A stretch of DNA of 64,000 nucleotides from positions 124,001 to 188,000 of the forward strand of contig NADL03000710.1 in the NCBI GenBank assembly GCA_002205965.3, written 5' to 3'. The DNA comes from Kappaphycus alvarezii (lineage: Eukaryota; Rhodophyta; Florideophyceae; Gigartinales; Solieriaceae). Position 1 is the first letter of the stretch, and every line of letters begins with the position of its first letter. Positions 1-64,000 of the stretch are shown piece by piece. The notes under the pieces were generated by a model. The model was not told the origin of the DNA, made no database searches, and was given only the letters and a program-made list of their open reading frames with translations. The translations under genes were made by a program, and so were the position numbers.

Positions 1-118
1 TTATACACTCCCTTTTGTTCGTTCAACAATACCACGGTAGCACTTTTGTCGCTCGCAACACCTCCTTCTCAGGGTAATTGGTTCTGAAGATCTCTTCCCC
101 GCCGAGTTACCCCTATCA
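1..118 (-). mobile_element. LTR 3' end, cut by window edge
   Basis: This is the terminal 118 bases of an LTR of the same group as the complete Ty3 element at 27995-35511. On the plus strand it ends CCCTATCA at 118, the complement of the TGATAGGGG terminus seen at 27995, 34794, 5229 and 23268. The rest lies outside the window, so whether it belongs to a solo LTR or a full element cannot be told. The next bases belong to a different, decayed Ty3-like pol. Confidence 0.85.
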
Positions 119-419
119 CATTGTTTGAAAACAGTAATTCCAGACCTTTCAAACTTGATAAGCCAATCGCTCGATTTCACGTAATCTATCTACGATCTTG
201 AAAGTGCACCTCAGCCGTGGTTGCACGTGTGAGCCTCACTGCCATCAGATGGTCAGAAAAACAACTCCGCGCATTCCCAGATTGCAAACAAACAATGTCT
301 GGCTAAACAAGTTACCCTGAACCATCGCAATTAATCAGACAAACCAGCTGTTTACACCGACGCCTCCCAATGTTTTTGGTCTAGTATAGTCTCTCTAATC
401 ACACTCACAAATCTGCATC

Positions 420-860
420 TGCCACATGCAGAGCAGCAAGACAGACCTCTCGCATTTTTTCTGGCTGGCTTAATAAAACTCAGGTGGGATTGTCTAAGAT
501 CGAAAAGGAGGCATGTGCCGTACTAGGGACTTTGCAACGTACCCATTGGCTCGTTTCTGTGTCTTCGGGCTTTGACCTCCAAACATATCACAACAATCTT
601 ATATTTTTATCCGATCCCCTATCCGTGGTCTCTGATCTTTCACAAACATCGGTACGTTAGGTCTTGCGCTGGGCTGAAATATTAAGCATGTATTCATATA
701 CTTGTTTCCACATCAAAGGCTCCTTCAACATGTGGGCAGACCTACTTTCTCGCTGGACATCTCCAAGCACTGTTCGTCGCCTTGTCCGTAACCCCGCTCT
801 ACCGTCCTCATCTGATGATGACTTCGAATCGCCCTCTAAGGATGAAATATCCAACTTATA
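420..860 (+). pseudogene. RNase H domain remnant of Ty3-like pol
   Basis: A broken reading frame carries the late part of a retroelement RNase H: a KEACAVLGTL helix, then FDLQTYHNNL in place of the usual TDHNNL, then LRWAEILSMYSYTCFHIKG and WADLLSRW. The first catalytic Asp strand is not seen. The TDH-type Asp is replaced by Tyr, so the copy is inactive. The clean stretch at 664-861 has no ATG start and is not an independent gene. Confidence 0.7.
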
Positions 861-1089
861 AAGAGAGTCAGAATCAGAGAGGCTACTTTACCTCTCTCTA
901 TCTGACGGGTTATGGATGAATCCCGACCGGTCTATGTGGATATCAGATTCGGCCACGGATTTATAATTGAGACTGTCTGTAATAGTCCATATGGGCCAAG
1001 TGGACATAACGATCCCATCTCAACCGAACAGGCACTTAGAAGGCTCTAATTTTGATTCACCTTACCAGTAGACATCTAATTCTTTATAC

Positions 1090-2175
1090 GTGCTTCCATA
1101 CAATGCATTTCAAAAGTCGGAGAGGGAAAGGGCCCACATCCTTTTGGACCTCAAGTCCATGGACCTGCACCAAATGACCTTTTACAATTCCATTACCTGG
1201 GTATTGGAAAAATCCATACAGGTGAGAACTACATTCTGCTTCTATGCGATGGCGATTCCGATTATAAGTGGCTATTCCCATTGTCAAGCACGCAGCAGAA
1301 AATGATGTGCACACAATCATAGACTGGTGCGCATAATTCTCCGTCCCGAACGGCCTGGTGTCTGCGGACTGACACGTTTTCGGAACGAAACATTCCATTT
1401 GATCACTAAAGACTTGAAAGTTCCACATGACTTTACAATAACGTATAACGCTATGCAGCAATGGGACGTTTGAGCGCTTCTCTAAGGAGGTTCTCGGCGT
1501 TTTTCGTGCTACGGTTTTAGAGTTGCAGATGGACCTTAAGGAATGGCTGGATCTTGTCCCCTTGATACAAAGCGCCCTAAACAATACCCCCTTGCCGTGA
1601 CGAGGAGAAGTATACCCAATCACTGCATTCTCCGGGATGGATCGATCTCCTCCTATTTCGACGATCCTCAGATCATCTACTTTCAAACCAGTTACAATAA
1701 CTGAACAGCAGCGCGAGCGCCCCTATAATATGCATTGTTTAAAGAAGAAGATTGCTGAGTTACACCCGCTAGTCCAAGACTTGCTGAAAGAAAGTCGAGA
1801 CTTCTATTGTATGTCAACCTCCCATGGGTTGCTCGCCAATTTCTGCGAAGAGGTCTTCGTTCTCATTGCAAGAAAGGTATTCCACGCTAATGAGAAACTT
1901 GTGGTACTCAAGAGGGGTCCAGGTCGCATTAATAAGGCACTGAACGATTATGCTTATCAGATTGAAGATCTCAGTAATGGGCACCTGGAAGACAACCCTT
2001 CTTCCATACTGTAGTTCTGCTCGAACAAGTCTTAAAGCGTCCCCTCAATAGTGTCACATGTTGTATCCTCTGAGCGAGGTATGCTTGTTTCAAGGTTGAT
2101 GAAACTTGTGGACAAATCTGATGGAACGAAAGTGCGTGTCCCCTGGCGTGGGCTATCTTATTTTTAGAATAGCCT
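1090..2175 (+). pseudogene. Integrase and chromodomain-like tail of Ty3-like pol
   Basis: An integrase core is readable across several frames. HPFGPQVHGPAPNDLLQFHY holds the position of the first catalytic Asp, followed by ILLLCDGDSDYKWLFPL, and later an LVQSALNN-like helix decayed to YKAP-TIPP. Bases 1637-2014 give the C-terminal integrase region in one frame (LHPLVQDLLKESRDF, NFCEEVFVLIARKVFHANEK, RGPGRINKALNDYAYQIEDL). Behind it, 2060-2175 reads as a chromodomain-like piece ending RGLSYF. Stops and frameshifts show it is dead. Confidence 0.72.
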
Positions 2176-2214
2176 CGATCCGCTACAGTAGATTCAAGAA
2201 GACGTATCTCAGAT

Positions 2215-2691
2215 GTTTCAACGCTAAATTAACCGCAAGAATACGCCTGTAGCACTTTCTACGAACGCAAAACGTAATCTCAGTCCAAAGGGGGAGCGTA
2301 GCAAGGGTTTGCTGCATATAGGCTCTGAAATCGTAATTTTTTTCGTGGTGTGATATCCGGCTGTTGACCATCAACTGCTACGTTGAGTGGCAATTTTTTG
2401 TTGACTCTCTCGAACTTTACTCTTCCGAATTTTACTCTACCTATCTCATTATTTGGTTCCTATGACTCTCCATGATCCGAAAAGTCTAAAATGTACATCG
2501 ATACAAGAGTAACATGTAACACTAGAGCATAAGTAGCCCACTTTACAAAAAAAGAACCTAGTGCAGAGGGAGAGTCTACCAAATAATTGCCACTCAATGT
2601 AGCAGTTGATTGTCTACAACCGGGTATTACGCCACGAAAAAAAACTCAGGTTTCAGAGCTGAGATGCAGTAAAAACTCTTGCTACACCTTC
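2215..2691. repeat. Imperfect inverted repeat with 192-bp spacer
   Basis: The arm 2292-2395, read on the minus strand, matches the arm 2588-2691 on the plus strand at about 80%. Both begin ATTGCCACTCAA next to the spacer and run outward to CTTGCTAC. The spacer 2396-2587 is T- and CT-rich and itself has short complementary pieces near its ends. The right arm stops exactly where the solo LTR begins (2692), so the original arm was longer; the left arm goes on to about 2215. It could be two head-to-head copies of a repeat or the ends of a fold-back element. Confidence 0.7.
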
Positions 2692-4179
2692 TGTTGTTAC
2701 GAAAAACGTCCTTTCTGTAGGAGAGCGGTCCTCTCCACAAACTTCTGTCTTCATCTTCCCTGTAGGTTTTCAGAAACAACGCTTCCCATCAATTTTCTTT
2801 TACGAACAAAGTCATGAAACAAATTTTCCCCTATGAATCCAAAATCACTGCGCTACATAATTTATATTTTATTTTTGTGCATTTTGGTCCTTCTTTTTCA
2901 AAAAAGAAATCTTTCCACCCGTGATCCGCTTCGTCCCCGAAATTCATGTTTCGATATTTTCAAGCATATTTTTAGTTATTGCCCTTATTGCATACAAATT
3001 CAAAGCTGCTGCATTGCTTAACATTTTTTATTTCGTCCAAGGATGTGAAACTCTTCGAATACATTGCCCTATTTAGAGTCCGAAATCGACGTCGTTGAGG
3101 CAACCCCCGCCGTCAACTACCCCATCGGCTCACCCTTTTTTTGCCCTCAACATGACCACCCTCTGCCCCTCTCCCACCATTGCCAAGTCACCCAGAGCTT
3201 CCAGTCACCTCAATGCCCAGGCTCCGATGGCAAATGGACCAACTGATTATGATGAATACCGCAGAAAAATGAACCTGGAGCGCGCTCAGGAGTTGATCCA
3301 CCGGCATTGCTTCGAGGAGACAAAGGAAGCAGGGAAAGAGGTAGTGGAAGAGGAAGAAGAGGAAGAGGAGATGAAGAGGAGGATTAAGTAGACCTGTGTT
3401 AGCCGCTAGTGTACAACGGTGGGGTAGCTGCTGTCGAGAACGAAGAGTAAAATGAGGGAGTAATCGTGATCTCTGACTATTCTGAGAAGGATGAAGAGAA
3501 GGACGAAGAGGACAAGATGAGGGGATACATGGAAAGTTCTGGAATGGCTAGGAGGGAGATGGACAGTATGGAACAGGTGGACTCGACCCTGGAACCGGAT
3601 GGGGGCATCTTCAGTGGTTTAGATATCTCCCAGGGGTAAATAGAGAACTATTAACCGTTCGCGGATATTTGTGGGTGCTGCTTGGGTGGAATGAATATTT
3701 TGGGGGAATTGTTGGCTTTGACTTAGAGGAATAAGATTTTAAGGAAGAATTCTAGATAGTTATGCTGATAGTATCTGTTGTTAGTCTTTATTTTTCACAC
3801 AATTTCTTTCGATGCATTTTATGGTTCTTAGTATGATTTTGAGACTTTAGGGTTAGCAAAAAGTATATATAAGCTGATTAAACTACTTTCTTTTGTGGAG
3901 GTCAGTCAAGTTAGCAGATAACTTCAAGTCAAGTCCGGAGTAGTAAGAATTTGAGAGCCAGCTTCAGACCTGAGAAACATTTTTCTTACGCTGGTCACAG
4001 AGCATCAGTGGTAGACCCTGTCCCCTCTATACTTGCTTGTAGCCCTTTCAACTGTAGTTCTTACTCAACTCTTTTTATTCTTTCAACTGTACCATGGTGG
4101 CACTTTTGTCGCTCGCAACAGGTCTTTCTTGGGGTTATTGGTTCTGAGTATCTCTCCTCCTGACGATATATCCCTATCA
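2692..4179 (+). mobile_element. Solo LTR with embedded acidic ORF (copy C)
   Basis: The block begins TGTTGTTACG and ends CCCTATCA. It is flanked by the direct repeat CCTTC (2687-2691 and 4180-4184), a 5-bp target-site duplication as expected for Ty3 integrase. No internal retroelement domain lies between the ends, so it reads as a solo LTR of about 1.49 kb. Its downstream part (about 3800-4179), with a TATA box GTATATATAAG near 3865, matches the LTR of the complete Ty3 element. Its upstream part encodes the acidic ORF instead. Confidence 0.85.
3152..3734 (+). pseudogene. LTR-encoded acidic protein, copy C (broken)
   Basis: A member of a five-copy family of unknown function. The N-terminal part starts at an ATG at 3152 and carries the family pattern of a K/S/P-rich leader, then GPTDYDEYRRK and an Arg-rich helix, then a poly-Glu tract (to about 3391). 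After a stop, the C-terminal part continues with VIVISDYSEKDEE, TLEPDGG and PFADICG, with several more stops (for example in the IENY-PFAD region). It is clearly a decayed copy. It sits in the U3 part of the solo LTR, upstream of the LTR TATA box. Confidence 0.75.
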
Positions 4180-4261
4180 CCTTCCATCCACTTGCTGGAT
4201 GAGTATTTAATGGATAGTATGAAGGCGCCCGTTTAGGAAGCACAATTCCGCCCCAATTACT

Positions 4262-4360
4262 GTGTCCGTACACCTTTTTGAGTCGACTTTGGTAGTCTAG
4301 AAAACTTCAGGATAGATCGAATATATCTTCCAACAGTAAATAAGCACCCAAAACTTTTGC
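4262..4360 (+). repeat. 3' end of non-LTR-like family I element (tail a)
   Basis: A 5'-truncated copy holding only the conserved 3' untranslated tail: TTTTTGAGTCGAC, then ATAGATCGAATATATCTTCC, then AGTAAATAAGCACCCAAAAC. The same tail follows the family I coding end at 6675 and 26361, which identifies it. No coding part remains. Confidence 0.7.
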
Positions 4361-4605
4361 CCAGTATTTATTAGTGATTGATTACCGTATTCATGGTGTG
4401 TGTGTTTATGTTTAATATACGACTCACTAAGAAATCAACCAATATATGCTTCCGACTGAATAATGTATCAACAGCAAGTATCCATATTACTTTGATCATT
4501 GAGGCATGCCTGTGCAACACTGCAAAGTCACTATAAATCAAGTCTGAATCAGGTGATTACTGTAGAGAGTATCCATGATGGGCTTAAGGGAGAATAGCAA
4601 ACCCA

Positions 4606-4712
4606 TTGCTGTATCGGCATACCTTTTTGAGTCAATTGTGGTTGTCTGAAAATCTTGAGATAGATCGAATACATCTTTTAAGAACAAAATACCCAAACAG
4701 CTGCAAACGCCC
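4606..4712 (+). repeat. 3' end of family I element (tail a)
   Basis: A second tail-only copy directly behind the previous one: ATACCTTTTTGAGTCAATTG, TGGTTGTCTG, ATAGATCGAATACATCTTTT, AAAATACCCAAAC. It is followed at once by coding remains of a longer family I copy. Confidence 0.7.
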
Positions 4713-4734
4713 GGCGGAGGTTGTCAACCTCTTG

Positions 4735-5228
4735 CCTGCCGTCTCAAACTATCCCGATCGGAGTTATTTTCTCGCAAAAGACGCTGACGAACGCAATCCA
4801 TGAAGGAGTGCAAGCACGAATTCCTCTTGGGATTTGAGGAGGCAGGCGTTTCTGCGCGTCTTTGGTCCTCCCAGGAGATAAGGAATGGGTGTATTATCCC
4901 CCATGCACCGGACCACAGACAAGCATAGAACCTCGAGAATTCTCGGTGTGGCTTCAATACTACTGTCAAGTCCCACTTTTCACCCTGGCATGCCATGCCC
5001 AAGGAGGAATTGCCCAGACACACTCGATGTACATGGCGATCATCTCATGCACTGATGTCATGGAGCCCACAGGATCAACCGACATGATCGCCAAGTAAAT
5101 ATTCTTAAAAAGGCCTGGCAAGAGCTGCTCGTCATCCTGTCGTAGAGCCACGCCATGGTCTCCACCGGACGAGACCAGAAATCCAGGCAATGGAAAGCAG
5201 CGGTGGGAACGACTTTATTGACCTTACT
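4735..5228 (+). pseudogene. Family I non-LTR-like pol, zinc and nuclease-like region, 5' part
   Basis: A broken reading frame of the C-terminal part of a retroelement polyprotein. Visible blocks are SQKTLTNAIHEGVQARIPLG, then a zinc-binding-like stretch with GDHLMH and RHDRQVNIL, then HPVVEPRHGLHRTRPEI and GGNDFIDLT. The last two resemble the R/K-x-D ... D-x-T pattern of the restriction-endonuclease-like domain found behind RT in some site-specific non-LTR elements. The first acidic residue is E here. The copy is interrupted at 5228 by the solo LTR 5229-6339 and resumes at 6340. A related longer copy lies at 37800-39040. Confidence 0.7.
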
Positions 5229-6339
5229 GATAGGGGTAAATCGTCGGGAGAAGAGAAACACACTTAAGAAACTAACAATCAATGAAGTCCTCTTATTTCC
5301 CATTCTCTAAATCTGATCCAAACAACTCCTCTAAAATATCCATGCTGTCCAAGCAGTCCCCACAAATATCTGCAAACGGCTCATAGCTCTCTATTCCCTC
5401 TTGGGAGATATCTAAACTACTAAAGATATATCCATCCGGTTCCAGTGTCGGCACCACTTTTTCCATACTTTCCAGTCCACGCTCCACCAGTCCAACCCTT
5501 TCTATGCTCCCTGTTCCCTCATCCAACTCGTCCTCGTCCTCATCCTACTCCTCTTTCTCCTCTTCCTCCTCTTCTTCCTCCTCTTCCTCCTCTTTCTCCT
5601 CCCCTTCCTCATAGACCACCTCAGGGGCTACCCACTCCTGAAAGATCTCCCCAGCTCCCTCCTCGATGTCCCACTCCTGCCCCTTACGTACCTCCTCCGT
5701 CTCATCATCAATAAAGAGACGACGCACGAATTCGATGGCTTTTTTCTTGTTTTGCCGGCGCAGGTAGTCCTCGCGGTCAGTAGGTCCGAAAGGGAGTAGG
5801 AGAATAGAGTTGAGGGGCGGGGATGGCGATTTTTCGGAAGTGACTTTCGATGGGCGTAGATTGGTCATTGTGGTAGGGTTTGGGGAAGGGGAGGTAATGG
5901 AGGGTGTTTTGGGTGTGTGGGGGAGAGGGATGATGATCAAAATGATCGGGGACGTTTAAAACTTGGAATAAAGGGGTTTAAGTAGGCTCCCGGGGCAAGT
6001 TCTATAGATTAGGTATAGGTAATGTAAATCTGTAAGGGATTTTGTAGTAGTGAATTTGCGCCCTTTTTCTCAAAAAAACGAATTTGGAGAAAGAAGTAAG
6101 CAAAAAAAGATAAAGAACTTGATTCGGGATCGATTCAGAGGGGTAGATACAGTGTAAAAATATCTAGATAAAATGGAAGTAAATTTGGAGAGGACCGCGG
6201 TAATGATAAGCGAGGCTCAGGGAGGACGAGGAAGGACCGGAACTATAAGCAAATTTGGACAAGGAGAGGTAGTGCAGTATACTAAAGGTCTGTGGATGAC
6301 GGCGAGAAAAAATCAGTTCCTATCAGCACGCGTCTAACA
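5229..6339 (-). mobile_element. Solo LTR with embedded acidic ORF (copy A)
   Basis: On the plus strand it starts TGATAGGGG and ends TAACA. The flanks are CTTAC (5224-5228) and GTTAC (6340-6344), a 5-bp target duplication with one change. Removing it joins the family I frame seamlessly: ...GGNDFIDLT at the left and TFVNPL at the right, as in the uninterrupted copy near 38700. Only about 30 bases of the shared LTR terminus remain before homology jumps to the 3' flank of the acidic ORF, so most of the promoter/R/U5 half has been deleted. Confidence 0.85.
5293..5868 (-). pseudogene. LTR-encoded acidic protein, copy A (one stop)
   Basis: A single frame of 192 codons from an ATG at 5868 to a stop at 5293, broken only by one TAG at 5545-5547 inside the poly-Glu region. 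Domain order: leader MTNLRPS, the conserved block GPTDREDYLRRQNKKKAIEF, FVRRLFIDDE, EEWVAPE-like motif, a Glu tract, then TLEPDGYIFSSLDISQE, PFADICGDCLDSMDILEELF and a final GSDLENGK. It has no transmembrane segment or known enzyme motif; charge suggests a soluble or nuclear protein, but that is a guess. A TATA-like TTTAAA stands upstream (near 5958 in this orientation). Confidence 0.8.
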
Positions 6340-6675
6340 GTTACCTTCGTGAATCCCCTCGCTCCCTCCAACAGGAGAGTGAGGGCCTTCAACCCGATGT
6401 CCTCCCTGAACGCGGCGCGAAATGCAAAGCAGAGAAGATATCAATCTTTTATCGCGACCTCCACCAGAGGCATTCCCGTTCTTCTGCCAATTTCCACTCT
6501 TGGAGGGTGGCACCCGGATGCATGTGCAGTACTAAATGACGTGGCAAGGAACGTGGCCGTGAGGGCATTGGAGACGTACGGAAAGGTTCGGGAGCTTTTG
6601 ATGCAAAGGCACGCTGCAGCAGCCGTCAAGTTCAATGCGGCCTGCTTGATGGCTGTCCTGAAGGTAGCTTTTTAG
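6340..6675 (+). pseudogene. Family I non-LTR-like pol, C-terminal end
   Basis: This continues the copy interrupted at 5228. The frame runs TFVNPLAPSNRRVRAFNPMS, AARNAKQRRYQSF, STLGGWHPDACAVLNDVARN, VRALETYGKVRELLMQRHAA and ends ...KVAF at 6675 without internal stops. The NAKQRRY and LGGWHPDA blocks are the most conserved across the window's copies (38760, 46030, 54520, 55900). The frame also reads open into the LTR upstream (from 6292), which is fortuitous. Function in the family would be at the end of the nuclease-like domain. Confidence 0.75.
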
Positions 6676-6805
6676 GTAGCGTAGTTCCTTTCCTATTAGC
6701 GTGTCGGTATACCCTTTTTGAGTCGATTGTGGCTGTCTGGAAAACCATGGGATAGATCGGATGTATCTTCCAAGAGTAAAACACCCAAACCTTTCCCCCG
6801 AAAAC
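6676..6805 (+). repeat. Family I 3' untranslated tail a, attached to coding end
   Basis: The tail directly follows the stop codon of the copy ending at 6675: TATACCCTTTTTGAGTCGAT, TGTCTGGAAAACCATGGGAT, GATGTATCTTCCAAGAGTAA, then AACACCCAAACCTTTCCCCC. It shows that the many orphan tail copies belong to family I. No poly(A) follows. Confidence 0.8.
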
Positions 6806-7215
6806 TGTTTCCCACGTATCCATGTACCAATTGCTGTAAATGAAACACCTTGGTTCTCGCCGATAAAGCTCCCATTGTTTTCAGCCCTCTAAAGTCTCGC
6901 ACTAGACGCGCCCCTATTTTCCCTCCGGAGAGTTGACCCTCTTTCCAAAGCATTGTTACTACATAACTTTGCTGCACTGAGCACTAGAGTTTACCGCAAA
7001 TTAGCGCTATCGCAGCCTTTATGTTCACGGGAATCTGCATCACGGCTATTCTTACGTTATTATTGCAAGGTACCATAACGCACGACCGTACATTACTAAA
7101 GCGCTCACTGTACATTACAGTAAATGCGCAATGATTAGCGGTGTTGCCGCATGCAAAGCAGTAAGTAGCCCCATATCTGTAGACTGATGTACTACTGTCC
7201 TTTCGTCAAAAGAAG
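6806..7215. other. Intergenic stretch without recognised gene
   Basis: Downstream flank of the host gene (which ends at 7216 on the minus strand). No repeat partner within the window or coding signal could be recognised. Confidence 0.5.
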
Positions 7216-10200
7216 TCAAGACTGAGCGATGTCATACGTGGTGGCAGTGTTAGAGACAGAGCCAGATACAAAGAGTTTCTTGAGGGTGCCAGATGCAAAC
7301 AGGCCCTCCGGATCCAAATCACCCTGTCTGCTGGTGGCAAACAGGAGATCAGTCGGTTCGTTGACAGGGTGGTTGTGTACAGCGTCGACGAAAGTGGGGC
7401 TTAGGGGGTCGCTGATGTCGAAAACAACGATTATGGATGAGCGTTCCAGCCCAATGAAAGCATAGGTAGTTCCGTCCAAGTTCATCAGAGATAACGACTC
7501 GGGTTCGCCTCCCTTGTCATCAGAGCTATAGGCAACGTTAATAGGTCAAGAGCGTGTAGGATTTCGTAGCGGTTTGTGAGTATGGACTTGGGCGAGAATT
7601 ATGAGTGAAAGGAAATGAATGCAATATGAGAGTGGATAGCTTACCGCTTGTCAAACTGATCGGCCTGAGATTCGGAGAGGTCATCCGATTCGAATCCATT
7701 TGCGTTGAAAATTTCAGGGAAGTATCTCTCCTGAATGCGACCAAACCACTCTCCGGAGTCGAACACAACGGTTCCATTCAATGCCATGATCGAGAAAGAT
7801 CTGGATCCAAAGTGGAACATTTTCTCCTGTGTATTTGTGTCCTCATTGAAACCCAAAGCTGACGAAAATTTGAGTCGTCCGAGCAATGTCTTGTCTTCCA
7901 CTGCTTCCTTTAACCCCTCCACAACAAACCGTCCCAGCTCATCCGGGTCGGTGATATCTCCCCACGCGCCTCCTCGGAGTCCTTCGCATCACCTTCATTG
8001 GCGTACACCAAGTAGGTATCACCATCAGCGGCCACGTAATGAGAGATGGTATCCGGTTGCGGCATGCCGTACAAAAAGTCATAATTTCGGATATTAATCA
8101 TGCCATCCTTGTCAGACGCATCCAACCCAAATCCAGGCCTGCTGCGATCGATAAACCCAATCGGCTTAACCTCGGTCACCTGTGCCTCAAGCAAATCCAC
8201 TACTGCGATGGCATTATTCTCCTGCAAAGTCACAAACGCGTGGTTTCCAATGATCGTAACATATTCTGGTTCGAAGTCCATGCTAGGAATCCCAGATTCT
8301 ACCATACCAACCCCATTCTCCCGCAACAATTCCGACAAATCATCGAATCGGGAAAAGCCCGCGACCTTTGCACCCCGGAAGATTCTGCCGCGCTTTCCAC
8401 CAAAATCAGCCACAAGTACTCCGCCAGGAACCTCAGCACCTTCTCCTTCGCAGGCCGCCGCCAGAAAGTCGCAGTTTTCCGACCACTTCACATGGTCAAC
8501 CAAGAAGCAACCCTCAGCACGAATAGTTCTCAACTGCTTGAGATCCTTGGTCACAACCTCAATTCGCCCCGCAACATCATCTCCTTCTGTGCTAGCATAC
8601 CCAACCGCCACTGCATCTCTTTCTGTGCAAACCGAAGTGGACGTCGGCTCAAAGCCCTCCACTTCTGGCAGAGAGTCCAGAAACTTGGCCGGCATGCTAC
8701 TCAAATCATACATGTCCACTGTATTGCTCTCTCCATTCGCGACGTATGCCCTCTTCAACGTCTCCTCCACATCCAAGTTCTCCGCGGCGCCCCCATCCAC
8801 AGTACTGGACACCCTAGTCGTGCTTGAATTTACCAAACGAATGGCGCCGGTGGCCTCAACATCAATCACTGGAGTCGGGGCGTGTTCCGGCATACTGCAA
8901 ACACTCGCGCCACGTACGCTCCTACCGAGTTTGACTTTTGTAACGGTGACATCACCCCGTCCGCCATTGGCAAACTGGTTACCCTGGAGTAACCACGCGA
9001 CATCCTCCTCCTCCATATCCAGAGCCAGTCCTCCCAACCTTGAGCCATCCTCAAACGGCACGTTACCACCTCCAATTCCCTGCGCACTGTCCCATACTAA
9101 AACCTTTTCAGCGGGCAGAACGCCAATATCCTGCACCCTGCGCCCCTGTCCCCAGGTCCAATCCTCCAGGCGATCGTCGTCCTCAAATCCGCCTTCTTTC
9201 AGATCAGTAGCACTGCTCCAGTCCACCAAAAACATTTTCGCCTGCCCCTCCATTCTCTCCAAAACTACAAATTTCCCGCCCTGTACATATGAGGCGGCCG
9301 AGAAGCCCATAGCTCCGTTTCCGCCCTCCATCGTATAGCCTCTCGCGTCAGCCCCCTCGATGACAAAACTGCGCTCATAAGTCAAGCCACTTGCGCCTCC
9401 GTCGAGAATGCGCATGACGATACAACGCACCACACCGACGCCCTCACCATTGCCATCCCCAGTCCACTTGCCGCCGAGGCCATCCTGCATGATTGCAACG
9501 ACAACACCGTTTTCGAGATCGACAACGACAGCCTCGAACCCCTTGCCCTTCTTGCGTTGCGCAAGGACAGACGGCAATTCGGGCTCTACATTGTAGTCCA
9601 GGTCTTGATACAAACTCTCCAACCCGTCTGGGACATAGCGAGTGATGATGCGGCCAGTGCTGGCATCAACAAGCAGGATACTCGGAGCATACTCTTCAAC
9701 GATGACAACGAAGGATTCGTCAGGAAGCAAGGCGAGACCCTCCGGGTCGAGGCCGCGGGGGTCGTAGGGCAGAGGGGTAGCGCAGTTGGCGTCGAACGGG
9801 CGCGGATCGCGAGGGGAATTGGGAAGACCAGAAACGGGGCTACCAACATTGTCGACAAGCGGCAGAAAGGTTGTAAATTGGAGGTAAGAGGTGTCGGGTC
9901 TGGACGAAAGACGGCAAGAGTGGGTGAGAAGTCAGCAGCAGGAAAGGAGATGACTGGGTCACGCAGTGTGGAGGTTGCGCAGGGACGTGTGGGGCCGCGG
10001 TGTGTGACGGTGAGGAAAGTGGAGCGGTTAAAGTGGGTGAGGGACGAGGTGAGAGAGGGCAGGGAGAGGGGTGGGGAGAGGGGCAATGAGGGGAGCTCCA
10101 CGGATGGGGACAGCGGAATTGAGAAGGTTTTGAGCTGGTGAGATAAACAGGTGGGTGTCAGGGACAGGACGCGGTGAGGGACCTGAAGGAGGAGAAGGAT

Positions 10201-10227
10201 GGGGAGGAGGTAGATCGGGCGGCGCAT
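7216..10227 (-). CDS. Secreted phytase-like / choice-of-anchor-I protein
   Basis: The only ordinary host-like gene. The chosen ATG at 10227 begins MRRPIYLLPILLLLQV, a clear signal peptide, so the product should be secreted or surface-bound. The region around 9730-9300 (GLDPEGLALLPDESFVVIVE, YAPSILLVD) fits the esterase-like phytase (beta-propeller) family. The region 8900-7216 fits the choice-of-anchor I family: VTLQENNAIAVVDL, PDTISHYVA, YLVYANEGDAKD, FGSRSFSI, DSGEWF, YAFIGLERSSIIVVFDISDP. A spliceosomal intron lies at 7526-7644. Two frame problems remain: a one-base shift near 7930 between EARGEI and the ELGRF block, and a frame change near 9890-9950 that may be a second intron (pyrimidine tract plus CAG in front of ACCCGACACC). 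Related proteins are annotated as mesenchyme-specific cell surface glycoproteins; enzymatic activity is unproven. Confidence 0.82.
7526..7644 (-). other. Spliceosomal intron of the host gene
   Basis: On the minus strand the donor is AAGCG/GTAAGC, the acceptor is TTGCCTATAG/CTCTG, and there is a branch-like CTATTAAC upstream of the acceptor. Splicing joins ...QADQFDKR to SDDKGGEPES in frame. RSDDKGxEPE is a hallmark stretch of the choice-of-anchor I family, which strongly supports this 119-base intron. Confidence 0.9.
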
Positions 10228-10764
10228 GATGGGATGCTGGGTTTGATAGTGGGATGGGGAGATGGGAAGGTGGGGAGGTTGGGGAAGTTGCATAAATGAT
10301 TAAATATAGTGCATTGAAACCGAATGCGACCGCCAGGGTTTCAATAACGGTTGAATAATCACCACAGAATATTTTCAAAGCTACCCCTACAGGAGTCTAA
10401 TTGATTCTGAATATTTTCATACGTCATACACTATCTCGCCGGCATTGAGCCGGCTCTGTAAGCAAGGTCATTTACTGTAGTGTTACCCATCAGCGACGAC
10501 TTGTTCCGCATAACGCATTAGCCGCGTGGATATAACCGATCACATCTTCCATGCATTAAAATAACCCAAAACTTTCCACCTATCTGACGTGATAAAACTG
10601 CGTTCGTAATTGGCCCGGTCAGTCGGTGTACACTCAAGATAAGTGACATATGAAAGTTTACATCGATTTCTACGTACTGTACAGTAACCATTCGTACCTC
10701 ATGCCTAAACGTGGCAATCCCTACGCATATGTACATCGCCGCTTACATTATCTTCAAACTACCA

Positions 10765-11385
10765 TTACTTTAACCTTTTCTTCCCAGTCCTCCCCAGAGA
10801 ATAACTCTTTTCTGTTCCGGCCGAGCTCGTCGCCCACGATGCACTCGCTTGCAGCGAACCAGAAGAAGAAGAATCTCCTATTTTCAAGCAACCTTCCCCT
10901 GCAAAGCTCAAGCGAATAAGCGCATCTTCTTGGAAATACCCCGCCCGTCCTTGCACCCCCAACACATCCGACGCCCCGGGCAACAAGTTTTTATCCCTTT
11001 TTGTACCCTCTTGCCTTGTTTCATGGCCCTCCACTTGCTCAGTCATCCAATCCGTGTCTGAAAATAACGCCAGGTATTGAGACCTTGGCTTACCTTCCTT
11101 AAGTTTCGTGATGCAAGCGTCATCACCACTTGTGAATGCTAATACTAGTAAGGTACCTGGAAGTAGAACTAAAGTTCTTTTGGGCAGGGGATTGCGCAGT
11201 CGAATCACGATCCGGATTAGCTTTTTGCAGTCTATTGCGATTTCAAGCCCACAGTTGGCTCTTTCAGAGCTTCGCCCATCCACTTTGAAATCTTCGTATT
11301 GCGCAGACCAGTACAGTGAGTGCGTTACTGACGGTTCGACGCCAGGTACGGGGCGGCAAGAGATGGATTCGATGATTTGCGACAT
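10765..11385 (-). CDS. Conserved ORF of unknown function (MSQIIES protein), copy 1
   Basis: An intact frame of 206 codons from ATG 11385. It starts MSQIIESISCRPVPGVEPSV and goes on with HSLYWSAQYEDFKVDGRS, CGLEIAIDCKKLIRIVIRLR, VLAFTSGDDACITKLKE and DTDWMTEQVE. A Glu/Lys-rich middle and a Gly/Ser-rich tail (GDSSSSGS) follow. No known domain, signal peptide or membrane segment is seen. The other copy (39863-40507) is almost identical until the last residues, where indels change the C-terminus. An open extension upstream starts only with TTG, so the ATG is preferred. A TATA box stands about 100 bases upstream. Confidence 0.7.
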   Translation of the reverse strand: MSQIIESISCRPVPGVEPSVTHSLYWSAQYEDFKVDGRSSERANCGLEIAIDCKKLIRIVIRLRNPLPKRTLVLLPGTLLVLAFTSGDDACITKLKEGKPRSQYLALFSDTDWMTEQVEGHETRQEGTKRDKNLLPGASDVLGVQGRAGYFQEDALIRLSFAGEGCLKIGDSSSSGSLQASASWATSSAGTEKSYSLGRTGKKRLK

Positions 11386-11487
11386 TTTTAGAGTGTATTC
11401 GATTAGAAAAACGACACGAGGTGGCAACAATGGGTGGGTTTACTAAAGGAGCCCAGAGAACTGAGGGATATTCTTCTACTGTTTTGG

Positions 11488-11496
11488 TTTTATATA
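11488..11496 (-). promoter_or_regulatory. TATA box of MSQIIES ORF, copy 1
   Basis: TATATAAAA on the minus strand, about 105 bases upstream of the ATG at 11385. The element and its spacing are conserved at 39752-39760 in the other copy although the surrounding flank is diverged. Confidence 0.6.
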
Positions 11497-12045
11497 CAAA
11501 TGGGAACTAACGTCGGTTGTAATACATGGGTGGAAATCACCCAAAAATGGCCGCAGGTTCGCTTCCCGGTCGCGAATGAAATATAGCTTGACGTAAGCCA
11601 TACAGTATTCAAACGTTTGAAACAGCGAATTACCATGGATCTTATTGGGAAAAAACATAGTATTTGCTTTTGATTTATCAAATGCCACTAAATAGAATAC
11701 ATTGAACATAATATAAACTGTCGATTGAGGCCTAATTCTTAATTAAGAAAACCAAGCTTCTAAATTTTGTGAGCAGTCGGGTTTAAGTTCAGAATGAGAA
11801 CAAAATTTTTTCAAAAGGGGGAACACAGGTGTTTCATTTACTGTAACAGAAAAGCCGGGTGATACCTAGTCAACTTGGATGTAATGTGATTATGTTAATG
11901 CTGATCGCGTTAGCTTTCCACAACAATGAATTTTGCATTGCTTTGACAGGCCTCTTTGGGGATTTTAGCCGACATCTCAACTTCATAGATCGGATGTATT
12001 TTCTAGGAGTAATACACCCAAACCTTTTCCCTCACAAAATTGCAA

Positions 12046-12347
12046 TGACTACACCCTACTGTCCCCTCATGTTTTTTATGCATCACATTATGTTTCTAAT
12101 TAAGGAGGCGGAGTGAGCCTGGAATCCGGTTGTTCCCCATAACTGTGATAGAAATGAAAATTTCCGTAAAGATCCAAAAAAAGATTACAAATTCGATGAC
12201 TACACCCTACTGTTCCCTCATGTTTTTTATGTATCACATTATGTTTCTAATTAAGGAGGCGGAGTGAGCCTGGAATCCGGTTGTTCCCCATAACTGTGAT
12301 AGAACTGAAAATTTCCGTAAAGATCCAAAAAAAGGTTACAAATTCGA
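12046..12347. repeat. Tandem duplication, two units of about 151 bp
   Basis: The unit from TGACTACACCCTACTGT to ACAAATTCGA occurs twice in a row (12046-12197 and 12198-12347) with only a few differences. Each unit joins the start of the dispersed unit (ATAACTGTGATAG) to a piece of family II (AAAGATCCAAAAAAAG), so the junction itself was duplicated after insertion. Confidence 0.85.
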
Positions 12348-12394
12348 GTTCGCCACCCAATATATCAAAATTTTCGATTCTTATAGAACTGTTG

Positions 12395-12660
12395 CCACCC
12401 GCGCAATGGAACGGGTTTCGAAGGTTAGAGGTATTGTTTTACAGCGGCACTCCGCATTGACAGTAACCTCTAACGCCGCTTATTTGCTGGCTGGCCTCCC
12501 TTCCACCTTCTGGTGGCCATCTACAGTTTTCGAAGCATTGTACGGTTCCACAATTGGCTTGACCATGATACGATATCTACACTCCGGTACAAATTTACTG
12601 GGTACCAACCGACATATTTGCCACAGTAAATTAACCCCCAAATTGACCTAGATTATAATA
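12395..12660 (+). pseudogene. Family I C-terminal fragment with 3' tail b
   Basis: A 5'-truncated family I copy: remnants of RHSALTVTSNAAYLLAGLPS, the equivalent of QRHAAAAV-NAACLMA, followed by tail b (ACCATGATACGATATCTACA, TCCGGTACAAATTTACTGGG, CCACAGTAAATTAACCCCC). It is inserted in reverse into a family II copy: the family II sequence stops near 12395 and resumes near 12665, as shown by comparison with 36195-36260. Confidence 0.7.
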
Positions 12661-12689
12661 ATAATATGTAAGAGCCAGAAAAATTCCAC

Positions 12690-13170
12690 CAGGAATGCCC
12701 TTCAAAGCAGGGCATCCATGGCTTGAGAAAACAGGCCCATTCGCCCGTAATGTAGATCCTTACTCAAGGATACCACGGCGACACTCTGCACCACGGACGG
12801 GCGACGTTGAAGGAAACCATGCAGTGCCGCTATACAGGGTCGTTCGAAAAGCAACACACTCCTTGTGCCCAACGTGCTACTGGGGCTAGACGAAGGTATC
12901 GACGAGATCGGGGCAGCGGGGGTGCAGCGGTCGCGGCGTATCGTCCTGCTGAAGAAACGGGCCGGACGGGCGTAAGGGGGAAACTCTTGGGTGTTTTTAC
13001 TGTTGAATTGGTCGCACCTGCACCTGACGACATGTCGCACGGGGCGGGCGTCGTAAGAGCGGAAATGCCGATGAAGCTTCGCAGTGGTTGGGTTGAGTTT
13101 GGAGCTCGGTGAATGGGGAGGTTAAGCGTTCCTGAATATTATCGGATGAGGTCTCTGATTTTGTTTATAA
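12690..13170 (-). pseudogene. Family II non-LTR-like element fragment
   Basis: Read on the minus strand it matches 27640-27994 and 36005-36200. It contains GATNSTVKTPKSFPLTPVRP, then GTRSVLLFERPCIAALHGFL, SKDLHYGRMGLF and AMDALL. Several frames and stops occur. The protein role of this upstream part is unknown; the family is recognised by the zinc/nuclease region in the copies at 36290-37444 and 44073-45935. Confidence 0.65.
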
Positions 13171-13239
13171 GGCTCTGCGGTCAACCCACCGTGTCTACTG
13201 AGAACCCCTTGTGTGAAAATTGACCAAATATTTTAATCT

Positions 13240-13745
13240 CTATCCTGGTGTCCTACGGTGATGCTGAATTGTGGAACAATATTTTTTATTGGGGCCCACA
13301 ATTTGTTTTTATCGTGAATCATCAAGGAATAATTTTATCTATATACAGTGGCGCTATTTTATGATGAATTCAGTGTGAAATAATTTTTATGTCCTGCAGT
13401 TGGGTTTTTATATTACACAGACTATAATTATCGCATTTATGCTACCAAAAAATTATTATCTGGATGATTGCTTACCTGTAAATACTGCAATAATTATTGC
13501 TGAGCCTGAATTATGTCTACCAAAATTATTGAACGGCTCACCTTATTTTTGTAGTAGGTTCACCCTGATGTAGAGTATAAGTAGTCTAGGTTGTTAGAAA
13601 TATTTTTACATCCTTGGGCTATCGAAATATTCCTCTCGATCACCTATCATTAAATTTGGTTTTCTATTCATTATTCATTCTAAGTCCAATTGTGGCATTT
13701 ATATATTTATTCAAGTTGGAACTATTTACTATTATTTGGATCTAC
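13240..13745 (+). repeat. AT-rich LTR-like repeat, copy 1
   Basis: It aligns with 53815-54300 and, for the last two thirds, with 54835-55190. Shared blocks are GGCCCACAATTT, GTGAATCAT, TTATATTACCA-like, and TTGGATCTAC near the end. It is most likely an LTR of an unidentified retroelement; no internal region is attached and no target duplication is evident. Confidence 0.5.
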
Positions 13746-13769
13746 CTATCGCAATTATTTTGCACCTTG

Positions 13770-14215
13770 CACGTCACCATTCCGTGATGAGCAACCCATA
13801 CCTTCTGTGGATCCCGCCCCTTTCATATTCAACCCCAAGGGCGTCTATGCATAGGTGTCAACTGGGCGCGCGGATGAGGTTGATAGGGACCAGGGATAAT
13901 CACGGGTATGTCTCTACAGAGTCCACTTCACATTGCTGCACAACGGACCATATCTTTCAAACATTAAGGCACCCTACATTACCCCATGTTGCTGGCGAGA
14001 TAGGGGATGAGTAGGCAGTAGTGATGGATGGCAGCCCTTTTCATTTGCAAGGATATTCTTGTTTAAGAGACTGTAGTCAGCCCGGGAACTTAGACCACAT
14101 ATATCCTACACTAAACAAAACCCATTTCTCCCACCATGCCAAGGTGAATGGGTTATAGCCAGGAAATTTGTCGCAGCAAATGAACTTTCCATGTAATATA
14201 ATGATTTTGACCTAC
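13770..14215 (+). repeat. Dispersed repeat, inverted partner of 27180-27620
   Basis: It matches the reverse complement of 27180-27620 at roughly 80-85%. Shared blocks include CATACCTTCTGTG, ATTCAACC, GCGCCCGGATGAGGTT-like, GGACCATATCTTTCAAACAT, and GGTAGGCAGTAGTGATGGAT. No coding function is recognised. The piece CTTTCAAACATTAAGGCACCC resembles the end of a family I tail (tail c at 39100). Confidence 0.65.
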
Positions 14216-14269
14216 TGAAAAAAGCCTTTATGGGCATTTAAATTGTGAAAAAGAGGCTGTCATCCTAGG

Positions 14270-15290
14270 AATAAATGGGTTTGGGGAAGGTTTGGTGTTC
14301 CACCTAATCGATTTGTTATTAATCAAGCCTACTTAATAGCAGAATCCTCCAAAAATGACGATAGGCTCTATGTACTATTTACCTGCATCGAAGCTGCACA
14401 TCAGGAAGAAGCGGTATATTGGGGTAATTCCATGGGTGAATAAATTTCTTCATTATTGGATATGAATTCACGGAAGCTTGTTGAATTACCAAAGGACAGA
14501 AGTTTTGTCAAGAACAAATGGGTATTTGGCTACAAAATCAAGTCGAAGGGCGAGCTGGGGAGGTAAAAAACCCGTTTGGTTGCTCGAGGATTCACTCGTA
14601 GATAAGGATCTGACTAGCTCAGAGTATTCCCACCGGTTGGTAAGCATAACAAAATCTGGGTTTTTACTCTTTTTTCGACACGTAAGGGATCGACCAGGAC
14701 TAAATTAAACGTAAAGACCGCATTCCTCAATGCCGAATTTGAGGAAGATATATAAATACAGAAACCCCAGGGATACATAAAGCCAGAGAATTCAGGGAAC
14801 GTTTGCCGCCTGCTTAATGTAATCTATGGATTGAAACAAGAATCTCGTGCTTCGAGCCAGAAACTTCACAGTTTTCTGTTCAAACTTAGATTTAATGATT
14901 CAGAGGCTGATTCAGGCGTTCACATCTGTATAAGAGATGGTTCCCAGGAAATTTTGCTTGTTTATGTTGAAGACATCAAGATTACTAGGAATGATCAATA
15001 GTCTATTAATTTCACGCTCCGTCAAATTCAATAGGAATTCAAAGTTCGCGTTATGGAGGTGCTGATAAATTTCTAGTTATGACAATTGAGATCACACCAC
15101 ACACATAAGGGTACGTAACTGTCCGGATAAAAGAGCCCGTTTGCTTTGAGTTGACCGATTAGATGAAACTTTGTGAAACGGATGGCTGGTTCAGGCCGCT
15201 ACTCGGGTGAACCCCGGTATTTATTTTACTCAAGGTAGACTAGCAGAGTCAGAACTACATTGGCTAAAGATAGTAGACCGAGGTCTGTAG
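14270..15290 (+). pseudogene. Ty1/copia reverse transcriptase remnant (copia 1)
   Basis: Decayed copia RT on the plus strand. Visible blocks: ELPKDRSFVKNKWVFGYKIK, TRLVARGFT, LNVKTAFLNAEFEEDI, NVIYGLKQ, then LLVYVEDIKIT, where the catalytic YVDD has become YVED. The downstream connection and RNase H region is broken by stops. Flanking LTRs are not recognised. It belongs to the same lineage as copia 3 (49200-53380, minus strand). Confidence 0.75.
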
Positions 15291-15567
15291 GTGACCGAAG
15301 TCCCGTGAAACAGTGTAGTTTCTCACTTTTCGCTACCCAGACAAGTATAGCAACAGGGGAAAATAGGAAGCAGACTTCGCCCCAATGGGATGGAGCTAAT
15401 AGAGGAAGCGCTACCTATAGAGGGAGCCTAAAGGGGAATTGCATCATTACACTACTTGGCTGTACAAAGTGTGGGTGGCTTTGTCACCCACATACAGTAT
15501 TTGATAGCTTACACCTACTATTCTGTATCTGACTTGACTCGAATCGACTAGGTCACCCAAGATATGA

Positions 15568-16201
15568 CTAACAATCCCCGGTTTTCTGGTCATGAGACTC
15601 AGGAAGTACAGAGGGATGGTTTTGACGAATTACCCATTTCTCAATAGGAAGCGAACAGGCGTGGTTTTTCAGAATGGTAGTCAAGGCGGAGAAGCAGTTT
15701 ACCTTGGTGAAGGCATCAGCTGGATTCGCGGAAGTGCGCACAAACCCAACATTTGAAATTTCTTTGCGATCGCAGGCATGTTTAGCACCGGTGATATCTA
15801 TCATGAGGCATTTTTTCTGCCGTTGAAGAAAAATTTGAAATGAAGTCAAAGAGGGACTTCGAATCTGTAAGCATGTTCAATGCAATGTCTCAGAGGAGAA
15901 ATATTTGGAGATCCATTCGAAGTGTATATGCAAAATCAAATGCATCTGCGAAGGCAGGTACTTCAGCGGCTAGAACAGAGCGAACGACTCGACGACTTTT
16001 CTTGCTGGAGTGGTGGAGTATATGACAATTGTCCGAAGCATCCAAAAATAAGATAGTAAAACCTAGCTGAGAGGAAAGAGCAGCATTATTGGAGAAGGCG
16101 GCATCAGAATATTCGGTGATGCGGAGAGAGTTGATGACCAGGGGAGAGTATGAAAGGGATATGTTGGGATGATTTTGGGAGTGCATCATGATTTTGTTCA
16201 A
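15568..16201 (-). pseudogene. Copia 2 RNase H
   Basis: Minus-strand frames 16201-15890 and 15849-15568 carry EYSDAAFSNN (first Asp strand), SRRVVRSVLAAEVPAFADAF (the conserved Glu helix) and FVRTSANPADAFTKV, the typical end of copia RNase H. One frameshift lies between them. Confidence 0.8.
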
Positions 16202-16221
16202 ATATATGATTTTGTCTGATT

Positions 16222-17012
16222 TTAATTGACTTTCGGTAACCTGAGCAGCTCCAGCAACGCCACAAGAAATATCGCGGCGAGTATGAGTGGTCCAAGCAAG
16301 CTTTGCACGGGGGAGCGGTAGTCCTCAAACAATGAGTCTTCAGCAAGAGTGGAAAGCTTAGAGATATATGAGCTTTGAGAGGGGGCGATTCCATTGGGCA
16401 TGGTAGAGATCCGAGCACCAGCGTACGTAATATTGTCGAACTTAGATTCCCTAGAATCAAATTTCTGAAGCATTTATCCTGAAAGACGAAGAAACGCTTT
16501 GTTGGCACGGATGATTGTATCATCAACATAAAATCCTATCAGGCCTTGGAGACCTTTAGAATTACTTAAGGAGAACAGAGCCATGTCACTCAATGAAGCT
16601 GAAAGGTGGAGGCCTTCTTTAAGCTGTGCCGCCATTGTGCGATTCCAGTAATCTCCAGCATTCGGTAGGTCGTAGAAGTGCTTGAGCAATTTCAGAATCT
16701 TATCATTCGGGAGTCGCAACTGAGGAGGGAACATTTAGTAGAAATTTCTGCAGAGACCTTCTGAGATTGAAGGCAAGCCTGGCTGACATTGTTGCTCCAA
16801 ATGCTGAATTTGTGAATTGCCGCCAGTGAAGATATGACTCTAGTTGAATATTGTCGCAAGTTCGTGAAGTTATGAACAAATAAGTTTTTATCCTTGTCTC
16901 GGTGCCCTTGCGCGACTAATGTAGCTTTGTAAACTGCTGCTTCTGATTCGACATTTTTTATGGGAAAGGCGAATCTATCATTCAAAATGTTAGCGTTATT
17001 TGGAAAAAGCAT
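16222..17012 (-). pseudogene. Copia 2 reverse transcriptase
   Basis: Minus-strand frames 17012-16692, 16734-16474 and 16473-16222 together cover RT: YKATLVAQGHRDKDK at the finger region, KHFYDLPNAGDYW in place of YGLKQ-type motif, and GLIGFYVDDTII with an intact YVDD. Frameshifts separate the three blocks. Confidence 0.8.
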
Positions 17013-17788
17013 CTTTGAAACAGTAGCACAGACGTTTCGGTCCAGGGGTCTTGTATTTCTGTATGTACAGCGTCCATAAATTGTGGGAGATATCTACGAG
17101 AATCTTTAGGATGGAGCGTCTCTGAGAGGTAGACGGGTAATCTCTTTGGTGGATTATGATTGAAGGTTGTTAACATGGAGTGTAGATTGCCGGCGATTTT
17201 GTTATCCGCGGATAGGAGATAGTTCAAATTTCTTGTGTAAGGACGAATATTGGTCACGGAAAACTGAGTTTCAGTTCCATCCTTGTCGATGAACGCTTTT
17301 TTGTCTTCAACACGTGAGATTTTGTACGATCCAAGCCATTTGATATGTTCTTTCTCACGATAAACTAATACTACTTGACTTGGCTCGAAGTTTACAGTAG
17401 AGGAAAAAGGAATTTGGGTTAGAAGTGCCTTCTGAATACGCAGTAGGGAGATAATGGTTTCTATTTCTGCACTAACGTTGGACAAAGCGCTCATACATTC
17501 TGCCTGATTGTGGAGGGAAGATTTGACAGAGGGGAAGCGAGGGAAGGTGCCGAAGACGAGCATGGAGGTGACAAGACCATCTGCATTCATGGTATTGTTC
17601 ATGGCTTTGACTGAAAGGGAAAGAATTATGTGAGGGTCTAGTTGAGAGTATTCTAGAGAGACTTTCAGGTAGATTGAGAGCAGTGGGTCATGATATTTTT
17701 CGACAGCTCCAAGATAATTATGACTTTCTACAACTGAGAGATCAAGTTTGATACCTGCCATTGAAGCAATGTCTTGTAAGCGAGTCAA
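16982..17788 (-). pseudogene. Copia 2 integrase C-terminal half
   Basis: An open minus-strand stretch of 268 codons. It carries VESHNYLGAVEKYHDPLL, the catalytic Glu region, then LSLSVKAMNNTM, LVFGTFPRFPS and a C-terminal chromatin/DNA-binding-like part (VVLVYREKEHIKWLGSYKIS, VTNIRPY). The N-terminal zinc finger and the first catalytic Asp lie upstream in a broken region. It has no proper start, being the inside of a polyprotein. Confidence 0.8.
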
Positions 17789-18141
17789 AGTGAAGGCGGA
17801 GCCTTGATCAGTGGGTATTTTGTCAGAGTAACCAGTCTAAATGGTGGCCCAACATTGAAGAAAATAGTACCAAATATCTTCAATCGATTCGCTTTGCAGG
17901 AAGCCGGCTGTCTAAAATTTTGTACCGAGGTCTACGGCGTGAAGGGCAGGTTTGGGAAAGTTTTTGATATGGAGAAACATGAGGTCCAGAGATATATTTG
18001 AATTGGAGACTATTTATTCTGGAGACGAAATTTTGAATGATTGTGGTCGAGGTAAAAAATGTTGACAAGTCCGACATGAATCCTTGATTTATTGTAAAAG
18101 TCTTTTCGTTTCAGGGTTGGCCTTCTTGGGATGTGCTCTAG

Positions 18142-18736
18142 CTATAAGGTTATAAAGGTTTGGATGGAGGGCGGAAAGAATTGGTCGTGGAGACGACGTA
18201 ACTGACGTTGGAAGAAAAGGATGGAGGCGTAGTCCCATTCTAGATACAGATGTCCATGCTTTCGAGTGAGTGGCGGTGACCAATATGAATTCTTGCTCAA
18301 GAGGAGATTTTCGACATTGTCGGCGATAAGTTTTTCCCCGTCTAGTACATTGCGACCTAGTAACATGGGTATATCTGTGGTGATGACATCCATACTCATT
18401 GCTATGGAGGAACGGTCAGGGCAGGGTATGTCAACTGGAAGAGTGCCAATAGAAGCAAAGGTTCCACCACCGAAGCGAAAGACGGTATTAGACTGGTTAG
18501 GAGTCATCTTGCGTCCAGTCATTTTGCTGTATGCAGCTGCTTTTTTGTTCTATAACTGATTTATGTGCACCAAAGTCAATACAGGCACCATTAAAGCGAG
18601 AAAGGGACGAGGGTGTGAAATCTGAGATCTTGATATGGAGGACATTGGCAACAGTACAGGGAGTATCTATGTCATTACGGCGCAGGTAGGGGGAAGAAGG
18701 GATCTCACCGCGGCTTGTTGGTAGATCCACAGTCAA
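18142..18736 (-). pseudogene. Copia 2 protease
   Basis: Two overlapping minus-strand frames give an aspartic protease: CIDFGAHKSVIEQK holds the active-site Asp in an unusual D-F-G context, followed by FRFGGGTFASIGTLPVDIP and DVITTDIPMLLGRNVLD, the flap and the hydrophobic ILG-type motif. A frameshift near 18500 separates them. Confidence 0.7.
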
Positions 18737-18884
18737 AAATCCGTGGAATCGTCTTTAGTTTCATCGAGTGACATTGAAAGGGGGGCTGATCACGACTGAT
18801 CTGGTCTGAGGAGAAGGGGCCGAGTGCATGTTCAGCGTTGGACTCTTCGACAAGGATTGTCTCTAGGTTTTCAAATAGACGAGT

Positions 18885-19005
18885 ACAGTAAGCGCTCTTT
18901 GGATGAGCGGAAGGAACCAGAGGAGTAGACTCCTTCGGAGTTTGTGACTGCTCTGGTGTTTCTTTCCGCTGCGTACTAGCCGTCTATGCTGTAGCGAGAA
19001 CGATG
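18885..19005. repeat. Direct repeat flanking the Ty3-like element, left copy
   Basis: A block of about 120 bases (GGAACCAGAGGAGTAGACTC, TGTTTCTTTCCGCTG, AACGA) repeats in the same orientation at 26785-26905. It lies on either side of the Ty3-like coding region 19010-26280, so it could be part of that element's LTRs or a second copy of copia 2 gag sequence. Confidence 0.55.
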
Positions 19006-19199
19006 AAAAAAATATTTTGAGTGATTGGAATAGCAAAGTTGCGCAACAACATAAATTTCATCGTACGGACTAGTGAACACCATACAGCGCGGGCGCTTAG
19101 CAGCGCCCCATATCCAGATCTCATCAACTTCGAAACCAACCACGTGGCGTATGTCGAACGAGTGCAGGACATGAAAGTCGGCAGAACGGCAAATCAGAA

Positions 19200-20070
19200 G
19201 ATCAAGGCAGCAAAAATTCGACAATGCGGAAAACGGATGCTTCTACAAAGCCTTTCCTTTTCAAACGAGTCAAAAAGAATGGAAAATCAGATGACGCAAC
19301 CGATGAATCGGTTGAAAATTGGTTCCGTATGGTCCTGCAACGAGCATCTCGAGATTTGAACGAGCGGGTTGAGCAATTGCGGGAATTCAGTGGATCGTCT
19401 TGCCGGAGGGTCAAGCAGGATCTGCTGAGCAGTTTGTTTCGGACAATATCACAACTCTTGACGAGCACAACGCTTCTGAGGTTGTCACAGAGGCGCACAG
19501 GTGCAAACAGATGATAACTAAATTGGTTCAGAATATGCAGCCACTGGAACTTAAGCAACTGCTGCGAGACCATATGAACATATGAAAAGCTACCTAAAAA
19601 GCACTTCCACTATCTTTGCCAACAACTTGGCAACTCTTGTCGATCATGTCTACGCAGTGCAGTCTGCAACATCAAGGCTTAAACGGAAGCAGAACAAGCA
19701 GATAAATCATAGAGAAGTAGAGGAGGAAAAAACACAGAGAAAATGAAAGGAAGAAGTCCAAAACAAAAAGAAGGTCTCTCCGCGCTGCAAATCACGAACT
19801 ACCCAATACTTCTAAAAATAATGTAGAAGGCAAAAAGCAGTGGACAAAACCGTTTATGTGTATTGCTGAATGCGACGGCGTGTATCCTATTCTCAAGTGT
19901 CCCAAAACATCGAAAGCGAAGCAGCGAGAGTTACTGGACCAATACTGGGCGCAGAAGAAGAATCAAAAGAAATATTTAATGATCTCATCCGTTCCATCTA
20001 ACAGCTTCTCGTTTGCCAATAAAGAAGACGAACGCTACACGTCACTGCTGAATGATGTTAAAGAATAGTC
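19200..20070 (+). pseudogene. Ty3-like gag remnant with zinc-knuckle-like motif
   Basis: Broken frames rich in Lys/Glu and Gln. Near 19856-20068 a stretch MCIAECDGVYPILKCPKTSK, then KAKQRELLDQYWAQKK, resembles the nucleocapsid end of this Ty3 lineage, with two of the Cys positions of a CCHC knuckle visible. The rest (19400-19585, PLELKQLLRDHM) is gag-like only by position. Confidence 0.55.
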
Positions 20071-20095
20071 TCTGGGGGACTCTTTTGCTGATTTC

Positions 20096-20395
20096 TTGAC
20101 CATCTCGTCGAATATTTTCGATAAAATCCGCAAAAAGCACCCAGATACAGCGCACGAGCGTTTCAGAAAGCCAGTGAACATTGAATCAGCTGTCAAAGTC
20201 GGCGTGCTAGACGAGAAGTCAACCGCATCAGGAAAGACCCGCCTAGCTCTGACAATCATTCTCTTATGGATTGGACTATCTGTGCGTATTCACGACGTAG
20301 AGTTTCTCTTTGCAGAAGAGGACATGGCAGATGTCTTACTTGGACGTTCCTTGCTTAAGTCCATGGGTCTCGATTTGAGCATTCAATCAACGTAA
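20096..20395 (+). pseudogene. Ty3-like protease remnant
   Basis: An open stretch ends VEFLFAEEDMADVLLGRSLL, then KSMGLDL, matching the C-terminal half of retroviral-type proteases (hydrophobic LLGR motif). The catalytic D-S/T-G is not recognised. It stops exactly in front of the insertion beginning at 20397. Confidence 0.6.
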
Positions 20396-20396
20396 T

Positions 20397-21461
20397 TGTA
20401 GCGCAATTGGCACACATAATGTACTACCATCAGCATAGCTAATTTTGTGATCTTTTATATTGATCTGATGCACTGATAACGAGCAGGTACTGTACTGTAC
20501 AGTACAATAAGGGCAATTTTCTTTTGTCGCCCACTATTATTTTTGGTACTGTATCCTCACCTGATGGGGCTTGAGGGCTTGCAATCTGGACCACTCGTCC
20601 CGCAAATGGGACCTGATATTTTTGCAAGTGAAAGGAACCTATTGGGCCAAGTGTATACTTTACTTATCTCTAAATTGGATCTCCCTAACATGGCTGACCC
20701 TAACCTCACTCACTGCGCCGACCTAGATAACCCTAACCTAGTTAACTAGTATTTATACCTACCTGGCCACTAGGGCCCCAGATTAAGCAGCCACCCCGTT
20801 GTTGGCTCTGAAATTGACTCCCAACTTCCGCCTTTGCAGCAACCTTGCCAACGGCAACTTTGGCTATAGCCACGTTTATCCGCCCGGGTCCCCCTTTCTA
20901 TTCTCCCCCTATCCAATATTACACTACCCCTTTTGTTGTTGGTTTGTGATATTCACTCAAATTTGGCGCCCCGGACTCCGGCGTCTATATAAAAGTAGGA
21001 ACTTCAAGGTTGTCGTTGGTGACAACATCCTTATCTCCAAAGGAGATAATCAGCACAGCTGACCTAATACTACATCTTCTTTGTCCTGTATTACAGCATT
21101 GGTGTCTACGGTTCTTTGGAATCGACCCATACCAAGTTCCTAGCATTCCGCGGACCACTGTCCGGCTTTACAACCTGGAAGACAAGTATACCGTCCAGCC
21201 GTCCAAGGAATTACCCTCGCTCTTCCCATCCAATTTCCCCTTGCTGTCGGAGAGCTGTGCTACTGCATCGCAGGGTGCTTAAAGAGAAAGAGGGACAGCG
21301 AACACCCTGTGGGTCTTCGTGTGTGTGTGTTTGATTTCTCATTCTCTGACGGTGTTGCGTTCCTAGACGAGAAGAACTGCGCATCGCGCATTGCACTACA
21401 GTAATGAGCGGAGAAGAACTGAGGACTCGCAACGCTCCCCTATGTGCCACCGTTTTTTAAG
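20397..21461. mobile_element. Unidentified insertion with promoter-like features
   Basis: The block interrupts the Ty3-like pol between protease and RT. It is flanked by GTAAT on both sides (20392-20396 and 21462-21466). It has no long ORF. It contains a palindromic TGTACTGTACAGTACA near 20490 and a TATA box TCTATATAAAAG near 20985, so it may be a solo LTR or a non-autonomous DNA element. Its ends (TGTAGCGC... and ...TTTTTTAAG) are not canonical TG...CA, and the weak complementarity between them (TGGCACA) is not decisive. Confidence 0.5.
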
Positions 21462-21559
21462 GTAATGAAATACCAGGATGTGTGTGAAGACCTTGTGGCA
21501 CCCCGGAATGCCTCCAGGCACGATCCAGAAATGATTAGAAAGAATTTATAGGTGCAGCC

Positions 21560-22290
21560 ACCGATAAGGCTGTTGGAGACGTTCAACAGAACGGCATGTC
21601 TGCGGAAGGAGTACAGTAACTCTAATCGCTCCTCACCAAGTTCCAAACTGCTTCAAGATTAAACTCGGGTCGGAACCTCCTGCCAAGGTACGCCCAATGC
21701 CAGTCAAGATGAAGCCAAACTTCACATGCTTCGTTCAGCCGAGGGCAGATACGCTCCTGAACACATAGCGTTCATCGGTCACACGGTAAGACAATTGGAA
21801 AATATCGACTCTGCGTATAAGAATCCGGGAACGCGATGGACAAGTGCGGCTCTAGCCGTTCCCAAGCCAGGAACTAACAAAATTCGTTTCGCAGTGTACC
21901 TACGTGCATCAAACTCTAGAATTGTACCATTGCAGTCCTCCATGCCCCATTTGTAATCTTTCTCCAGAAACGCAGCGGAAGCTTTTGTTTCGCAAACGTA
22001 GATTTCACACATGAATACTGGCAGATACCGCTCGACAAAATATGTCAGGAAGTAATGTCCATACAAACACTGGACGGCGTATACTCGCCAACTCGAAAGC
22101 TGCCGGGCAGGACTTGCCTTGGAAAACATTTTGAGTCCGGTACCTCCGTGTAGTTCTACGCAAGAGTCAAGCGAATGATTCAGCTGCTAGATTTTTTCTC
22201 ATGCACGCAAGAATCGAAGACATTTAAGCATTTCTCACCGTCTCTAGACATCGACTTCAAAGTCAGTCCAGCATAAGTCGTCCTATTTCT
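21560..22290 (+). pseudogene. Ty3-like reverse transcriptase remnant
   Basis: Broken RT. YAPEHIAFIGHTVRQLENID, RWTSAALAVPKPGTNKIRFA and VYLRASNSRIVPLQSSMPHL are recognisable fingers/palm motifs of this Ty3 lineage, followed by a decayed YWQIPL-like region and LESCRAGLALEN. The catalytic YxDD is not readable. Confidence 0.7.
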
Positions 22291-22299
22291 ATAAGAAGA

Positions 22300-23090
22300 T
22301 GAGGTTCTGGGGAAGAGTCATATCTTCCGATGGAGTTTGTTTAGACCCTTGCAACCTCGAAGCTATGCTCTTAATGAATACGTTGAGGCTAGGGAGTGAT
22401 TTGCAACAGCTTCTATGCACCGTGAACTGGATTAGAACTTCGATTCGGAACTATTCGCACGCAGTTCAACCTCTGCATGAACTGCTCGAGAATGCATATC
22501 AGAAGGCCGGTAAGCGAGCCAAGAAATCCATAGCGAAGATCTGCATTTAAGACTAATGGGGAACTGCCCGCGACGAAGCTTTTTACGCAATCTTGAAGCA
22601 ATTGGAGTCAGCCATGACGCTTTCCATGCCAAAGAAAGGCTACAGAACGTGTTTTTTCACAGACGCATCAGGCACACAATGGTCAGCAATCTTCACGCAG
22701 TCTCTACTACACGAGATTGGAAAAGCAGTACACCATCAGACCCATGAACCGATTTTTTACTCTCAGGAGCTTTCAAAGGATCTACGGAACGGTGGCACGT
22801 ACCGAAAAAGGAGGGCTATGCAATCGTTCAGTCATAGCGCTGGATGGAATACTTGACGTGCGGGAGGACTACGTCAATCTTTACCGACCACGCCAACCCT
22901 GTGTACATATACGATCTTTACGGACTGAACCCAGTTACATCGAGACACACTTCAAACAAGCTCATGCGATGGGCCCTGAAATTAAGCGCATTACGTTATA
23001 TCATCGATCATGTACAGAGTGAGAGGAATTTTGGGCCGACATGTTTTTCCGGTGGGCATTGCGGTCCAATGCAGCGGTGCTAATCTCGAG
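22300..23090 (+). pseudogene. Ty3-like connection and RNase H remnant
   Basis: FWGRVISSDGVCLDP is the post-RT connection motif, LQQLLCTVNWIRTSIRNYSH and VQPLHELLENAYQKAGKRAK follow. RNase H shows CFFTDASGTQWSAIFTQ with the catalytic Asp, and later STSIFTDHANPVYIYDLYG-like TDH motif and LMRWALKLSALRYIIDHV. Several frames are needed. Confidence 0.75.
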
Positions 23091-23708
23091 GGTGGGTGGA
23101 ATAAGTGCCCTAATAGTTGCACCGATCGGCATAAGCACTCCGAGGAACTCTACTTACCATCCTCGGGCTAAATATACAAAGCACAGTGCGCAGGCGCCGT
23201 AGATGCTCCAGACTCAATCTCAAGGAGAAGACACCTTGGAGAAATACCACTCAGAAAATATGGATACTGATAGGGGTAAATCGGCGGGGGAAGAGATCCT
23301 CAGAACCGATTACCCTGAGAAGGAGGTGTTCCGAGCGACAAAAGTGCTACCGTGGTATTGTTGAACGAACAAAAGGGAGTGTATATAGAAGAGGGTTGAG
23401 AAAGCTACAAGCGAGTATAAAAGGGGCAGGGTCTACCACTGACGCTCTGCGACCAGCGTAAGAAAAAGTTTTCTTGGGTCTGAAGTTGACTCTCAACTTC
23501 CTACTACTCGGGACTTGGCTTGAAGTTGTCTGCCAACTTGCTTGACCTCTCCATGAGGAAGCAGTTTACTCAGCTTATATAGACTTTTGGCTGCCCCTAA
23601 AGTCCGAACAAAACTACAGAAGATACCAAGAAATGCATAAAATACTTTGTGTGGACAATATACTCTAAGCAAAAGATACTTAAGAATCTAACAATTAATT
23701 TGGTCCTC

Positions 23709-24358
23709 TTATTTCCCATTCTCTAAATCAGATCCAAACAACTCCTCTAAAATATCCATGCTGTCCAAGCAGTCCCCACAAATATCTGCGAATGGCTCAC
23801 AGCTCTCTATTTCCCCCTGGGAGATATCTAGACTACTAAAGATATCTCCATCCGGTTCCATCGTGGGCACAACTTGATCCATACTCTCTATTCCAGGCCC
23901 CACCAGTCCAACACTTTCCATGCCCCCTGTTCCCTCATCCTCCTCCTCCTCCTCCTCCTCCTCCTCCTCTTCCTCCTCCCCATCCTCCTCCTCCTCATCC
24001 TCTTCCTCTTCCTCCTCCTCTTCCTTCTCCCATCCTCCTCATCCTCCTCCTCCTCCTCCTCCTCCTCTTCCTCCTCCCCATCCTCCTCATCTTGAGCCTC
24101 GTACACTAGCTCAGGGGCTAACCATTCCTCGAAGGACTCCCCGCTCTCCTCCTCGACCTTCTCAGCCTCTCCCTCACTTACCTCCCTCGCTTCTTCTTCT
24201 ATGAAGAGGCGGCGAACGAACTCGATGATTTGCTTCTTTGTTTGCCGCCGGATGTAGTCGTCGGCATCGGTTGGCCCATAGGCGGCGAGACGAAGGCCAT
24301 TGATGGGACAGGAAGGGCGGTTCTTGGAAATAGGGACAGAGGGGCGAAGGTTGTTCAT
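23709..24358 (-). pseudogene. LTR-encoded acidic protein, copy B (frameshift in Glu tract)
   Basis: ATG at 24358 starts MNNLRPSVPISKNRPSCPIN, then AAYGPTDADDYIRRQTKKQI, EFVRRLFIEEE, SFEEWLAPELVYE and a long Glu/Asp run. The CTC/CCT microsatellite that encodes the Glu run (about 23935-24085) contains a frame change. The C-terminal part continues in another frame at 23921-23709: TMEPDGDIFSSLDISQ, PFADICGDCLDSMDILEELF, GSDLENGK. Replication slippage in the repeat probably caused the shift. The opposite strand of the repeat reads as poly-Ser/Pro and is not a gene. Confidence 0.8.
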
Positions 24359-24732
24359 TGTGATAGACGTTGGGGAACGGGAGGCAATGTAGGGTGTTTA
24401 GGGTGTGTGGGGGAGAGGGGTGATGAGTAAAATGATCGGGGGCATTTGGAACTTAGAATAAAGGGGTTTAAATAGGCTCCCAGGCAGGTTCTATAGATTA
24501 GGAATAGGTAAAATAAATCTGCAAGGGATTTTGCAGTAGTGCATTTGCGCCCTTCTTCTCAAAAAAGGCGAATTTGGAGGAGGGGAGGTAAGCTAAAAGG
24601 GAAAAGGGACTTGATTCGGGGTCGATTCAGAGGGTTAAATACAGTATAAAAATATCTAGATAAAATGGAAGTAAATTTGGAAATGACGGTGGGAGAAGTT
24701 AGGAGGGGGATCATTTTAGGTTGCTGGATTAC

Positions 24733-24816
24733 ACGAGGGGAGGACCATTTCCTGTATTACGTGAAGGGAGGACCATTTCCTGTATTAAATGAGGGGAGGA
24801 CCATTTTTTGTATTGC
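24733..24816. repeat. Three 28-bp tandem repeats at LTR terminus
   Basis: Three consecutive 28-base units (24733-24760, 24761-24788, 24789-24816), each containing GGGAGGACCATTT and TGTATT, end precisely at the outer LTR boundary. In LTR sense orientation they are the first 84 bases of U3, a usual place for enhancer-like repeats. Confidence 0.85.
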
Positions 24817-24817
24817 A

Positions 24818-25900
24818 GATACCAAACGATGCTTCCAACCTTCAATTAAGAATCCTGATAGCAGCTTACAGTGGGCGAACAGGTCAAAGAGCTCTAGAAC
24901 CAGCCATTGCTTCCGTTTTTGAACATTTCTGGTGGCGAGATATGCGGAAGCACACGCATGATTTTGTAGGATCTTTTTTTCTCTGCATCGCAACCTATCC
25001 CGGATGTACAGTCTCACGACCACCTGGATACGCTCTACACGGCAGCAGCCCCAATCAAATTATTCATTTTGATCACTGCTATACGATTTGAGGTGAAAAA
25101 TGAAATCTATACATTCTCATTGTCAAAAAATGACCTCTCTGTATACTTATGGCTTAGAACGACTCCCGAAGCAAATGCCCAAACTACTGCAACTGTGCTA
25201 GTGGACTGGTTCGCGTCTTCTGAGGTTTCTAAAGCATGGATATCAGACCAAGAAGTCATTTTAGTAACAAAAAGGGGAAGGAAATTGCAGAAGCACTCAA
25301 ATACAAGAACTATTTCACCCTCCTAAACTGTTCGTGGAGTAACGGTTCTATCGAGGTTGAATAATCGTCGTTTTTCTCACTTTAATATGTATGTGCAACA
25401 CTGTGAAGTCGCTACAAAATTAATTTTGCACAGGATGACTAACTTTCTTCGACTAGCGTGCAGAGAAGTTTTATCGAGATTCCAGCTACCCCAGTCTGTC
25501 TGCCACTCAGTACTTCCTCTTGTACAATCTGCTCTAAACTATTCACCGACCCGCAAGCTCAATTAGGGATGCCCACTTTCGGTGTTTACTGGATTGACGA
25601 GAGATTCTCCACTTCTGTCTATGATTAGAGATATATCCGTAGAAACCGTGAAAATTATCGAAGAATCCAAGCTACATCCACAGCTTGAAACGGATGGGCT
25701 ACACGATAAGTTGTTTAAATTGCATCTTCAATGTCCAGAGAGATCTGAAAAGCAGAGGAAGGACGCAGTCGACGCAAATAACCGCCACACAGGAATCAGA
25801 CCAATCAATTTCTTGGAAGGGGACTTTGTGCTGCGTGGTGTCGTCAAGATTAGTTCCAACTCGGAGGTGAACTTGATATGGACCATTTGACTTTGTGTTG
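24818..25900 (+). pseudogene. Ty3-like integrase remnant
   Basis: The zinc finger region is readable: AYSGRTGQRALEPAIASVFE, FWWRDMRKHTHDFVGSFFLC and IATYPGC. Then YALHGSSPNQIIHFDHCY marks the first catalytic Asp. Later blocks are DWFASSEVSKAWISDQE (second Asp region), SRFQLPQSVCHS, VLPLVQSALNYSP, and a C-terminal region with RPINFLEGDFVLRGVVKIS. A 45-base piece around 25840-25940 is duplicated in tandem. Many stops. Confidence 0.75.
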
Positions 25901-25959
25901 CGTGGTGTCGTCAAGATTCGTTTCAACTTGAATGTGAACTTGGTATGGACCATTTCGAG

Positions 25960-26280
25960 TCACAAGTTCTCGAGAAAACTACATTTTCGAGGTAATAGAT
26001 TTACTGTCTGAGAAAAATAGTGGTTTCACGGTCGCTGCTTGAATTTGTTCAACAACAAAGATTTTGAAGCAACGGAAGAAGTCAAACAACATCCAATGTA
26101 CCAGCCCAACAAACTTTTGACAGTCAAGGAGTTCACGTATACTCGGCAAAAGCAGGGCGTAGTCTAACTGCTTGCCAAATAGAAAGGGGTTTCAGATCAG
26201 GAGCAAGACTGGGTCACTGTGGAATCGTTGCATCATGACATACCAGAACTTCTACGTGGGTACATCGAAGACATGAAAAC
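25960..26280 (+). pseudogene. Chromodomain-like end of the Ty3-like element
   Basis: Broken frames read NLFNNKDFEATEEVKQHPMY, LLTVKEFTYTRQKQGVV, KGVSDQEQDWVTVESLHHDI and PELLRGYIEDMK, the layout of a chromodomain-type integrase tail (aromatic/acidic core followed by W and an amphipathic helix). At about 26280 it runs directly into a family I end. Confidence 0.65.
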
Positions 26281-26282
26281 AT

Positions 26283-26490
26283 CAGTCACTAAACGCCACG
26301 CTGCGGCAGCCGTCATGTCAAGTTCGGCCTGCTTGATGGCTGGCCTGAAGGCAGCATTTTAGGGAGCGTAGTTCCTTCCCCATTAATGTGCCAGTATACC
26401 CTTTTTGAGTCGATTGTGGTTGTCTGGAAAACCATGGGATGCATCGGATATATCTTCCAAGAGTAAAACACCCAAACGTTCCCCCCTAAA
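26283..26490 (+). repeat. Family I coding end plus tail a
   Basis: KRHAAAAVMSSSACLMAGLK, then AAF and a stop at 26361, followed by tail a: TATACCCTTTTTGAGTCGAT, TGTCTGGAAAACCATGGGAT, GATATATCTTCCAAGAGTAA, AACACCCAAACGTTCCCCCC. It is a 5'-truncated copy of about 200 bases inserted in the end of the Ty3-like element. Confidence 0.8.
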
Positions 26491-26784
26491 CGCCAACGCC
26501 AAATTGTTCTATCCATCAAAATATGATAACCAAACGATGCTATCCCCGTTTGATATGGGAGACTGTTATGACTGCGAGAAATTTCACGCACTGTAGCTGC
26601 ACATGCGCGTATCTGCAGCGATACACAAGATTGCTAGATGATGAATGGGTTGTTTCTCTTTTAGGTAACTAACCTACGCAGAGCCACCCACGAGTAGGGG
26701 TTGCCCAGAAGTCTTGACAACACTAAGGATTACTGCGGGTTCACAGTTGGCAACTCCAAAAAAATGAAAGCCACAATATCCTCA

Positions 26785-26905
26785 GCAGACTAGGGAGAAA
26801 GGAAAGAACCAGGGGAGTAGACTCCTCCGGACTTTGTGCCTTCTTTTGTGTTTCTTTCCGCTGTGTATTAGCCATCTCCGCTGCAGCGTGAACGACAAAA
26901 ATGGT
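26785..26905. repeat. Direct repeat flanking the Ty3-like element, right copy
   Basis: Partner of 18885-19005 in the same orientation: GGAGTAGACTCCTCCGGACT, TGTTTCTTTCCGCTG, then GTGAACGAC. See the left copy. Confidence 0.55.
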
Positions 26906-27011
26906 GATTCGGACATTCCGGCGGATCCTGCAACGCCTTTTGCGAGGGCGGAGGCCGCTTGGCTGGACGTCTCGCGAGAAACTTAAGCGCCCAGTTCTTT
27001 CCTTGCTTTAC

Positions 27012-27112
27012 TGTGTTTGCATACCTCTGGGAGTTGATTATGGTTGTCTGCAAAGCTCTAGGATAGATCTAATATATCTTCAAAGATTAAAATCACCCAA
27101 CAATTCCCCCCA
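27012..27112 (+). repeat. Family I tail a, diverged
   Basis: Diverged tail-only copy: GCATACCTCTGGGAGTTGAT, ATGGTTGTCTGCAAAGCTCT, ATATATCTTCAAAGATTAAA, CACCCAACAATTCCCCCC. Confidence 0.65.
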
Positions 27113-27179
27113 GCCAGTTTGTTCCAAGGTAATCTATTTTGATACCTGCAATGCTCATAAACTCATTTCCTCAGTAGGT

Positions 27180-27620
27180 CAAGATCATTATATTATGTGA
27201 AGGGAAACATAGAAAGTTCATTTGCTGCAACAAATATCCTGGTCGTGACCCGTTTATATTGGTATGGGGGGAGAAATGGGGTTTGTTTACTGTAGGATAT
27301 TTATGTTCTCAGTTCCCGCGCTGACTAGAGTCTCTTTGAAAAGAATGTCCTTGTAAAAGAAAAGAGCTGCCATCCATCACTACTGCCTACCCATCCCCTA
27401 CCTCGCCAGTAACAGGGGGAATGTGTTGCTTTAATGTTTGAAAGATATGGTCCGTTGTGTCGCAATTTGAAGTGTACTCGGTAGAGACATAGCCGTGATT
27501 ATACCTGTGTCCGAAAGAACCTCATCCGGGCGCGCAGTTCACGCCGGCACATAGTCGCCCTTGTGGTTGAATATGAAAGAAGCGGCATACACAGAAGGTA
27601 TGGACTGCTCAACATCGAAT
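27180..27620 (-). repeat. Dispersed repeat, inverted partner of 13770-14215
   Basis: The reverse complement matches 13770-14215 (for example CATCCATCACTACTGCCTAC and GATATGGTCCGTTGTG). No coding function recognised. Confidence 0.65.
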
Positions 27621-27639
27621 AGTGACGTGCAAAGGATTC

Positions 27640-27994
27640 TTCTTACACTTGGAGGATTGAAAGCAGAGCCTTGATAAAATAATCAGAGACCTCTTCCGAT
27701 AATATTGAGGAACGCTCAACCTCCCCATTCACCGAACTCCGAACTCAACCCAACCACTGTGGAGCTTCATCGACATTTCGCCTCTTTCGGCATGTGCACG
27801 GTGCGAAATGTCTTCGGCTGCTGGTGCGATCGATTCAACAGTAAAAACATCCAAGACTTTCCCATTACACCCGTCCGGCCCGTTTCTACTGCAGATAAAT
27901 ACGCCATAACCGATGCGCTCTCGCTGCCCGATCTCTTCGAAACCGTCGTTAAAAAGACCGCCACTTGGCCCAGATCGTTTGAGTGGGATATATC
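27640..27994 (+). pseudogene. Family II fragment, left of the Ty3 insertion
   Basis: This matches the reverse complement of 13170-12690: CAACCTCCCCATTCACCGA, then a frame with CDRFNSKNIQDFPITPVRPV, ADKYAITDALSLPDLFET and PRSFEWDIS. The frame runs into the Ty3 LTR at 27995; with the insertion removed it continues at 35517. Its biochemical role is unknown. Confidence 0.65.
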
Positions 27995-28713
27995 TGATAG
28001 GGGTAAATCGGCGGGGGAGGAGATCCTCAGAACCAATTACCCTGAGAAGGAGGTGTTGCGAGCGACAAAAGTGCTGCCGTGGTATTGTTGAACGAACAAA
28101 AGGGAGTGTATATAGAAGAGAGTTGAGGAAGCTACAAGCAAGTATAAAAGGGGCAGGGTCTACCACCGACGCTCTGCGACTAGCGTAAGAAAAAGTTTTC
28201 TTGGGTCTGAAGTTGACTCTCAACTTCCTACTACTCGGGACTTGGCTTGAAGTTGTCTGCCAACTTGCTTCACCTCCACTAAAGGAAGCAGTTTACTCGG
28301 CTTATATAGACTTTTGGCTACCCCAAAAGTCTCCAACAAACATACTAATAACCATAAAATGTATTCACGGTAATCGTGTGAACCAGAGAGACTATTAGAA
28401 GATATTTCCTCAAGGTAAATATCTAGGTGCCATACCCATGCCAGCCATCCATCGGCCAGGGGTGGGAATTGATGTGGCCATTATATAGACCTTTCAGAGC
28501 TACTTGTCTATCACCCACAACCTGGAACTGTACTGACATCTACTATGACAGCGTGTCCTAAAATGAAAAAATCAGCCGACGAATTTGCCACACTCACCCA
28601 AATTAAAAATATCTTGCAAATTCAAAAACTGTAAAAATATCTTCCCAATTCCGATACTGTATACAATCATGGTCCTCATCTAGATTTTTTCGTGCGCGAA
28701 TTTGCGCACATCA
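27995..28713 (-). repeat. 3' LTR of the complete Ty3 element
   Basis: Begins TGATAGGGG and ends GCACATCA on the plus strand; in sense it starts TGATGTGCGC. A TATA box AGTCTATATAAGCCGAGTAA lies near 28300 (minus strand). A second TATATAATGG stands near 28480. It differs from the 5' LTR by single-base gaps (for example GGAGGAG versus GGAGAG). Confidence 0.95.
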
Positions 28714-28730
28714 CGCCCTCTCGCTCAAGA
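28714..28730 (-). other. Candidate polypurine tract
   Basis: In sense, GAGCGAGAGGGCG stands directly in front of the 3' LTR, the position of the plus-strand primer of LTR elements. It is imperfectly purine-rich. Confidence 0.45.
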
Positions 28731-28746
28731 CGAACGTCCCGACTCG

Positions 28747-29811
28747 TCACTGCTCTTCTTCTGCTTCCGTTAGTGTTCGCTGTCTTATTGATAAAATGTA
28801 TGGTCTCTCAAACGGGTACGGATGCAACTGATTACCAATATGATGCTCTAAAAAGTAGGTTCGCATTACTGGTACCTCACTTTGTAGCATAGCCTCATAT
28901 ATTGGTTTGATCACATCGAGGTGGGGTTGAATACATTCTTCTTCCGTGACTCTTCCGAATCTTCCAAGAGTGAAAAAATATATGTGATATGCAAACTCTT
29001 CTGGAAGATGCCGGAGGAATGGATGTCGATAAGAAAAGAAGACGCGCATCATCAAGAACGAATCTTCGTAAGATAAGTGCGGTCCATGTAGCGCCCTAAA
29101 ACATAAACAGATGCTTATCATGAAATAAGAAATGACCTGCGCATCGTTCGCATCCTCGGAGATATTGCGCAGCCAAAAAGATAATCTTCTTCTTCCGACT
29201 GTATGCTGTGCATGGTTGTGAAGGAGAGCTAGAGATGAAGTTGTGGTGGACGGTCCCGATGAATGGCCGCGACCAGCTCCTGACGTACTGGGACCTGCAC
29301 GAGGTCCTCTCGGGGGACGACCGGAACCTCTTCTGGGCGGGTTGTTGTCTCCTGAAGGTCCTCCTCTGGTCATCATCACTGCTTCAGGAGGATCCTCGCC
29401 GCCTCCAACGTTCCCAATTTGTGGCGGAGAAACGTAAGGTTCCCATAGAGGATACGGGACCAGCCTGTATTCCATATCCGGGGGTAAGGCGTAACCTCTC
29501 AGTCGCACGTCTTGGTTGTTCTTGAGAAATACGTAAATTGGACGGATAATATTCAGATACGTTTGCGACAAGTCTCCAGCAGCTACCATTCCATATCTTC
29601 CTATAGAGTAATGATATATTACCTCCACAAACTCTGGACCTGCTTCCGTGAACCTTCCGTTTTGGAATGAAAATAGAACTCTTATTAATAGTCGGAAATC
29701 TTCTTCAGGTAGCAATGGTCCGTTCAACGTACGAAAACATAGGCATATATTAATGTAGAAATGGATGATTACGTGGAGTTCGTAGTAGTCCCGCGTAACG
29801 AGATGATCCAT
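28747..29811 (-). CDS. Extra ORF behind integrase: duplicated 114-residue domain
   Basis: An intact 354-codon ORF in element sense, starting at an ATG (29811) that overlaps the end of the integrase frame by 43 bases and stopping 34 bases before the 3' LTR. Residues 14-127 and 226-339 are two copies of one domain, aligned without a gap and identical at about 45 of 114 positions. Shared blocks: F-x-I-x-ICLCFR-x-L-x-GP, RV-x-FS, EF-x-x-x-IY, GR-x-G-x-V, IxPIY, L-x-PYP and PY. The linker (128-225) is rich in Gly, Pro, Arg and Ser (GSGRPPRGPRAGPSTSGAG). There is no transmembrane anchor, fusion peptide or signal peptide, so it is not an obvious env. Function unknown. Confidence 0.85.
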   Translation of the reverse strand: MDHLVTRDYYELHVIIHFYINICLCFRTLNGPLLPEEDFRLLIRVLFSFQNGRFTEAGPEFVEVIYHYSIGRYGMVAAGDLSQTYLNIIRPIYVFLKNNQDVRLRGYALPPDMEYRLVPYPLWEPYVSPPQIGNVGGGEDPPEAVMMTRGGPSGDNNPPRRGSGRPPRGPRAGPSTSGAGRGHSSGPSTTTSSLALLHNHAQHTVGRRRLSFWLRNISEDANDAQVISYFMISICLCFRALHGPHLSYEDSFLMMRVFFSYRHPFLRHLPEEFAYHIYFFTLGRFGRVTEEECIQPHLDVIKPIYEAMLQSEVPVMRTYFLEHHIGNQLHPYPFERPYILSIRQRTLTEAEEEQ

Positions 29812-31011
29812 TCCCAGGCCCTTTTTCCTCCCATAGGAATCATTCTATAGTTAAAGATGAGTATGCCCCGTGGTTGCGCATAGTCCTGTGTGAGAAGGAA
29901 TTCTTCAGGCCTCTGATGGTAAGGGACCAGACGACGTGCATGGATGGCCCTCCTTGATCTCTTCCCTGAGCTTGAACAGAGCTGATAGTGCGGGTGTCTT
30001 TCCTCCGTGACGATGCAAGGGTTCGAGTACTTGGTTTGGAAGGCCGGCCACTTCACAGCCTGCTGCATTGCTTTTCCATGTACTACAAGTACTTTAGAGC
30101 CAACTGAAAAGGTTCTGACTGCAGGTTCTGCATCCTTATTTCTTGTCTGTGTTAGCGCGCGGTGTGATCTCCAGCCTTCGGTGGCCAGTAGTTCAACTTC
30201 CCTACTCTCTTCATCGATAATATTTGTTTCCATGTCTCTCTGTAACATTCTAGGAGCCCTTCCGTACATTAGCTCGAATGGTGAGCGTCCATTTCTTCCT
30301 CTTCTTCGACGATAGCCGTATAACACTTTTGGTAAGGCATCTTCCCACTGGATTTCATTCTCCGACATAGTTTTCGATATTGCTCGTTTGATGGTTCCAA
30401 CCATCCTCTCCGCTTTCCCGTTGGACATAGGAGCGTATGCGAGAACGGTCTTCAGCTGAATCCTTTCTCTTCCAAAAAACGAAGCAGTGAAGTTGCAGTA
30501 AAACAAAGGGCGTTATCCGAGATGATCCTTTTTGGAAGACCAAACGGTTCAATTATTTCTTTTTCGATGAATCTCAGTACCACCTCAGCATTTGCCTCCT
30601 CACTGCAACTGCTATTGGCCATCCAGTAAGATGTTCCACCCCTATAAGGAGATATTTGTTTCCGGAAGAAGTTTCCTTGAACGGGCCCGCGAAGTCAATT
30701 GAGAAGGTTTCAAAGAGACCGGAAACTGGAAAACTTAGAGTTGTCTTATACTTCCGTATTGGAGTGAATTTTTGGCAGTTGTCGCAGCTTTTCACGAAGT
30801 TATAGACGTCCTTATGGATACCGGGCCACCAGAATCTCTCAGTTACGAATTTTTTGGTTGTTTCGAGATCCCAATGCCCTAGCTCATCATGGAAAGTCCT
30901 CAAGATCTTCATTCTTTCTTTCAAAGGGGCCACTAGTCGGGGACCGGCTTTAGTGTGCCGGAAAGTTTCCCATTCCACAATGTAAAAGCCTTTTGATTCC
31001 TGCGTACCCAA
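29769..31011 (-). CDS. Integrase of the complete Ty3 element (frameshifted)
   Basis: Three consecutive frames. 31011-30574 has the HHCC zinc finger (H41, H46, C76, C79 of that frame) and the first catalytic Asp in ETFSIDFAGPF. The next frame, about 30600-30455, carries IISDNALCF with the second Asp. 30506-29769 carries YAPMSNGKAERMVGTIKRAI with the catalytic Glu and, further on, a C-terminal module with KYSNPCIV and ARRLVPYH, like the GPF/Y module. The shifts near 30590 and 30460 are one-base deletions relative to the expected frame. It catalyses insertion of element cDNA, with 5-bp target duplications as seen here. Confidence 0.88.
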
Positions 31012-32762
31012 TTTCGGTGTTCAAGATCAACCTTTCTCATTTCTAGTCCATCGAGGAATTTGATCAGTCCGTGAATATTAGCTTCGTACTCGTTATCGTT
31101 CGGCAACTGCAACTCGGCGACTCCGACGATGTCCTCCGAAGCTTTTTCATTTGGAATCAGTGCGTCCCTCAAGCGGGATAGGTAATCGGCAGGCTGATTA
31201 TTGCGTCCGGGTCTATACACAATTTCAAACCGATATTCTGCGAAAATGTCGAGCCATCGGGCCAAGCGGTGATGTACATCCTTCTTTTGGAATGCTGTTT
31301 TAAGTGCCTGGTGATCAGTTATCAAGACAAATTTCTCGAGTGATAAAAGGTATACGCGAAACTTTTTCAGCGCGAAGACGACAGCTAGCGCTTCTTTCTC
31401 GCAGACTGAGTATCTCTTTTCCGCATCATTCAGAGTTCGGCTTGCGAATTGAACAGGGTGTAGTCTTCCGTTTTCATCTTTTTGGGACAAAACGGCACCC
31501 AAAGACCGTTCTGAGGCATCTGTCTCCACAACGAATGGTCTCTTGAAATCTGGGTACATGAGAACTGGGGGGACACATAGCTTATCTTTAAGCTCCTGAA
31601 ATGCAGTTTCCATTTCCTTGTTCCAGTAAAATTTTCCGTTCTTCGTAGTGCTGGCATGTAACGGTGCTGCAGTCTTGGCGAAATCTTTGATAAATCTTCT
31701 GTAATATGAGGCCAGTCCTAAGAAGCTTCGGACCTCCGTCTTTGAAGCGGGCCTTGGTGCCAACTTTATTTTTTTCGTTTTCTCTGGATCCACTCTAATT
31801 CCCTCTTGGTCGACGATATGACCGAGTAATTGGATAGAAGTTTTCGCAAAGAAGCATTTGCTCAACTTAATTTTCAAGCTATACTCCGATATCCTCTCCA
31901 CAACTGTCTTGACGTGCGAGATGTGCTGATCCAATGTTTCTGAGAATATGACGACATCATCGATATAGACTCTTGCGAATGGAAGTCCTTTCAAAACCTC
32001 GTTCATCATTCTTTGGAATGTAGCTGGTGCATTCATGAGACCAAAAGGCATCACTTCGAACCTGAACGTACCGGCTTTGCTGGTAAAGGTTGTTTTTTCC
32101 TTACATTTTTCATCCAATGGAATCTGCCAATAGCCAGTGTAAAGGTCAATTGAGGTGAAATATCTCCCGTCCTTCAGGTCCTCGAGGATCTCCTCCATGT
32201 TCGGAATCGGAAATCGATCGGGTATCATTCTCTGGTTCAGTTGTCGGTAATCGACGCAAAAACGCAGCTTTCCATCCTTCTTTGGTGCGACCACAACTGG
32301 AAACGACCATGGGGATGAAACTGGTCGAATAATATCATTTTTCAGCATACTTGTAACATTTTCTGAGATAAATTGGTCATATTTTGGCGGTTGACGTCTA
32401 GGCTTGTGGTAAATCGGTTGAGTGTCGGTAAGTTCGAACGAGTGAGTAACCGGTACACTTGCTTGTCTTAAATCTGAAACGCTCCATGCAATTACTTCGG
32501 AAGATGTTAACATGTCGGATATTTTCAGTGAGGCGGGGGCGGGAAGGTGCTGCACTTTTCCTTGGATTTCTGCCATTTGGCGCCCTTTTTCTTCTTGATC
32601 CTCAACCTCAATATTTTGAAGGACCTCTTCCGTCGTGCTCACATCTTCATATATGGAATTCGACGTATTCTTATTTTCTTTGCAAAGGTAATCTTCTTTC
32701 ATGCTCCGAATTCTGTCCTTTGATTCGATATCATCGCAAAAAGAAACACATTCGGGTTTCAA
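30933..32762 (-). CDS. Reverse transcriptase and RNase H of the complete Ty3 element
   Basis: An open frame of 609 codons. RT: THSFELTDTQPIYHKPRRQP, PVVVAPKKDGKLRFCVDYRQ, FTSIDLYTGYWQIPL, FGLMNAPATFQRMM, and the catalytic YIDD at residues 266-269, then LLGHIVDQEGI and RSFLGLASYYRRFI. RNase H: FVVETDASERSLGAVLSQ (first Asp), YSVCEKEALAVVFALKKFR (Glu), LITDHQALKTAF (Asp) and a typical RPGRNNQPADYLSR end. All catalytic residues are present. The frame is lost at a short T-run near 30960, and integrase goes on in another frame. Confidence 0.95.
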   Translation of the reverse strand: MKPECVSFCDDIESKDRIRSMKEDYLCKENKNTSNSIYEDVSTTEEVLQNIEVEDQEEKGRQMAEIQGKVQHLPAPASLKISDMLTSSEVIAWSVSDLRQASVPVTHSFELTDTQPIYHKPRRQPPKYDQFISENVTSMLKNDIIRPVSSPWSFPVVVAPKKDGKLRFCVDYRQLNQRMIPDRFPIPNMEEILEDLKDGRYFTSIDLYTGYWQIPLDEKCKEKTTFTSKAGTFRFEVMPFGLMNAPATFQRMMNEVLKGLPFARVYIDDVVIFSETLDQHISHVKTVVERISEYSLKIKLSKCFFAKTSIQLLGHIVDQEGIRVDPEKTKKIKLAPRPASKTEVRSFLGLASYYRRFIKDFAKTAAPLHASTTKNGKFYWNKEMETAFQELKDKLCVPPVLMYPDFKRPFVVETDASERSLGAVLSQKDENGRLHPVQFASRTLNDAEKRYSVCEKEALAVVFALKKFRVYLLSLEKFVLITDHQALKTAFQKKDVHHRLARWLDIFAEYRFEIVYRPGRNNQPADYLSRLRDALIPNEKASEDIVGVAELQLPNDNEYEANIHGLIKFLDGLEMRKVDLEHRNWVRRNQKAFTLWNGKLSGTLKPVPD

Positions 32763-33032
32763 ACTTATCCTAGAATCCAGTCGTCATCTGTTTCAAACCC
32801 GGAATCATAATCGTCCCATGCCATGTTCATTACCCCCGAGGGTACCCTTTTCCACTTCCGAAAGTGTTAGTTGGTTCCGAATCTTCGCTGTCATAGCTAG
32901 AAGTGAAATCTTCACTGTCCGTTTCTTTTAAATCTTCAGGATGCGTGCTTTTGTCGAAATCCAGGGGCATCTTCACGGTTCTGCCGTCAATATTAACTGA
33001 AACCATTTGGTTGCCCAAGTCAATGCATGTTC

Positions 33033-34073
33033 CTAGTCTTTCCATTGTGGGCAGCCAATGATTGCATCGAAAGGGAGATCCGGCATGACAAGAAAGTCTA
33101 CATCAACTTTAGAGTCCCCAAAGAACACGGAAACCTTGTCAACAGTGCCCATGCATTTTGAGACGGTTCCATCCGCTACAGTTATTTTTCGAGTCGTTGG
33201 AGTAATTTCGAGACCTAGATCTGTCACCAAAGTTTCTGAAATGAGGTTTGGAACAGCACCCGAATCGAAGAGAGCTTGGGTTTTCATACCCAATACTTTG
33301 ACTGGTACCAGCTTAAGACGTCTTGGTGCTGTCGAGGCCGATTGAAGAAACAGTTTCTTACCCTTAGCGGACTTATTAGACCTGATAATTTTTTTGAGTT
33401 CTTTTCTCGCATCCTCTGCGTCGCCCCTCAAAAGTTGACCAAACGTTATCCCAGTTGGGGCCGATGCAAGCTCAGCCACCAAATTGTACCTCTTCACATA
33501 CTCTAGTACGTCCTTAGAGATACTCTTAACTTTCTTACTCTTTTTCGTCTTCTTGGCCGGAGTGACTCCCACTCCTGGAACAACTTGATCAGACCTCTTG
33601 GTTCGAGGAGGTACAGGTGCTGGGATATGCTCCAGCATTCCATACTCTAGCCTAGGTTTCTTCGATAAAATGTTCCCTTCCCCATCCCTTTTTGTCACAT
33701 TGACTTGACTAATCTCTTCAGCGATGGATACGTTACCGGCATCCGTCAACCTTTGATCCCTTCTATTTTGTAAGATTTTCACCTCTGGTCCTGACTCACT
33801 CCTTGCTTCCGATAAATTTGCTCTTCTGTTGTCTTTAGACCAGCAGTTACTTTCATGATGCCCATATCGACCGCACTTTGCACAACGAGTGTTTCTATGT
33901 GGATTATCAGGACACCTGTTTGCAAAGTGTCCAGGCTTGTGACAGTAAGAACAGACTTCTGCGGCCTTAGGGGCCCCAGACTGGTTCTTCTTAATGGTAA
34001 GAGTAAGGCTTTCCAACTGCGAGGTTATCATGTCAAGTCGATTATCGAATCGGGTTTCCAACCTTTCTTCCAA
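33033..34073 (-). CDS. Nucleocapsid and protease of the complete Ty3 element
   Basis: This frame has no ATG and continues Gag after a one-base shift in an A-run near 34136. A Leu/Glu coiled-coil-like stretch comes first. Two CCHC zinc knuckles follow, CSYCHKPGHFANRC (residues 41-54) and CAKCGRYGHHESNC (64-77), which bind element RNA. A basic linker precedes the aspartic protease with ALFDSGAVPNLIS (active Asp about residue 270) and DAIIGCP. The frame is lost at a C-run near 33045; the next block, 33045-32830, holds LGTCIDLGNQMVSVN and an acidic spacer leading to RT. Confidence 0.9.
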   Translation of the reverse strand: MEERLETRFDNRLDMITSQLESLTLTIKKNQSGAPKAAEVCSYCHKPGHFANRCPDNPHRNTRCAKCGRYGHHESNCWSKDNRRANLSEARSESGPEVKILQNRRDQRLTDAGNVSIAEEISQVNVTKRDGEGNILSKKPRLEYGMLEHIPAPVPPRTKRSDQVVPGVGVTPAKKTKKSKKVKSISKDVLEYVKRYNLVAELASAPTGITFGQLLRGDAEDARKELKKIIRSNKSAKGKKLFLQSASTAPRRLKLVPVKVLGMKTQALFDSGAVPNLISETLVTDLGLEITPTTRKITVADGTVSKCMGTVDKVSVFFGDSKVDVDFLVMPDLPFDAIIGCPQWKD

Positions 34074-34099
34074 GTTTTTGACATCGCTCCTGACAGATT

Positions 34100-34705
34100 C
34101 TAATGCCGCTGCACTAGTAGCCGGCCTTTGATAATTTTTTCAGGATGTACGATAGACATCGATGTGCGGGTTTCCCTCGGTACCTCACTCAGTGACTGAA
34201 ACGTCTCCGAATTTTTGACAAATTCTACTATGGTACCCTTCAGTTCATCAAAAGTGTGAGGGCCCTTGATGAGGAGGAAATCGGAGAGCCGCTTATCCCC
34301 CATAGCCGCCTTACGCAGCATTCCGTACTTGGCTTGGGCGTTGAACCCAGCCTTTTCATAAAGATCACACAAGTACACCAATGAGCTTAACAAATCGTCG
34401 AAGTTGAGCCGGGCCTCTATGGCGGTACGAATCATCTCATCTGGTTCTACCTCCTTAGCATACTCTTTCACAAGCCACTCACATACCTCACCGAAGTTAC
34501 GCCCATTCCCGTTAAGAGACCACCCGTCGATAAACTTGGACTTATATTTGTGCTTTGCGTCACCATGAAGATAGGCGAAGATACTTGCGGCCTTCTCTTC
34601 ATCGCCCTTCTCTCGCATCACAACGTTGACATATGTGTAAAGAAACTCCTCAACGTCTTCAGTCTTGCCCCCTGTGAACGTTATACGAGCAGCGTTGAGA
34701 TCCAT
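34100..34705 (-). CDS. Gag capsid of the complete Ty3 element
   Basis: ATG at 34705, 201 codons, starting MDLNAARITFTGGKTEDVEE. It has the layout of a Ty3 gag capsid: FLYTYVNVVMREKGDEEKAA, SIFAYLHGDAKHKY, FGEVCEWLVKEYAKE and LCDLYEKAGFN. It forms the virus-like particle shell in this family. The frame ends shortly after a run of six A (HPEKIIK) at about 34136; beyond it the nucleocapsid goes on in the next frame, so Gag and Pol were probably one long frame. Confidence 0.9.
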   Translation of the reverse strand: MDLNAARITFTGGKTEDVEEFLYTYVNVVMREKGDEEKAASIFAYLHGDAKHKYKSKFIDGWSLNGNGRNFGEVCEWLVKEYAKEVEPDEMIRTAIEARLNFDDLLSSLVYLCDLYEKAGFNAQAKYGMLRKAAMGDKRLSDFLLIKGPHTFDELKGTIVEFVKNSETFQSLSEVPRETRTSMSIVHPEKIIKGRLLVQRH

Positions 34706-34771
34706 GATTACCGAAAAGAAATCCCCCGAAGTGTTCCTTACTACTGCTCAACTCGAATACCTCGGGTGCAA

Positions 34772-34793
34772 CCCCCTCCACAAGAGTACCAAA
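34772..34793 (-). other. Candidate primer binding site
   Basis: In sense the bases directly behind the 5' LTR are TTTGGTACTCTTGTGGAGGG. TGG two bases in would pair with a tRNA CCA end. I cannot assign the tRNA species. Confidence 0.5.
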
Positions 34794-35511
34794 TGATAGG
34801 GGTAAATCGGCGGGGGAGAGATCCTCAGAACCAATTACCCTGAGAAGGAGGTGTTGCGAGCGACAAAAGTGCTGCCGTGGTATTGTTGAACGAACAAAAG
34901 GGAGTGTATATAGAAGAGAGTTGAGGAAGCTACAAGCAAGTATAAAAGGGGCAGGGTCTACCACCGACGCTCTGCGACTAGCGTAAGAAAAAGTTTTCTT
35001 GGGTCTGAAGTTGACTCTCAACTTCCTACTACTCGGGACTTGGCTTGAAGTTGTCTGCCAACTTGCTTCACCTCCACTAAAGGAAGCAGTTTACTCGGCT
35101 TATATAGACTTTTGGCTACCCCAAAAGTCTCCAACAAACATACTAATAACCATAAAATGTATTCACGGTAATCGTGTGAACCAGAGAGACTATTAGAAGA
35201 TATTTCCTCAAGGTAAATATCTAGGTGCCATACCCATGCCAGCCATCCATCGGCCAGGGGTGGGAATTGATGTGGCCATTATATAGACCTTTCAGAGCTA
35301 CTTGTCTTATCACCCAAACCTGGAACTGTACTGACATCTACTATGACAGGTGTCCTAAAATGAAAAAAATCAGCCGACGAATTTGCCACACTCACCCAAA
35401 TTAAAAATATCTTGCAAATTCAAAAACTGTAAAAATATCTTCCCAATTCCGATACTGTATACAATCATGGTCCTCATCTAGATTTTTTCGTGCGCGAATT
35501 TGCGCACATCA
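34794..35511 (-). repeat. 5' LTR of the complete Ty3 element
   Basis: Same sequence as 27995-28713 apart from a few single-base differences. Its outer end GCACATCA is followed directly by the target duplication ATATC (35512-35516). Transcription of the element would start downstream of the TATA box near 35100 on the minus strand. Confidence 0.95.
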
Positions 35512-37444
35512 ATATCCTTAACTATTGGAAGGGAAAATCCGGAACAAGCCCCATAGGGCCTCTGTTTGATATAACTTGAAGGAGGAGTTCAGTGTGATGA
35601 TATTAAGCTGGATGCCTCATCCGATGAGCTGCAGTACTGAGCAACGTGAGTGTTGTATTCTTACGGGTTGTCAAGGTTAGTAAGGTTGAATCGCTCTCCA
35701 CATTGCCTTGTGGAGAATTCCTTTCTTCCGGTGATCTAGAATTATGCGTTCATATATTGTCTTTGATAATAGTGTTGCTGCGGATTGGTTCTGTCACTTA
35801 CGACGGAAGGGTCTTGCCATGAGAATTTGAGGGTTTAGAGTATCTTGAAGGGAACTTCTGTTTAGAGTGCGACGTCAGTGATACTGTGCTGTTGAGCTCG
35901 TGGAATTCTATGAGACCTAAATTTACCCGAAACGTTCGGCAGAGCAGCAATCAGTAAAAGGTCCATCGCTCTGTCTAAATTCCGCCATTTATCACCCACG
36001 GAGCGCTTTGGGCACAAGGAGTGCGTTGATTTTCGAACGGCTCTGTACAGCGGCGCTGCATGGTTTCCGTCAACGTTGCCCATCCGCGGTACAGAGTGTT
36101 GCCATGGTATCTTTGAGTAAGGTTCTACATTACGGGCGAATAGGCCTGTTTCTTCGAGCCGTGGATGCCCTGCTTTGCAGCGTTCTTGGTGGAATTTTTC
36201 TGGCTATTAGATATTACTGTAAGAATCGAAGCTTTGATATATTGCCAGACAAACTCGAATTTGCAACCTTTTTTTGGATCTTTTCGGAAATTTTCAGTTC
36301 GATGCAACATCCCGAGGACTTCTTTTTTCGCTGTCTAAATACGGCTCTGGCCGTCAGCTTCGACCAGAAGCAGCGGGAGGCGTTCGCACAGATTCATGAT
36401 CCTTGCACCGATTCCGAATGGGAGCAAGCCTGCCTTCCTATTTCCTACGGTGGTCTCGGCATTCCTCTCGCTTCTTCAATCCCTGAGTCCGCTTATGCGG
36501 CTTCGATGATTGATGTTTTCAGCCGTTTCTCAGATCTGCTCTCATTCTCGGGAGACCTACACCTTGAGGAAGTGCCTCGGGCCGTGATCTCTTTATTATC
36601 TACCCGTTATCCAGATCTTTCGGCTTCCCTGTCGCCCACTTCTCTTTTTCAGCGATGTCAAACGCCGGTCCCCGGCGAACGGCTCCAGTCTTCTATCTCG
36701 TCTGAGCTTCACAGTTTGATGTTCAATCGGATCTTCCGTTCATCCTCTGACCACGACCGATGTCGCCTCATGTCCGTCCGTGAGTCGTCCTCCTGTTCCG
36801 CGTTCTCAACTTTACCGCACCCTCACCGCGGCACCTATCTGTCCTCGCAAGCCTGGATAGTGGCTGTCTCGCTACGCCTCGGCCGCGCGATTTTCTCTGG
36901 TCATGATCGATGTCGGGTATGTGCTCGCCGTTCCAACGACATCGCCCCGTTGCTCGATCCCCTGGGCAAACACGCCCTCACCTGTAAGTACGATGATGGG
37001 CAGACTCGTCGCCACAATGTCTTGCGTAACGCTCTCAATCGTTACTGTAAGGAGCTTGGAATTTCTGCCTCTCTTGAACATCTGCTTCCTCCCCTTCCCC
37101 CTTCGTCCTCTCCCTCGTCCGCCCTCCGCATAGATCTTTTTATTCCTGGTGCATATGGCCTCGACCCGAAGGATATTGCTTTGGATGTCACAGTGGCCCA
37201 TCCACAGGTCACTTCTCGCGTTTCCCAGTGTGCCCTATCTGGCGGCGCAGCTGCCTCAATGGCTGAACGTGCGAAACACACGCACTACGGTCTAGTCTGC
37301 CACACGAACGATATACGGATTCTTCCTGTTGGTATTGATGTGTTCGGTGCCCTTGGGCCGAGGGTGCGACTTTCTTCCGGCGCCTTTCTACGTTTGCTGC
37401 TGCCCGTCGAGGCACCACTCCCCAATGAGAGCTGCACCTCCTAA
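35512..37444 (+). pseudogene. Family II element: zinc finger and nuclease-like C-terminus
   Basis: Right-hand continuation of the family II copy split by the Ty3 insertion. From about 36290 to the stop at 37444 the frame is open: CLPISYGGLGIPLASSIPES is the typical RT-to-tail region. A CCHC-like finger follows (CRVC about residues 302-305 of the open frame, H322, C326, in CRVCARRSND and KHALTCKYDDG). Then RRHNVLRNALNRYCKELGI and a PD-(D/E)xK-like core with RIDLFIP (D376) and DIALDVTVAHP (D393). This order is known from non-LTR elements with restriction-endonuclease-like domains. Upstream of 36290 several stops occur. The frame from 36008 opens with TTG, not ATG. Confidence 0.72.
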
Positions 37445-37800
37445 TCACGCGCTTTGTGTTCTGCTTGCATGGGTTGCAAGCGATTCAAGTTCTTACCAGA
37501 TGCATTTCCGATTAGTTCCTCTCTCATCCCCCTTCGCATGTTAGTTTCTCTGTAATCCCCCTCAGCATGTTCTCCCACATGCTTTTTCCAAATTTCGTAA
37601 AGATTACATACGCAGTCCAAATTTTAGGTTTGGTGGCCTACTGCACCGCCTGAGGCAGTGCACCGCCTTTACCCTATGGAACCCAGGCTAGGAATACAAT
37701 GTAGGTACAACTGCCCTTAACGCCCCCGTCGGCTCCGCACAGTTCAGTACCCAATTTTTTCACCTCTCATGTACACTCCCTCGAAGCATTCCTCAACCCC
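37445..37800. other. Family II 3' flank
   Basis: No coding signal. It contains a short inverted repeat CACCGCCTGAGGCAGTGCACC near 37650 (CTGC...GCAG core) and two CCCCCTC-GCATGTT pieces. It probably holds the family II 3' untranslated region. Confidence 0.4.
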
Positions 37801-39040
37801 GTCGTCGATATTGAGAATATGCAAGTGGTATTTCAGCTCCTGCGCAACTGCTTCAGGGTCTGTAAGATCGGGTATTTATTGCGCGTAGTACCGCCATCGT
37901 GCACCGCACACGGTGCTGCAACATTCGACGAAATGATAGAGCGTGCCGTCCGAAAATTGGCTGGAGGAGTCCTCGATTCTGAAAAATTTCGGGAACTGCA
38001 ACTACCTGCCAAATCCACGGAGGAAAAACCCGTCCTTTGGACTAGGATTCACGTCCGCGAAAGATATAGCAGGTGCTGCGTTTCTGGCATCCAGTTCAGC
38101 CTCCAACAGGCTGTGCGAAAAGGTTTTGCTAGCCTCCATCAGGAGTCTCACAACACATGAACACGCCCTCGAGGCTCACTGGCTTTGGTCTCAATCCTGC
38201 TGAAAGTCAAGGATTCTTCCGTCCAGTGCCTTTTGCTCAAACAAAACACCTTCGCAAAAGACACCCACGGAAGCAGTCCACGAGGCTGTGCAAGACGGCA
38301 TACCTCTCGGAGACGCCAGGAGGCAGTCTTTTCGTGCTTCGATGGCGCTACCAAGGGCGAAGGAATGGGCATATTGTTCCCCGTGCCCGGATCTGAAGAC
38401 CAGTATCGACGCCCGCGAATTCTCGACATGGCTTTAGTACTACTCTTAAGTTCCGCTTTTCGCTCCGGACACACCGCGCCCGAGGAGATACTCTCCGGAG
38501 ACTATTGACTGCTTCGGGGATCATCTTTCGCCCTGTGTTCACGGAGGCCACAAAAGTCGAAGACATGACCACTAAATTCATTTGCTTGCCCAGGACCTGC
38601 AGGAAGCTGCTCGACACCCCGCCATCGAGCCGAGGGATGAACTTCATCGTACAAAGCTGGACATCAGGGCAATGGGAAGCACTGGAGGCACGGATTTCTT
38701 CGATATCACTTTTGTCAACCCACTCGCGCAATCCAACAGGAGAGTGCGCAGCTTTAACCCCCTCACATCCCTCAACGCGGCAAAGGCTGCAAAGTATAGA
38801 AGATATAATTATTTTATCGCGACTGCCGCACGAAGCAGGATCATGCCTATCCCTACATCCACCCACAGGGGCTGTCACCCAGACGCCTGCACAGTGCTAA
38901 CCGACGTGGCGCGGAACGTAGCTGTTAGGACAATGGAGACGTACGGGACGGTTCGAGCGGTTTTAACCCAGAGGCATGCGGCAGCAGCAGTGATGTCCAA
39001 TGCATCATGCCTGCTGACAGGCTTCGAGCCAGCCATTTAG
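37800..39040 (+). pseudogene. Family I element: RT thumb, zinc finger, nuclease-like domain
   Basis: The longest family I copy, in several frames. QLLRNCFRVCKIGYLLRVVP and HGAATFDEMIERAVRKL correspond to the end of RT, LGFTSAKDIAGAAFLASSSA to the GGLG region. DCFGDHLSPC and RRHDH look like the zinc site. HPAIEPRDELHRTKLDI plus GGTDFFDITFVNPL is the nuclease-like K-x-D ... D-x-T core. Then SLNAAKAAKYRRYNYF, HPDACTVLTDVARN and AVRTMETYGTVRAVLTQRHA to a stop at 39040. The last 152 codons (38582-39040) are open. Confidence 0.75.
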
Positions 39041-39140
39041 GCACATGACTCACATTACCCATTATTCTGAGCATGTCTAGCATACACCGGGGGATAGCCG
39101 AACCGCACTTTTCAAACATTAAAGAACCAAATCGATTCAA
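39041..39140 (+). repeat. Family I 3' tail c
   Basis: Follows the coding end at 39040: TTACCCATTATTCTGAGCAT, ACACCGGGGGATAGCCGAAC, TTTTCAAACATTAAAGAACC. The same tail occurs in reverse at 61707-61805. It differs fully from tails a and b except at the extreme end (ATTAAAGAACC). Confidence 0.75.
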
Positions 39141-39751
39141 TTCATTTTCATTTCTATCACAGTTATGGGAAACAACCGGATTCCAGACTCACTCCGCCTC
39201 CTTAATTGGAAACAGAATATGATATATAAAAATATGAGGGAACAGTGGGGTTCGGTCAATGTAATTGTGTCGGCTAAAATCCGCAGAGTGGGCTGTCAAA
39301 GCAGCGCAAAATTCATTGCTGTGGAAAGCTAATGCGGTCAGCACAAAAACATAATCACACTGCATCAATGCTGACTACAGTAAGTATCATCCGGCTTTTC
39401 TGTTAAAGTAAATGAAACACATGTGTTCCCCCTTTTGAAAATTTGTTCTTCTTTTTCTTAACTTAAACCCGACCGCTCACAAATTTTAGAAGCTTGGTCA
39501 TCTTAATTATTAATTAGGCCGCCATCGACCGTTTATATTTATGTGCAATGTATTGTATTTAGTGGCATCTGATGAGTCAATAGGAAATGCTACTTTTTCC
39601 GAACAGGATCCATGGTAATTCGCTGTTTCAAACATTTGAATACTGCATGGCTTGCGTCAAGCTATATTTCATTCGCGACCGGGAAGCGAATCTGCGGCCA
39701 TTTTTGTGCGATTTCCACCCCTGTATTACAACCGACGTTGGTTCCCACTGA

Positions 39752-39760
39752 CATATAAAA
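39752..39760 (+). promoter_or_regulatory. TATA box of MSQIIES ORF, copy 2
   Basis: CATATAAAA about 110 bases in front of the ATG at 39863, matching the TATATAAAA of copy 1; ACCAAAACA follows in both. Confidence 0.6.
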
Positions 39761-39862
39761 CCAAAACACTAGAAAAGTATCCTTCTGTCCCCTCAGCTCC
39801 TTTAGTAAACCCACCAATTGTTGCCACCTCGTGTCGTATTTCTAATCGAATACGCTCTAAAA

Positions 39863-40507
39863 ATGTCTCAAATCATCGAATCCATCTCTTGTCGCCCTGT
39901 ACCTGGCGTCAAACCGTCAGTAACGCACTCACTGTACTGGTCTGCGCAATACGAAGATTTCAAAGTGGATGGGCGAAGCTCTGAAAGAGCCAACTGTGGG
40001 CTTGAAATCGCAATAGATTGCAAAAAGCTAATCCGGATCGTGATTCGACTGCGCAATCCCCTGCCCAAAAGAACTTTAGTCTTAATTCCAGGTACCTTAC
40101 TAGTATTAGCATTCACAAGCGGTGATGACGCTTGCATCACGAAACTTAAGGAAGGTGCACCCGTGTCTCGATACATGGCGTTATTTTCAGACACGGATTG
40201 GATGACTGAGCAAGTGGAGGAGCATGAAACAAGGCAAGAGGGGGAAAAAAGGGATAAAAACTTGTTGCCCGGGGCGTCGGATGTGTTGGGAGTGCAAGGA
40301 CGGGCGGGGTATTTTCGAGAAGATGCGCTTATTCGGTTGAGCTTTGTAGGGGAGGGGTGCTTGAAAATGGGGGATTCTTCTTCTTCTGGTTCGCTGCAAG
40401 GAAGCGCATCGTTGGCAACGAGCTCGGCCGGAACAGAGAAGAGTCATCTCTTGGGGAAAGGACTTGAAAGAAAAGGGTATGGAAATGGTACTTTGAAGAT
40501 CATGTAA
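39863..40507 (+). CDS. Conserved ORF of unknown function (MSQIIES protein), copy 2
   Basis: An intact frame of 214 codons from ATG 39863. Over the first 290 bases I count about ten differences from copy 1, most of them synonymous, whereas flanks differ at about one base in five. Protein landmarks: HSLYWSAQYEDFKVDGRSSE, ANCGLEIAIDCKKLIRIVIR, PKRTLVLIPGTLLVLAFTSG, DDACITKLKEG, DTDWMTEQVEEHETRQEGEK, GRAGYFREDALIRLSF and a Ser/Gly tail. No recognised domain. The region around 60-100 alternates hydrophobic strands and could be a beta sandwich; that is a guess. Confidence 0.72.
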   Translation: MSQIIESISCRPVPGVKPSVTHSLYWSAQYEDFKVDGRSSERANCGLEIAIDCKKLIRIVIRLRNPLPKRTLVLIPGTLLVLAFTSGDDACITKLKEGAPVSRYMALFSDTDWMTEQVEEHETRQEGEKRDKNLLPGASDVLGVQGRAGYFREDALIRLSFVGEGCLKMGDSSSSGSLQGSASLATSSAGTEKSHLLGKGLERKGYGNGTLKIM

Positions 40508-40761
40508 GCGGCGATGTACTTTTGCGTAGAGATTGCTACGTTTAGGCGTCAGATACAAGTGGTTACTGTACCGCACGCAGGAATCGATGTAAACTTTTGT
40601 ATATCTCCGGGCCGATTAGGGATGCATGTTTATCACGTCAGGGAGGGGGAAAACTTTGAATGTTTTAATGATTGAAAAATAAGGTTCACTGTAATCCCGG
40701 GTAACATAGGTATATGAAGGTAGGGTCTTGCAATGTCACAACCTGCGCGTAAATCCAACAC

Positions 40762-41554
40762 TTACTGAACCTCGTCCTCAATCGAATCTGGCTCTAATGG
40801 GTCGGCGACGTCGCTATTAACGTCGTCGCCTTCCACAGAATTAGAGTCAGACCAATCCATCCAGCTAACCACCCACATGTGCTCAGTTCCATACGGACCC
40901 TGCAGAGGCAAACCGGTGGTCGTCTCCATGCTCGTAATAGCCTCGCCCTCGCGCCTAGTGTACGCCTGTCCATAGGCGACTTCGGGGTTGAATGTGATGG
41001 GGGCGGCTTCCGAAGAAGATAATGGCTTCCCATCATCGACAGATGACGAGGGTGAGGGGTTCGGTAGATTAGGGGTTTTAGGTGTTGACCGGTGTTTTGT
41101 TTGTTGTAGAGGCTGATGGGACAGGGCTCAGTTCAAAAAGGGCCGAGGTGTTCGCCGTTTCCGAGCTCGTAATAGTCTCACCCGTGCGCCCAGTGTACGC
41201 CTGACCATAGGCAATTTTGGAGGTGAATATGGTAGGGGCGGCTTCCTGAGAAGACAGGGGCTGCTCATTAGTTATTTGGGACGGGCGTGAGAGGTTCGGT
41301 AGACACGGAACGTCGACGATGGTCCTGTTTGATTTGGGGACTGAAGGGGCAAGCTCTGGGTCCGAGCGAATTCCGTCATAGACGGTGGCCGAGTGAAGAG
41401 CAGCAAAGTGACGTCTTGCGCGTTGTGCCAGTAGTGCGAGGCCCGGCAAAAGGGGGGGGAGAAAAAATCCACTATCACAACCGTGGCGAGCCATGGGTGT
41501 AATCGCTTGACAAACTGCCACTTTAAGCGCCATACTTACTGCGGCCGCTGCCAT
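40762..41554 (-). CDS. Unknown gene with a duplicated 50-residue module
   Basis: Two minus-strand open stretches: 41554-41078 and, in another frame, about 41100-40762. Both carry the same module: PNLSRPSQ, QPLSSQEAAPTIF, IAYGQAYTGRTGETITSSET in the first, and PNPSPSSS, KPLSSSEAAPITF, VAYGQAYTRREGEAITSMET in the second. The second ends in an acidic tail with WVVSWMDWSDSNSVEGDD. No ATG opens the second part, so an intron or frameshift joins them. The first start (MAAAAV) overlaps an opposite-strand family I end and is doubtful. Family not recognised; it may be a host or TE accessory gene. Confidence 0.45.
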
Positions 41555-41605
41555 TTCTAACGCGGCCTGCCTGCTGGATGGTCTCGCGGCGGCCTCCTAG
41601 CGACT
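41510..41605 (+). repeat. Family I coding end fragment
   Basis: AAAAISNAACLLDGLAAAS and a stop reproduce the family I end (RHAAAAV-SNAACLLAGL). A very short 5'-truncated copy; its tail is not clearly a, b or c. Confidence 0.6.
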
Positions 41606-41924
41606 TTTGCCCGGATTAACTCCGTTTCTTGGTTCCCCCATGCCTACCACTTGTACGAAAGCATCACCTTTAATGATCAATACCCAAGAGACCGCTAGCG
41701 CCATACAGGGCAGGGCCTGAGACTACACAGACGAGGCCAAATCGGTGGTTTGGTCAAGACGCCGCCGATTAACGGACGTAGCAGTGTATTGGACAATCAT
41801 GCATACGAATCTAACGAGGAGCGAATGTTTCTCGGTGGCAACAGAGGTACCACGCTTGCTGGCGAGAAGGAGGGCGACTTGTAGCACGGCTTGATGAAAC
41901 CCAGGTCCAATGCAACCATAGACT

Positions 41925-42145
41925 TCAGCAATCACCACTTTGACCGTAACCTCCAATGCCGCTTGTTTGCTGGCTGGCCTCCCTTCCACCTTATGGTGGA
42001 TGTAAGTGGCATCCACAGCTTTCGACGCATTGTACGATTTCACAACTGGCTTGACAATGATACGATATCTACGCTCCGGTACAAATTTACTGGACACAAA
42101 CCCACATACAGTATCTGCCACAGTAAATTAACCCTCCATTTACAG
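41925..42145 (+). repeat. Family I coding end plus tail b
   Basis: TVTSNAACLLAGLPSTLWW remnants, then tail b: ATGATACGATATCTACGCTC, GGTACAAATTTACTGGAC, TGCCACAGTAAATTAACCCT. Close relative of 12395-12660. Confidence 0.7.
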
Positions 42146-42189
42146 CACCATGCAGTGAAGGTGCAGTCCGTGGTATTCGCATAAAGTAT

Positions 42190-43012
42190 GGTAAAGGTGA
42201 CGTTTCTCTGACCCGTGGGAACCTCTAGTGTACAACGGTGAGGGAGCTCTTATAGAGAACGAAGGGGAGATTGAGGGAGTAATTGTGATCTCTTACTCTT
42301 CTGACGAAGATGAAGAGAGGAGTGAAGAGAAGGATGAGGAGGATGAGGGCGATGGAGACATGGAAAGTGCTGGATTAGTGAGGAAGGGGCCAGAAAACAT
42401 GGACAAGGTGGTCCCGACTCTGGAACCGGATGGGATCGGCCTCAGTGGTGTAGATATTTCGCAGGAGGCAATGGAGAATTCTAATCCGTTCGCGGATATT
42501 TGTGTGGACTGCCTGGGTGGAATGGATATTTTCGGGGAACTATTTGGCTCTGATATAGAGGAATAAGATATAAAGGAAATAATCTAGGTATTCATTCTGG
42601 CAGTATCTGCTGTTAGTCTTTCTCGTTCACACGATTCCATTTGATGCATTTTATGGTTCTTAGTATGTTTCTTTGATACTTCAGAGGTATCCGAAAGTCT
42701 ACATAACTGAGTAAACTGCTTCACTATGGAGAGTTCAACCAAGTTGGCAGACAACTTCAAGTCAAGTCCTGAATAGTGCGAAGCTCAGAGTCAACTCCAG
42801 ACCTAAGAAACATTTTTTCTACGCTGGTCGCAGAGGATCAGTGGTAGACCCTGCTCCTTTCATACTTGCTTGTAGCTCATTCAAGTCTCTTCCATATACA
42901 ATCATTTTTGTTCGTTCAATTATACCACCGTAGCACTTTTGTCGCTTGCAAAACCTCCTTCTTGGGGTATTTGGTTTGGAGTATCTCTTTTCTCGACAAT
43001 TTTCCCCTATGA
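42190..43012 (+). mobile_element. Truncated LTR with acidic ORF (copy D)
   Basis: The right part of an ORF-bearing LTR: C-terminal half of the acidic ORF, TATA-like CTACATAACTGAGTAAACTG near 42705, and the shared terminal half ending CCCCTATGA at 43012 (one change from the usual CCTATCA). The left part is missing: homology starts next to family I tail b. No target duplication seen. Confidence 0.75.
42228..42566 (+). pseudogene. LTR-encoded acidic protein, copy D (C-terminal half)
   Basis: An open stretch of 112 codons that begins at a GTG, so the N-terminal half is lost. It carries EGVIVISYSSDEDEERSEEK, a hydrophobic core followed by Ser and acidic residues as in SUMO-interacting motifs, then an acid-rich run, GPENMDKVVPTLEPDG, VDISQEAMENSNPFADICVD and MDIFGELFGSDIEE. 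The most intact C-terminal half of the family besides copies A and B. Confidence 0.7.
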
Positions 43013-43329
43013 CCAGCCTCGGGAAACCAGATTCTAACGCAACAGCTGAGGTTGATGCAAACGCGTTGCGCTACAAGCACGCATGGTCTTTGGACGTACT
43101 GGGGTTAGTTGCAATCGTACGCAGCGGTTACAACGTCTCCGGTCTTCAGTGGTAGAACTGGACTAGAAAGCTAGAATTGTTTTAGTGAAGTTATTGCCTT
43201 TTTCTGATGATGACGTTGTCTTTCTCTCAGTACGAAGAGTTGGTTCCTTACCGATGCATACCCTACTTTCCAGTATGCAGACACTTACTTCCATTTGAAA
43301 CTACTAATTGCACTAAAATAAGACACGGA

Positions 43330-43445
43330 ACACTATGTATTCAGTCAACGGGGAAACGTTTGGGTGTTTTACTTTTGGAAGATATATCCGATCTATCCCA
43401 TGGTTTTCCAGACAACCACAATCGACTCAAAAAGAGTATACAGAC
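43330..43445 (-). repeat. Family I tail a, reversed
   Basis: Reverse-strand tail a: complement of GGGGAAACGTTTGGGTGTTT, GGAAGATATATCCGATCTAT, CCATGGTTTTCCAGACAACC, CTCAAAAAGAGTAT. Nothing coding is attached. Confidence 0.75.
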
Positions 43446-44072
43446 ATCGTAATGGGGTCTTCAGTCAACTGAAAGTCAGAATATCAAAATCTCATTCCGC
43501 CTCCTGGCGGCGTCTTTCCGCCTCCCAGTTGCTCGAAATCGCTTCCTGGTGGCTTCATTTCGCCTCTGTGTTTTTCTCTTATAACCACTTCGATCACTCG
43601 ACAATTATTTGATGCGTTTTAGAACAAAGGCTAACCTATTTTCAATGATTAAAACACCCCAATTTTTTTCCCTTAAAGAAAGCGATGGCGACGAAAACAA
43701 GTGCTCCAGAAGAACGGCCTTGGGTACGAAAAGCAGGAAAGTTTGGCTCAGGAACCCTCTCATGCTGGCGGGAGAATCGCCAGGGTTGAGTGTAGCAGGG
43801 TGCACTGAACGTTGTGTTACTTGGTCGAGGGTGAGAGCCTTCCTGGCGCAGGAGAAACCTCCATTCAGGTCAGGTTGTGTATGTCGTATTAAAACATTCA
43901 GAATCAATAAGATCCGATTTTTTGCCTAAGGTTGCTGCGACATGAAATTGTACGTGGTGGTAAATCTTTATGGGTTTTACAATGTTGCACAGAAGAGTGC
44001 GCAAGGTATTCACAAATTAACTACGGATGCGGGCGGCGGGTAGAAACCTGTCGCGCCTGCACTATTTGGAGA
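43446..44072. other. No gene recognised
   Basis: A mixed stretch with a short CCGCCTCC-rich cluster (43495-43530) and a tail-a-like end at 43615-43675 (AATGATTAAAACACCCCAAT). Open frames here have no family resemblance. Confidence 0.4.
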
Positions 44073-44565
44073 CTAAACGTAAAACGGGTAACAAAGTCGC
44101 GGAGCTCCTGATGAGGGGAGGAATCGCGACAGGAAGCAGGGAAGGAAGCAAGGTGGCGGAAAAACCCTTGCCGTCGTCGCCCAAGGCGCCATAGGTATCA
44201 ATCCCGACGAGGGAGAGAAGGATATCGTTTTGGTCGCAGTAGGTGCCGTAATGACGATGTTTCTAGCGCTTTTCGAGTGTTGCGGCAGCGCCTGCGGTAA
44301 CAGTACTTGTCGAAATGTGGTGGCGTGCGAAGGGGTGGGCAACAGTAACGTCGACTGCGATATCGGTACTGTGAAGCCCGTATGCAGCGGTTATGTAAAT
44401 GCCCATTCGTAACGTGGAGAACTACGAATGCCCTGACAAGCTGGGAACCTGGTAGGGGAGAGGATGATCGACGAGGGCGACGATCCCAACTTTCTTACAG
44501 TAGCGGGCAAGAACGTTGTGGAGGACGTGATGTAGACGAGTCATTCAGTCTTCGTATTAGCACGT
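44073..44565 (-). pseudogene. Family II nuclease-like end, part after the LTR insertion
   Basis: Minus strand: TRLHHVLHNVLARYCKKVGI, then LRMGIYITAAYGLHSTDIAV, DVTVAHP, GAAATLEKR, KHRHYGTYCDQNDILLS and VGIDTYGALG match the intact family II copy (37010-37440). The first nuclease-like Asp (RID in the intact copy) is Gly here, and stops are present. Confidence 0.72.
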
Positions 44566-45287
44566 TGATGTGCGCAAATTTCGCACACGAAAAAAATCTA
44601 GAAGGGGACCAAATTTGGATACAGTATCGGAATTTGGAAGACATTTTACAGTTTTTGAATTTGCAAAGTATTTTTAATTGGGATGAGTGTAGCAAATTCA
44701 TCGGTTGATTTTTTTATTTTAGGACACGCTGTCGTAATAGATGTCAGTACAGTTCCAGGTTCTGAGTGATACTACGAGTGACTCTGAAAGGTATATATAA
44801 TGGCCACATTAATTGCCACCACTGGCCAATGGGTGGTTGGCATGGGTATGGCACCTAGAAATTAACCTTGAGGAAATATCTTCTAATGGGCTCTCTGGTT
44901 CACAAGATTCCCTTGATTGTATTTTAATGGTTATTAGTATGTTTGTTTGGGACATTGGGGGTAGCCAAAAGTCTTTATAAGCTGAGTAAACTGCTTACTC
45001 TTATTGCGGTCAAGGAAGCTGGCAGACAACTTCAAGTCAAGTCCCAAGTAGTAGGAAGTTTAGAGTCAACTCCAGACCCAAGAAATATTTTTCCTACGTT
45101 GGTCGCAAAGCATCAGTGGTAGACCCTTCCCCTTCCATACTTGCTTGTAGCCCTCTCAACTGTCTTCCATATAGACTCCTTTTTGTTCGTTCAACTATAA
45201 CACGGTAGAACTTTTGTTGCTTGCAGAACCTCCTTCTTGGGGTAGTTGGTTCTGAGTATTTCTTCTCCCGACGATTTCCCCCTATCA
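44566..45287 (-). mobile_element. Solo LTR of the complete Ty3 element's family
   Basis: On the plus strand TGATGTGCGC ... CCCTATCA, 722 bases, the same architecture and length as the LTRs at 27995 and 34794, more diverged. Flanks in sense are CCCTG (upstream) and ACGTG (downstream). The uninterrupted family II copy has ACCTG at this point (36980-36984), so both flanks are one change away from one ancestral 5-bp duplication. Confidence 0.88.
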
Positions 45288-45935
45288 CAGGGCAACGCGT
45301 GTTGTCCACTTGGATCTAAGACGGGTGCGATGTCGGCTGAGCGCCGGGAGCAGACTTGAAAGCGAGTAGATCCAGGGAATAGCGCTATGCCGAGACGGAG
45401 AGCCGGAGTGACTTTCCACGTAGAAGAAAACATGTCCGTACCACAATGGGGGTGGGAAAACGAAGAGAAAAAAGATGGGGCGAAGAATGTGCGCATGAAG
45501 AGGAGCTGTTCTCGGTCGTGTGCTGCCGCGTAAAATAACATCCTATCGGAATTCGATAGCATGAGTTTAGTTGTGATCGCAGACTGGAGACTTTCGCGGT
45601 GGACTTGCGATGAACGACGCTCGAAAAGAGCCATAGCTGTAAGCAACGAAGACAGCTGCGGTTGGTGGAAGGATATGAGCAAGATTGTTGGCCTAGAGAT
45701 CTCTTCTTGGTGGCGGTCTTGGGAAAGAGTCAGCAGATCAGAGATAAGTCCAAAAGAATCAGTTACAGATGCTGCATAAGCAGCCTCGGTAATGTCTGAA
45801 GTTTGCAGGAGAACTTTACGGCCCATTGAGAAGGGGAGAGAGGCTTAGAGTGAGGCTATATCCGGGCAGGGCAGCTGCAATTGGTGGAACGCTTCCCTCT
45901 GCTTCTGATCGAATCTGGCGGTAAATCCCCTAATC
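45288..45935 (-). pseudogene. Family II element, part before the LTR insertion
   Basis: Minus strand: RFDQKQREAFHQL near 45920, then after a frame change SDITEAAYAASVTDSFGLIS, TKLMLSNSDRMLFYAAAHDR, FSHPHCGTDMFSSTWKV, RFQVCSRRSADIAPVLDPSG and QHALPC, where the solo LTR enters. The finger Cys/His residues are kept. The protein-like end of the open frame beyond QHALPC is LTR read-through. Confidence 0.75.
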
Positions 45936-45939
45936 TCCG

Positions 45940-46290
45940 TATCTCACGGCATCGTTCCTTGCCACGTCATTTAGCACTGCACATGCATCCGGGTGCCATT
46001 TTCCGAGAGTGGAGGCTGGCGTAGGCACGAGCCTACCCCTGGAGGAGGTCTCGATAATAGATTGATACCTTCTCTGCTTTGGATTTCGCGCTGCACTCAG
46101 AGAGGACATCGGGTTGAAGACCCTTACTCTCTTTTTGGAGAGAGAGAGGGAAATGACGAAGGCAACATCAAAAAAGTCCTTCCCTCCGCTGCCTCCTCTT
46201 TCTTAGATGTCAAATCTCGTGCGGTGAAGACCATGCCGTGGGTCTAAGACAGCGTTCATTTGGTCACGCTTTTGAAAAATGCTTCCAACT
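45940..46290 (-). pseudogene. Family I nuclease-like fragment
   Basis: Minus strand: LHRTRFDI, GGSGGKDFFDVAFV, RVRVFNPMSSLSAARNPKQR, RYQSIIETSS, STLGKWHPDACAVLNDVARN. It lies directly upstream, in sense, of the family II fragment, so two related elements are joined here. Confidence 0.7.
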
Positions 46291-46309
46291 CAAGCATCGC
46301 AGAAATGCA

Positions 46310-46590
46310 CTAAATCGTCCAATTTTCTCCAACCATATCACTGTCACCTACCCAGCAAAGGTACTAAGTATTTCTTGCGGAATTACCAGAGAGAAGCAGG
46401 CTAGTTCCTGTTTCAATCTTCACTCTTGGCGGATGGCATTCAGAGGCCTTTGCAGTGGTCACGGAGCTTGCACAAAAAGTCGCCACCCGCACTATGGAAG
46501 GATTTCAAAGGTTCGAGGCATTTTTCTATTGCGACACTCGGCGTTGGCAGTAACTTCTAACGCTGCTTGTCTACTGGCTGCATACCATCG
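46310..46590 (+). pseudogene. Family I C-terminal fragment
   Basis: Plus strand, head-to-head with the previous one: VSIFTLGGWHSEAFAVVTEL, AQKVATRTMEGFQRFEAFF, then RHSALAVTSNAACLLA in another frame. It resembles the sequence at 12395 and 41925 (tail b group), but the tail itself is not recognisable beyond 46680. Confidence 0.65.
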
Positions 46591-46904
46591 ACTTCCTGGT
46601 AGACAGTTGCTTGTGCTAGCATTCGACAGCAATGATTTGTACATTGCTTCGACCACCGGTACATGTACTTAGTATGACATTCAGATTTACAACTCCAAAT
46701 GGGTTCCAGCCAATCCATACAGCTCGATAAAGACACCTTACTTTTTCCCCTACCCAGCTACGAAAAATCTGAAGCCTGAAAAAATTCTTTGGCCATTTTT
46801 TGTCCACACAATCCCATTTCATCGATAGATCGAATATATATTCCAACAGTAAAAGCATCAAATCTTGCCCCCTTTTTATCCGTCACCCCCTAAAAGTTCC
46901 ATCT

Positions 46905-47015
46905 CCATTACTGTGCCGGTATGTATTTTTGAGTCGATTGTGGTTGTCTGTAAAACTATGGGATAAATTAGATATATCTTCAAAACCTAAAACACCCATA
47001 ATTTTCCCCCCAGCC
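46905..47015 (+). repeat. Family I tail a
   Basis: TATTTTTGAGTCGATTGTGG, TTGTCTGTAAAACTATGGGA, GATATATCTTCAAAACCTAA, AACACCCATAATTTTCCCCC. A partial further copy precedes it at 46825-46870. Confidence 0.75.
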
Positions 47016-48059
47016 GCGGCAACTTTGAGACTGAATACTCTGGATCACTGCCTAAATTTGATGCATCGTTTCAGCTCCAACCCAATCTTGGGCAGATCGA
47101 TGGTTCATGCGCGTTAAAGTTTGTATACTTTTATCAAGAAGACTCTTCAATAGAAATGAAACAGCGCATTTGTGATCTAGTTTCCTTCCTGACACTTTCA
47201 AATTATTTTTTGCGTTGAACCGGCTTTTTACGGAAAACGAAGAGGCACTACTGATCATCCTGCAGGATATTCCAGGTCACAACCGACCATATCTTTAAAA
47301 TATGAAATCACCCTACAACTACAATGCGTGCCTGTTGGCCAGCCTCTAGTCAGTTTCCTAGCGTTGTCACGGCTTTCCGCCAATCCTTTACATTGAAAGC
47401 CTTTACCACCACGACATACCGTAGGGAACAGCTGAACATGTTTTTCATGCATTAAAAACACCGCAAATTCCCCCCTACAATTACTCCTTTTGTTTGCGTA
47501 AATTCAGAAGTATCAAGGAAAAAATCAGAGAATTATATTCTGAAGTTCTCTGTGCTCCTATCGTTATTCTAACGAGAGCTTTGATGCTACCCTCCGTTCT
47601 GTTAAGCGAGAAACTAGATGTATTATCTTTACACACAGAAATTCAGTCCCTTTTAGGTTTCTCTCCTCATCCCCTTTACTTTTTTAACTTGACTTTCCTT
47701 TTCTTCTGCCTCACAAAATTTGCATTTCTTTATACAATTTTTTCATTCTCGCTTCTCTTTTAACCAGCGATTTTCATCTCCTTTAACTGTAATTCTTTTA
47801 CTGTTCTCCGCTTATTTGATTTTCTTCACCCCTAAGCATCTTGTTCCATAATCAATGTTTCTACACATTACTTTCGTAAGCTTAAGGCTATTGCACTAAA
47901 TCCCACCACAGGACCAATGTGCGTCTTCTTTTTGAATCAGCCGGCCTGTAAATATGAACCGTTTCGCACTATTTAAACACTTCGGGAGCTGCCGAAAATT
48001 TACCTTCGTCCCTACAACAAGAAAAGCTCGACAATCCAAATCCCCCCTTGGAAGACATC
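47016..48059. other. No gene recognised
   Basis: Includes a tail-like end at 47430-47480 (TTCATGCATTAAAAACACCG) and a T/C-rich stretch (47640-47800). 47950-48059 is the 5' flank of the acidic ORF copy E and may be its U3. Confidence 0.4.
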
Positions 48060-48630
48060 ATGCACCGACTCACTCCTCGCCCCATTGCCAAAACCCGTTA
48101 CCCTCTCCCCATCACTGTCTCTCCTTAATTCCCTTCGGGTCCAGCCGACGGAGTGGACTACCTCCCTCATCAGACTAGGAAACTTTTGACGGATCTCGTT
48201 GCTCGTCGCCTGGTGGAGATCGGAGCACAACATGGTGAGGTAGTGGAGTGCTTTGAGGATTGGATGGCCCACGAGCTGGTCTACCGGATGGAGGAATAGG
48301 AGGTTGAGGACTAGAGCGGGAAGGAAGAGAAATATTCCAGGGATGTCGATAGTAATGTCGAACCAGGGCATACGGGAGGGGAAGGAATGAACTGGTTGGA
48401 CCATCTCGTCCCGCCCATGGACCCGACTGGAGGGGCTTCAAGTGAAAAATATTCGTTGCAGGGGATCATAGGCAATTGTGGACTACCGACGGGTATATTT
48501 GGGGACTATATGAGTACTTATTATGTCTTTAGGGAAGGTCCCGATCCAGCGGATGAATATTTTGAGGGGTACATTCATTTAGTTACTTTTAAAGTATCTT
48601 TTGCCAAACTCCTTACATCCAAATGAAGTC
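48060..48630 (+). pseudogene. LTR-encoded acidic protein, copy E (diverged)
   Basis: ATG at 48060 starts MHRLTPRPIAKTRYPLPIT. After a stop the conserved block appears as GPADGVDYLPHQTRKLLTDL, then FEDWMAHELVYRMEE. The Glu tract is short. The C-terminal part in another frame has HLVPPMDPTGGASSEKYSLQ and GIFGDYM. It is the most diverged of the five. A TATA box TTCTATATAGGC follows at about 48690, as in the other LTR copies, but the terminal LTR half is eroded. Confidence 0.65.
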
Positions 48631-48859
48631 TTTTCCTACCTTTCTGGTGCTTCTAGTAGTTTTATCGAGATTTTAGTTTGGAAAAGATTCTATATAGGCT
48701 AAGTAAATTGCTTCTTTCTTGAAACAGAAAGCAATTTGGGAGTCAACTTCGAACCAAAACCTTGATTCAGTTCTCTACTCCCTAAGAGAAGTGGTATAGT
48801 CTAATTCTTTAAAGTTGGATACTGAAGCATCACTCAGTTTTTTACTATACATTATTACC

Positions 48860-49190
48860 GTTGCGTTTCATACCAAGAGTATTAAGTACTTTTTTTACCC
48901 TTTAATTTCTGGCCACAACTGTATGCTCATGTATTAGTCTACAGTGCGCTTTGAGCTTCAAACTCAAAGTACTCTCCCTGCATACATAATAATCAAAATG
49001 CTTCATAATACGCACTAATAATCAACTGGACTCAGCTATTGTTTTTACATTAATTTCATGTTAGTCAAATTTCGCACCTGAAGCTTACAGGATGCATTCT
49101 GAGAACCGATTACATCAACAACCCCTGCGACGGCAATCCCTATTCCTCTACTTCATTCCAAATTTCCACAAAGGGGCAAAGAAATTTCTT
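48860..49190 (-). repeat. Copia 3 LTR, 3' copy
   Basis: Aligns with 53385-53735; shared blocks listed under the element. Boundaries approximate. Confidence 0.65.
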
Positions 49191-49559
49191 GCAATGGATT
49201 TATTCATAGTATCAGTAAGCATCTCGGAAGCAGGCGTGTACTATAAAATATTATTACTATTCTTGACATCATTAACGATCATCTGATACTTGACAGAAAT
49301 TTATTTCCACCTATCGTTGAGAATCCTATTCCGTGTGAGCTTAATACACCCGTTATTGTCTCCTTTGACTATCATATGCGACAAAGTTCATAACTCAGAC
49401 ACGGGCTCAAACTAAGCAATCCATAGGGACTCGCTAATACCATGTGAAAGCGTGAACTCTTCTGCTTCTGCAGAAATTTTGGCGATATAAGCATTTTACT
49501 TGCTCCGACAACTAATAGTTTCCCCTGAACGGATAATAACGTATCTATTTATAGACTTA

Positions 49560-50916
49560 CGGCTAGCCTTCTCTTGAAACCAATCTGAATCAATATAAAA
49601 TGTCTTAAAATAGCTTTCCTTGTAGTAAACGACACCAAGTTTCCTTGTTTCCTTTAGGAACCTCAGGACATTTTGACACTTCCCATGAATTATTTAAGGG
49701 CTATTTACAAAGCAATATAAATGTGCAGCTGCAAAGGAGATATCGGGGCGCTTAATATTCGAAAGGTGAAGCAAACATCCGATCAATTGCTGCTATTATT
49801 TTTCATCGACATTCGTACTCTCCCCATCATACGCACTTTCCCCTCATGTGAAGCGCCAGATAAACTGATATCAGTGCCGGCAGGTAGTGCAACGAAAGCA
49901 GGGGATCATTAGACCATACTGAAGGACATCGGCATGCGATCAATGCAAGGACATTTCTGTACCCGTATGTATACTGGTGTGATCTCAATTGCCATAACCA
50001 GAAATATATCAACACCCTTATGACGCAAAAATTGAATTTCGATCAAATTCAATTTTGGCATCATAAAGGGAATTCATGAATTTTGGTCGGATAAGATGGA
50101 CCCTGAAATTTAAAAACTGCTGACCATTCCCAGATATCTTGATGTGTCGACATACACGAACATCATTTCCCCGTAAATATCTCTTACACAGATGTAAAAA
50201 CTTGTGCCAGCCTTTGAATCAGTAAATAGAAGTGTCAATAGAAAGCTGTGAAGTTTTTGGCTCTAAGCGCGAGATGTTTGCTTCAATCAATAAATTTCCT
50301 TAAGCAGGTGGCAAAAGTTGCCTGTATTCTCTGGCTTTATATATCCCTTGGTATGCCTCATTTAGATCTCTTGTTCCAGTTCAGTGTTGAGGAATGCGTT
50401 CCTTCCGTGTAATTTACTCCTGGTCCATCCCTCACCTGTCGAAAAAGCGGAAATGGCGGACTGTAGAGTACTTTCCAACCGGTGGGAATAATTCGACCTA
50501 GTCAATTCCCTATCTATTAGTGAATTTTCGAGCAACCGAGCTGGCCTTGCACCTCTCCAACTCGCCCTTTGAGTTGAATTTGTTGCCAGATACACATTAG
50601 TTCATGACGAACTTTCTGCCCTTTGGTAATTCAACAAACTCCACGAGTTAAGTTCCAATAATGAATAAATATAACCATCCATTGCAGTACGCCAATGTAA
50701 AGGTTCTTCCCGATGTGCAGCTTCAATGCAGTGAAATAGTACATATAGTATACCTGCATTCGTGGAGGAGTCTTTCATTAAGCAGACGTGATTAACAAGC
50801 CAGTTAGTTGCTACACCAGAGTTGGATCGTTCCGACCTCCTTACTTCTATAATATGTTCTGATGCGTCAGAAGTGCCATTAATTACAAACGGTATCCCAA
50901 TCATATCATTATTCAA
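49560..50916 (-). pseudogene. Copia 3 RT and RNase H remnant
   Basis: Minus strand: AHREEPLHWRTAMDGYIYSL and SWSLLNYQR (RT start), then in the next frame YLATNSTQRASWRGARPARL and NAFLNTELEQEI, then MFVYVDTSRYLGM near 50150 in place of the YVDD region. It closely matches copia 1 (14440-15000). Confidence 0.7.
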
Positions 50917-51087
50917 CAGTTGAATGACCGAGTCCTCGCTTTTAAGAGTTTAATTACCATCGCTTTTCCCCTCTGGCGCATCCTGAATCAATATCCTGCT
51001 TTCAGTGTAGAGCTCGCCGTTGGTATCGACAGGGCCAGATTCATTGTTTGAGTCTTCGATGAAATCCAGGTCTTGTGTAATGACGTT

Positions 51088-51770
51088 CTATTTCTTGAGA
51101 TTGATAACCGGGAATTCATTGCTTTTGCCATATCCAACAAAAACTGATTCTTCCGCCCAAGGATCTAAATTACAAGTACGTTTGGCCTTTGTTGTGTAAA
51201 TGAATGCCTTGCATCCTAATATGAATATATAAGAGAAGTTCGGTTTGATATTGTAGATGATTCCGTAAGGTTTCATCGCTTCATTGCGGTGTCTTGTATA
51301 CAGCCTATTTCGTAAATAATTTGCGCAGTTAACCGCCTCAGCCAAATACCTCTCGCGATCTTTTCCATTGCTGCCAATGATCATGGTCCTTACCATGTCC
51401 AGTAACGTGCGGTTTAAACTATCTGCCATCCCACTGAACTCAGTGAAGTATGGTTTATTCGTCCCATTATTAATTCCTTCTTAACTAACCAATCCTTTAG
51501 GACAGTACAAACATATCCCCCCCACCTTCAGAGCGTAGCCATCTTTTTTTTCTCGCTCATTACTGTGAGCCCAACTAAACTTTGTTCAAACATGGTCTCC
51601 ATCTCCTGAGTCAAGGATCGAAATGCATGCTGCACTTGGCTTTTGCAACGGTTAAATCGAACTGGGGAGATTCCACTGAACTCATCAATTAGTGTGACGA
51701 GGTAATTTGATGATGAAAATGAGGTAATTATGACAGAACCAACCACCTCTGAGTACACTGTTTTCAAGTT
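51088..51770 (-). pseudogene. Copia 3 integrase remnant
   Basis: Minus strand 51767-51528 has VYSEVVGSVIITSFSSSNYL, VTLIDEFSGISPV (first catalytic region). 51429-51088 has MADSLNRTLLDMVRTMI, AEAVNCANYLRNRLYTR, YGIIYNIKPNFSYIFILGCK, FVGYG. Copia integrase order is kept with one break between. Confidence 0.78.
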
Positions 51771-52559
51771 TTAACTAAATTATCAACTTTCTTTAAACAA
51801 AGAAGTTTTCAACATGCTTTTTCCATGTTGTATCCCTGACAAGCTTCGTGAAATTTATCACATTTCTCGAAAGTTAAACGATCACAACTGATTTCATTGT
51901 CACTTTCATGCCAAAGACGCCAATTTCACAGCTTATTACTAGAATCTGCCAAACATATCATGAAATTACTACTGCTCGTAGCACAGTGCTTGTGCACTTT
52001 CAGCAAAGCTGGGTAAAGTCCAGCTTCCTCATTCTCAATGGGCATCTAAGCATCGCTACTATTCTACTGGAGGGTAATAGAGACCTCAGTTATTGTTATA
52101 TTTCCTTTCGAAAATGACTCGAACCCAATTCTTACGTTGTTGAAACTGATTAAAAAATTAAGTAGAACCTTTGGTGAGTAAAACCACCAATGAAGATCAG
52201 CATATGTCGATTCCCTTCAACTATGGAAGTTTTTTTCAATCGTATCGATCTATTTTGTATGTAGATTCTCTCTATTTCCAGATTAAACATTGTTTTTCAT
52301 TGATTTGTACTCTCTGAGATTTAAGTCGTTATGATGTGCATAGTACTGGAAGAGTCAAACATAAACTAGCCCGATATATTTCCACGCTCGTTGATAATTA
52401 AAGCTGACGTCATAGGCATCTGAGTCTCTTCGTGTACTGCTCTGTAAGTTTTTGGAGCGATTATCATTGCAGTTGGTTTCTGAGGCTAATCATGATCAGA
52501 ATTTATTTGAGTCTTTCTTATGCACTTTGTAGACGGAGAGCTTTTTTCTGTAACTACCA

Positions 52560-53110
52560 CAATTCGGGTTGTGATAAAAAGCCATCAAATTTATCTTCTG
52601 GTCGCCCGCAATTAGTAAAAGACATTCGCACATTCTTGACAATCTTACTTGTTGTCAAGAGTGCAATGCTCTCGTAGCTGCGTTCTGTAGTTCGTTCTGC
52701 AACAAAAAGCTCAGAGAAAGCTTAACCATACTTATACATCGATCTAATTACTTGTCCTATCGTAGGAAAAATTGGAGTCAGTCCATGCAGAAGGGCACGC
52801 TTTCTTTCAAATTCACAAAAAGGATGACCAATTGCTAACAGCTCATTCAATAGTAGTATAATTCGAGTCGAATACTGTACTACAGACTCACTTCATTCCG
52901 TAGCAATATCTTTAAGTGCTGAAAGTTTGTCATCAATTGGGGCCTCTGAAACCATTTGATAAGCTTCTTTCAACTTATTCCAAAAATCCCATGGATCCCG
53001 CATTGTCACTATAGCTGAATTGCACGTGGGACTAATTGTCATCATGATGTAAGAGAGAGTTTTATCTCTCTTCCGATGATCTGTCCTACCAACACCTTGC
53101 GTTGACTCAG
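52560..53110 (-). pseudogene. Copia 3 gag remnant
   Basis: Minus strand, several frames: DPWDFWNKLKEAYQM, DDKLSALKDI, LLLNELLAIGHPFCEFERKR, ALLHGLTPIFPTIGQ. This is the copia gag (UBN2-type) helical region. A possible decayed zinc knuckle is near 52570. Confidence 0.65.
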
Positions 53111-53384
53111 ATTTTTCGCAGGACTCTTTGGAACCATCTACATACTGCCAGAGACCTCTCTCTTGCAGAACTAATTCTTTTCATTCGCCCAAATGTATTC
53201 ATTATCGACACACAACTTCTCCATCCGCATTTAAGCGAACTCGACCTTGTCATCAATTTGATTAGGGATTCAATAGTACCTAAAGTAAGAAAGAAGCGTA
53301 CTGTATTTTTCAGAATAAATGAGGATAAGAGTGGATAGACTTAAAAAGTCTGCGTTTGTTACGTTCTGGGCCCAGAACCTATTG

Positions 53385-53735
53385 AACCGTAGCATTTCAT
53401 ACTATGAGTATTGAGTACCCTTTTGCTTTCTGACCACAACTGTATGCTCTGATATAATTCCATATTGTACTGTGAGCTTCAAACTGACAGTGCTCTCACT
53501 AAATTCGTAATAATCATAGTGCATCATAGGATGCATTAATATTCAAATGGACTCAAAATTTCATTTCATACTAATTTCTCATTAGTCAACTTTCGCACTT
53601 GTATGTACTGGATCCATTTGGAGAACTTATTAAATCAACGGTATTAGCCCGCGTAAATTCTCAGTGCGGCTGTAGTACTACCTTCAATTCCCACTTCTCT
53701 ACTTAAACAAGTTTCGCAGTACAGGGCTAGAAATC
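53385..53735 (-). repeat. Copia 3 LTR, 5' copy
   Basis: Aligns with 48860-49190. Boundaries approximate. Confidence 0.65.
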
Positions 53736-53814
53736 CGGGAAATCATTGTGAAAATTAAAAAAAAGTATTTTAAAAGTATTGGAAAACTATTTAATTTCTT
53801 TTCCCATAGAATAC

Positions 53815-54300
53815 AGTGGTGAAACTGTGGGAACATATTTTGTCAAAGGCCCACAATTTATTTATTGTGAATCATATAATAAATTTGTCTATTTTTGACT
53901 GGCTCGTGTTTTATACTGCATTACATGTGAAGTCATTTCTATATTTGTCAGTTGGTTTTTAAATTCTGCAAATACAATTACTGGAATTATATTACCAGAA
54001 AATTATAGTTTGGATTAATGCTCACTTGAAGAGCTGTTCTACAGTTTTTACTTGGCATGAAATCTGGTCTAAAAAATTATTATGCTGCTAAAATCAACTT
54101 TGCAGCTTTTCCACTCTGATCTACCGCAGAAATAATCGAAGCCTGTTAGAAATTTTCAACGAGCCTCAAGTCATAGAACTGTAATCGTCGATCAGCTATC
54201 CATAAATATTGGTTTTCTTTTGATTTTTATTCCCAGTCCTATTCAGGTATTTTTAATATATTCATTTATTTATAATTATCTATTTTGGATCTACGCGGTT
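53815..54300 (+). repeat. AT-rich LTR-like repeat, copy 2
   Basis: Aligns with 13240-13745 across its length (GGCCCACAATTTATTTATTG, GTCAGTTGGTTTTTA, ending TTTTGGATCTACGC). Confidence 0.5.
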
Positions 54301-54499
54301 CATTTAACTTTTACAGTGGGTAGCAATGGAGTAACATAATTTTTTGATTTCAAGTTCATCAACACCCTCGTGCCTACAATTAAGATAGCGCGGGTTTTCA
54401 ATCTACTCACTTTTCTCAATGCAGAAATATCCGCCAAGCGCAGAGGGTATGAGTCTTTACTCGATACCTCTGCTATGTGAAATCTTCTGCCACTCTCCA

Positions 54500-54830
54500 T
54501 GTACGCCAAGGGAGGTCGGGATCCAGATGCTTATGTGGTACTAACTGATGTAGCGCGGAAGGTGGCCGTTAGAGTTATCATGATTGGTGATTTTGGGAAA
54601 TTCCGGGCATTGCTAACCCAAAGGAATGCTGATGCAGCCTTCATGTCTGACGCGGAATGCCTGCTCGCTGGCATTGATCAGTCCCCGTAAGGAAGTTATT
54701 TTGTTCTACTCAGTGAAGAATTGTCCCAAGCAACTCACTTCCAGTGGCAAAGATACAACCGAAGACATGTTCTATGTATTAAAATAGCTCCAAAATGCCC
54801 CCATGTTCAGTGTGCAAACTTTTTTTTTGT
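54500..54830 (+). pseudogene. Family I C-terminal fragment
   Basis: An open stretch GGRDPDAYVVLTDVARKVAV, FGKFRALLTQRNADAAFMSD, AECLLAGIDQSP and a stop at 54690, then a diverged tail ending CATGTTCTATGTATTAAAAT. It lies between two copies of the AT-rich LTR-like repeat. Confidence 0.7.
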
Positions 54831-54834
54831 CCTA

Positions 54835-55190
54835 CACTTGTTATTGTATATTTTACGGGATATAATTATTGCATTTATTTCATTGTCTGCAAAGTTATGA
54901 TCAGGATGAATGCTTACCAGAAAAATACTGCAATTATTTTTCCGAGCTCGAATTATGTCTAACCAAATTATTGAATTCTTTCCTTTTTGGCAGCAGATTT
55001 ACCCTTGTCTAGAATACATATAGTCCTAGGTATGTAAAAATATTTTTGTGAAAATCTGTCGATCGAAATATCCCCATCTATCACCTATTATTAAAATTGC
55101 CTTCTATTCAAATTTTTACGTACGCCAATTCAGGTAATTAATTATTTTTCACGTTAGAAATATTTATTCTTGGATCCACCTATCTGATGT
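54835..55190 (+). repeat. AT-rich LTR-like repeat, copy 3 (5'-truncated)
   Basis: Aligns with the last two thirds of 13240-13745 (ATAATTATTGCATTTAT, GAATTATGTCTA, CGAAATATCCCC, CACCTATTATTAAA, TTGGATCCACCTATCTG). Confidence 0.5.
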
Positions 55191-55464
55191 GATTACCTTT
55201 GGAACTCTTTGCTGGGCATAACTCGAAGCACCTGCTTCGCTATAAGCCTCTCCATCGCTTAAAGAGCCTTTAAGATACCCAAATGGAGCTTCGTGCTCCA
55301 AAACTCTGGGTACCGGGATGCGTATCCAAAATAAGAGGTTTTAAATACAGGGATTGAAGGGAATGGAGCAAAAATTAATTTGACGAAAATATTATTAATC
55401 AATCTTTATCGAGGTGGGTCATCGCATACTGGATTAAGAGGAGGTAGTACAAATAGACAACTCA

Positions 55465-55560
55465 GAAAAGGAAAGGTTTCGGTTATTTACTCTTGGAATA
55501 TAACTTTTCTCGATCCTAAAGTTTTCCAGACAACCACGAAAGCGTCAATTGAGAATCTTA
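55465..55560 (-). repeat. Family I tail a, diverged
   Basis: Reversed tail: GTTATTTACTCTTGGAATAT, CTCGATCCTAAAGTTTTCCA, GACAACCAC. Confidence 0.55.
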
Positions 55561-55639
55561 CGGGCTTTGGTTCCGTGCAAGCAGAACAAAGAAACCGAGT
55601 CACAAGATCTTGGAGCTCCGTTTGAAAAGTGGACCCATG

Positions 55640-56000
55640 ACGGGTTGCAGGTAGGGGGAAAGTTTTCGATGTTTTAATCTTGGAAGAATTACGCAATCTA
55701 TTTTCAACTTTTCCAGACAACCAAAATGGATTCACAAAGGTGCGCCGACACAGTAGTGGGGTAGAAGTAAGCTCCCTAAAATGCCAGCTTCAGGCCAGCC
55801 ATCAAGCCTTTGCATAAGAAACTGAATATTTCTGTACGCCTCCGTTGCATTCAAGTTTACGTTCATTGCCAATTTATCAACTCCTAAGCGTGAATAGTGG
55901 TACAGGAAAGACAATATCTCTAGTAAAGGTCACGATAAAAGATTGAGTCCTTCTCTGCTCTGCATTTCGCACCCAGCTCAGAGAGGACATCTGGTTGAAG
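55640..56000 (-). pseudogene. Family I C-terminal fragment with tail a
   Basis: Minus strand: LGAKCRAEKDSIFYR / NAEQRRTQSFIVTFTRDIVF region, then NVNLNATEAYRNIQFLMQRL and AGILGSLLLPHYCVG running into tail a (55745-55645). Family II sequence abuts it at about 56000. Confidence 0.65.
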
Positions 56001-56734
56001 TTCCTCACTATCCTGTTGGGGGAAGGTGGTAATCTGCCAGAAGAATACTGGGCCCCTAGCACTAAGCAAAAAGAAAAAGTCAATACGGACTGGAAGAATA
56101 TAAATTTCATAATCGCGGAAGATGGTGTCGTAGTATGAGTGTTTGGTGCGCTCAATAAGCGAGGAGGCGGCCACGTTGGAGACAGCACAATAAGAAGCGT
56201 AAGAACTGTCACAAAGGTGGACCAGAGTGATGTCTAAAGCTATATCTTGATGTTCGAACCCGTTAGCGTCTGGTATGTTGAGATCGGTGCGAAGTAATGA
56301 CGAGGAGGAAGGTGAATGGAAGGGGAAGGAATATTGTATCCAACAAGGGCATAAATTCAGAGTTCATTACAAGAGCGATGCATGGAATTGCAAAGTAAAT
56401 AATAACCGCGGGTCTTTCTATCGTCATATTTGCAGTTGAATCCATGCTTGGCGGATTGATAGAGCAGTGGAACGACCTCAGAAGACCCACGCGAATAGAT
56501 AGGACCGAGTACATGACCCAAAAAGATACACCCTAGGCCCAGAGAAACAGCGTCGGTCCAGTCTTGGGGAGTTCCGCTAAGTGCCACGGTGAGGTTGATT
56601 CCGATAGGACAAAATGTAAGAAGAGTAAGATTACCGAATGAAGTGGAGAAGAGCTTGGCTAGGGTCACACTTTGTATGTAATATGCTATGATGGAGAAAA
56701 AGTGAAGCCTGTAATCAAAGATTAGTCCCACCAA
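56000..56734 (-). pseudogene. Family II nuclease-like fragment, strongly decayed
   Basis: Minus strand: SSEVVPLLYQSAKHGFNCKY and DDRKTRGYYLLCNSMHRSCN match the finger and following helix of the intact copy (36940-37060). AASSLIERTKHSYYDTIF and YEIYILPVRIDFF match its last part. The middle is frameshifted. Confidence 0.7.
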
Positions 56735-57904
56735 GATGTTTAAACAGTGCTACTGTCAACTAATGAGATTGGAAGGGCGGATAGGCATTTCCAGAGTCAT
56801 TAAGACTGACGACTGCGGTATAATATTTGGTCAGACTGCCGGGGTAAAAATGGAGTCCACCAAAAAAGAAACCACTGACTACCCGAGATGATTTTTGTTG
56901 CAAGAAACTCAGCTGCTAAAAAGAAAAAACTGGCTAAACTAGAATTTAGCGGATAAAGAAGAGAAGTGGAGCTTAAAGAAATTTCACTAGTACAGTAATC
57001 AATAATAACGGTACAGTCTCATCCACCATTCTTCGAGACTAGATATGTGATTAATGGTTTTGTTTTGAGTATGAATTTTGCCTTTCGTCTCTTGGAGAAA
57101 GATTTTCATTGATCTTCTGGATATAGAAGTCAAAGATCAGATTGATTGTTAATCATGCGTTCTGAAGCCATTTATTGGTAAAATATTATGAAAGAGAGGA
57201 TACTCCAATATTTCTACTTTAATGGGACATTTAGAAATAATTGAAGCATTTTTAGCGCTTTCAGTGAACTCATATTGTACTAAATCAACGGCAAATTCGC
57301 GTAATGGTAATTTAACTGCCATAAATAGCAATCCAGTACCCATATATAATTAAGCGCGTCGGAGTAAGACGAAAATTAGAGTCCTTAAATGTGAACTTAC
57401 ATAAATCAGATAAAGCAGAACGAAATAAATGTATGCTTTAAGGGCTCTGCTTCAGATCCAGGCAGAAAGGATACATAGCAAAAATACGTACCAAAGGCCT
57501 GCAGAAAGTAAAGATCTGCCATCAGTTCTGTATAGTAGAAATCTTATTATTTCAAAACAAAAATCACCACAAGCATTTGGGGGAGCCCCAGCTCCAACTT
57601 TCCAACGGATTCATCAAGAACTTCTTACAGATAGAGGACTTATTTGCAGCGGACCACTATAACTTTATGATCAACTCTAGCGTTGAAATCAATAATCTTG
57701 GTGTACTATTCCGAAATTTCCATAATCTTAACAGCACCAAATCAGAATAACTTGCTGAAATGACGGTTGAAGTTGATTAAAATTTGAGAGAATCATTCCA
57801 ACCCGCGATTGTCTAGGTAAATAAATAAACAGAGCCGCTTTATTTCACAGTGAGCCCTCTCAAGAGTAATGATTCAATCCTAGTAGAGGAATAGACTAGA
57901 GTCT
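56735..57904. other. No confident gene
   Basis: AT-rich. An open stretch on the minus strand at 57149-57343 and one on the plus strand at 57429-57662 have no clear family. By position the latter could be gag of the Ty3 remnant that follows. Confidence 0.35.
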
Positions 57905-59340
57905 ATGAAAATATTATCTGTTATGCTAGTAATCAAATTTCTTTTAAGTACAGTGATGGGAATTAATATGTCAATGCCAATGAGAAGACAAAACTACTTA
58001 TCCTTTCTAAAACTTCAGGAGTTTCTGATTCGGAAAATGATAGCACATACACTGTACTTGTTCAATCATTACACTCCAAACCGAGGGTTCTAGAGTATAT
58101 TGCAAAGAACATTGAGGATGTAATCCAAAATAATGGAGATGTACTCCCAGAGAAATCTCCGAAGGAGTTTCCTTCGAAGCTAGAGAATTACTTCAAGATC
58201 AGATAAGAAACGATGAAAATCAAGAAAAGAGAGTTCTCTGTAGAATTTAAAAATGATGGAGCTTCGTAAAAGCTTACAAATCTGATTTAGAGTGATTTAT
58301 TTAGACGAATAAGTCCCTGGGAGCTCTCATACTCTTTATTACAAAAAAATCTGTTTGCCTGATTGTATTAGATTACAAAGAACTCAACCCGCTTACTAAA
58401 AGACTGATACCTCCTGCCTCTCATAGGTATTATGTTTGATGAACTCAAAGGAGTCAAATAATTCTGTAAAGTAGACTTGAGAATTGGTGACCATTAGAGC
58501 AGGCTGGGTGAGTCTTCAATCCCTCTCACAGAACTTTAAACTAGGTAGGGACTCTTTATTTTTGGCTACCATCCTGTGTTTTGAGTAAAGCTCCACTAAA
58601 TTTTATGAATTTCTAATGAAATACATATTCAAAACTTTCCCGTATATATTCGTTATAGTTTATCAAGATAACATACTTATGTTCAGTAAGATGTGGAGAG
58701 AACATTTAGAACATATTGCTGCAGTATTAGATGTTCGTAAAAAGGAGTACTAGTTAGAAAAAGTTTAAAAACTTGTCTTCAGTGTTAATGAAGTCTAGTA
58801 TTTTTGGACGGATAATCTTTCAAGAAGTAATTGCTATGGATCCCTTCAAGACTAATCCATTCATGTTCTGGCTCTCTCAAAAGAACAAGCAACAGTTTCT
58901 TTAATTCTTAGGGCTTTTCAACTATTACTGGAGATTCATTCTAGGCTGCTATTTTGTTGCTAAACCTCTCAATAATATGGAGGAGAAATTTCTATTTCTG
59001 TGGACAGAAGTTCGAAATAAATCATTCTGCAACCTCATAAATCATTACGCAGTTCCCAGTCTTTAGAAATTTTGACTCCAAATCTCCAATATATAAAACT
59101 GTAGACGCCTGTTAGTAAAACATTGGAGCTTATTTGAAACATGGAGACTCAAAAATCAGTTATCAATCTGCTCTCGCGTTTAGAGCTTTGAACTATGCAA
59201 GTTATGCTGCTCATGAGAAAGATCTCTTGGAATTTTTGGAGTTCCCCAAATGGTAGATATCATCCGAATACACCACTATATGATCATAAAGACAGAAAAG
59301 TACTCCAATAGGTGAAAGAAAGGACAAAAACAGTATCAAT
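57905..59340 (+). pseudogene. Chromovirus-like Ty3 RT/RNase H remnant
   Basis: A third Ty3 lineage, heavily decayed: KPRVLEYIAKNIEDVIQNNG and PKEFPSK (pre-RT), SPWELSYSLL / LIVLDYKELNPLTKRL, KFYEFLMKYIFKTFPYIF, VIVYQDNILMFSKMWREHLE (the YxDD has become YQDN), HIAAVLDV, VNEV-YF, and an RNase H start around 59100. Composition is clearly AT-richer than the other Ty3 copies. Confidence 0.72.
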
Positions 59341-59431
59341 TAATCAATACGTAACTTCTTCCGAGAGTTTTGAGCTATAATGCCTGGAGGAGGATTCTAG
59401 TTTATATGGAAACCCGGAGATTACAGTCTCC

Positions 59432-59623
59432 ATGAGGTGGTTCAGCGAATTGCGCGCAGAATGTGAATCGGATACCTGTCTTCATGATCTTTTAAACTGC
59501 AATCCTCTGGATCCAAATATACTCGCGGAGACGGGGGATGAGGGTGGTCAGTCGGAGCAGATTGAGATAAAATTTGCAGGGGATGAAGATGGCGAATCAG
59601 GAGATGAAGACTGCGGTGATTAG
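59432..59623 (+). CDS. Small acidic ORF, doubtful
   Basis: ATG-started frame of 63 codons: MRWFSELRAECESDTCLHDL, then LNCNPLDPN and an acidic tail. The same frame stays readable, with a few TAG/TAA/TGA stops, for a further 800 bases, but there it lies antisense to a recognisable transposase. I therefore treat only the first part as a possible gene remnant. Confidence 0.25.
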   Translation: MRWFSELRAECESDTCLHDLLNCNPLDPNILAETGDEGGQSEQIEIKFAGDEDGESGDEDCGD

Positions 59624-60109
59624 GTTGATACCACTGACGGCGATAACGATGAAGACGAAGAAGCTCTGTCCCATCCGATAAGATCTCGACTCCACAGAGC
59701 ATCTCGCCTGCTCCACAGCGCAGCATTGCTTCAAATTTCAATCCCGACGGAGGACGATAAAAAAATGCCTGGCTATGAAGTCACCGAAGCGTAGACTCTG
59801 ACTGAAAGCTGTACAAAATGGGTTGAATAATCTCAACTGACAGGGCAACAGCGTCTATGCCGACCACATTCCGGCAAGAGTCAGAAAGATACCGTCTGGA
59901 ATAATTCTCAAACAAGATCGTTACCAAAAGGGACTATAGTATCGATTCAAGGCTCACTTTTTCTCCCATGTAACTTCGCGGACGACTACTGGGCCTATTA
60001 AGAGATTAATGCGCCGTCAGCCTGCAGAGAGGAGATTTTGATTCTTCTCAGGCCAGAAGCGACAAAAAATCTGGTCAGCGGTCACCCCAGGGATGTCAAA
60101 CGATCATTT

Positions 60110-60830
60110 CTATACGCTACTCTCCTTGGGTCTGATAAAGTCTACGTAAGACTATGTGATCGCTTGCAAACCGTCTATTGAAGAGTTCCTCATTAGCAGT
60201 CAAAACTCCACAAGTTGGCTTCCTTTTGGGGAAAATTGCTCTCAAAAGTTCTAAAGGACCTTGGTTTCCCCTGTCCAATATTATTCTCCATGAATTACCA
60301 TATCTGTCGCACTGAAGACCAATGTCCTGAAATGAGACCTCACCTCTGCGCTAAGACAACTCTGACAAATGCCAATCTTTCTGGAGCTGGAAAACTTACA
60401 GTTCCGAAACTGATCCGGGGTAGTGATCACCCGCGCCAATGAAAATGCCACTCGGCAACACTGAAACCTCCACCTTGTTGCCGTACAGCTTATGATTTCC
60501 GCTGTAATACTTCTTTCCCTCCTCAATATTCCCAATTGGACGAAAAGACTGTTGGAAAGTAACATCTGTAGCATAGCGTGCCGCTGGAAAGTTTTTGAAC
60601 AAGATATGACCCTCATCAAGCTGGTTCCTAGGAAAAAAGCGCCGATATCATCACAAAATACTGATAAAAGCACTCCGAAATATTGAACAAGAGTCTAGTC
60701 ACCAGACGCTCCAATGTCGGCGCTTTCATCCCAAATACTTTGGATAGGACCTGCCACAGACCTCCGTGTTTCATCACGGTGATCAAAATGAGAAGGGAAT
60801 TTTTGCCAGTGAACTTGGTTCTCTGCCCCC
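60110..60830 (-). pseudogene. DDE transposase (Harbinger/DDE_Tnp_4-like) remnant
   Basis: Minus strand, several frames: FTGKNSLLILITVMKHGGLW, MKAPTLERLVTRL, NFPAARYATDVTFQQSFRP, KKYYSGNHKLYGNKVEVSVL, GAGDHYPGSVSEL, IILDRGNQGPLELLRAIFPK and NEELFNRRFASDHIVLRRLY. YSG-K/NHKLYG-KVEVSVLP and HYPGSVS-L are typical of DDE_Tnp_4 transposases of Harbinger-type elements; the D of the third motif (LDRG) is present. Frameshifted and dead. Terminal inverted repeats were not found. Confidence 0.75.
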
Positions 60831-61494
60831 TTCTTACATTGTATGTGCGCCCAGAGAGCTTTTCTAGATCAGACCATACTGACTTGAACTGATCTGGGAA
60901 AAGTTAATCATCCCCACAATGCCTTCAGCTCCGCCTTCGTCGTAGAATCGGTCAAAAATTAAGCAAAGGAGAATCAGCTTCACATTCATCTGTTTCCATG
61001 TTTCAAGTGCATCTGTATTGCTGGATATCGTTTTCCCTCGCTATTGCGTCATCTGCTAGAAGCTGTACGGAAGTGTATGCTTGTGTAGGCGTAATTTTTG
61101 TGGGTGTGGACATTTTTGTCCTCAGCTTGGTCGAATGGGGAAGTTTTTGGGGATTCTGGGGAGGCGAGCGCCATTGATATGTGTTTTTGTGAGCAATGGA
61201 CTGCTTTGTAAGGAATCTGAAAAAGTTTTGTCAGTTATCCCCATTAAAATGTGGTTTCCGAGTCGGAAGGCGAACTACTTGCTCGGAAACCCTTCATGGT
61301 GTTAATTAGGACTGTATGGTGTATTTTCGTGGTTACTGTTGTATCAAACGACTGCATGCACTCAATTGCGTATTTCGCGAGTCAATTTCGAAATGAACGC
61401 GCGCGCGCGAGATTCACAGAAGATTGAGAGATTACTGAATTCTCCCCTTATTACCTGATATGTGTTGTTGGACCTCCTAATTGGAGAAATGTGG
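60831..61494. other. Flank of the transposase remnant
   Basis: Probably the 5' part of the transposase copy on the minus strand (weak blocks only), then a short CG run at 61398-61408 (GCGCGCGCGCG). No independent gene recognised. Confidence 0.4.
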
Positions 61495-61590
61495 AAAATG
61501 GGGGTTAATTTACTGTGGTTGATATGTGGGTTGGTACCCAGTAAATTTCTACCGGAGCGTAGATACCGTATCATGGAGAAAATACAGTGA
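61495..61590 (-). repeat. Family I tail b, reversed
   Basis: GGGGGTTAATTTACTGTGG, GGTTGGTACCCAGTAAATTT, GAGCGTAGATACCGTATCAT are the complement of tail b at 12560-12655 and 42050-42145. Confidence 0.75.
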
Positions 61591-61706
61591 AATTGGAATA
61601 AACTTAGTAAGCACTACTTTATTTAGTTTAATACTTTTGCGTCAATCAGGAATCGAATTTCATTGGCTATTTCGCAACTCCCTGGTTATATGCGGTGTCA
61701 GTATAG

Positions 61707-61805
61707 GGGGAAATGATTTGGTTCTTTAATTTTTGAAAAGTGTGGTTCGGCTATCCCCCGGTGTATGCCAGACATGCTCAGGATAATGGGTAGTGTGAGT
61801 CCATG
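61707..61805 (-). repeat. Family I tail c, reversed
   Basis: GGGGGAAATGATTTGGTTCT, AAAGTGTGGTTCGGCTATCC, CCCGGTGTATGCCAGACATG are the complement of tail c at 39041-39135. Confidence 0.8.
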
Positions 61806-61891
61806 TTGGTGTCGGTCGTTGTGTTGTTGAGTTTAACTGCGTGCACCCGACGCTTCGCCTACATATATATACAAGCGCCGAAAATGCATGT

Positions 61892-61946
61892 GGCCAAAGT
61901 GCGGCCGGCGGTTCCTACAAAACAAATAAATTTCAGCACTTTGGCC
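61892..61946. promoter_or_regulatory. Perfect 11-bp inverted repeat upstream of H3-mimic ORF
   Basis: GGCCAAAGTGC at 61892-61902 and GCACTTTGGCC at 61936-61946, 33 bases apart, just behind a TATATATA run at 61863-61870. It could be a paired protein-binding site or an RNA hairpin. Confidence 0.5.
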
Positions 61947-62541
61947 TAAAATATAAAAATAACTCGAAAAGCACAGTATTGTTCTGTACTGTACTTAAAA
62001 AATACTTAAAACAATCCAGAATCCAACATTTGTCCCCGTCACCACCCCGCCTCCAAAACGGACCACGGGGCCGCATACTGCACTGTACTGTACTGTACGT
62101 TTCAGTATTTCAAATAACAGCCCGGCCATCCCTTCCAACCCGAGCCTCGACACAACCCCTCCTGTTTCCCAGGCTTTGCTCTCGGCTTGTGTGCCTGTGT
62201 GCCTTCCCCAGCTTTTAGGCGTCCTAGGCTTGTGCGCCTTGTTGCTGGCTCGCTCTGTAGGCTTGCGCGCCTCTTTTTTCTCCTCGGCCTGTGCACCTCG
62301 TGTTTAATGAAACCTCTGGGATTGTGCGCCCTGTGTTTCTTGCAAGCTTGTACACCTATTCAGCTGGTTTGCCTTCCTTTCTCGAGCGCCTTGTAGGCCC
62401 GTGCTTCTCCACGTGATCTTACTCCCCTCATCCTGCGGTGGCACAACGACGGTGAGGCGGAAGCTGAGAAGTACGGAGGTGCAGTTTCAGAATTCCTGCA
62501 TACTCGTGGAAGCTGATCTTTAGTTGCGCACTAACACTGCA

Positions 62542-63303
62542 TTGGCGAGGACGAAGCAGTTGGCTAGGTTGAGCACGGGAGGAAAAGCGCCTCGGGAGAA
62601 GATCGCTACAAAGGCCCCGCGGATGTCAAGGGAAGTGGAAGCTGAAGCCCAGTCCAAACTAATTCCGCAGACAAGGGCACTTCTTGGAAGGTCGAGCATT
62701 ATTAAGATCAAACACATGTCGCCAAAAGGGCCCGAGTTCGTTGTTTTCACCTCTGGGTCTCCGAGCATGACGAGGGTTCGCACTTGCTACTTTCCAATCC
62801 CATTTGGGAAGCATATAATGGGCGCAGTTTCCGCCCTGCCTACCAAGGAGCTTACAAAAGAGGTCGCCTGCCAACTGGGCTTGACAGAATCCCTTTATGA
62901 CTCCCGTATCTATAAGAGGGTGTCGGAAAAAGACTGGATCGTCAACTCTATAGTATGGGACGAGGAGGAAGCGGTGTACATGGGAGAAGATTAGGCCACC
63001 AGGGAATTCCATACTATCCTTCTATACACCCTTTCCTTTGAGGGTGGAGGCAGTTCCTTCATGCACGATATCAACGAGGAGGTTTTATTCACGCTGGGTT
63101 CGGACATTCGTTGGCAGGCGATCTTTGAAATCCACGAATGGTGCCAGGAACTCCCTGTCCGGAAGCTTCTTCTTTCATTCACTCGCTGTCGGGAACCCCG
63201 CGATGATGAAACCAAGTACCGCTCTTTCCCGCTCCCTAAGATCCCGTTCGATGACCAGACAGAAGGGTGCATTGGCGCTTCCATCGCAGATGGGTTGCGA
63301 TAA
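62542..63303 (+). pseudogene. ORF with histone H3 tail-like N-terminus (one TAG)
   Basis: One frame from 62524 to 63303, interrupted by a single TAG at 62992. At the position where H3 has its start Met stands TTG (62542-62544); no ATG precedes. Residues at 62545-62628 align with H3 residues 1-28 at 21 of 28 positions: ARTKQLARLSTGGKAPR, then EKIATKAPRMS. K4, K14, S10, K23 and S28 are kept; K9 is Leu, K18 is Glu, K27 is Met. The histone fold is absent. Instead an unknown region follows (SSIIKIKHMSPKGPEFVVFT, FPIPFGKHIMGAVSALPTKE, VACQLGLTESLYDSRIYKR, WIVNSIVWDEEE) and, behind the TAG, FHTILLYTLSFEGGG, WQAIFEIHEWCQELPVRKLL. It may be an accessory gene of a mobile element. Confidence 0.65.
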
Positions 63304-63440
63304 TTAGGGAAGGAGGGCGACGCAAAGCGTTGATTTGACTACTTTAGGTCAAATATGGCTCGATGCCACACGAACCCGTTTAGAGGAGGCCGTATCCGAG
63401 ATCTAAGGGATGCCAAAAGCACCTACCCACCAGGGAGATT

Positions 63441-63743
63441 GTGCTGGAAAAACCACTGCCGATGTACCCTTCCGTTAAATCTGCATTGGACTTGGACCCC
63501 GCCGTCTATATCGTCTCCATAGAAGGTTCCAACGGCGTCTGGCACTGTGTTGCGATGAATACTCAGACGGGTCACCGTATCGACCCTGGTGAAACGTTCG
63601 TTCTTGAGCTCTACGAGAAGACCTTGGTTGAGTGCGTTGGCGGAAGTTCGACCTTCATCACGATACTGGAAGTTCGAAAGCTGTCACTTAGAAGTGTACA
63701 GGCATCGAATCGTCCCCGCAGCCGTGGCAGGACCAAGTCTTAA
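63441..63743 (+). pseudogene. Possible cysteine-peptidase-like ORF
   Basis: An open frame of about 100 codons that begins without ATG (first ATG at 63462). The stretch YIVSIEGSNGVWHCVAMNTQ, then TGHRIDPGE has the His ... Asp spacing of papain-like/C48-like peptidases seen in many mobile elements (H-x-V-A-x ... I-x-DP). A matching catalytic Cys is not identified. It follows the H3-mimic ORF after 137 bases in the same direction but another frame, so both could be parts of one decayed gene. Confidence 0.4.
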
Positions 63744-64000
63744 ATCCGCAAACCTCGCGGCGCGAATCGGAGGTGAAGGGGAAACCGAGTAGCTCCAACA
63801 GTAGGGTTCTACAATGATCCAACGGGTTCCATCACTCAATATTCTTCTTTGGTAACTCTCTCCTTCTATTTTTCTTTCGTTTTCTTTTCTTTTTGTGTAT
63901 GCATGCATTTAAAAGCAACGAAACAATTGTATTCATCAAACGATCAAAAGATATACTGTTCAAACAAACAGGGTAACAGTTCTGCTAAAGGGTAACTTTG
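63744..64000. other. 3' flank of the H3-mimic locus
   Basis: A pyrimidine-rich tract (63850-63893) followed by A-rich sequence and a repeated GGGTAAC (63972 and 63990). No gene. Confidence 0.4.

Follow-up and report, generated by a model that had tools for sequence, protein, structure and literature searches.

The central finding of this study is that a retrotransposon carries, on the strand opposite its pol genes, an accessory gene whose predicted protein begins with the N-terminal tail of histone H3, altered at K9 and K27. In the window (the whole 64,000-nucleotide stretch of DNA that was analysed), plus-strand positions 62545–62628 translate into a segment that is identical to H3 residues 1–28 at 21 of the 28 positions, with Leu9 and Met27 in place of the two lysines and with K4, K14 and K23 retained. 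This assignment is based on the translation of 62542–63306 and on the comparison of copies, and it agrees with the initial annotation, which had described the same degree of likeness and the same residues. In the best-matching tails of other copies, up to 23 of 28 residues are those of H3. At the level of sequence, our comparisons show that such tails have been kept by selection across many families and in another species, and that K27 and the R8–K9 pair have been preferentially replaced. The overall picture suggests an element protein that is built to resist or jam host silencing, and we infer that it acts as an anti-silencing factor.

The gene as a whole occupies 62542–63743 on the plus strand and is broken in the window copy, which had seemed dead from the outset; it starts with a codon other than ATG and, within the 62542–63303 part, its frame contains one stop codon. 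The gene is longer than the annotated end at about 63303 implied: in a tblastn search with the related protein P0003 (409 residues), residues 1–289 align to 62542–63417 and residues 273–403 to 63348–63740, and the stop codon is found at 63741–63743. From its sequence, the protein appears to combine a full H3 N-terminal tail with a middle region, a predicted papain-like domain and a basic C-terminus. The absence of a histone fold downstream of the tail, already pointed out in the initial annotation, is borne out by Pfam searches of the parts that follow the tail, which were empty for histones and for anything else. As the Pfam histone model also found no match in the frame of copy L013 or in eight relatives, a histone variant was rejected.

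The middle region (62629–63198, plus strand) belongs to no known family according to Pfam and the alignment with relatives. For the part that follows (63199–63680, plus strand, approximate limits), structure models and fold comparison suggest a papain-like fold (clan CA), and the relatives have Cys, His and Asp in the corresponding order. The predicted triad codons on the plus strand are 63268–63270 (Cys), 63543–63545 (His) and 63582–63584 (Asp), and in the aligned rows (of 21) the triad residue is present in 15 of 15 cases for Cys, 13 of 14 for His and 14 of 14 for Asp. The protease-like domain may act on some target, perhaps chromatin or ubiquitin. It also opens up an alternative in which the tail is a pro-segment or self-recognition element, that is, the substrate-like part of a papain-like domain that cleaves H3 tails, with the changes at positions 9 and 27 tuning cleavage or self-inhibition. 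The occurrence of the predicted fold and of a conserved Cys-His-Asp triad on the same protein would fit this idea, as would residue 20, which is always Leu, Ile or Val. However, H3 itself is hydrophobic at residue 20, the changes centre on methylation sites, and in the structure model the tail is disordered and is not observed inside the predicted cleft; we consider this explanation improbable. Matches of relatives to Mad3_BUB1_II and OCRE were below the Pfam cut-off and were disregarded. A viral origin was rejected, as scans of IMG/VR with P0003 and P0013, which used short patterns and could detect close relatives only, returned no relative, and in a Foldseek comparison no viral model matched with an E value below 0.17.

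When copies and their downstream DNA were compared by blast, the gene was found to be part of a single unit bounded by direct LTRs. The LTR at the 3' end (in pol orientation) is located at 61804–62041 on the minus strand of the window, where it was recognised as a direct repeat and its inner edge was set by comparison with L013; the outer LTR edge, TGTTGGTG, recurs at this position in copies that differ in their flanks. The partner LTR, which is interrupted, begins past the window end, at window coordinate 68660 (L029:4660). Over their first 189 bases the two window LTRs differ by 0.127, and a 5-bp target duplication was not seen for this copy, the right LTR of which is the interrupted one; copy L013 is bordered on either side by a 5-bp target duplication, CCCTG, and its LTRs diverge by 0.051. 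Between the LTRs, the minus strand encodes aspartic protease, reverse transcriptase, RNase H and integrase in Ty3/gypsy order (pol genes at L029:32–4648, past the window end), while gag is weakly recognised, with a match to the Ty3 capsid model below the cut-off. The H3-tail gene lies on the strand opposite pol, between integrase and the 3' LTR, and pol is convergent to it in 17 of the 20 fetched copies; L009, L022 and L024 have no pol match within their 10 kb. A leader common to the family copies (62042–62541, plus strand) extends from the LTR to the antisense gene and is a possible site of an antisense promoter or 5' UTR, and the stretch at 63744–64000 leads from the gene towards the convergent pol genes beyond the window end. 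Given the fit of the LTRs, of the target duplication (in L013) and of the domain order, we consider that this element, which we term family A, is a Ty3/gypsy LTR retrotransposon.

Some structures in or around these copies deserve a brief mention. The ends of the shortened copy L009 form a 195-bp inverted repeat with 94% identity (4435–4629 and 6281–6479), which looks as though an LTR had become inverted. The window contains a second Ty3/gypsy-type element at 30933–34073 (minus strand), with aspartic protease, reverse transcriptase and RNase H domains, and an open frame of 354 residues at 28747–29811 (minus strand) that matches no Pfam family.

The source genome was searched as an assembly of 336 Mb in 884 contigs. 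When window positions 62400–63400 were used as a DNA query, at least 41 matches, including the window itself, were obtained with 77–100% identity, a lower bound as 40 of 135 candidates were scored. Family A was sampled as the window copy and 20 other copies, each read with 10 kb, and 18 of these 20 begin with ATG. Position 9 is occupied by Leu in 20 of the 21 copies and by Phe in one, position 27 by Met in 19 and by Ile in two, whereas K4, K14 and K23 are lysine in all 21. The tail changes had initially been suspected to be decay in part, but this is refuted, as not one of the 21 copies has a lysine at position 9 or 27. Being fixed across copies, the replacement of K9 and K27 is a trait of the family and not the result of decay in the window copy. 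Six further family A copies, for which short tails only were read, have neither of the two lysines, and two of these six carry Glu at position 4. Variants common to several family A copies are distributed over the three codon positions as 23/23/40 (chi-square P 0.035, a weak test) and singletons as 165/143/168 (P 0.31), and so weak a signal is to be expected if the copies were already dead when most of the differences appeared. Position 18 is Glu in one copy group and Lys in another, a sub-family change that affects a further H3 lysine.

Tails of this kind are not confined to family A. A search of the same genome with H3 returned 55 rows, of which 10 represent true or variant H3 and 45 are tails on non-histone frames. 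Together with the at least 41 matches of the DNA search, these 45 rows outside H3 genes indicate that the likeness to the H3 tail is not due to chance. The true H3 genes account for six rows (five loci), and the three full ones that were read have a normal tail including K9 and K27. Four rows are variant H3; the two variant genes at C660:372234–372670 and C609:1093448–1093887 are near-identical, with an unmatched tail and a histone part that is 58–68% identical, and perhaps represent a centromeric or replacement variant. Six of the 45 non-histone tails are in copies that had already been read, and the remaining 39 were then read. These 39 are biased towards H3-like tails, as they were found by similarity to H3; position 9 is Leu in 19, Lys in 12, Arg in six, Met in one and Gly in one, and position 27 is Val in 13, Lys in 12, Arg in five, Met in three, Ile in three and Ala, Phe and Gly in one each. 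Four tails that were chosen by the similarity of the body, not of the tail, all have Leu9 and Val27.

We distinguish nine families in this genome, eight of them beyond family A (L9 M27). Family B has L9 R14 V27, family C has H2 R9 R14 with K27 kept, and family D has N8, L23 and R27 with K9 kept. Both K9 and K27 are kept in family E (N4, with the R8–K9 pair intact) and in family F (N4 K8 R14). Families G (R4 A8 A14 I27), H (S8 M9 R14 V27) and I (R9, K27 kept, with a stop in the tail) are represented by one locus each. A search for the body with P0003 gave at least 108 matching rows (102 scored of 987 candidates), 88 of them with internal stops and 20 stop-free, many of the latter being partial; open frames thus exist, although most copies are broken. 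Beside the family C tail gene on L041 (C754), the stretch 2676–3096 reads, from an inspection of its frames by eye, like a transposase of the Tc1/mariner type, and other tail families may therefore sit in other types of element.

Relatives were also found outside this genome. A protein search with the L013 frame gave two, with 34% identity each, one of which is from Chondrus crispus. By two profile searches at least 34 family members were collected (P0001–P0013, P0015–P0034 and P0036, among the top 120 of 462 rows); the other rows among the matches listed are histones and a few odd proteins, and all listed members with a species name are from Chondrus crispus, P0010 being a transcriptome ORF. 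On the strength of these Chondrus relatives the host is taken to be a probable red alga. A countable tail is present in 25 of the 34. P0019 (R9, K27 kept) was left out because its tail contains an indel, P0010 was dropped as its called start lies inside the tail, and P0005, P0011, P0018, P0021, P0022, P0030 and P0032 were dropped as their called ORFs lack the tail. Also dropped were the true histones and P0014, P0063 and P0070, in which the H3 tail belongs to an unrelated or broken protein. Position 27 is never lysine in the 25 tails (seven Val, seven Arg, five Leu, two Phe, two Gln, one Ile, one Gly), and position 9 is Arg in nine, Ala in seven, Lys in five and Leu, Asn, Gln and Met in one each; in all five tails that keep K9, R8 is changed to Gln or Ala. 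P0002 from Chondrus combines L9 with I27, and P0034 has K8, M9 and G27.

A transposon context (LTRs, pol) is established for family A only, and the annotation of the Chondrus members gives them no name. Both points would suit a host chromatin gene family, of which one member was captured by the family A element. We give this explanation little credence, as the body matches in one genome, mostly interrupted by stops, look mobile, as do several Chondrus clusters of 4–10 members among the matches listed, and as the gene lies inside the LTRs in family A.

To compare tail positions, 21 lineage tails were grouped by hand from the 21 family A copies, the 39 own-genome tails and the 25 proteins. K27 is changed in 17 lineages, the highest number among the 28 positions, followed by K9 and T22 (14 each), S28 (12) and R2 and Q19 (10 each), with a mean of 5.0 over all positions; the other lysines show five (K4), six (K14), five (K18) and three (K23) changes. 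Taken together, K9 and K27 are changed in 31 of 42 cases versus 19 of 84 for the remaining lysines (Fisher P 6.5e-8), where P values serve as a guide only because the lineages are not independent. In 20 of the 21 lineages R8, K9 or both are changed, and family E alone retains the two of them. The new residue is Met, Ile, Leu, Val or Phe in 12 of the 17 changes at K27, in five of 14 at K9 and in two of 19 at K4, K14, K18 and K23; the rest of the K27 changes are to Arg (two), Gln (two) and Gly (one), while seven of the 14 K9 changes are to Arg. In 15 of the 17 lineages with a changed K27, R26 is retained.

In each of the 55 pairs formed by 11 sequences, pN/pS of the tail lies within 0.11–0.63, and pS is for the most part close to saturation. 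For the tails of families A and B, pS is 0.74 and pN 0.11, and for a host H3 gene and the family A tail the values are 0.84 and 0.19. Synonymous sites close to saturation in combination with conserved tail residues point to selection and not to decay. In 36 pairs among nine relatives, the tails are 50–82% identical and the bodies 18–69%, which is not what one would see if an H3 exon had been copied recently. Decay or a one-off capture of a host H3 exon, with random changes at K9 and K27, might be suspected from the broken window copy, but has next to no probability, given that the residues are fixed within the family, that the families are many and diverged, that synonymous sites are close to saturation and that relatives occur in another species. 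For family A it is refuted by copies that all lack K9 and K27, and the single chance capture that had been considered at first is ruled out by the many copies and the relatives elsewhere.

The host genome contains domains of PRC2, with an E(z)-type CXC domain at two places and the VEFS-box of Su(z)12 at four; a K9 methyltransferase was sought with PF05033, which matched neither the host nor the control genomes. Met or Ile at position 27 blocks PRC2 in the EZH2 active site, whereas Glu, Lys and Arg are reported not to do so, and the oncohistone H3K27M and the host protein EZHIP both block PRC2 by way of a hydrophobic residue (PMC6513997). In fission yeast, H3K9M is described to trap Clr4 (PMC5030085), and in the red alga Cyanidioschyzon up to half of the repetitive elements are reported to bear H3K27me3 (PMC5405695). 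Because of the PRC2 domains in the host, the known blocking by M27 and trapping by M9, and the presence of H3K27me3 on red-algal repeats, we think that a decoy role is the most likely one. We see about an even chance that the antisense accessory protein is a retrotransposon-encoded anti-silencing decoy of the H3 tail, with trapping in the families that have M/I27 or M9. The tail would offer the host enzymes that act on H3 tails a pseudo-substrate in which the recognition context is largely kept, but which is unmethylatable at K9 and/or K27. In families with M/I27 or M9, it would occupy the SET active site and so trap PRC2 or the K9 enzyme, in a manner that may be likened to oncohistones and EZHIP.

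Trapping would be the strongest form of such a decoy, and is plausible by analogy for Met or Ile at position 27 and for Met at position 9. We infer it and claim no more, because Arg, Gln, Gly or Leu, none of them a known trap, is found in several families, and K27 is retained in families C, E, F and I and in P0019. A general trap is disfavoured, as Arg accounts for half of the K9 replacements and as K27L is reported to leave PRC2 globally unaffected (PMC9976889). The main rival to trapping is a methylation-proof bait, in which the tail brings coactivators and readers of the K4 side or of the unmodified tail to the integration machinery or to the element itself, nothing is trapped, and K9 and K27 are lost solely to keep host silencers from marking the tail. 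The bait gains from the same K27L report, and from Arg, Gln, Ala and Gly at positions 9 and 27, which are unmethylatable yet not known as traps. It gains further from the conservation of K4 in 16 of the 21 lineages and of Q5, S10 and G13 in all 21. On the other hand, Ala1 is replaced in three lineage tails, and K4, which many K4-side readers require, is absent from five. The preference for hydrophobic residues at 27, as opposed to K4, K14, K18 and K23, also speaks against the bait, which we regard as possible but rather unlikely as an overall explanation. For the families that keep K27 or have residues not known as traps, an unmarkable tail or a bait for readers is the better fit. Returning to the decoy, we hold more tentatively, and at somewhat less than an even chance, that these proteins are oncohistones of red-algal retrotransposons, whole-tail decoys in which the silencing lysines were replaced repeatedly and M/I27 and M/L9 trap PRC2 and the K9 enzyme, coupled to a protease domain and diversifying as they compete in an arms race with the enzymes of the host that act on the H3 tail.

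Short mimics of histones occur in viruses, as in influenza NS1, and in host enzymes, and cover a few residues only. They resemble the present case in that a parasite protein copies H3 residues, but here the copy extends over the whole tail. Like H3K27M and EZHIP (CXorf67), family A has a hydrophobic residue after Arg at position 27 (A-A-R-M-S). EZHIP is a host protein that imitates about 12 residues around K27 (PMC6513997), whereas the family A tail spans 28 residues from Ala1, is changed at K9 as well and is borne by a transposon, and its inhibitory action is presumptive. An EZHIP-type Met or Ile at position 27 in an H3-like context occurs in family A (19 Met, two Ile) and, as Ile, in family G and P0002, while most other lineages have Val, Leu, Phe, Arg, Gln or Gly. 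The likeness to H3K9M of fission yeast consists in an unmethylatable hydrophobic residue 9, which is Met in family H and P0034 and Leu in families A and B and P0002; H3K9M is, however, an engineered histone, and Leu9 is not among the residues described in the available part of that report (PMC5030085).

The antisense ORFs of Grande, RIRE2, Retand, PvRetro13 and Boty have the same position between pol and the 3' LTR, the same orientation and the same Ty3/gypsy context (PMC7264820). As far as that review describes them, those ORFs have no clear similarity to database proteins and their functions are unknown, whereas the ORF described here starts with an H3 tail. VANC of the Arabidopsis VANDAL transposons is an anti-silencing protein encoded by a transposon, as the protein described here would be if the proposed role is right, but it acts on DNA methylation at its own motifs, and the abstract on it makes no mention of a histone tail (PMC5735166). 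Among the titles and abstract starts of the open literature, we found no prior report of proteins such as those described here.

If the decoy interpretation is true, evolution has repeatedly produced in these proteins a natural equivalent of H3K27M and K9M, the mutations known from cancer, which a genomic parasite turns against silencing. A review has proposed an ancestral transposon-repressing role for Polycomb (PMC8788455), and a transposon protein that counters silencing at K27 in a red alga would attest directly to a contest between Polycomb and transposons. Among the antisense accessory ORFs of LTR retrotransposons, this one would be the first with a readable function, and such ORFs in general would gain a testable role. 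The tail variants would amount to a natural mutational scan of the H3 residues that matter to host enzymes.

A possible further case is P0014 (eukprot GEZN01), a different protein that combines VWA and U-box domains with an H3 tail changed at residues 23 and 27; it may be a tail mimic of another eukaryote that is unrelated to those described here.
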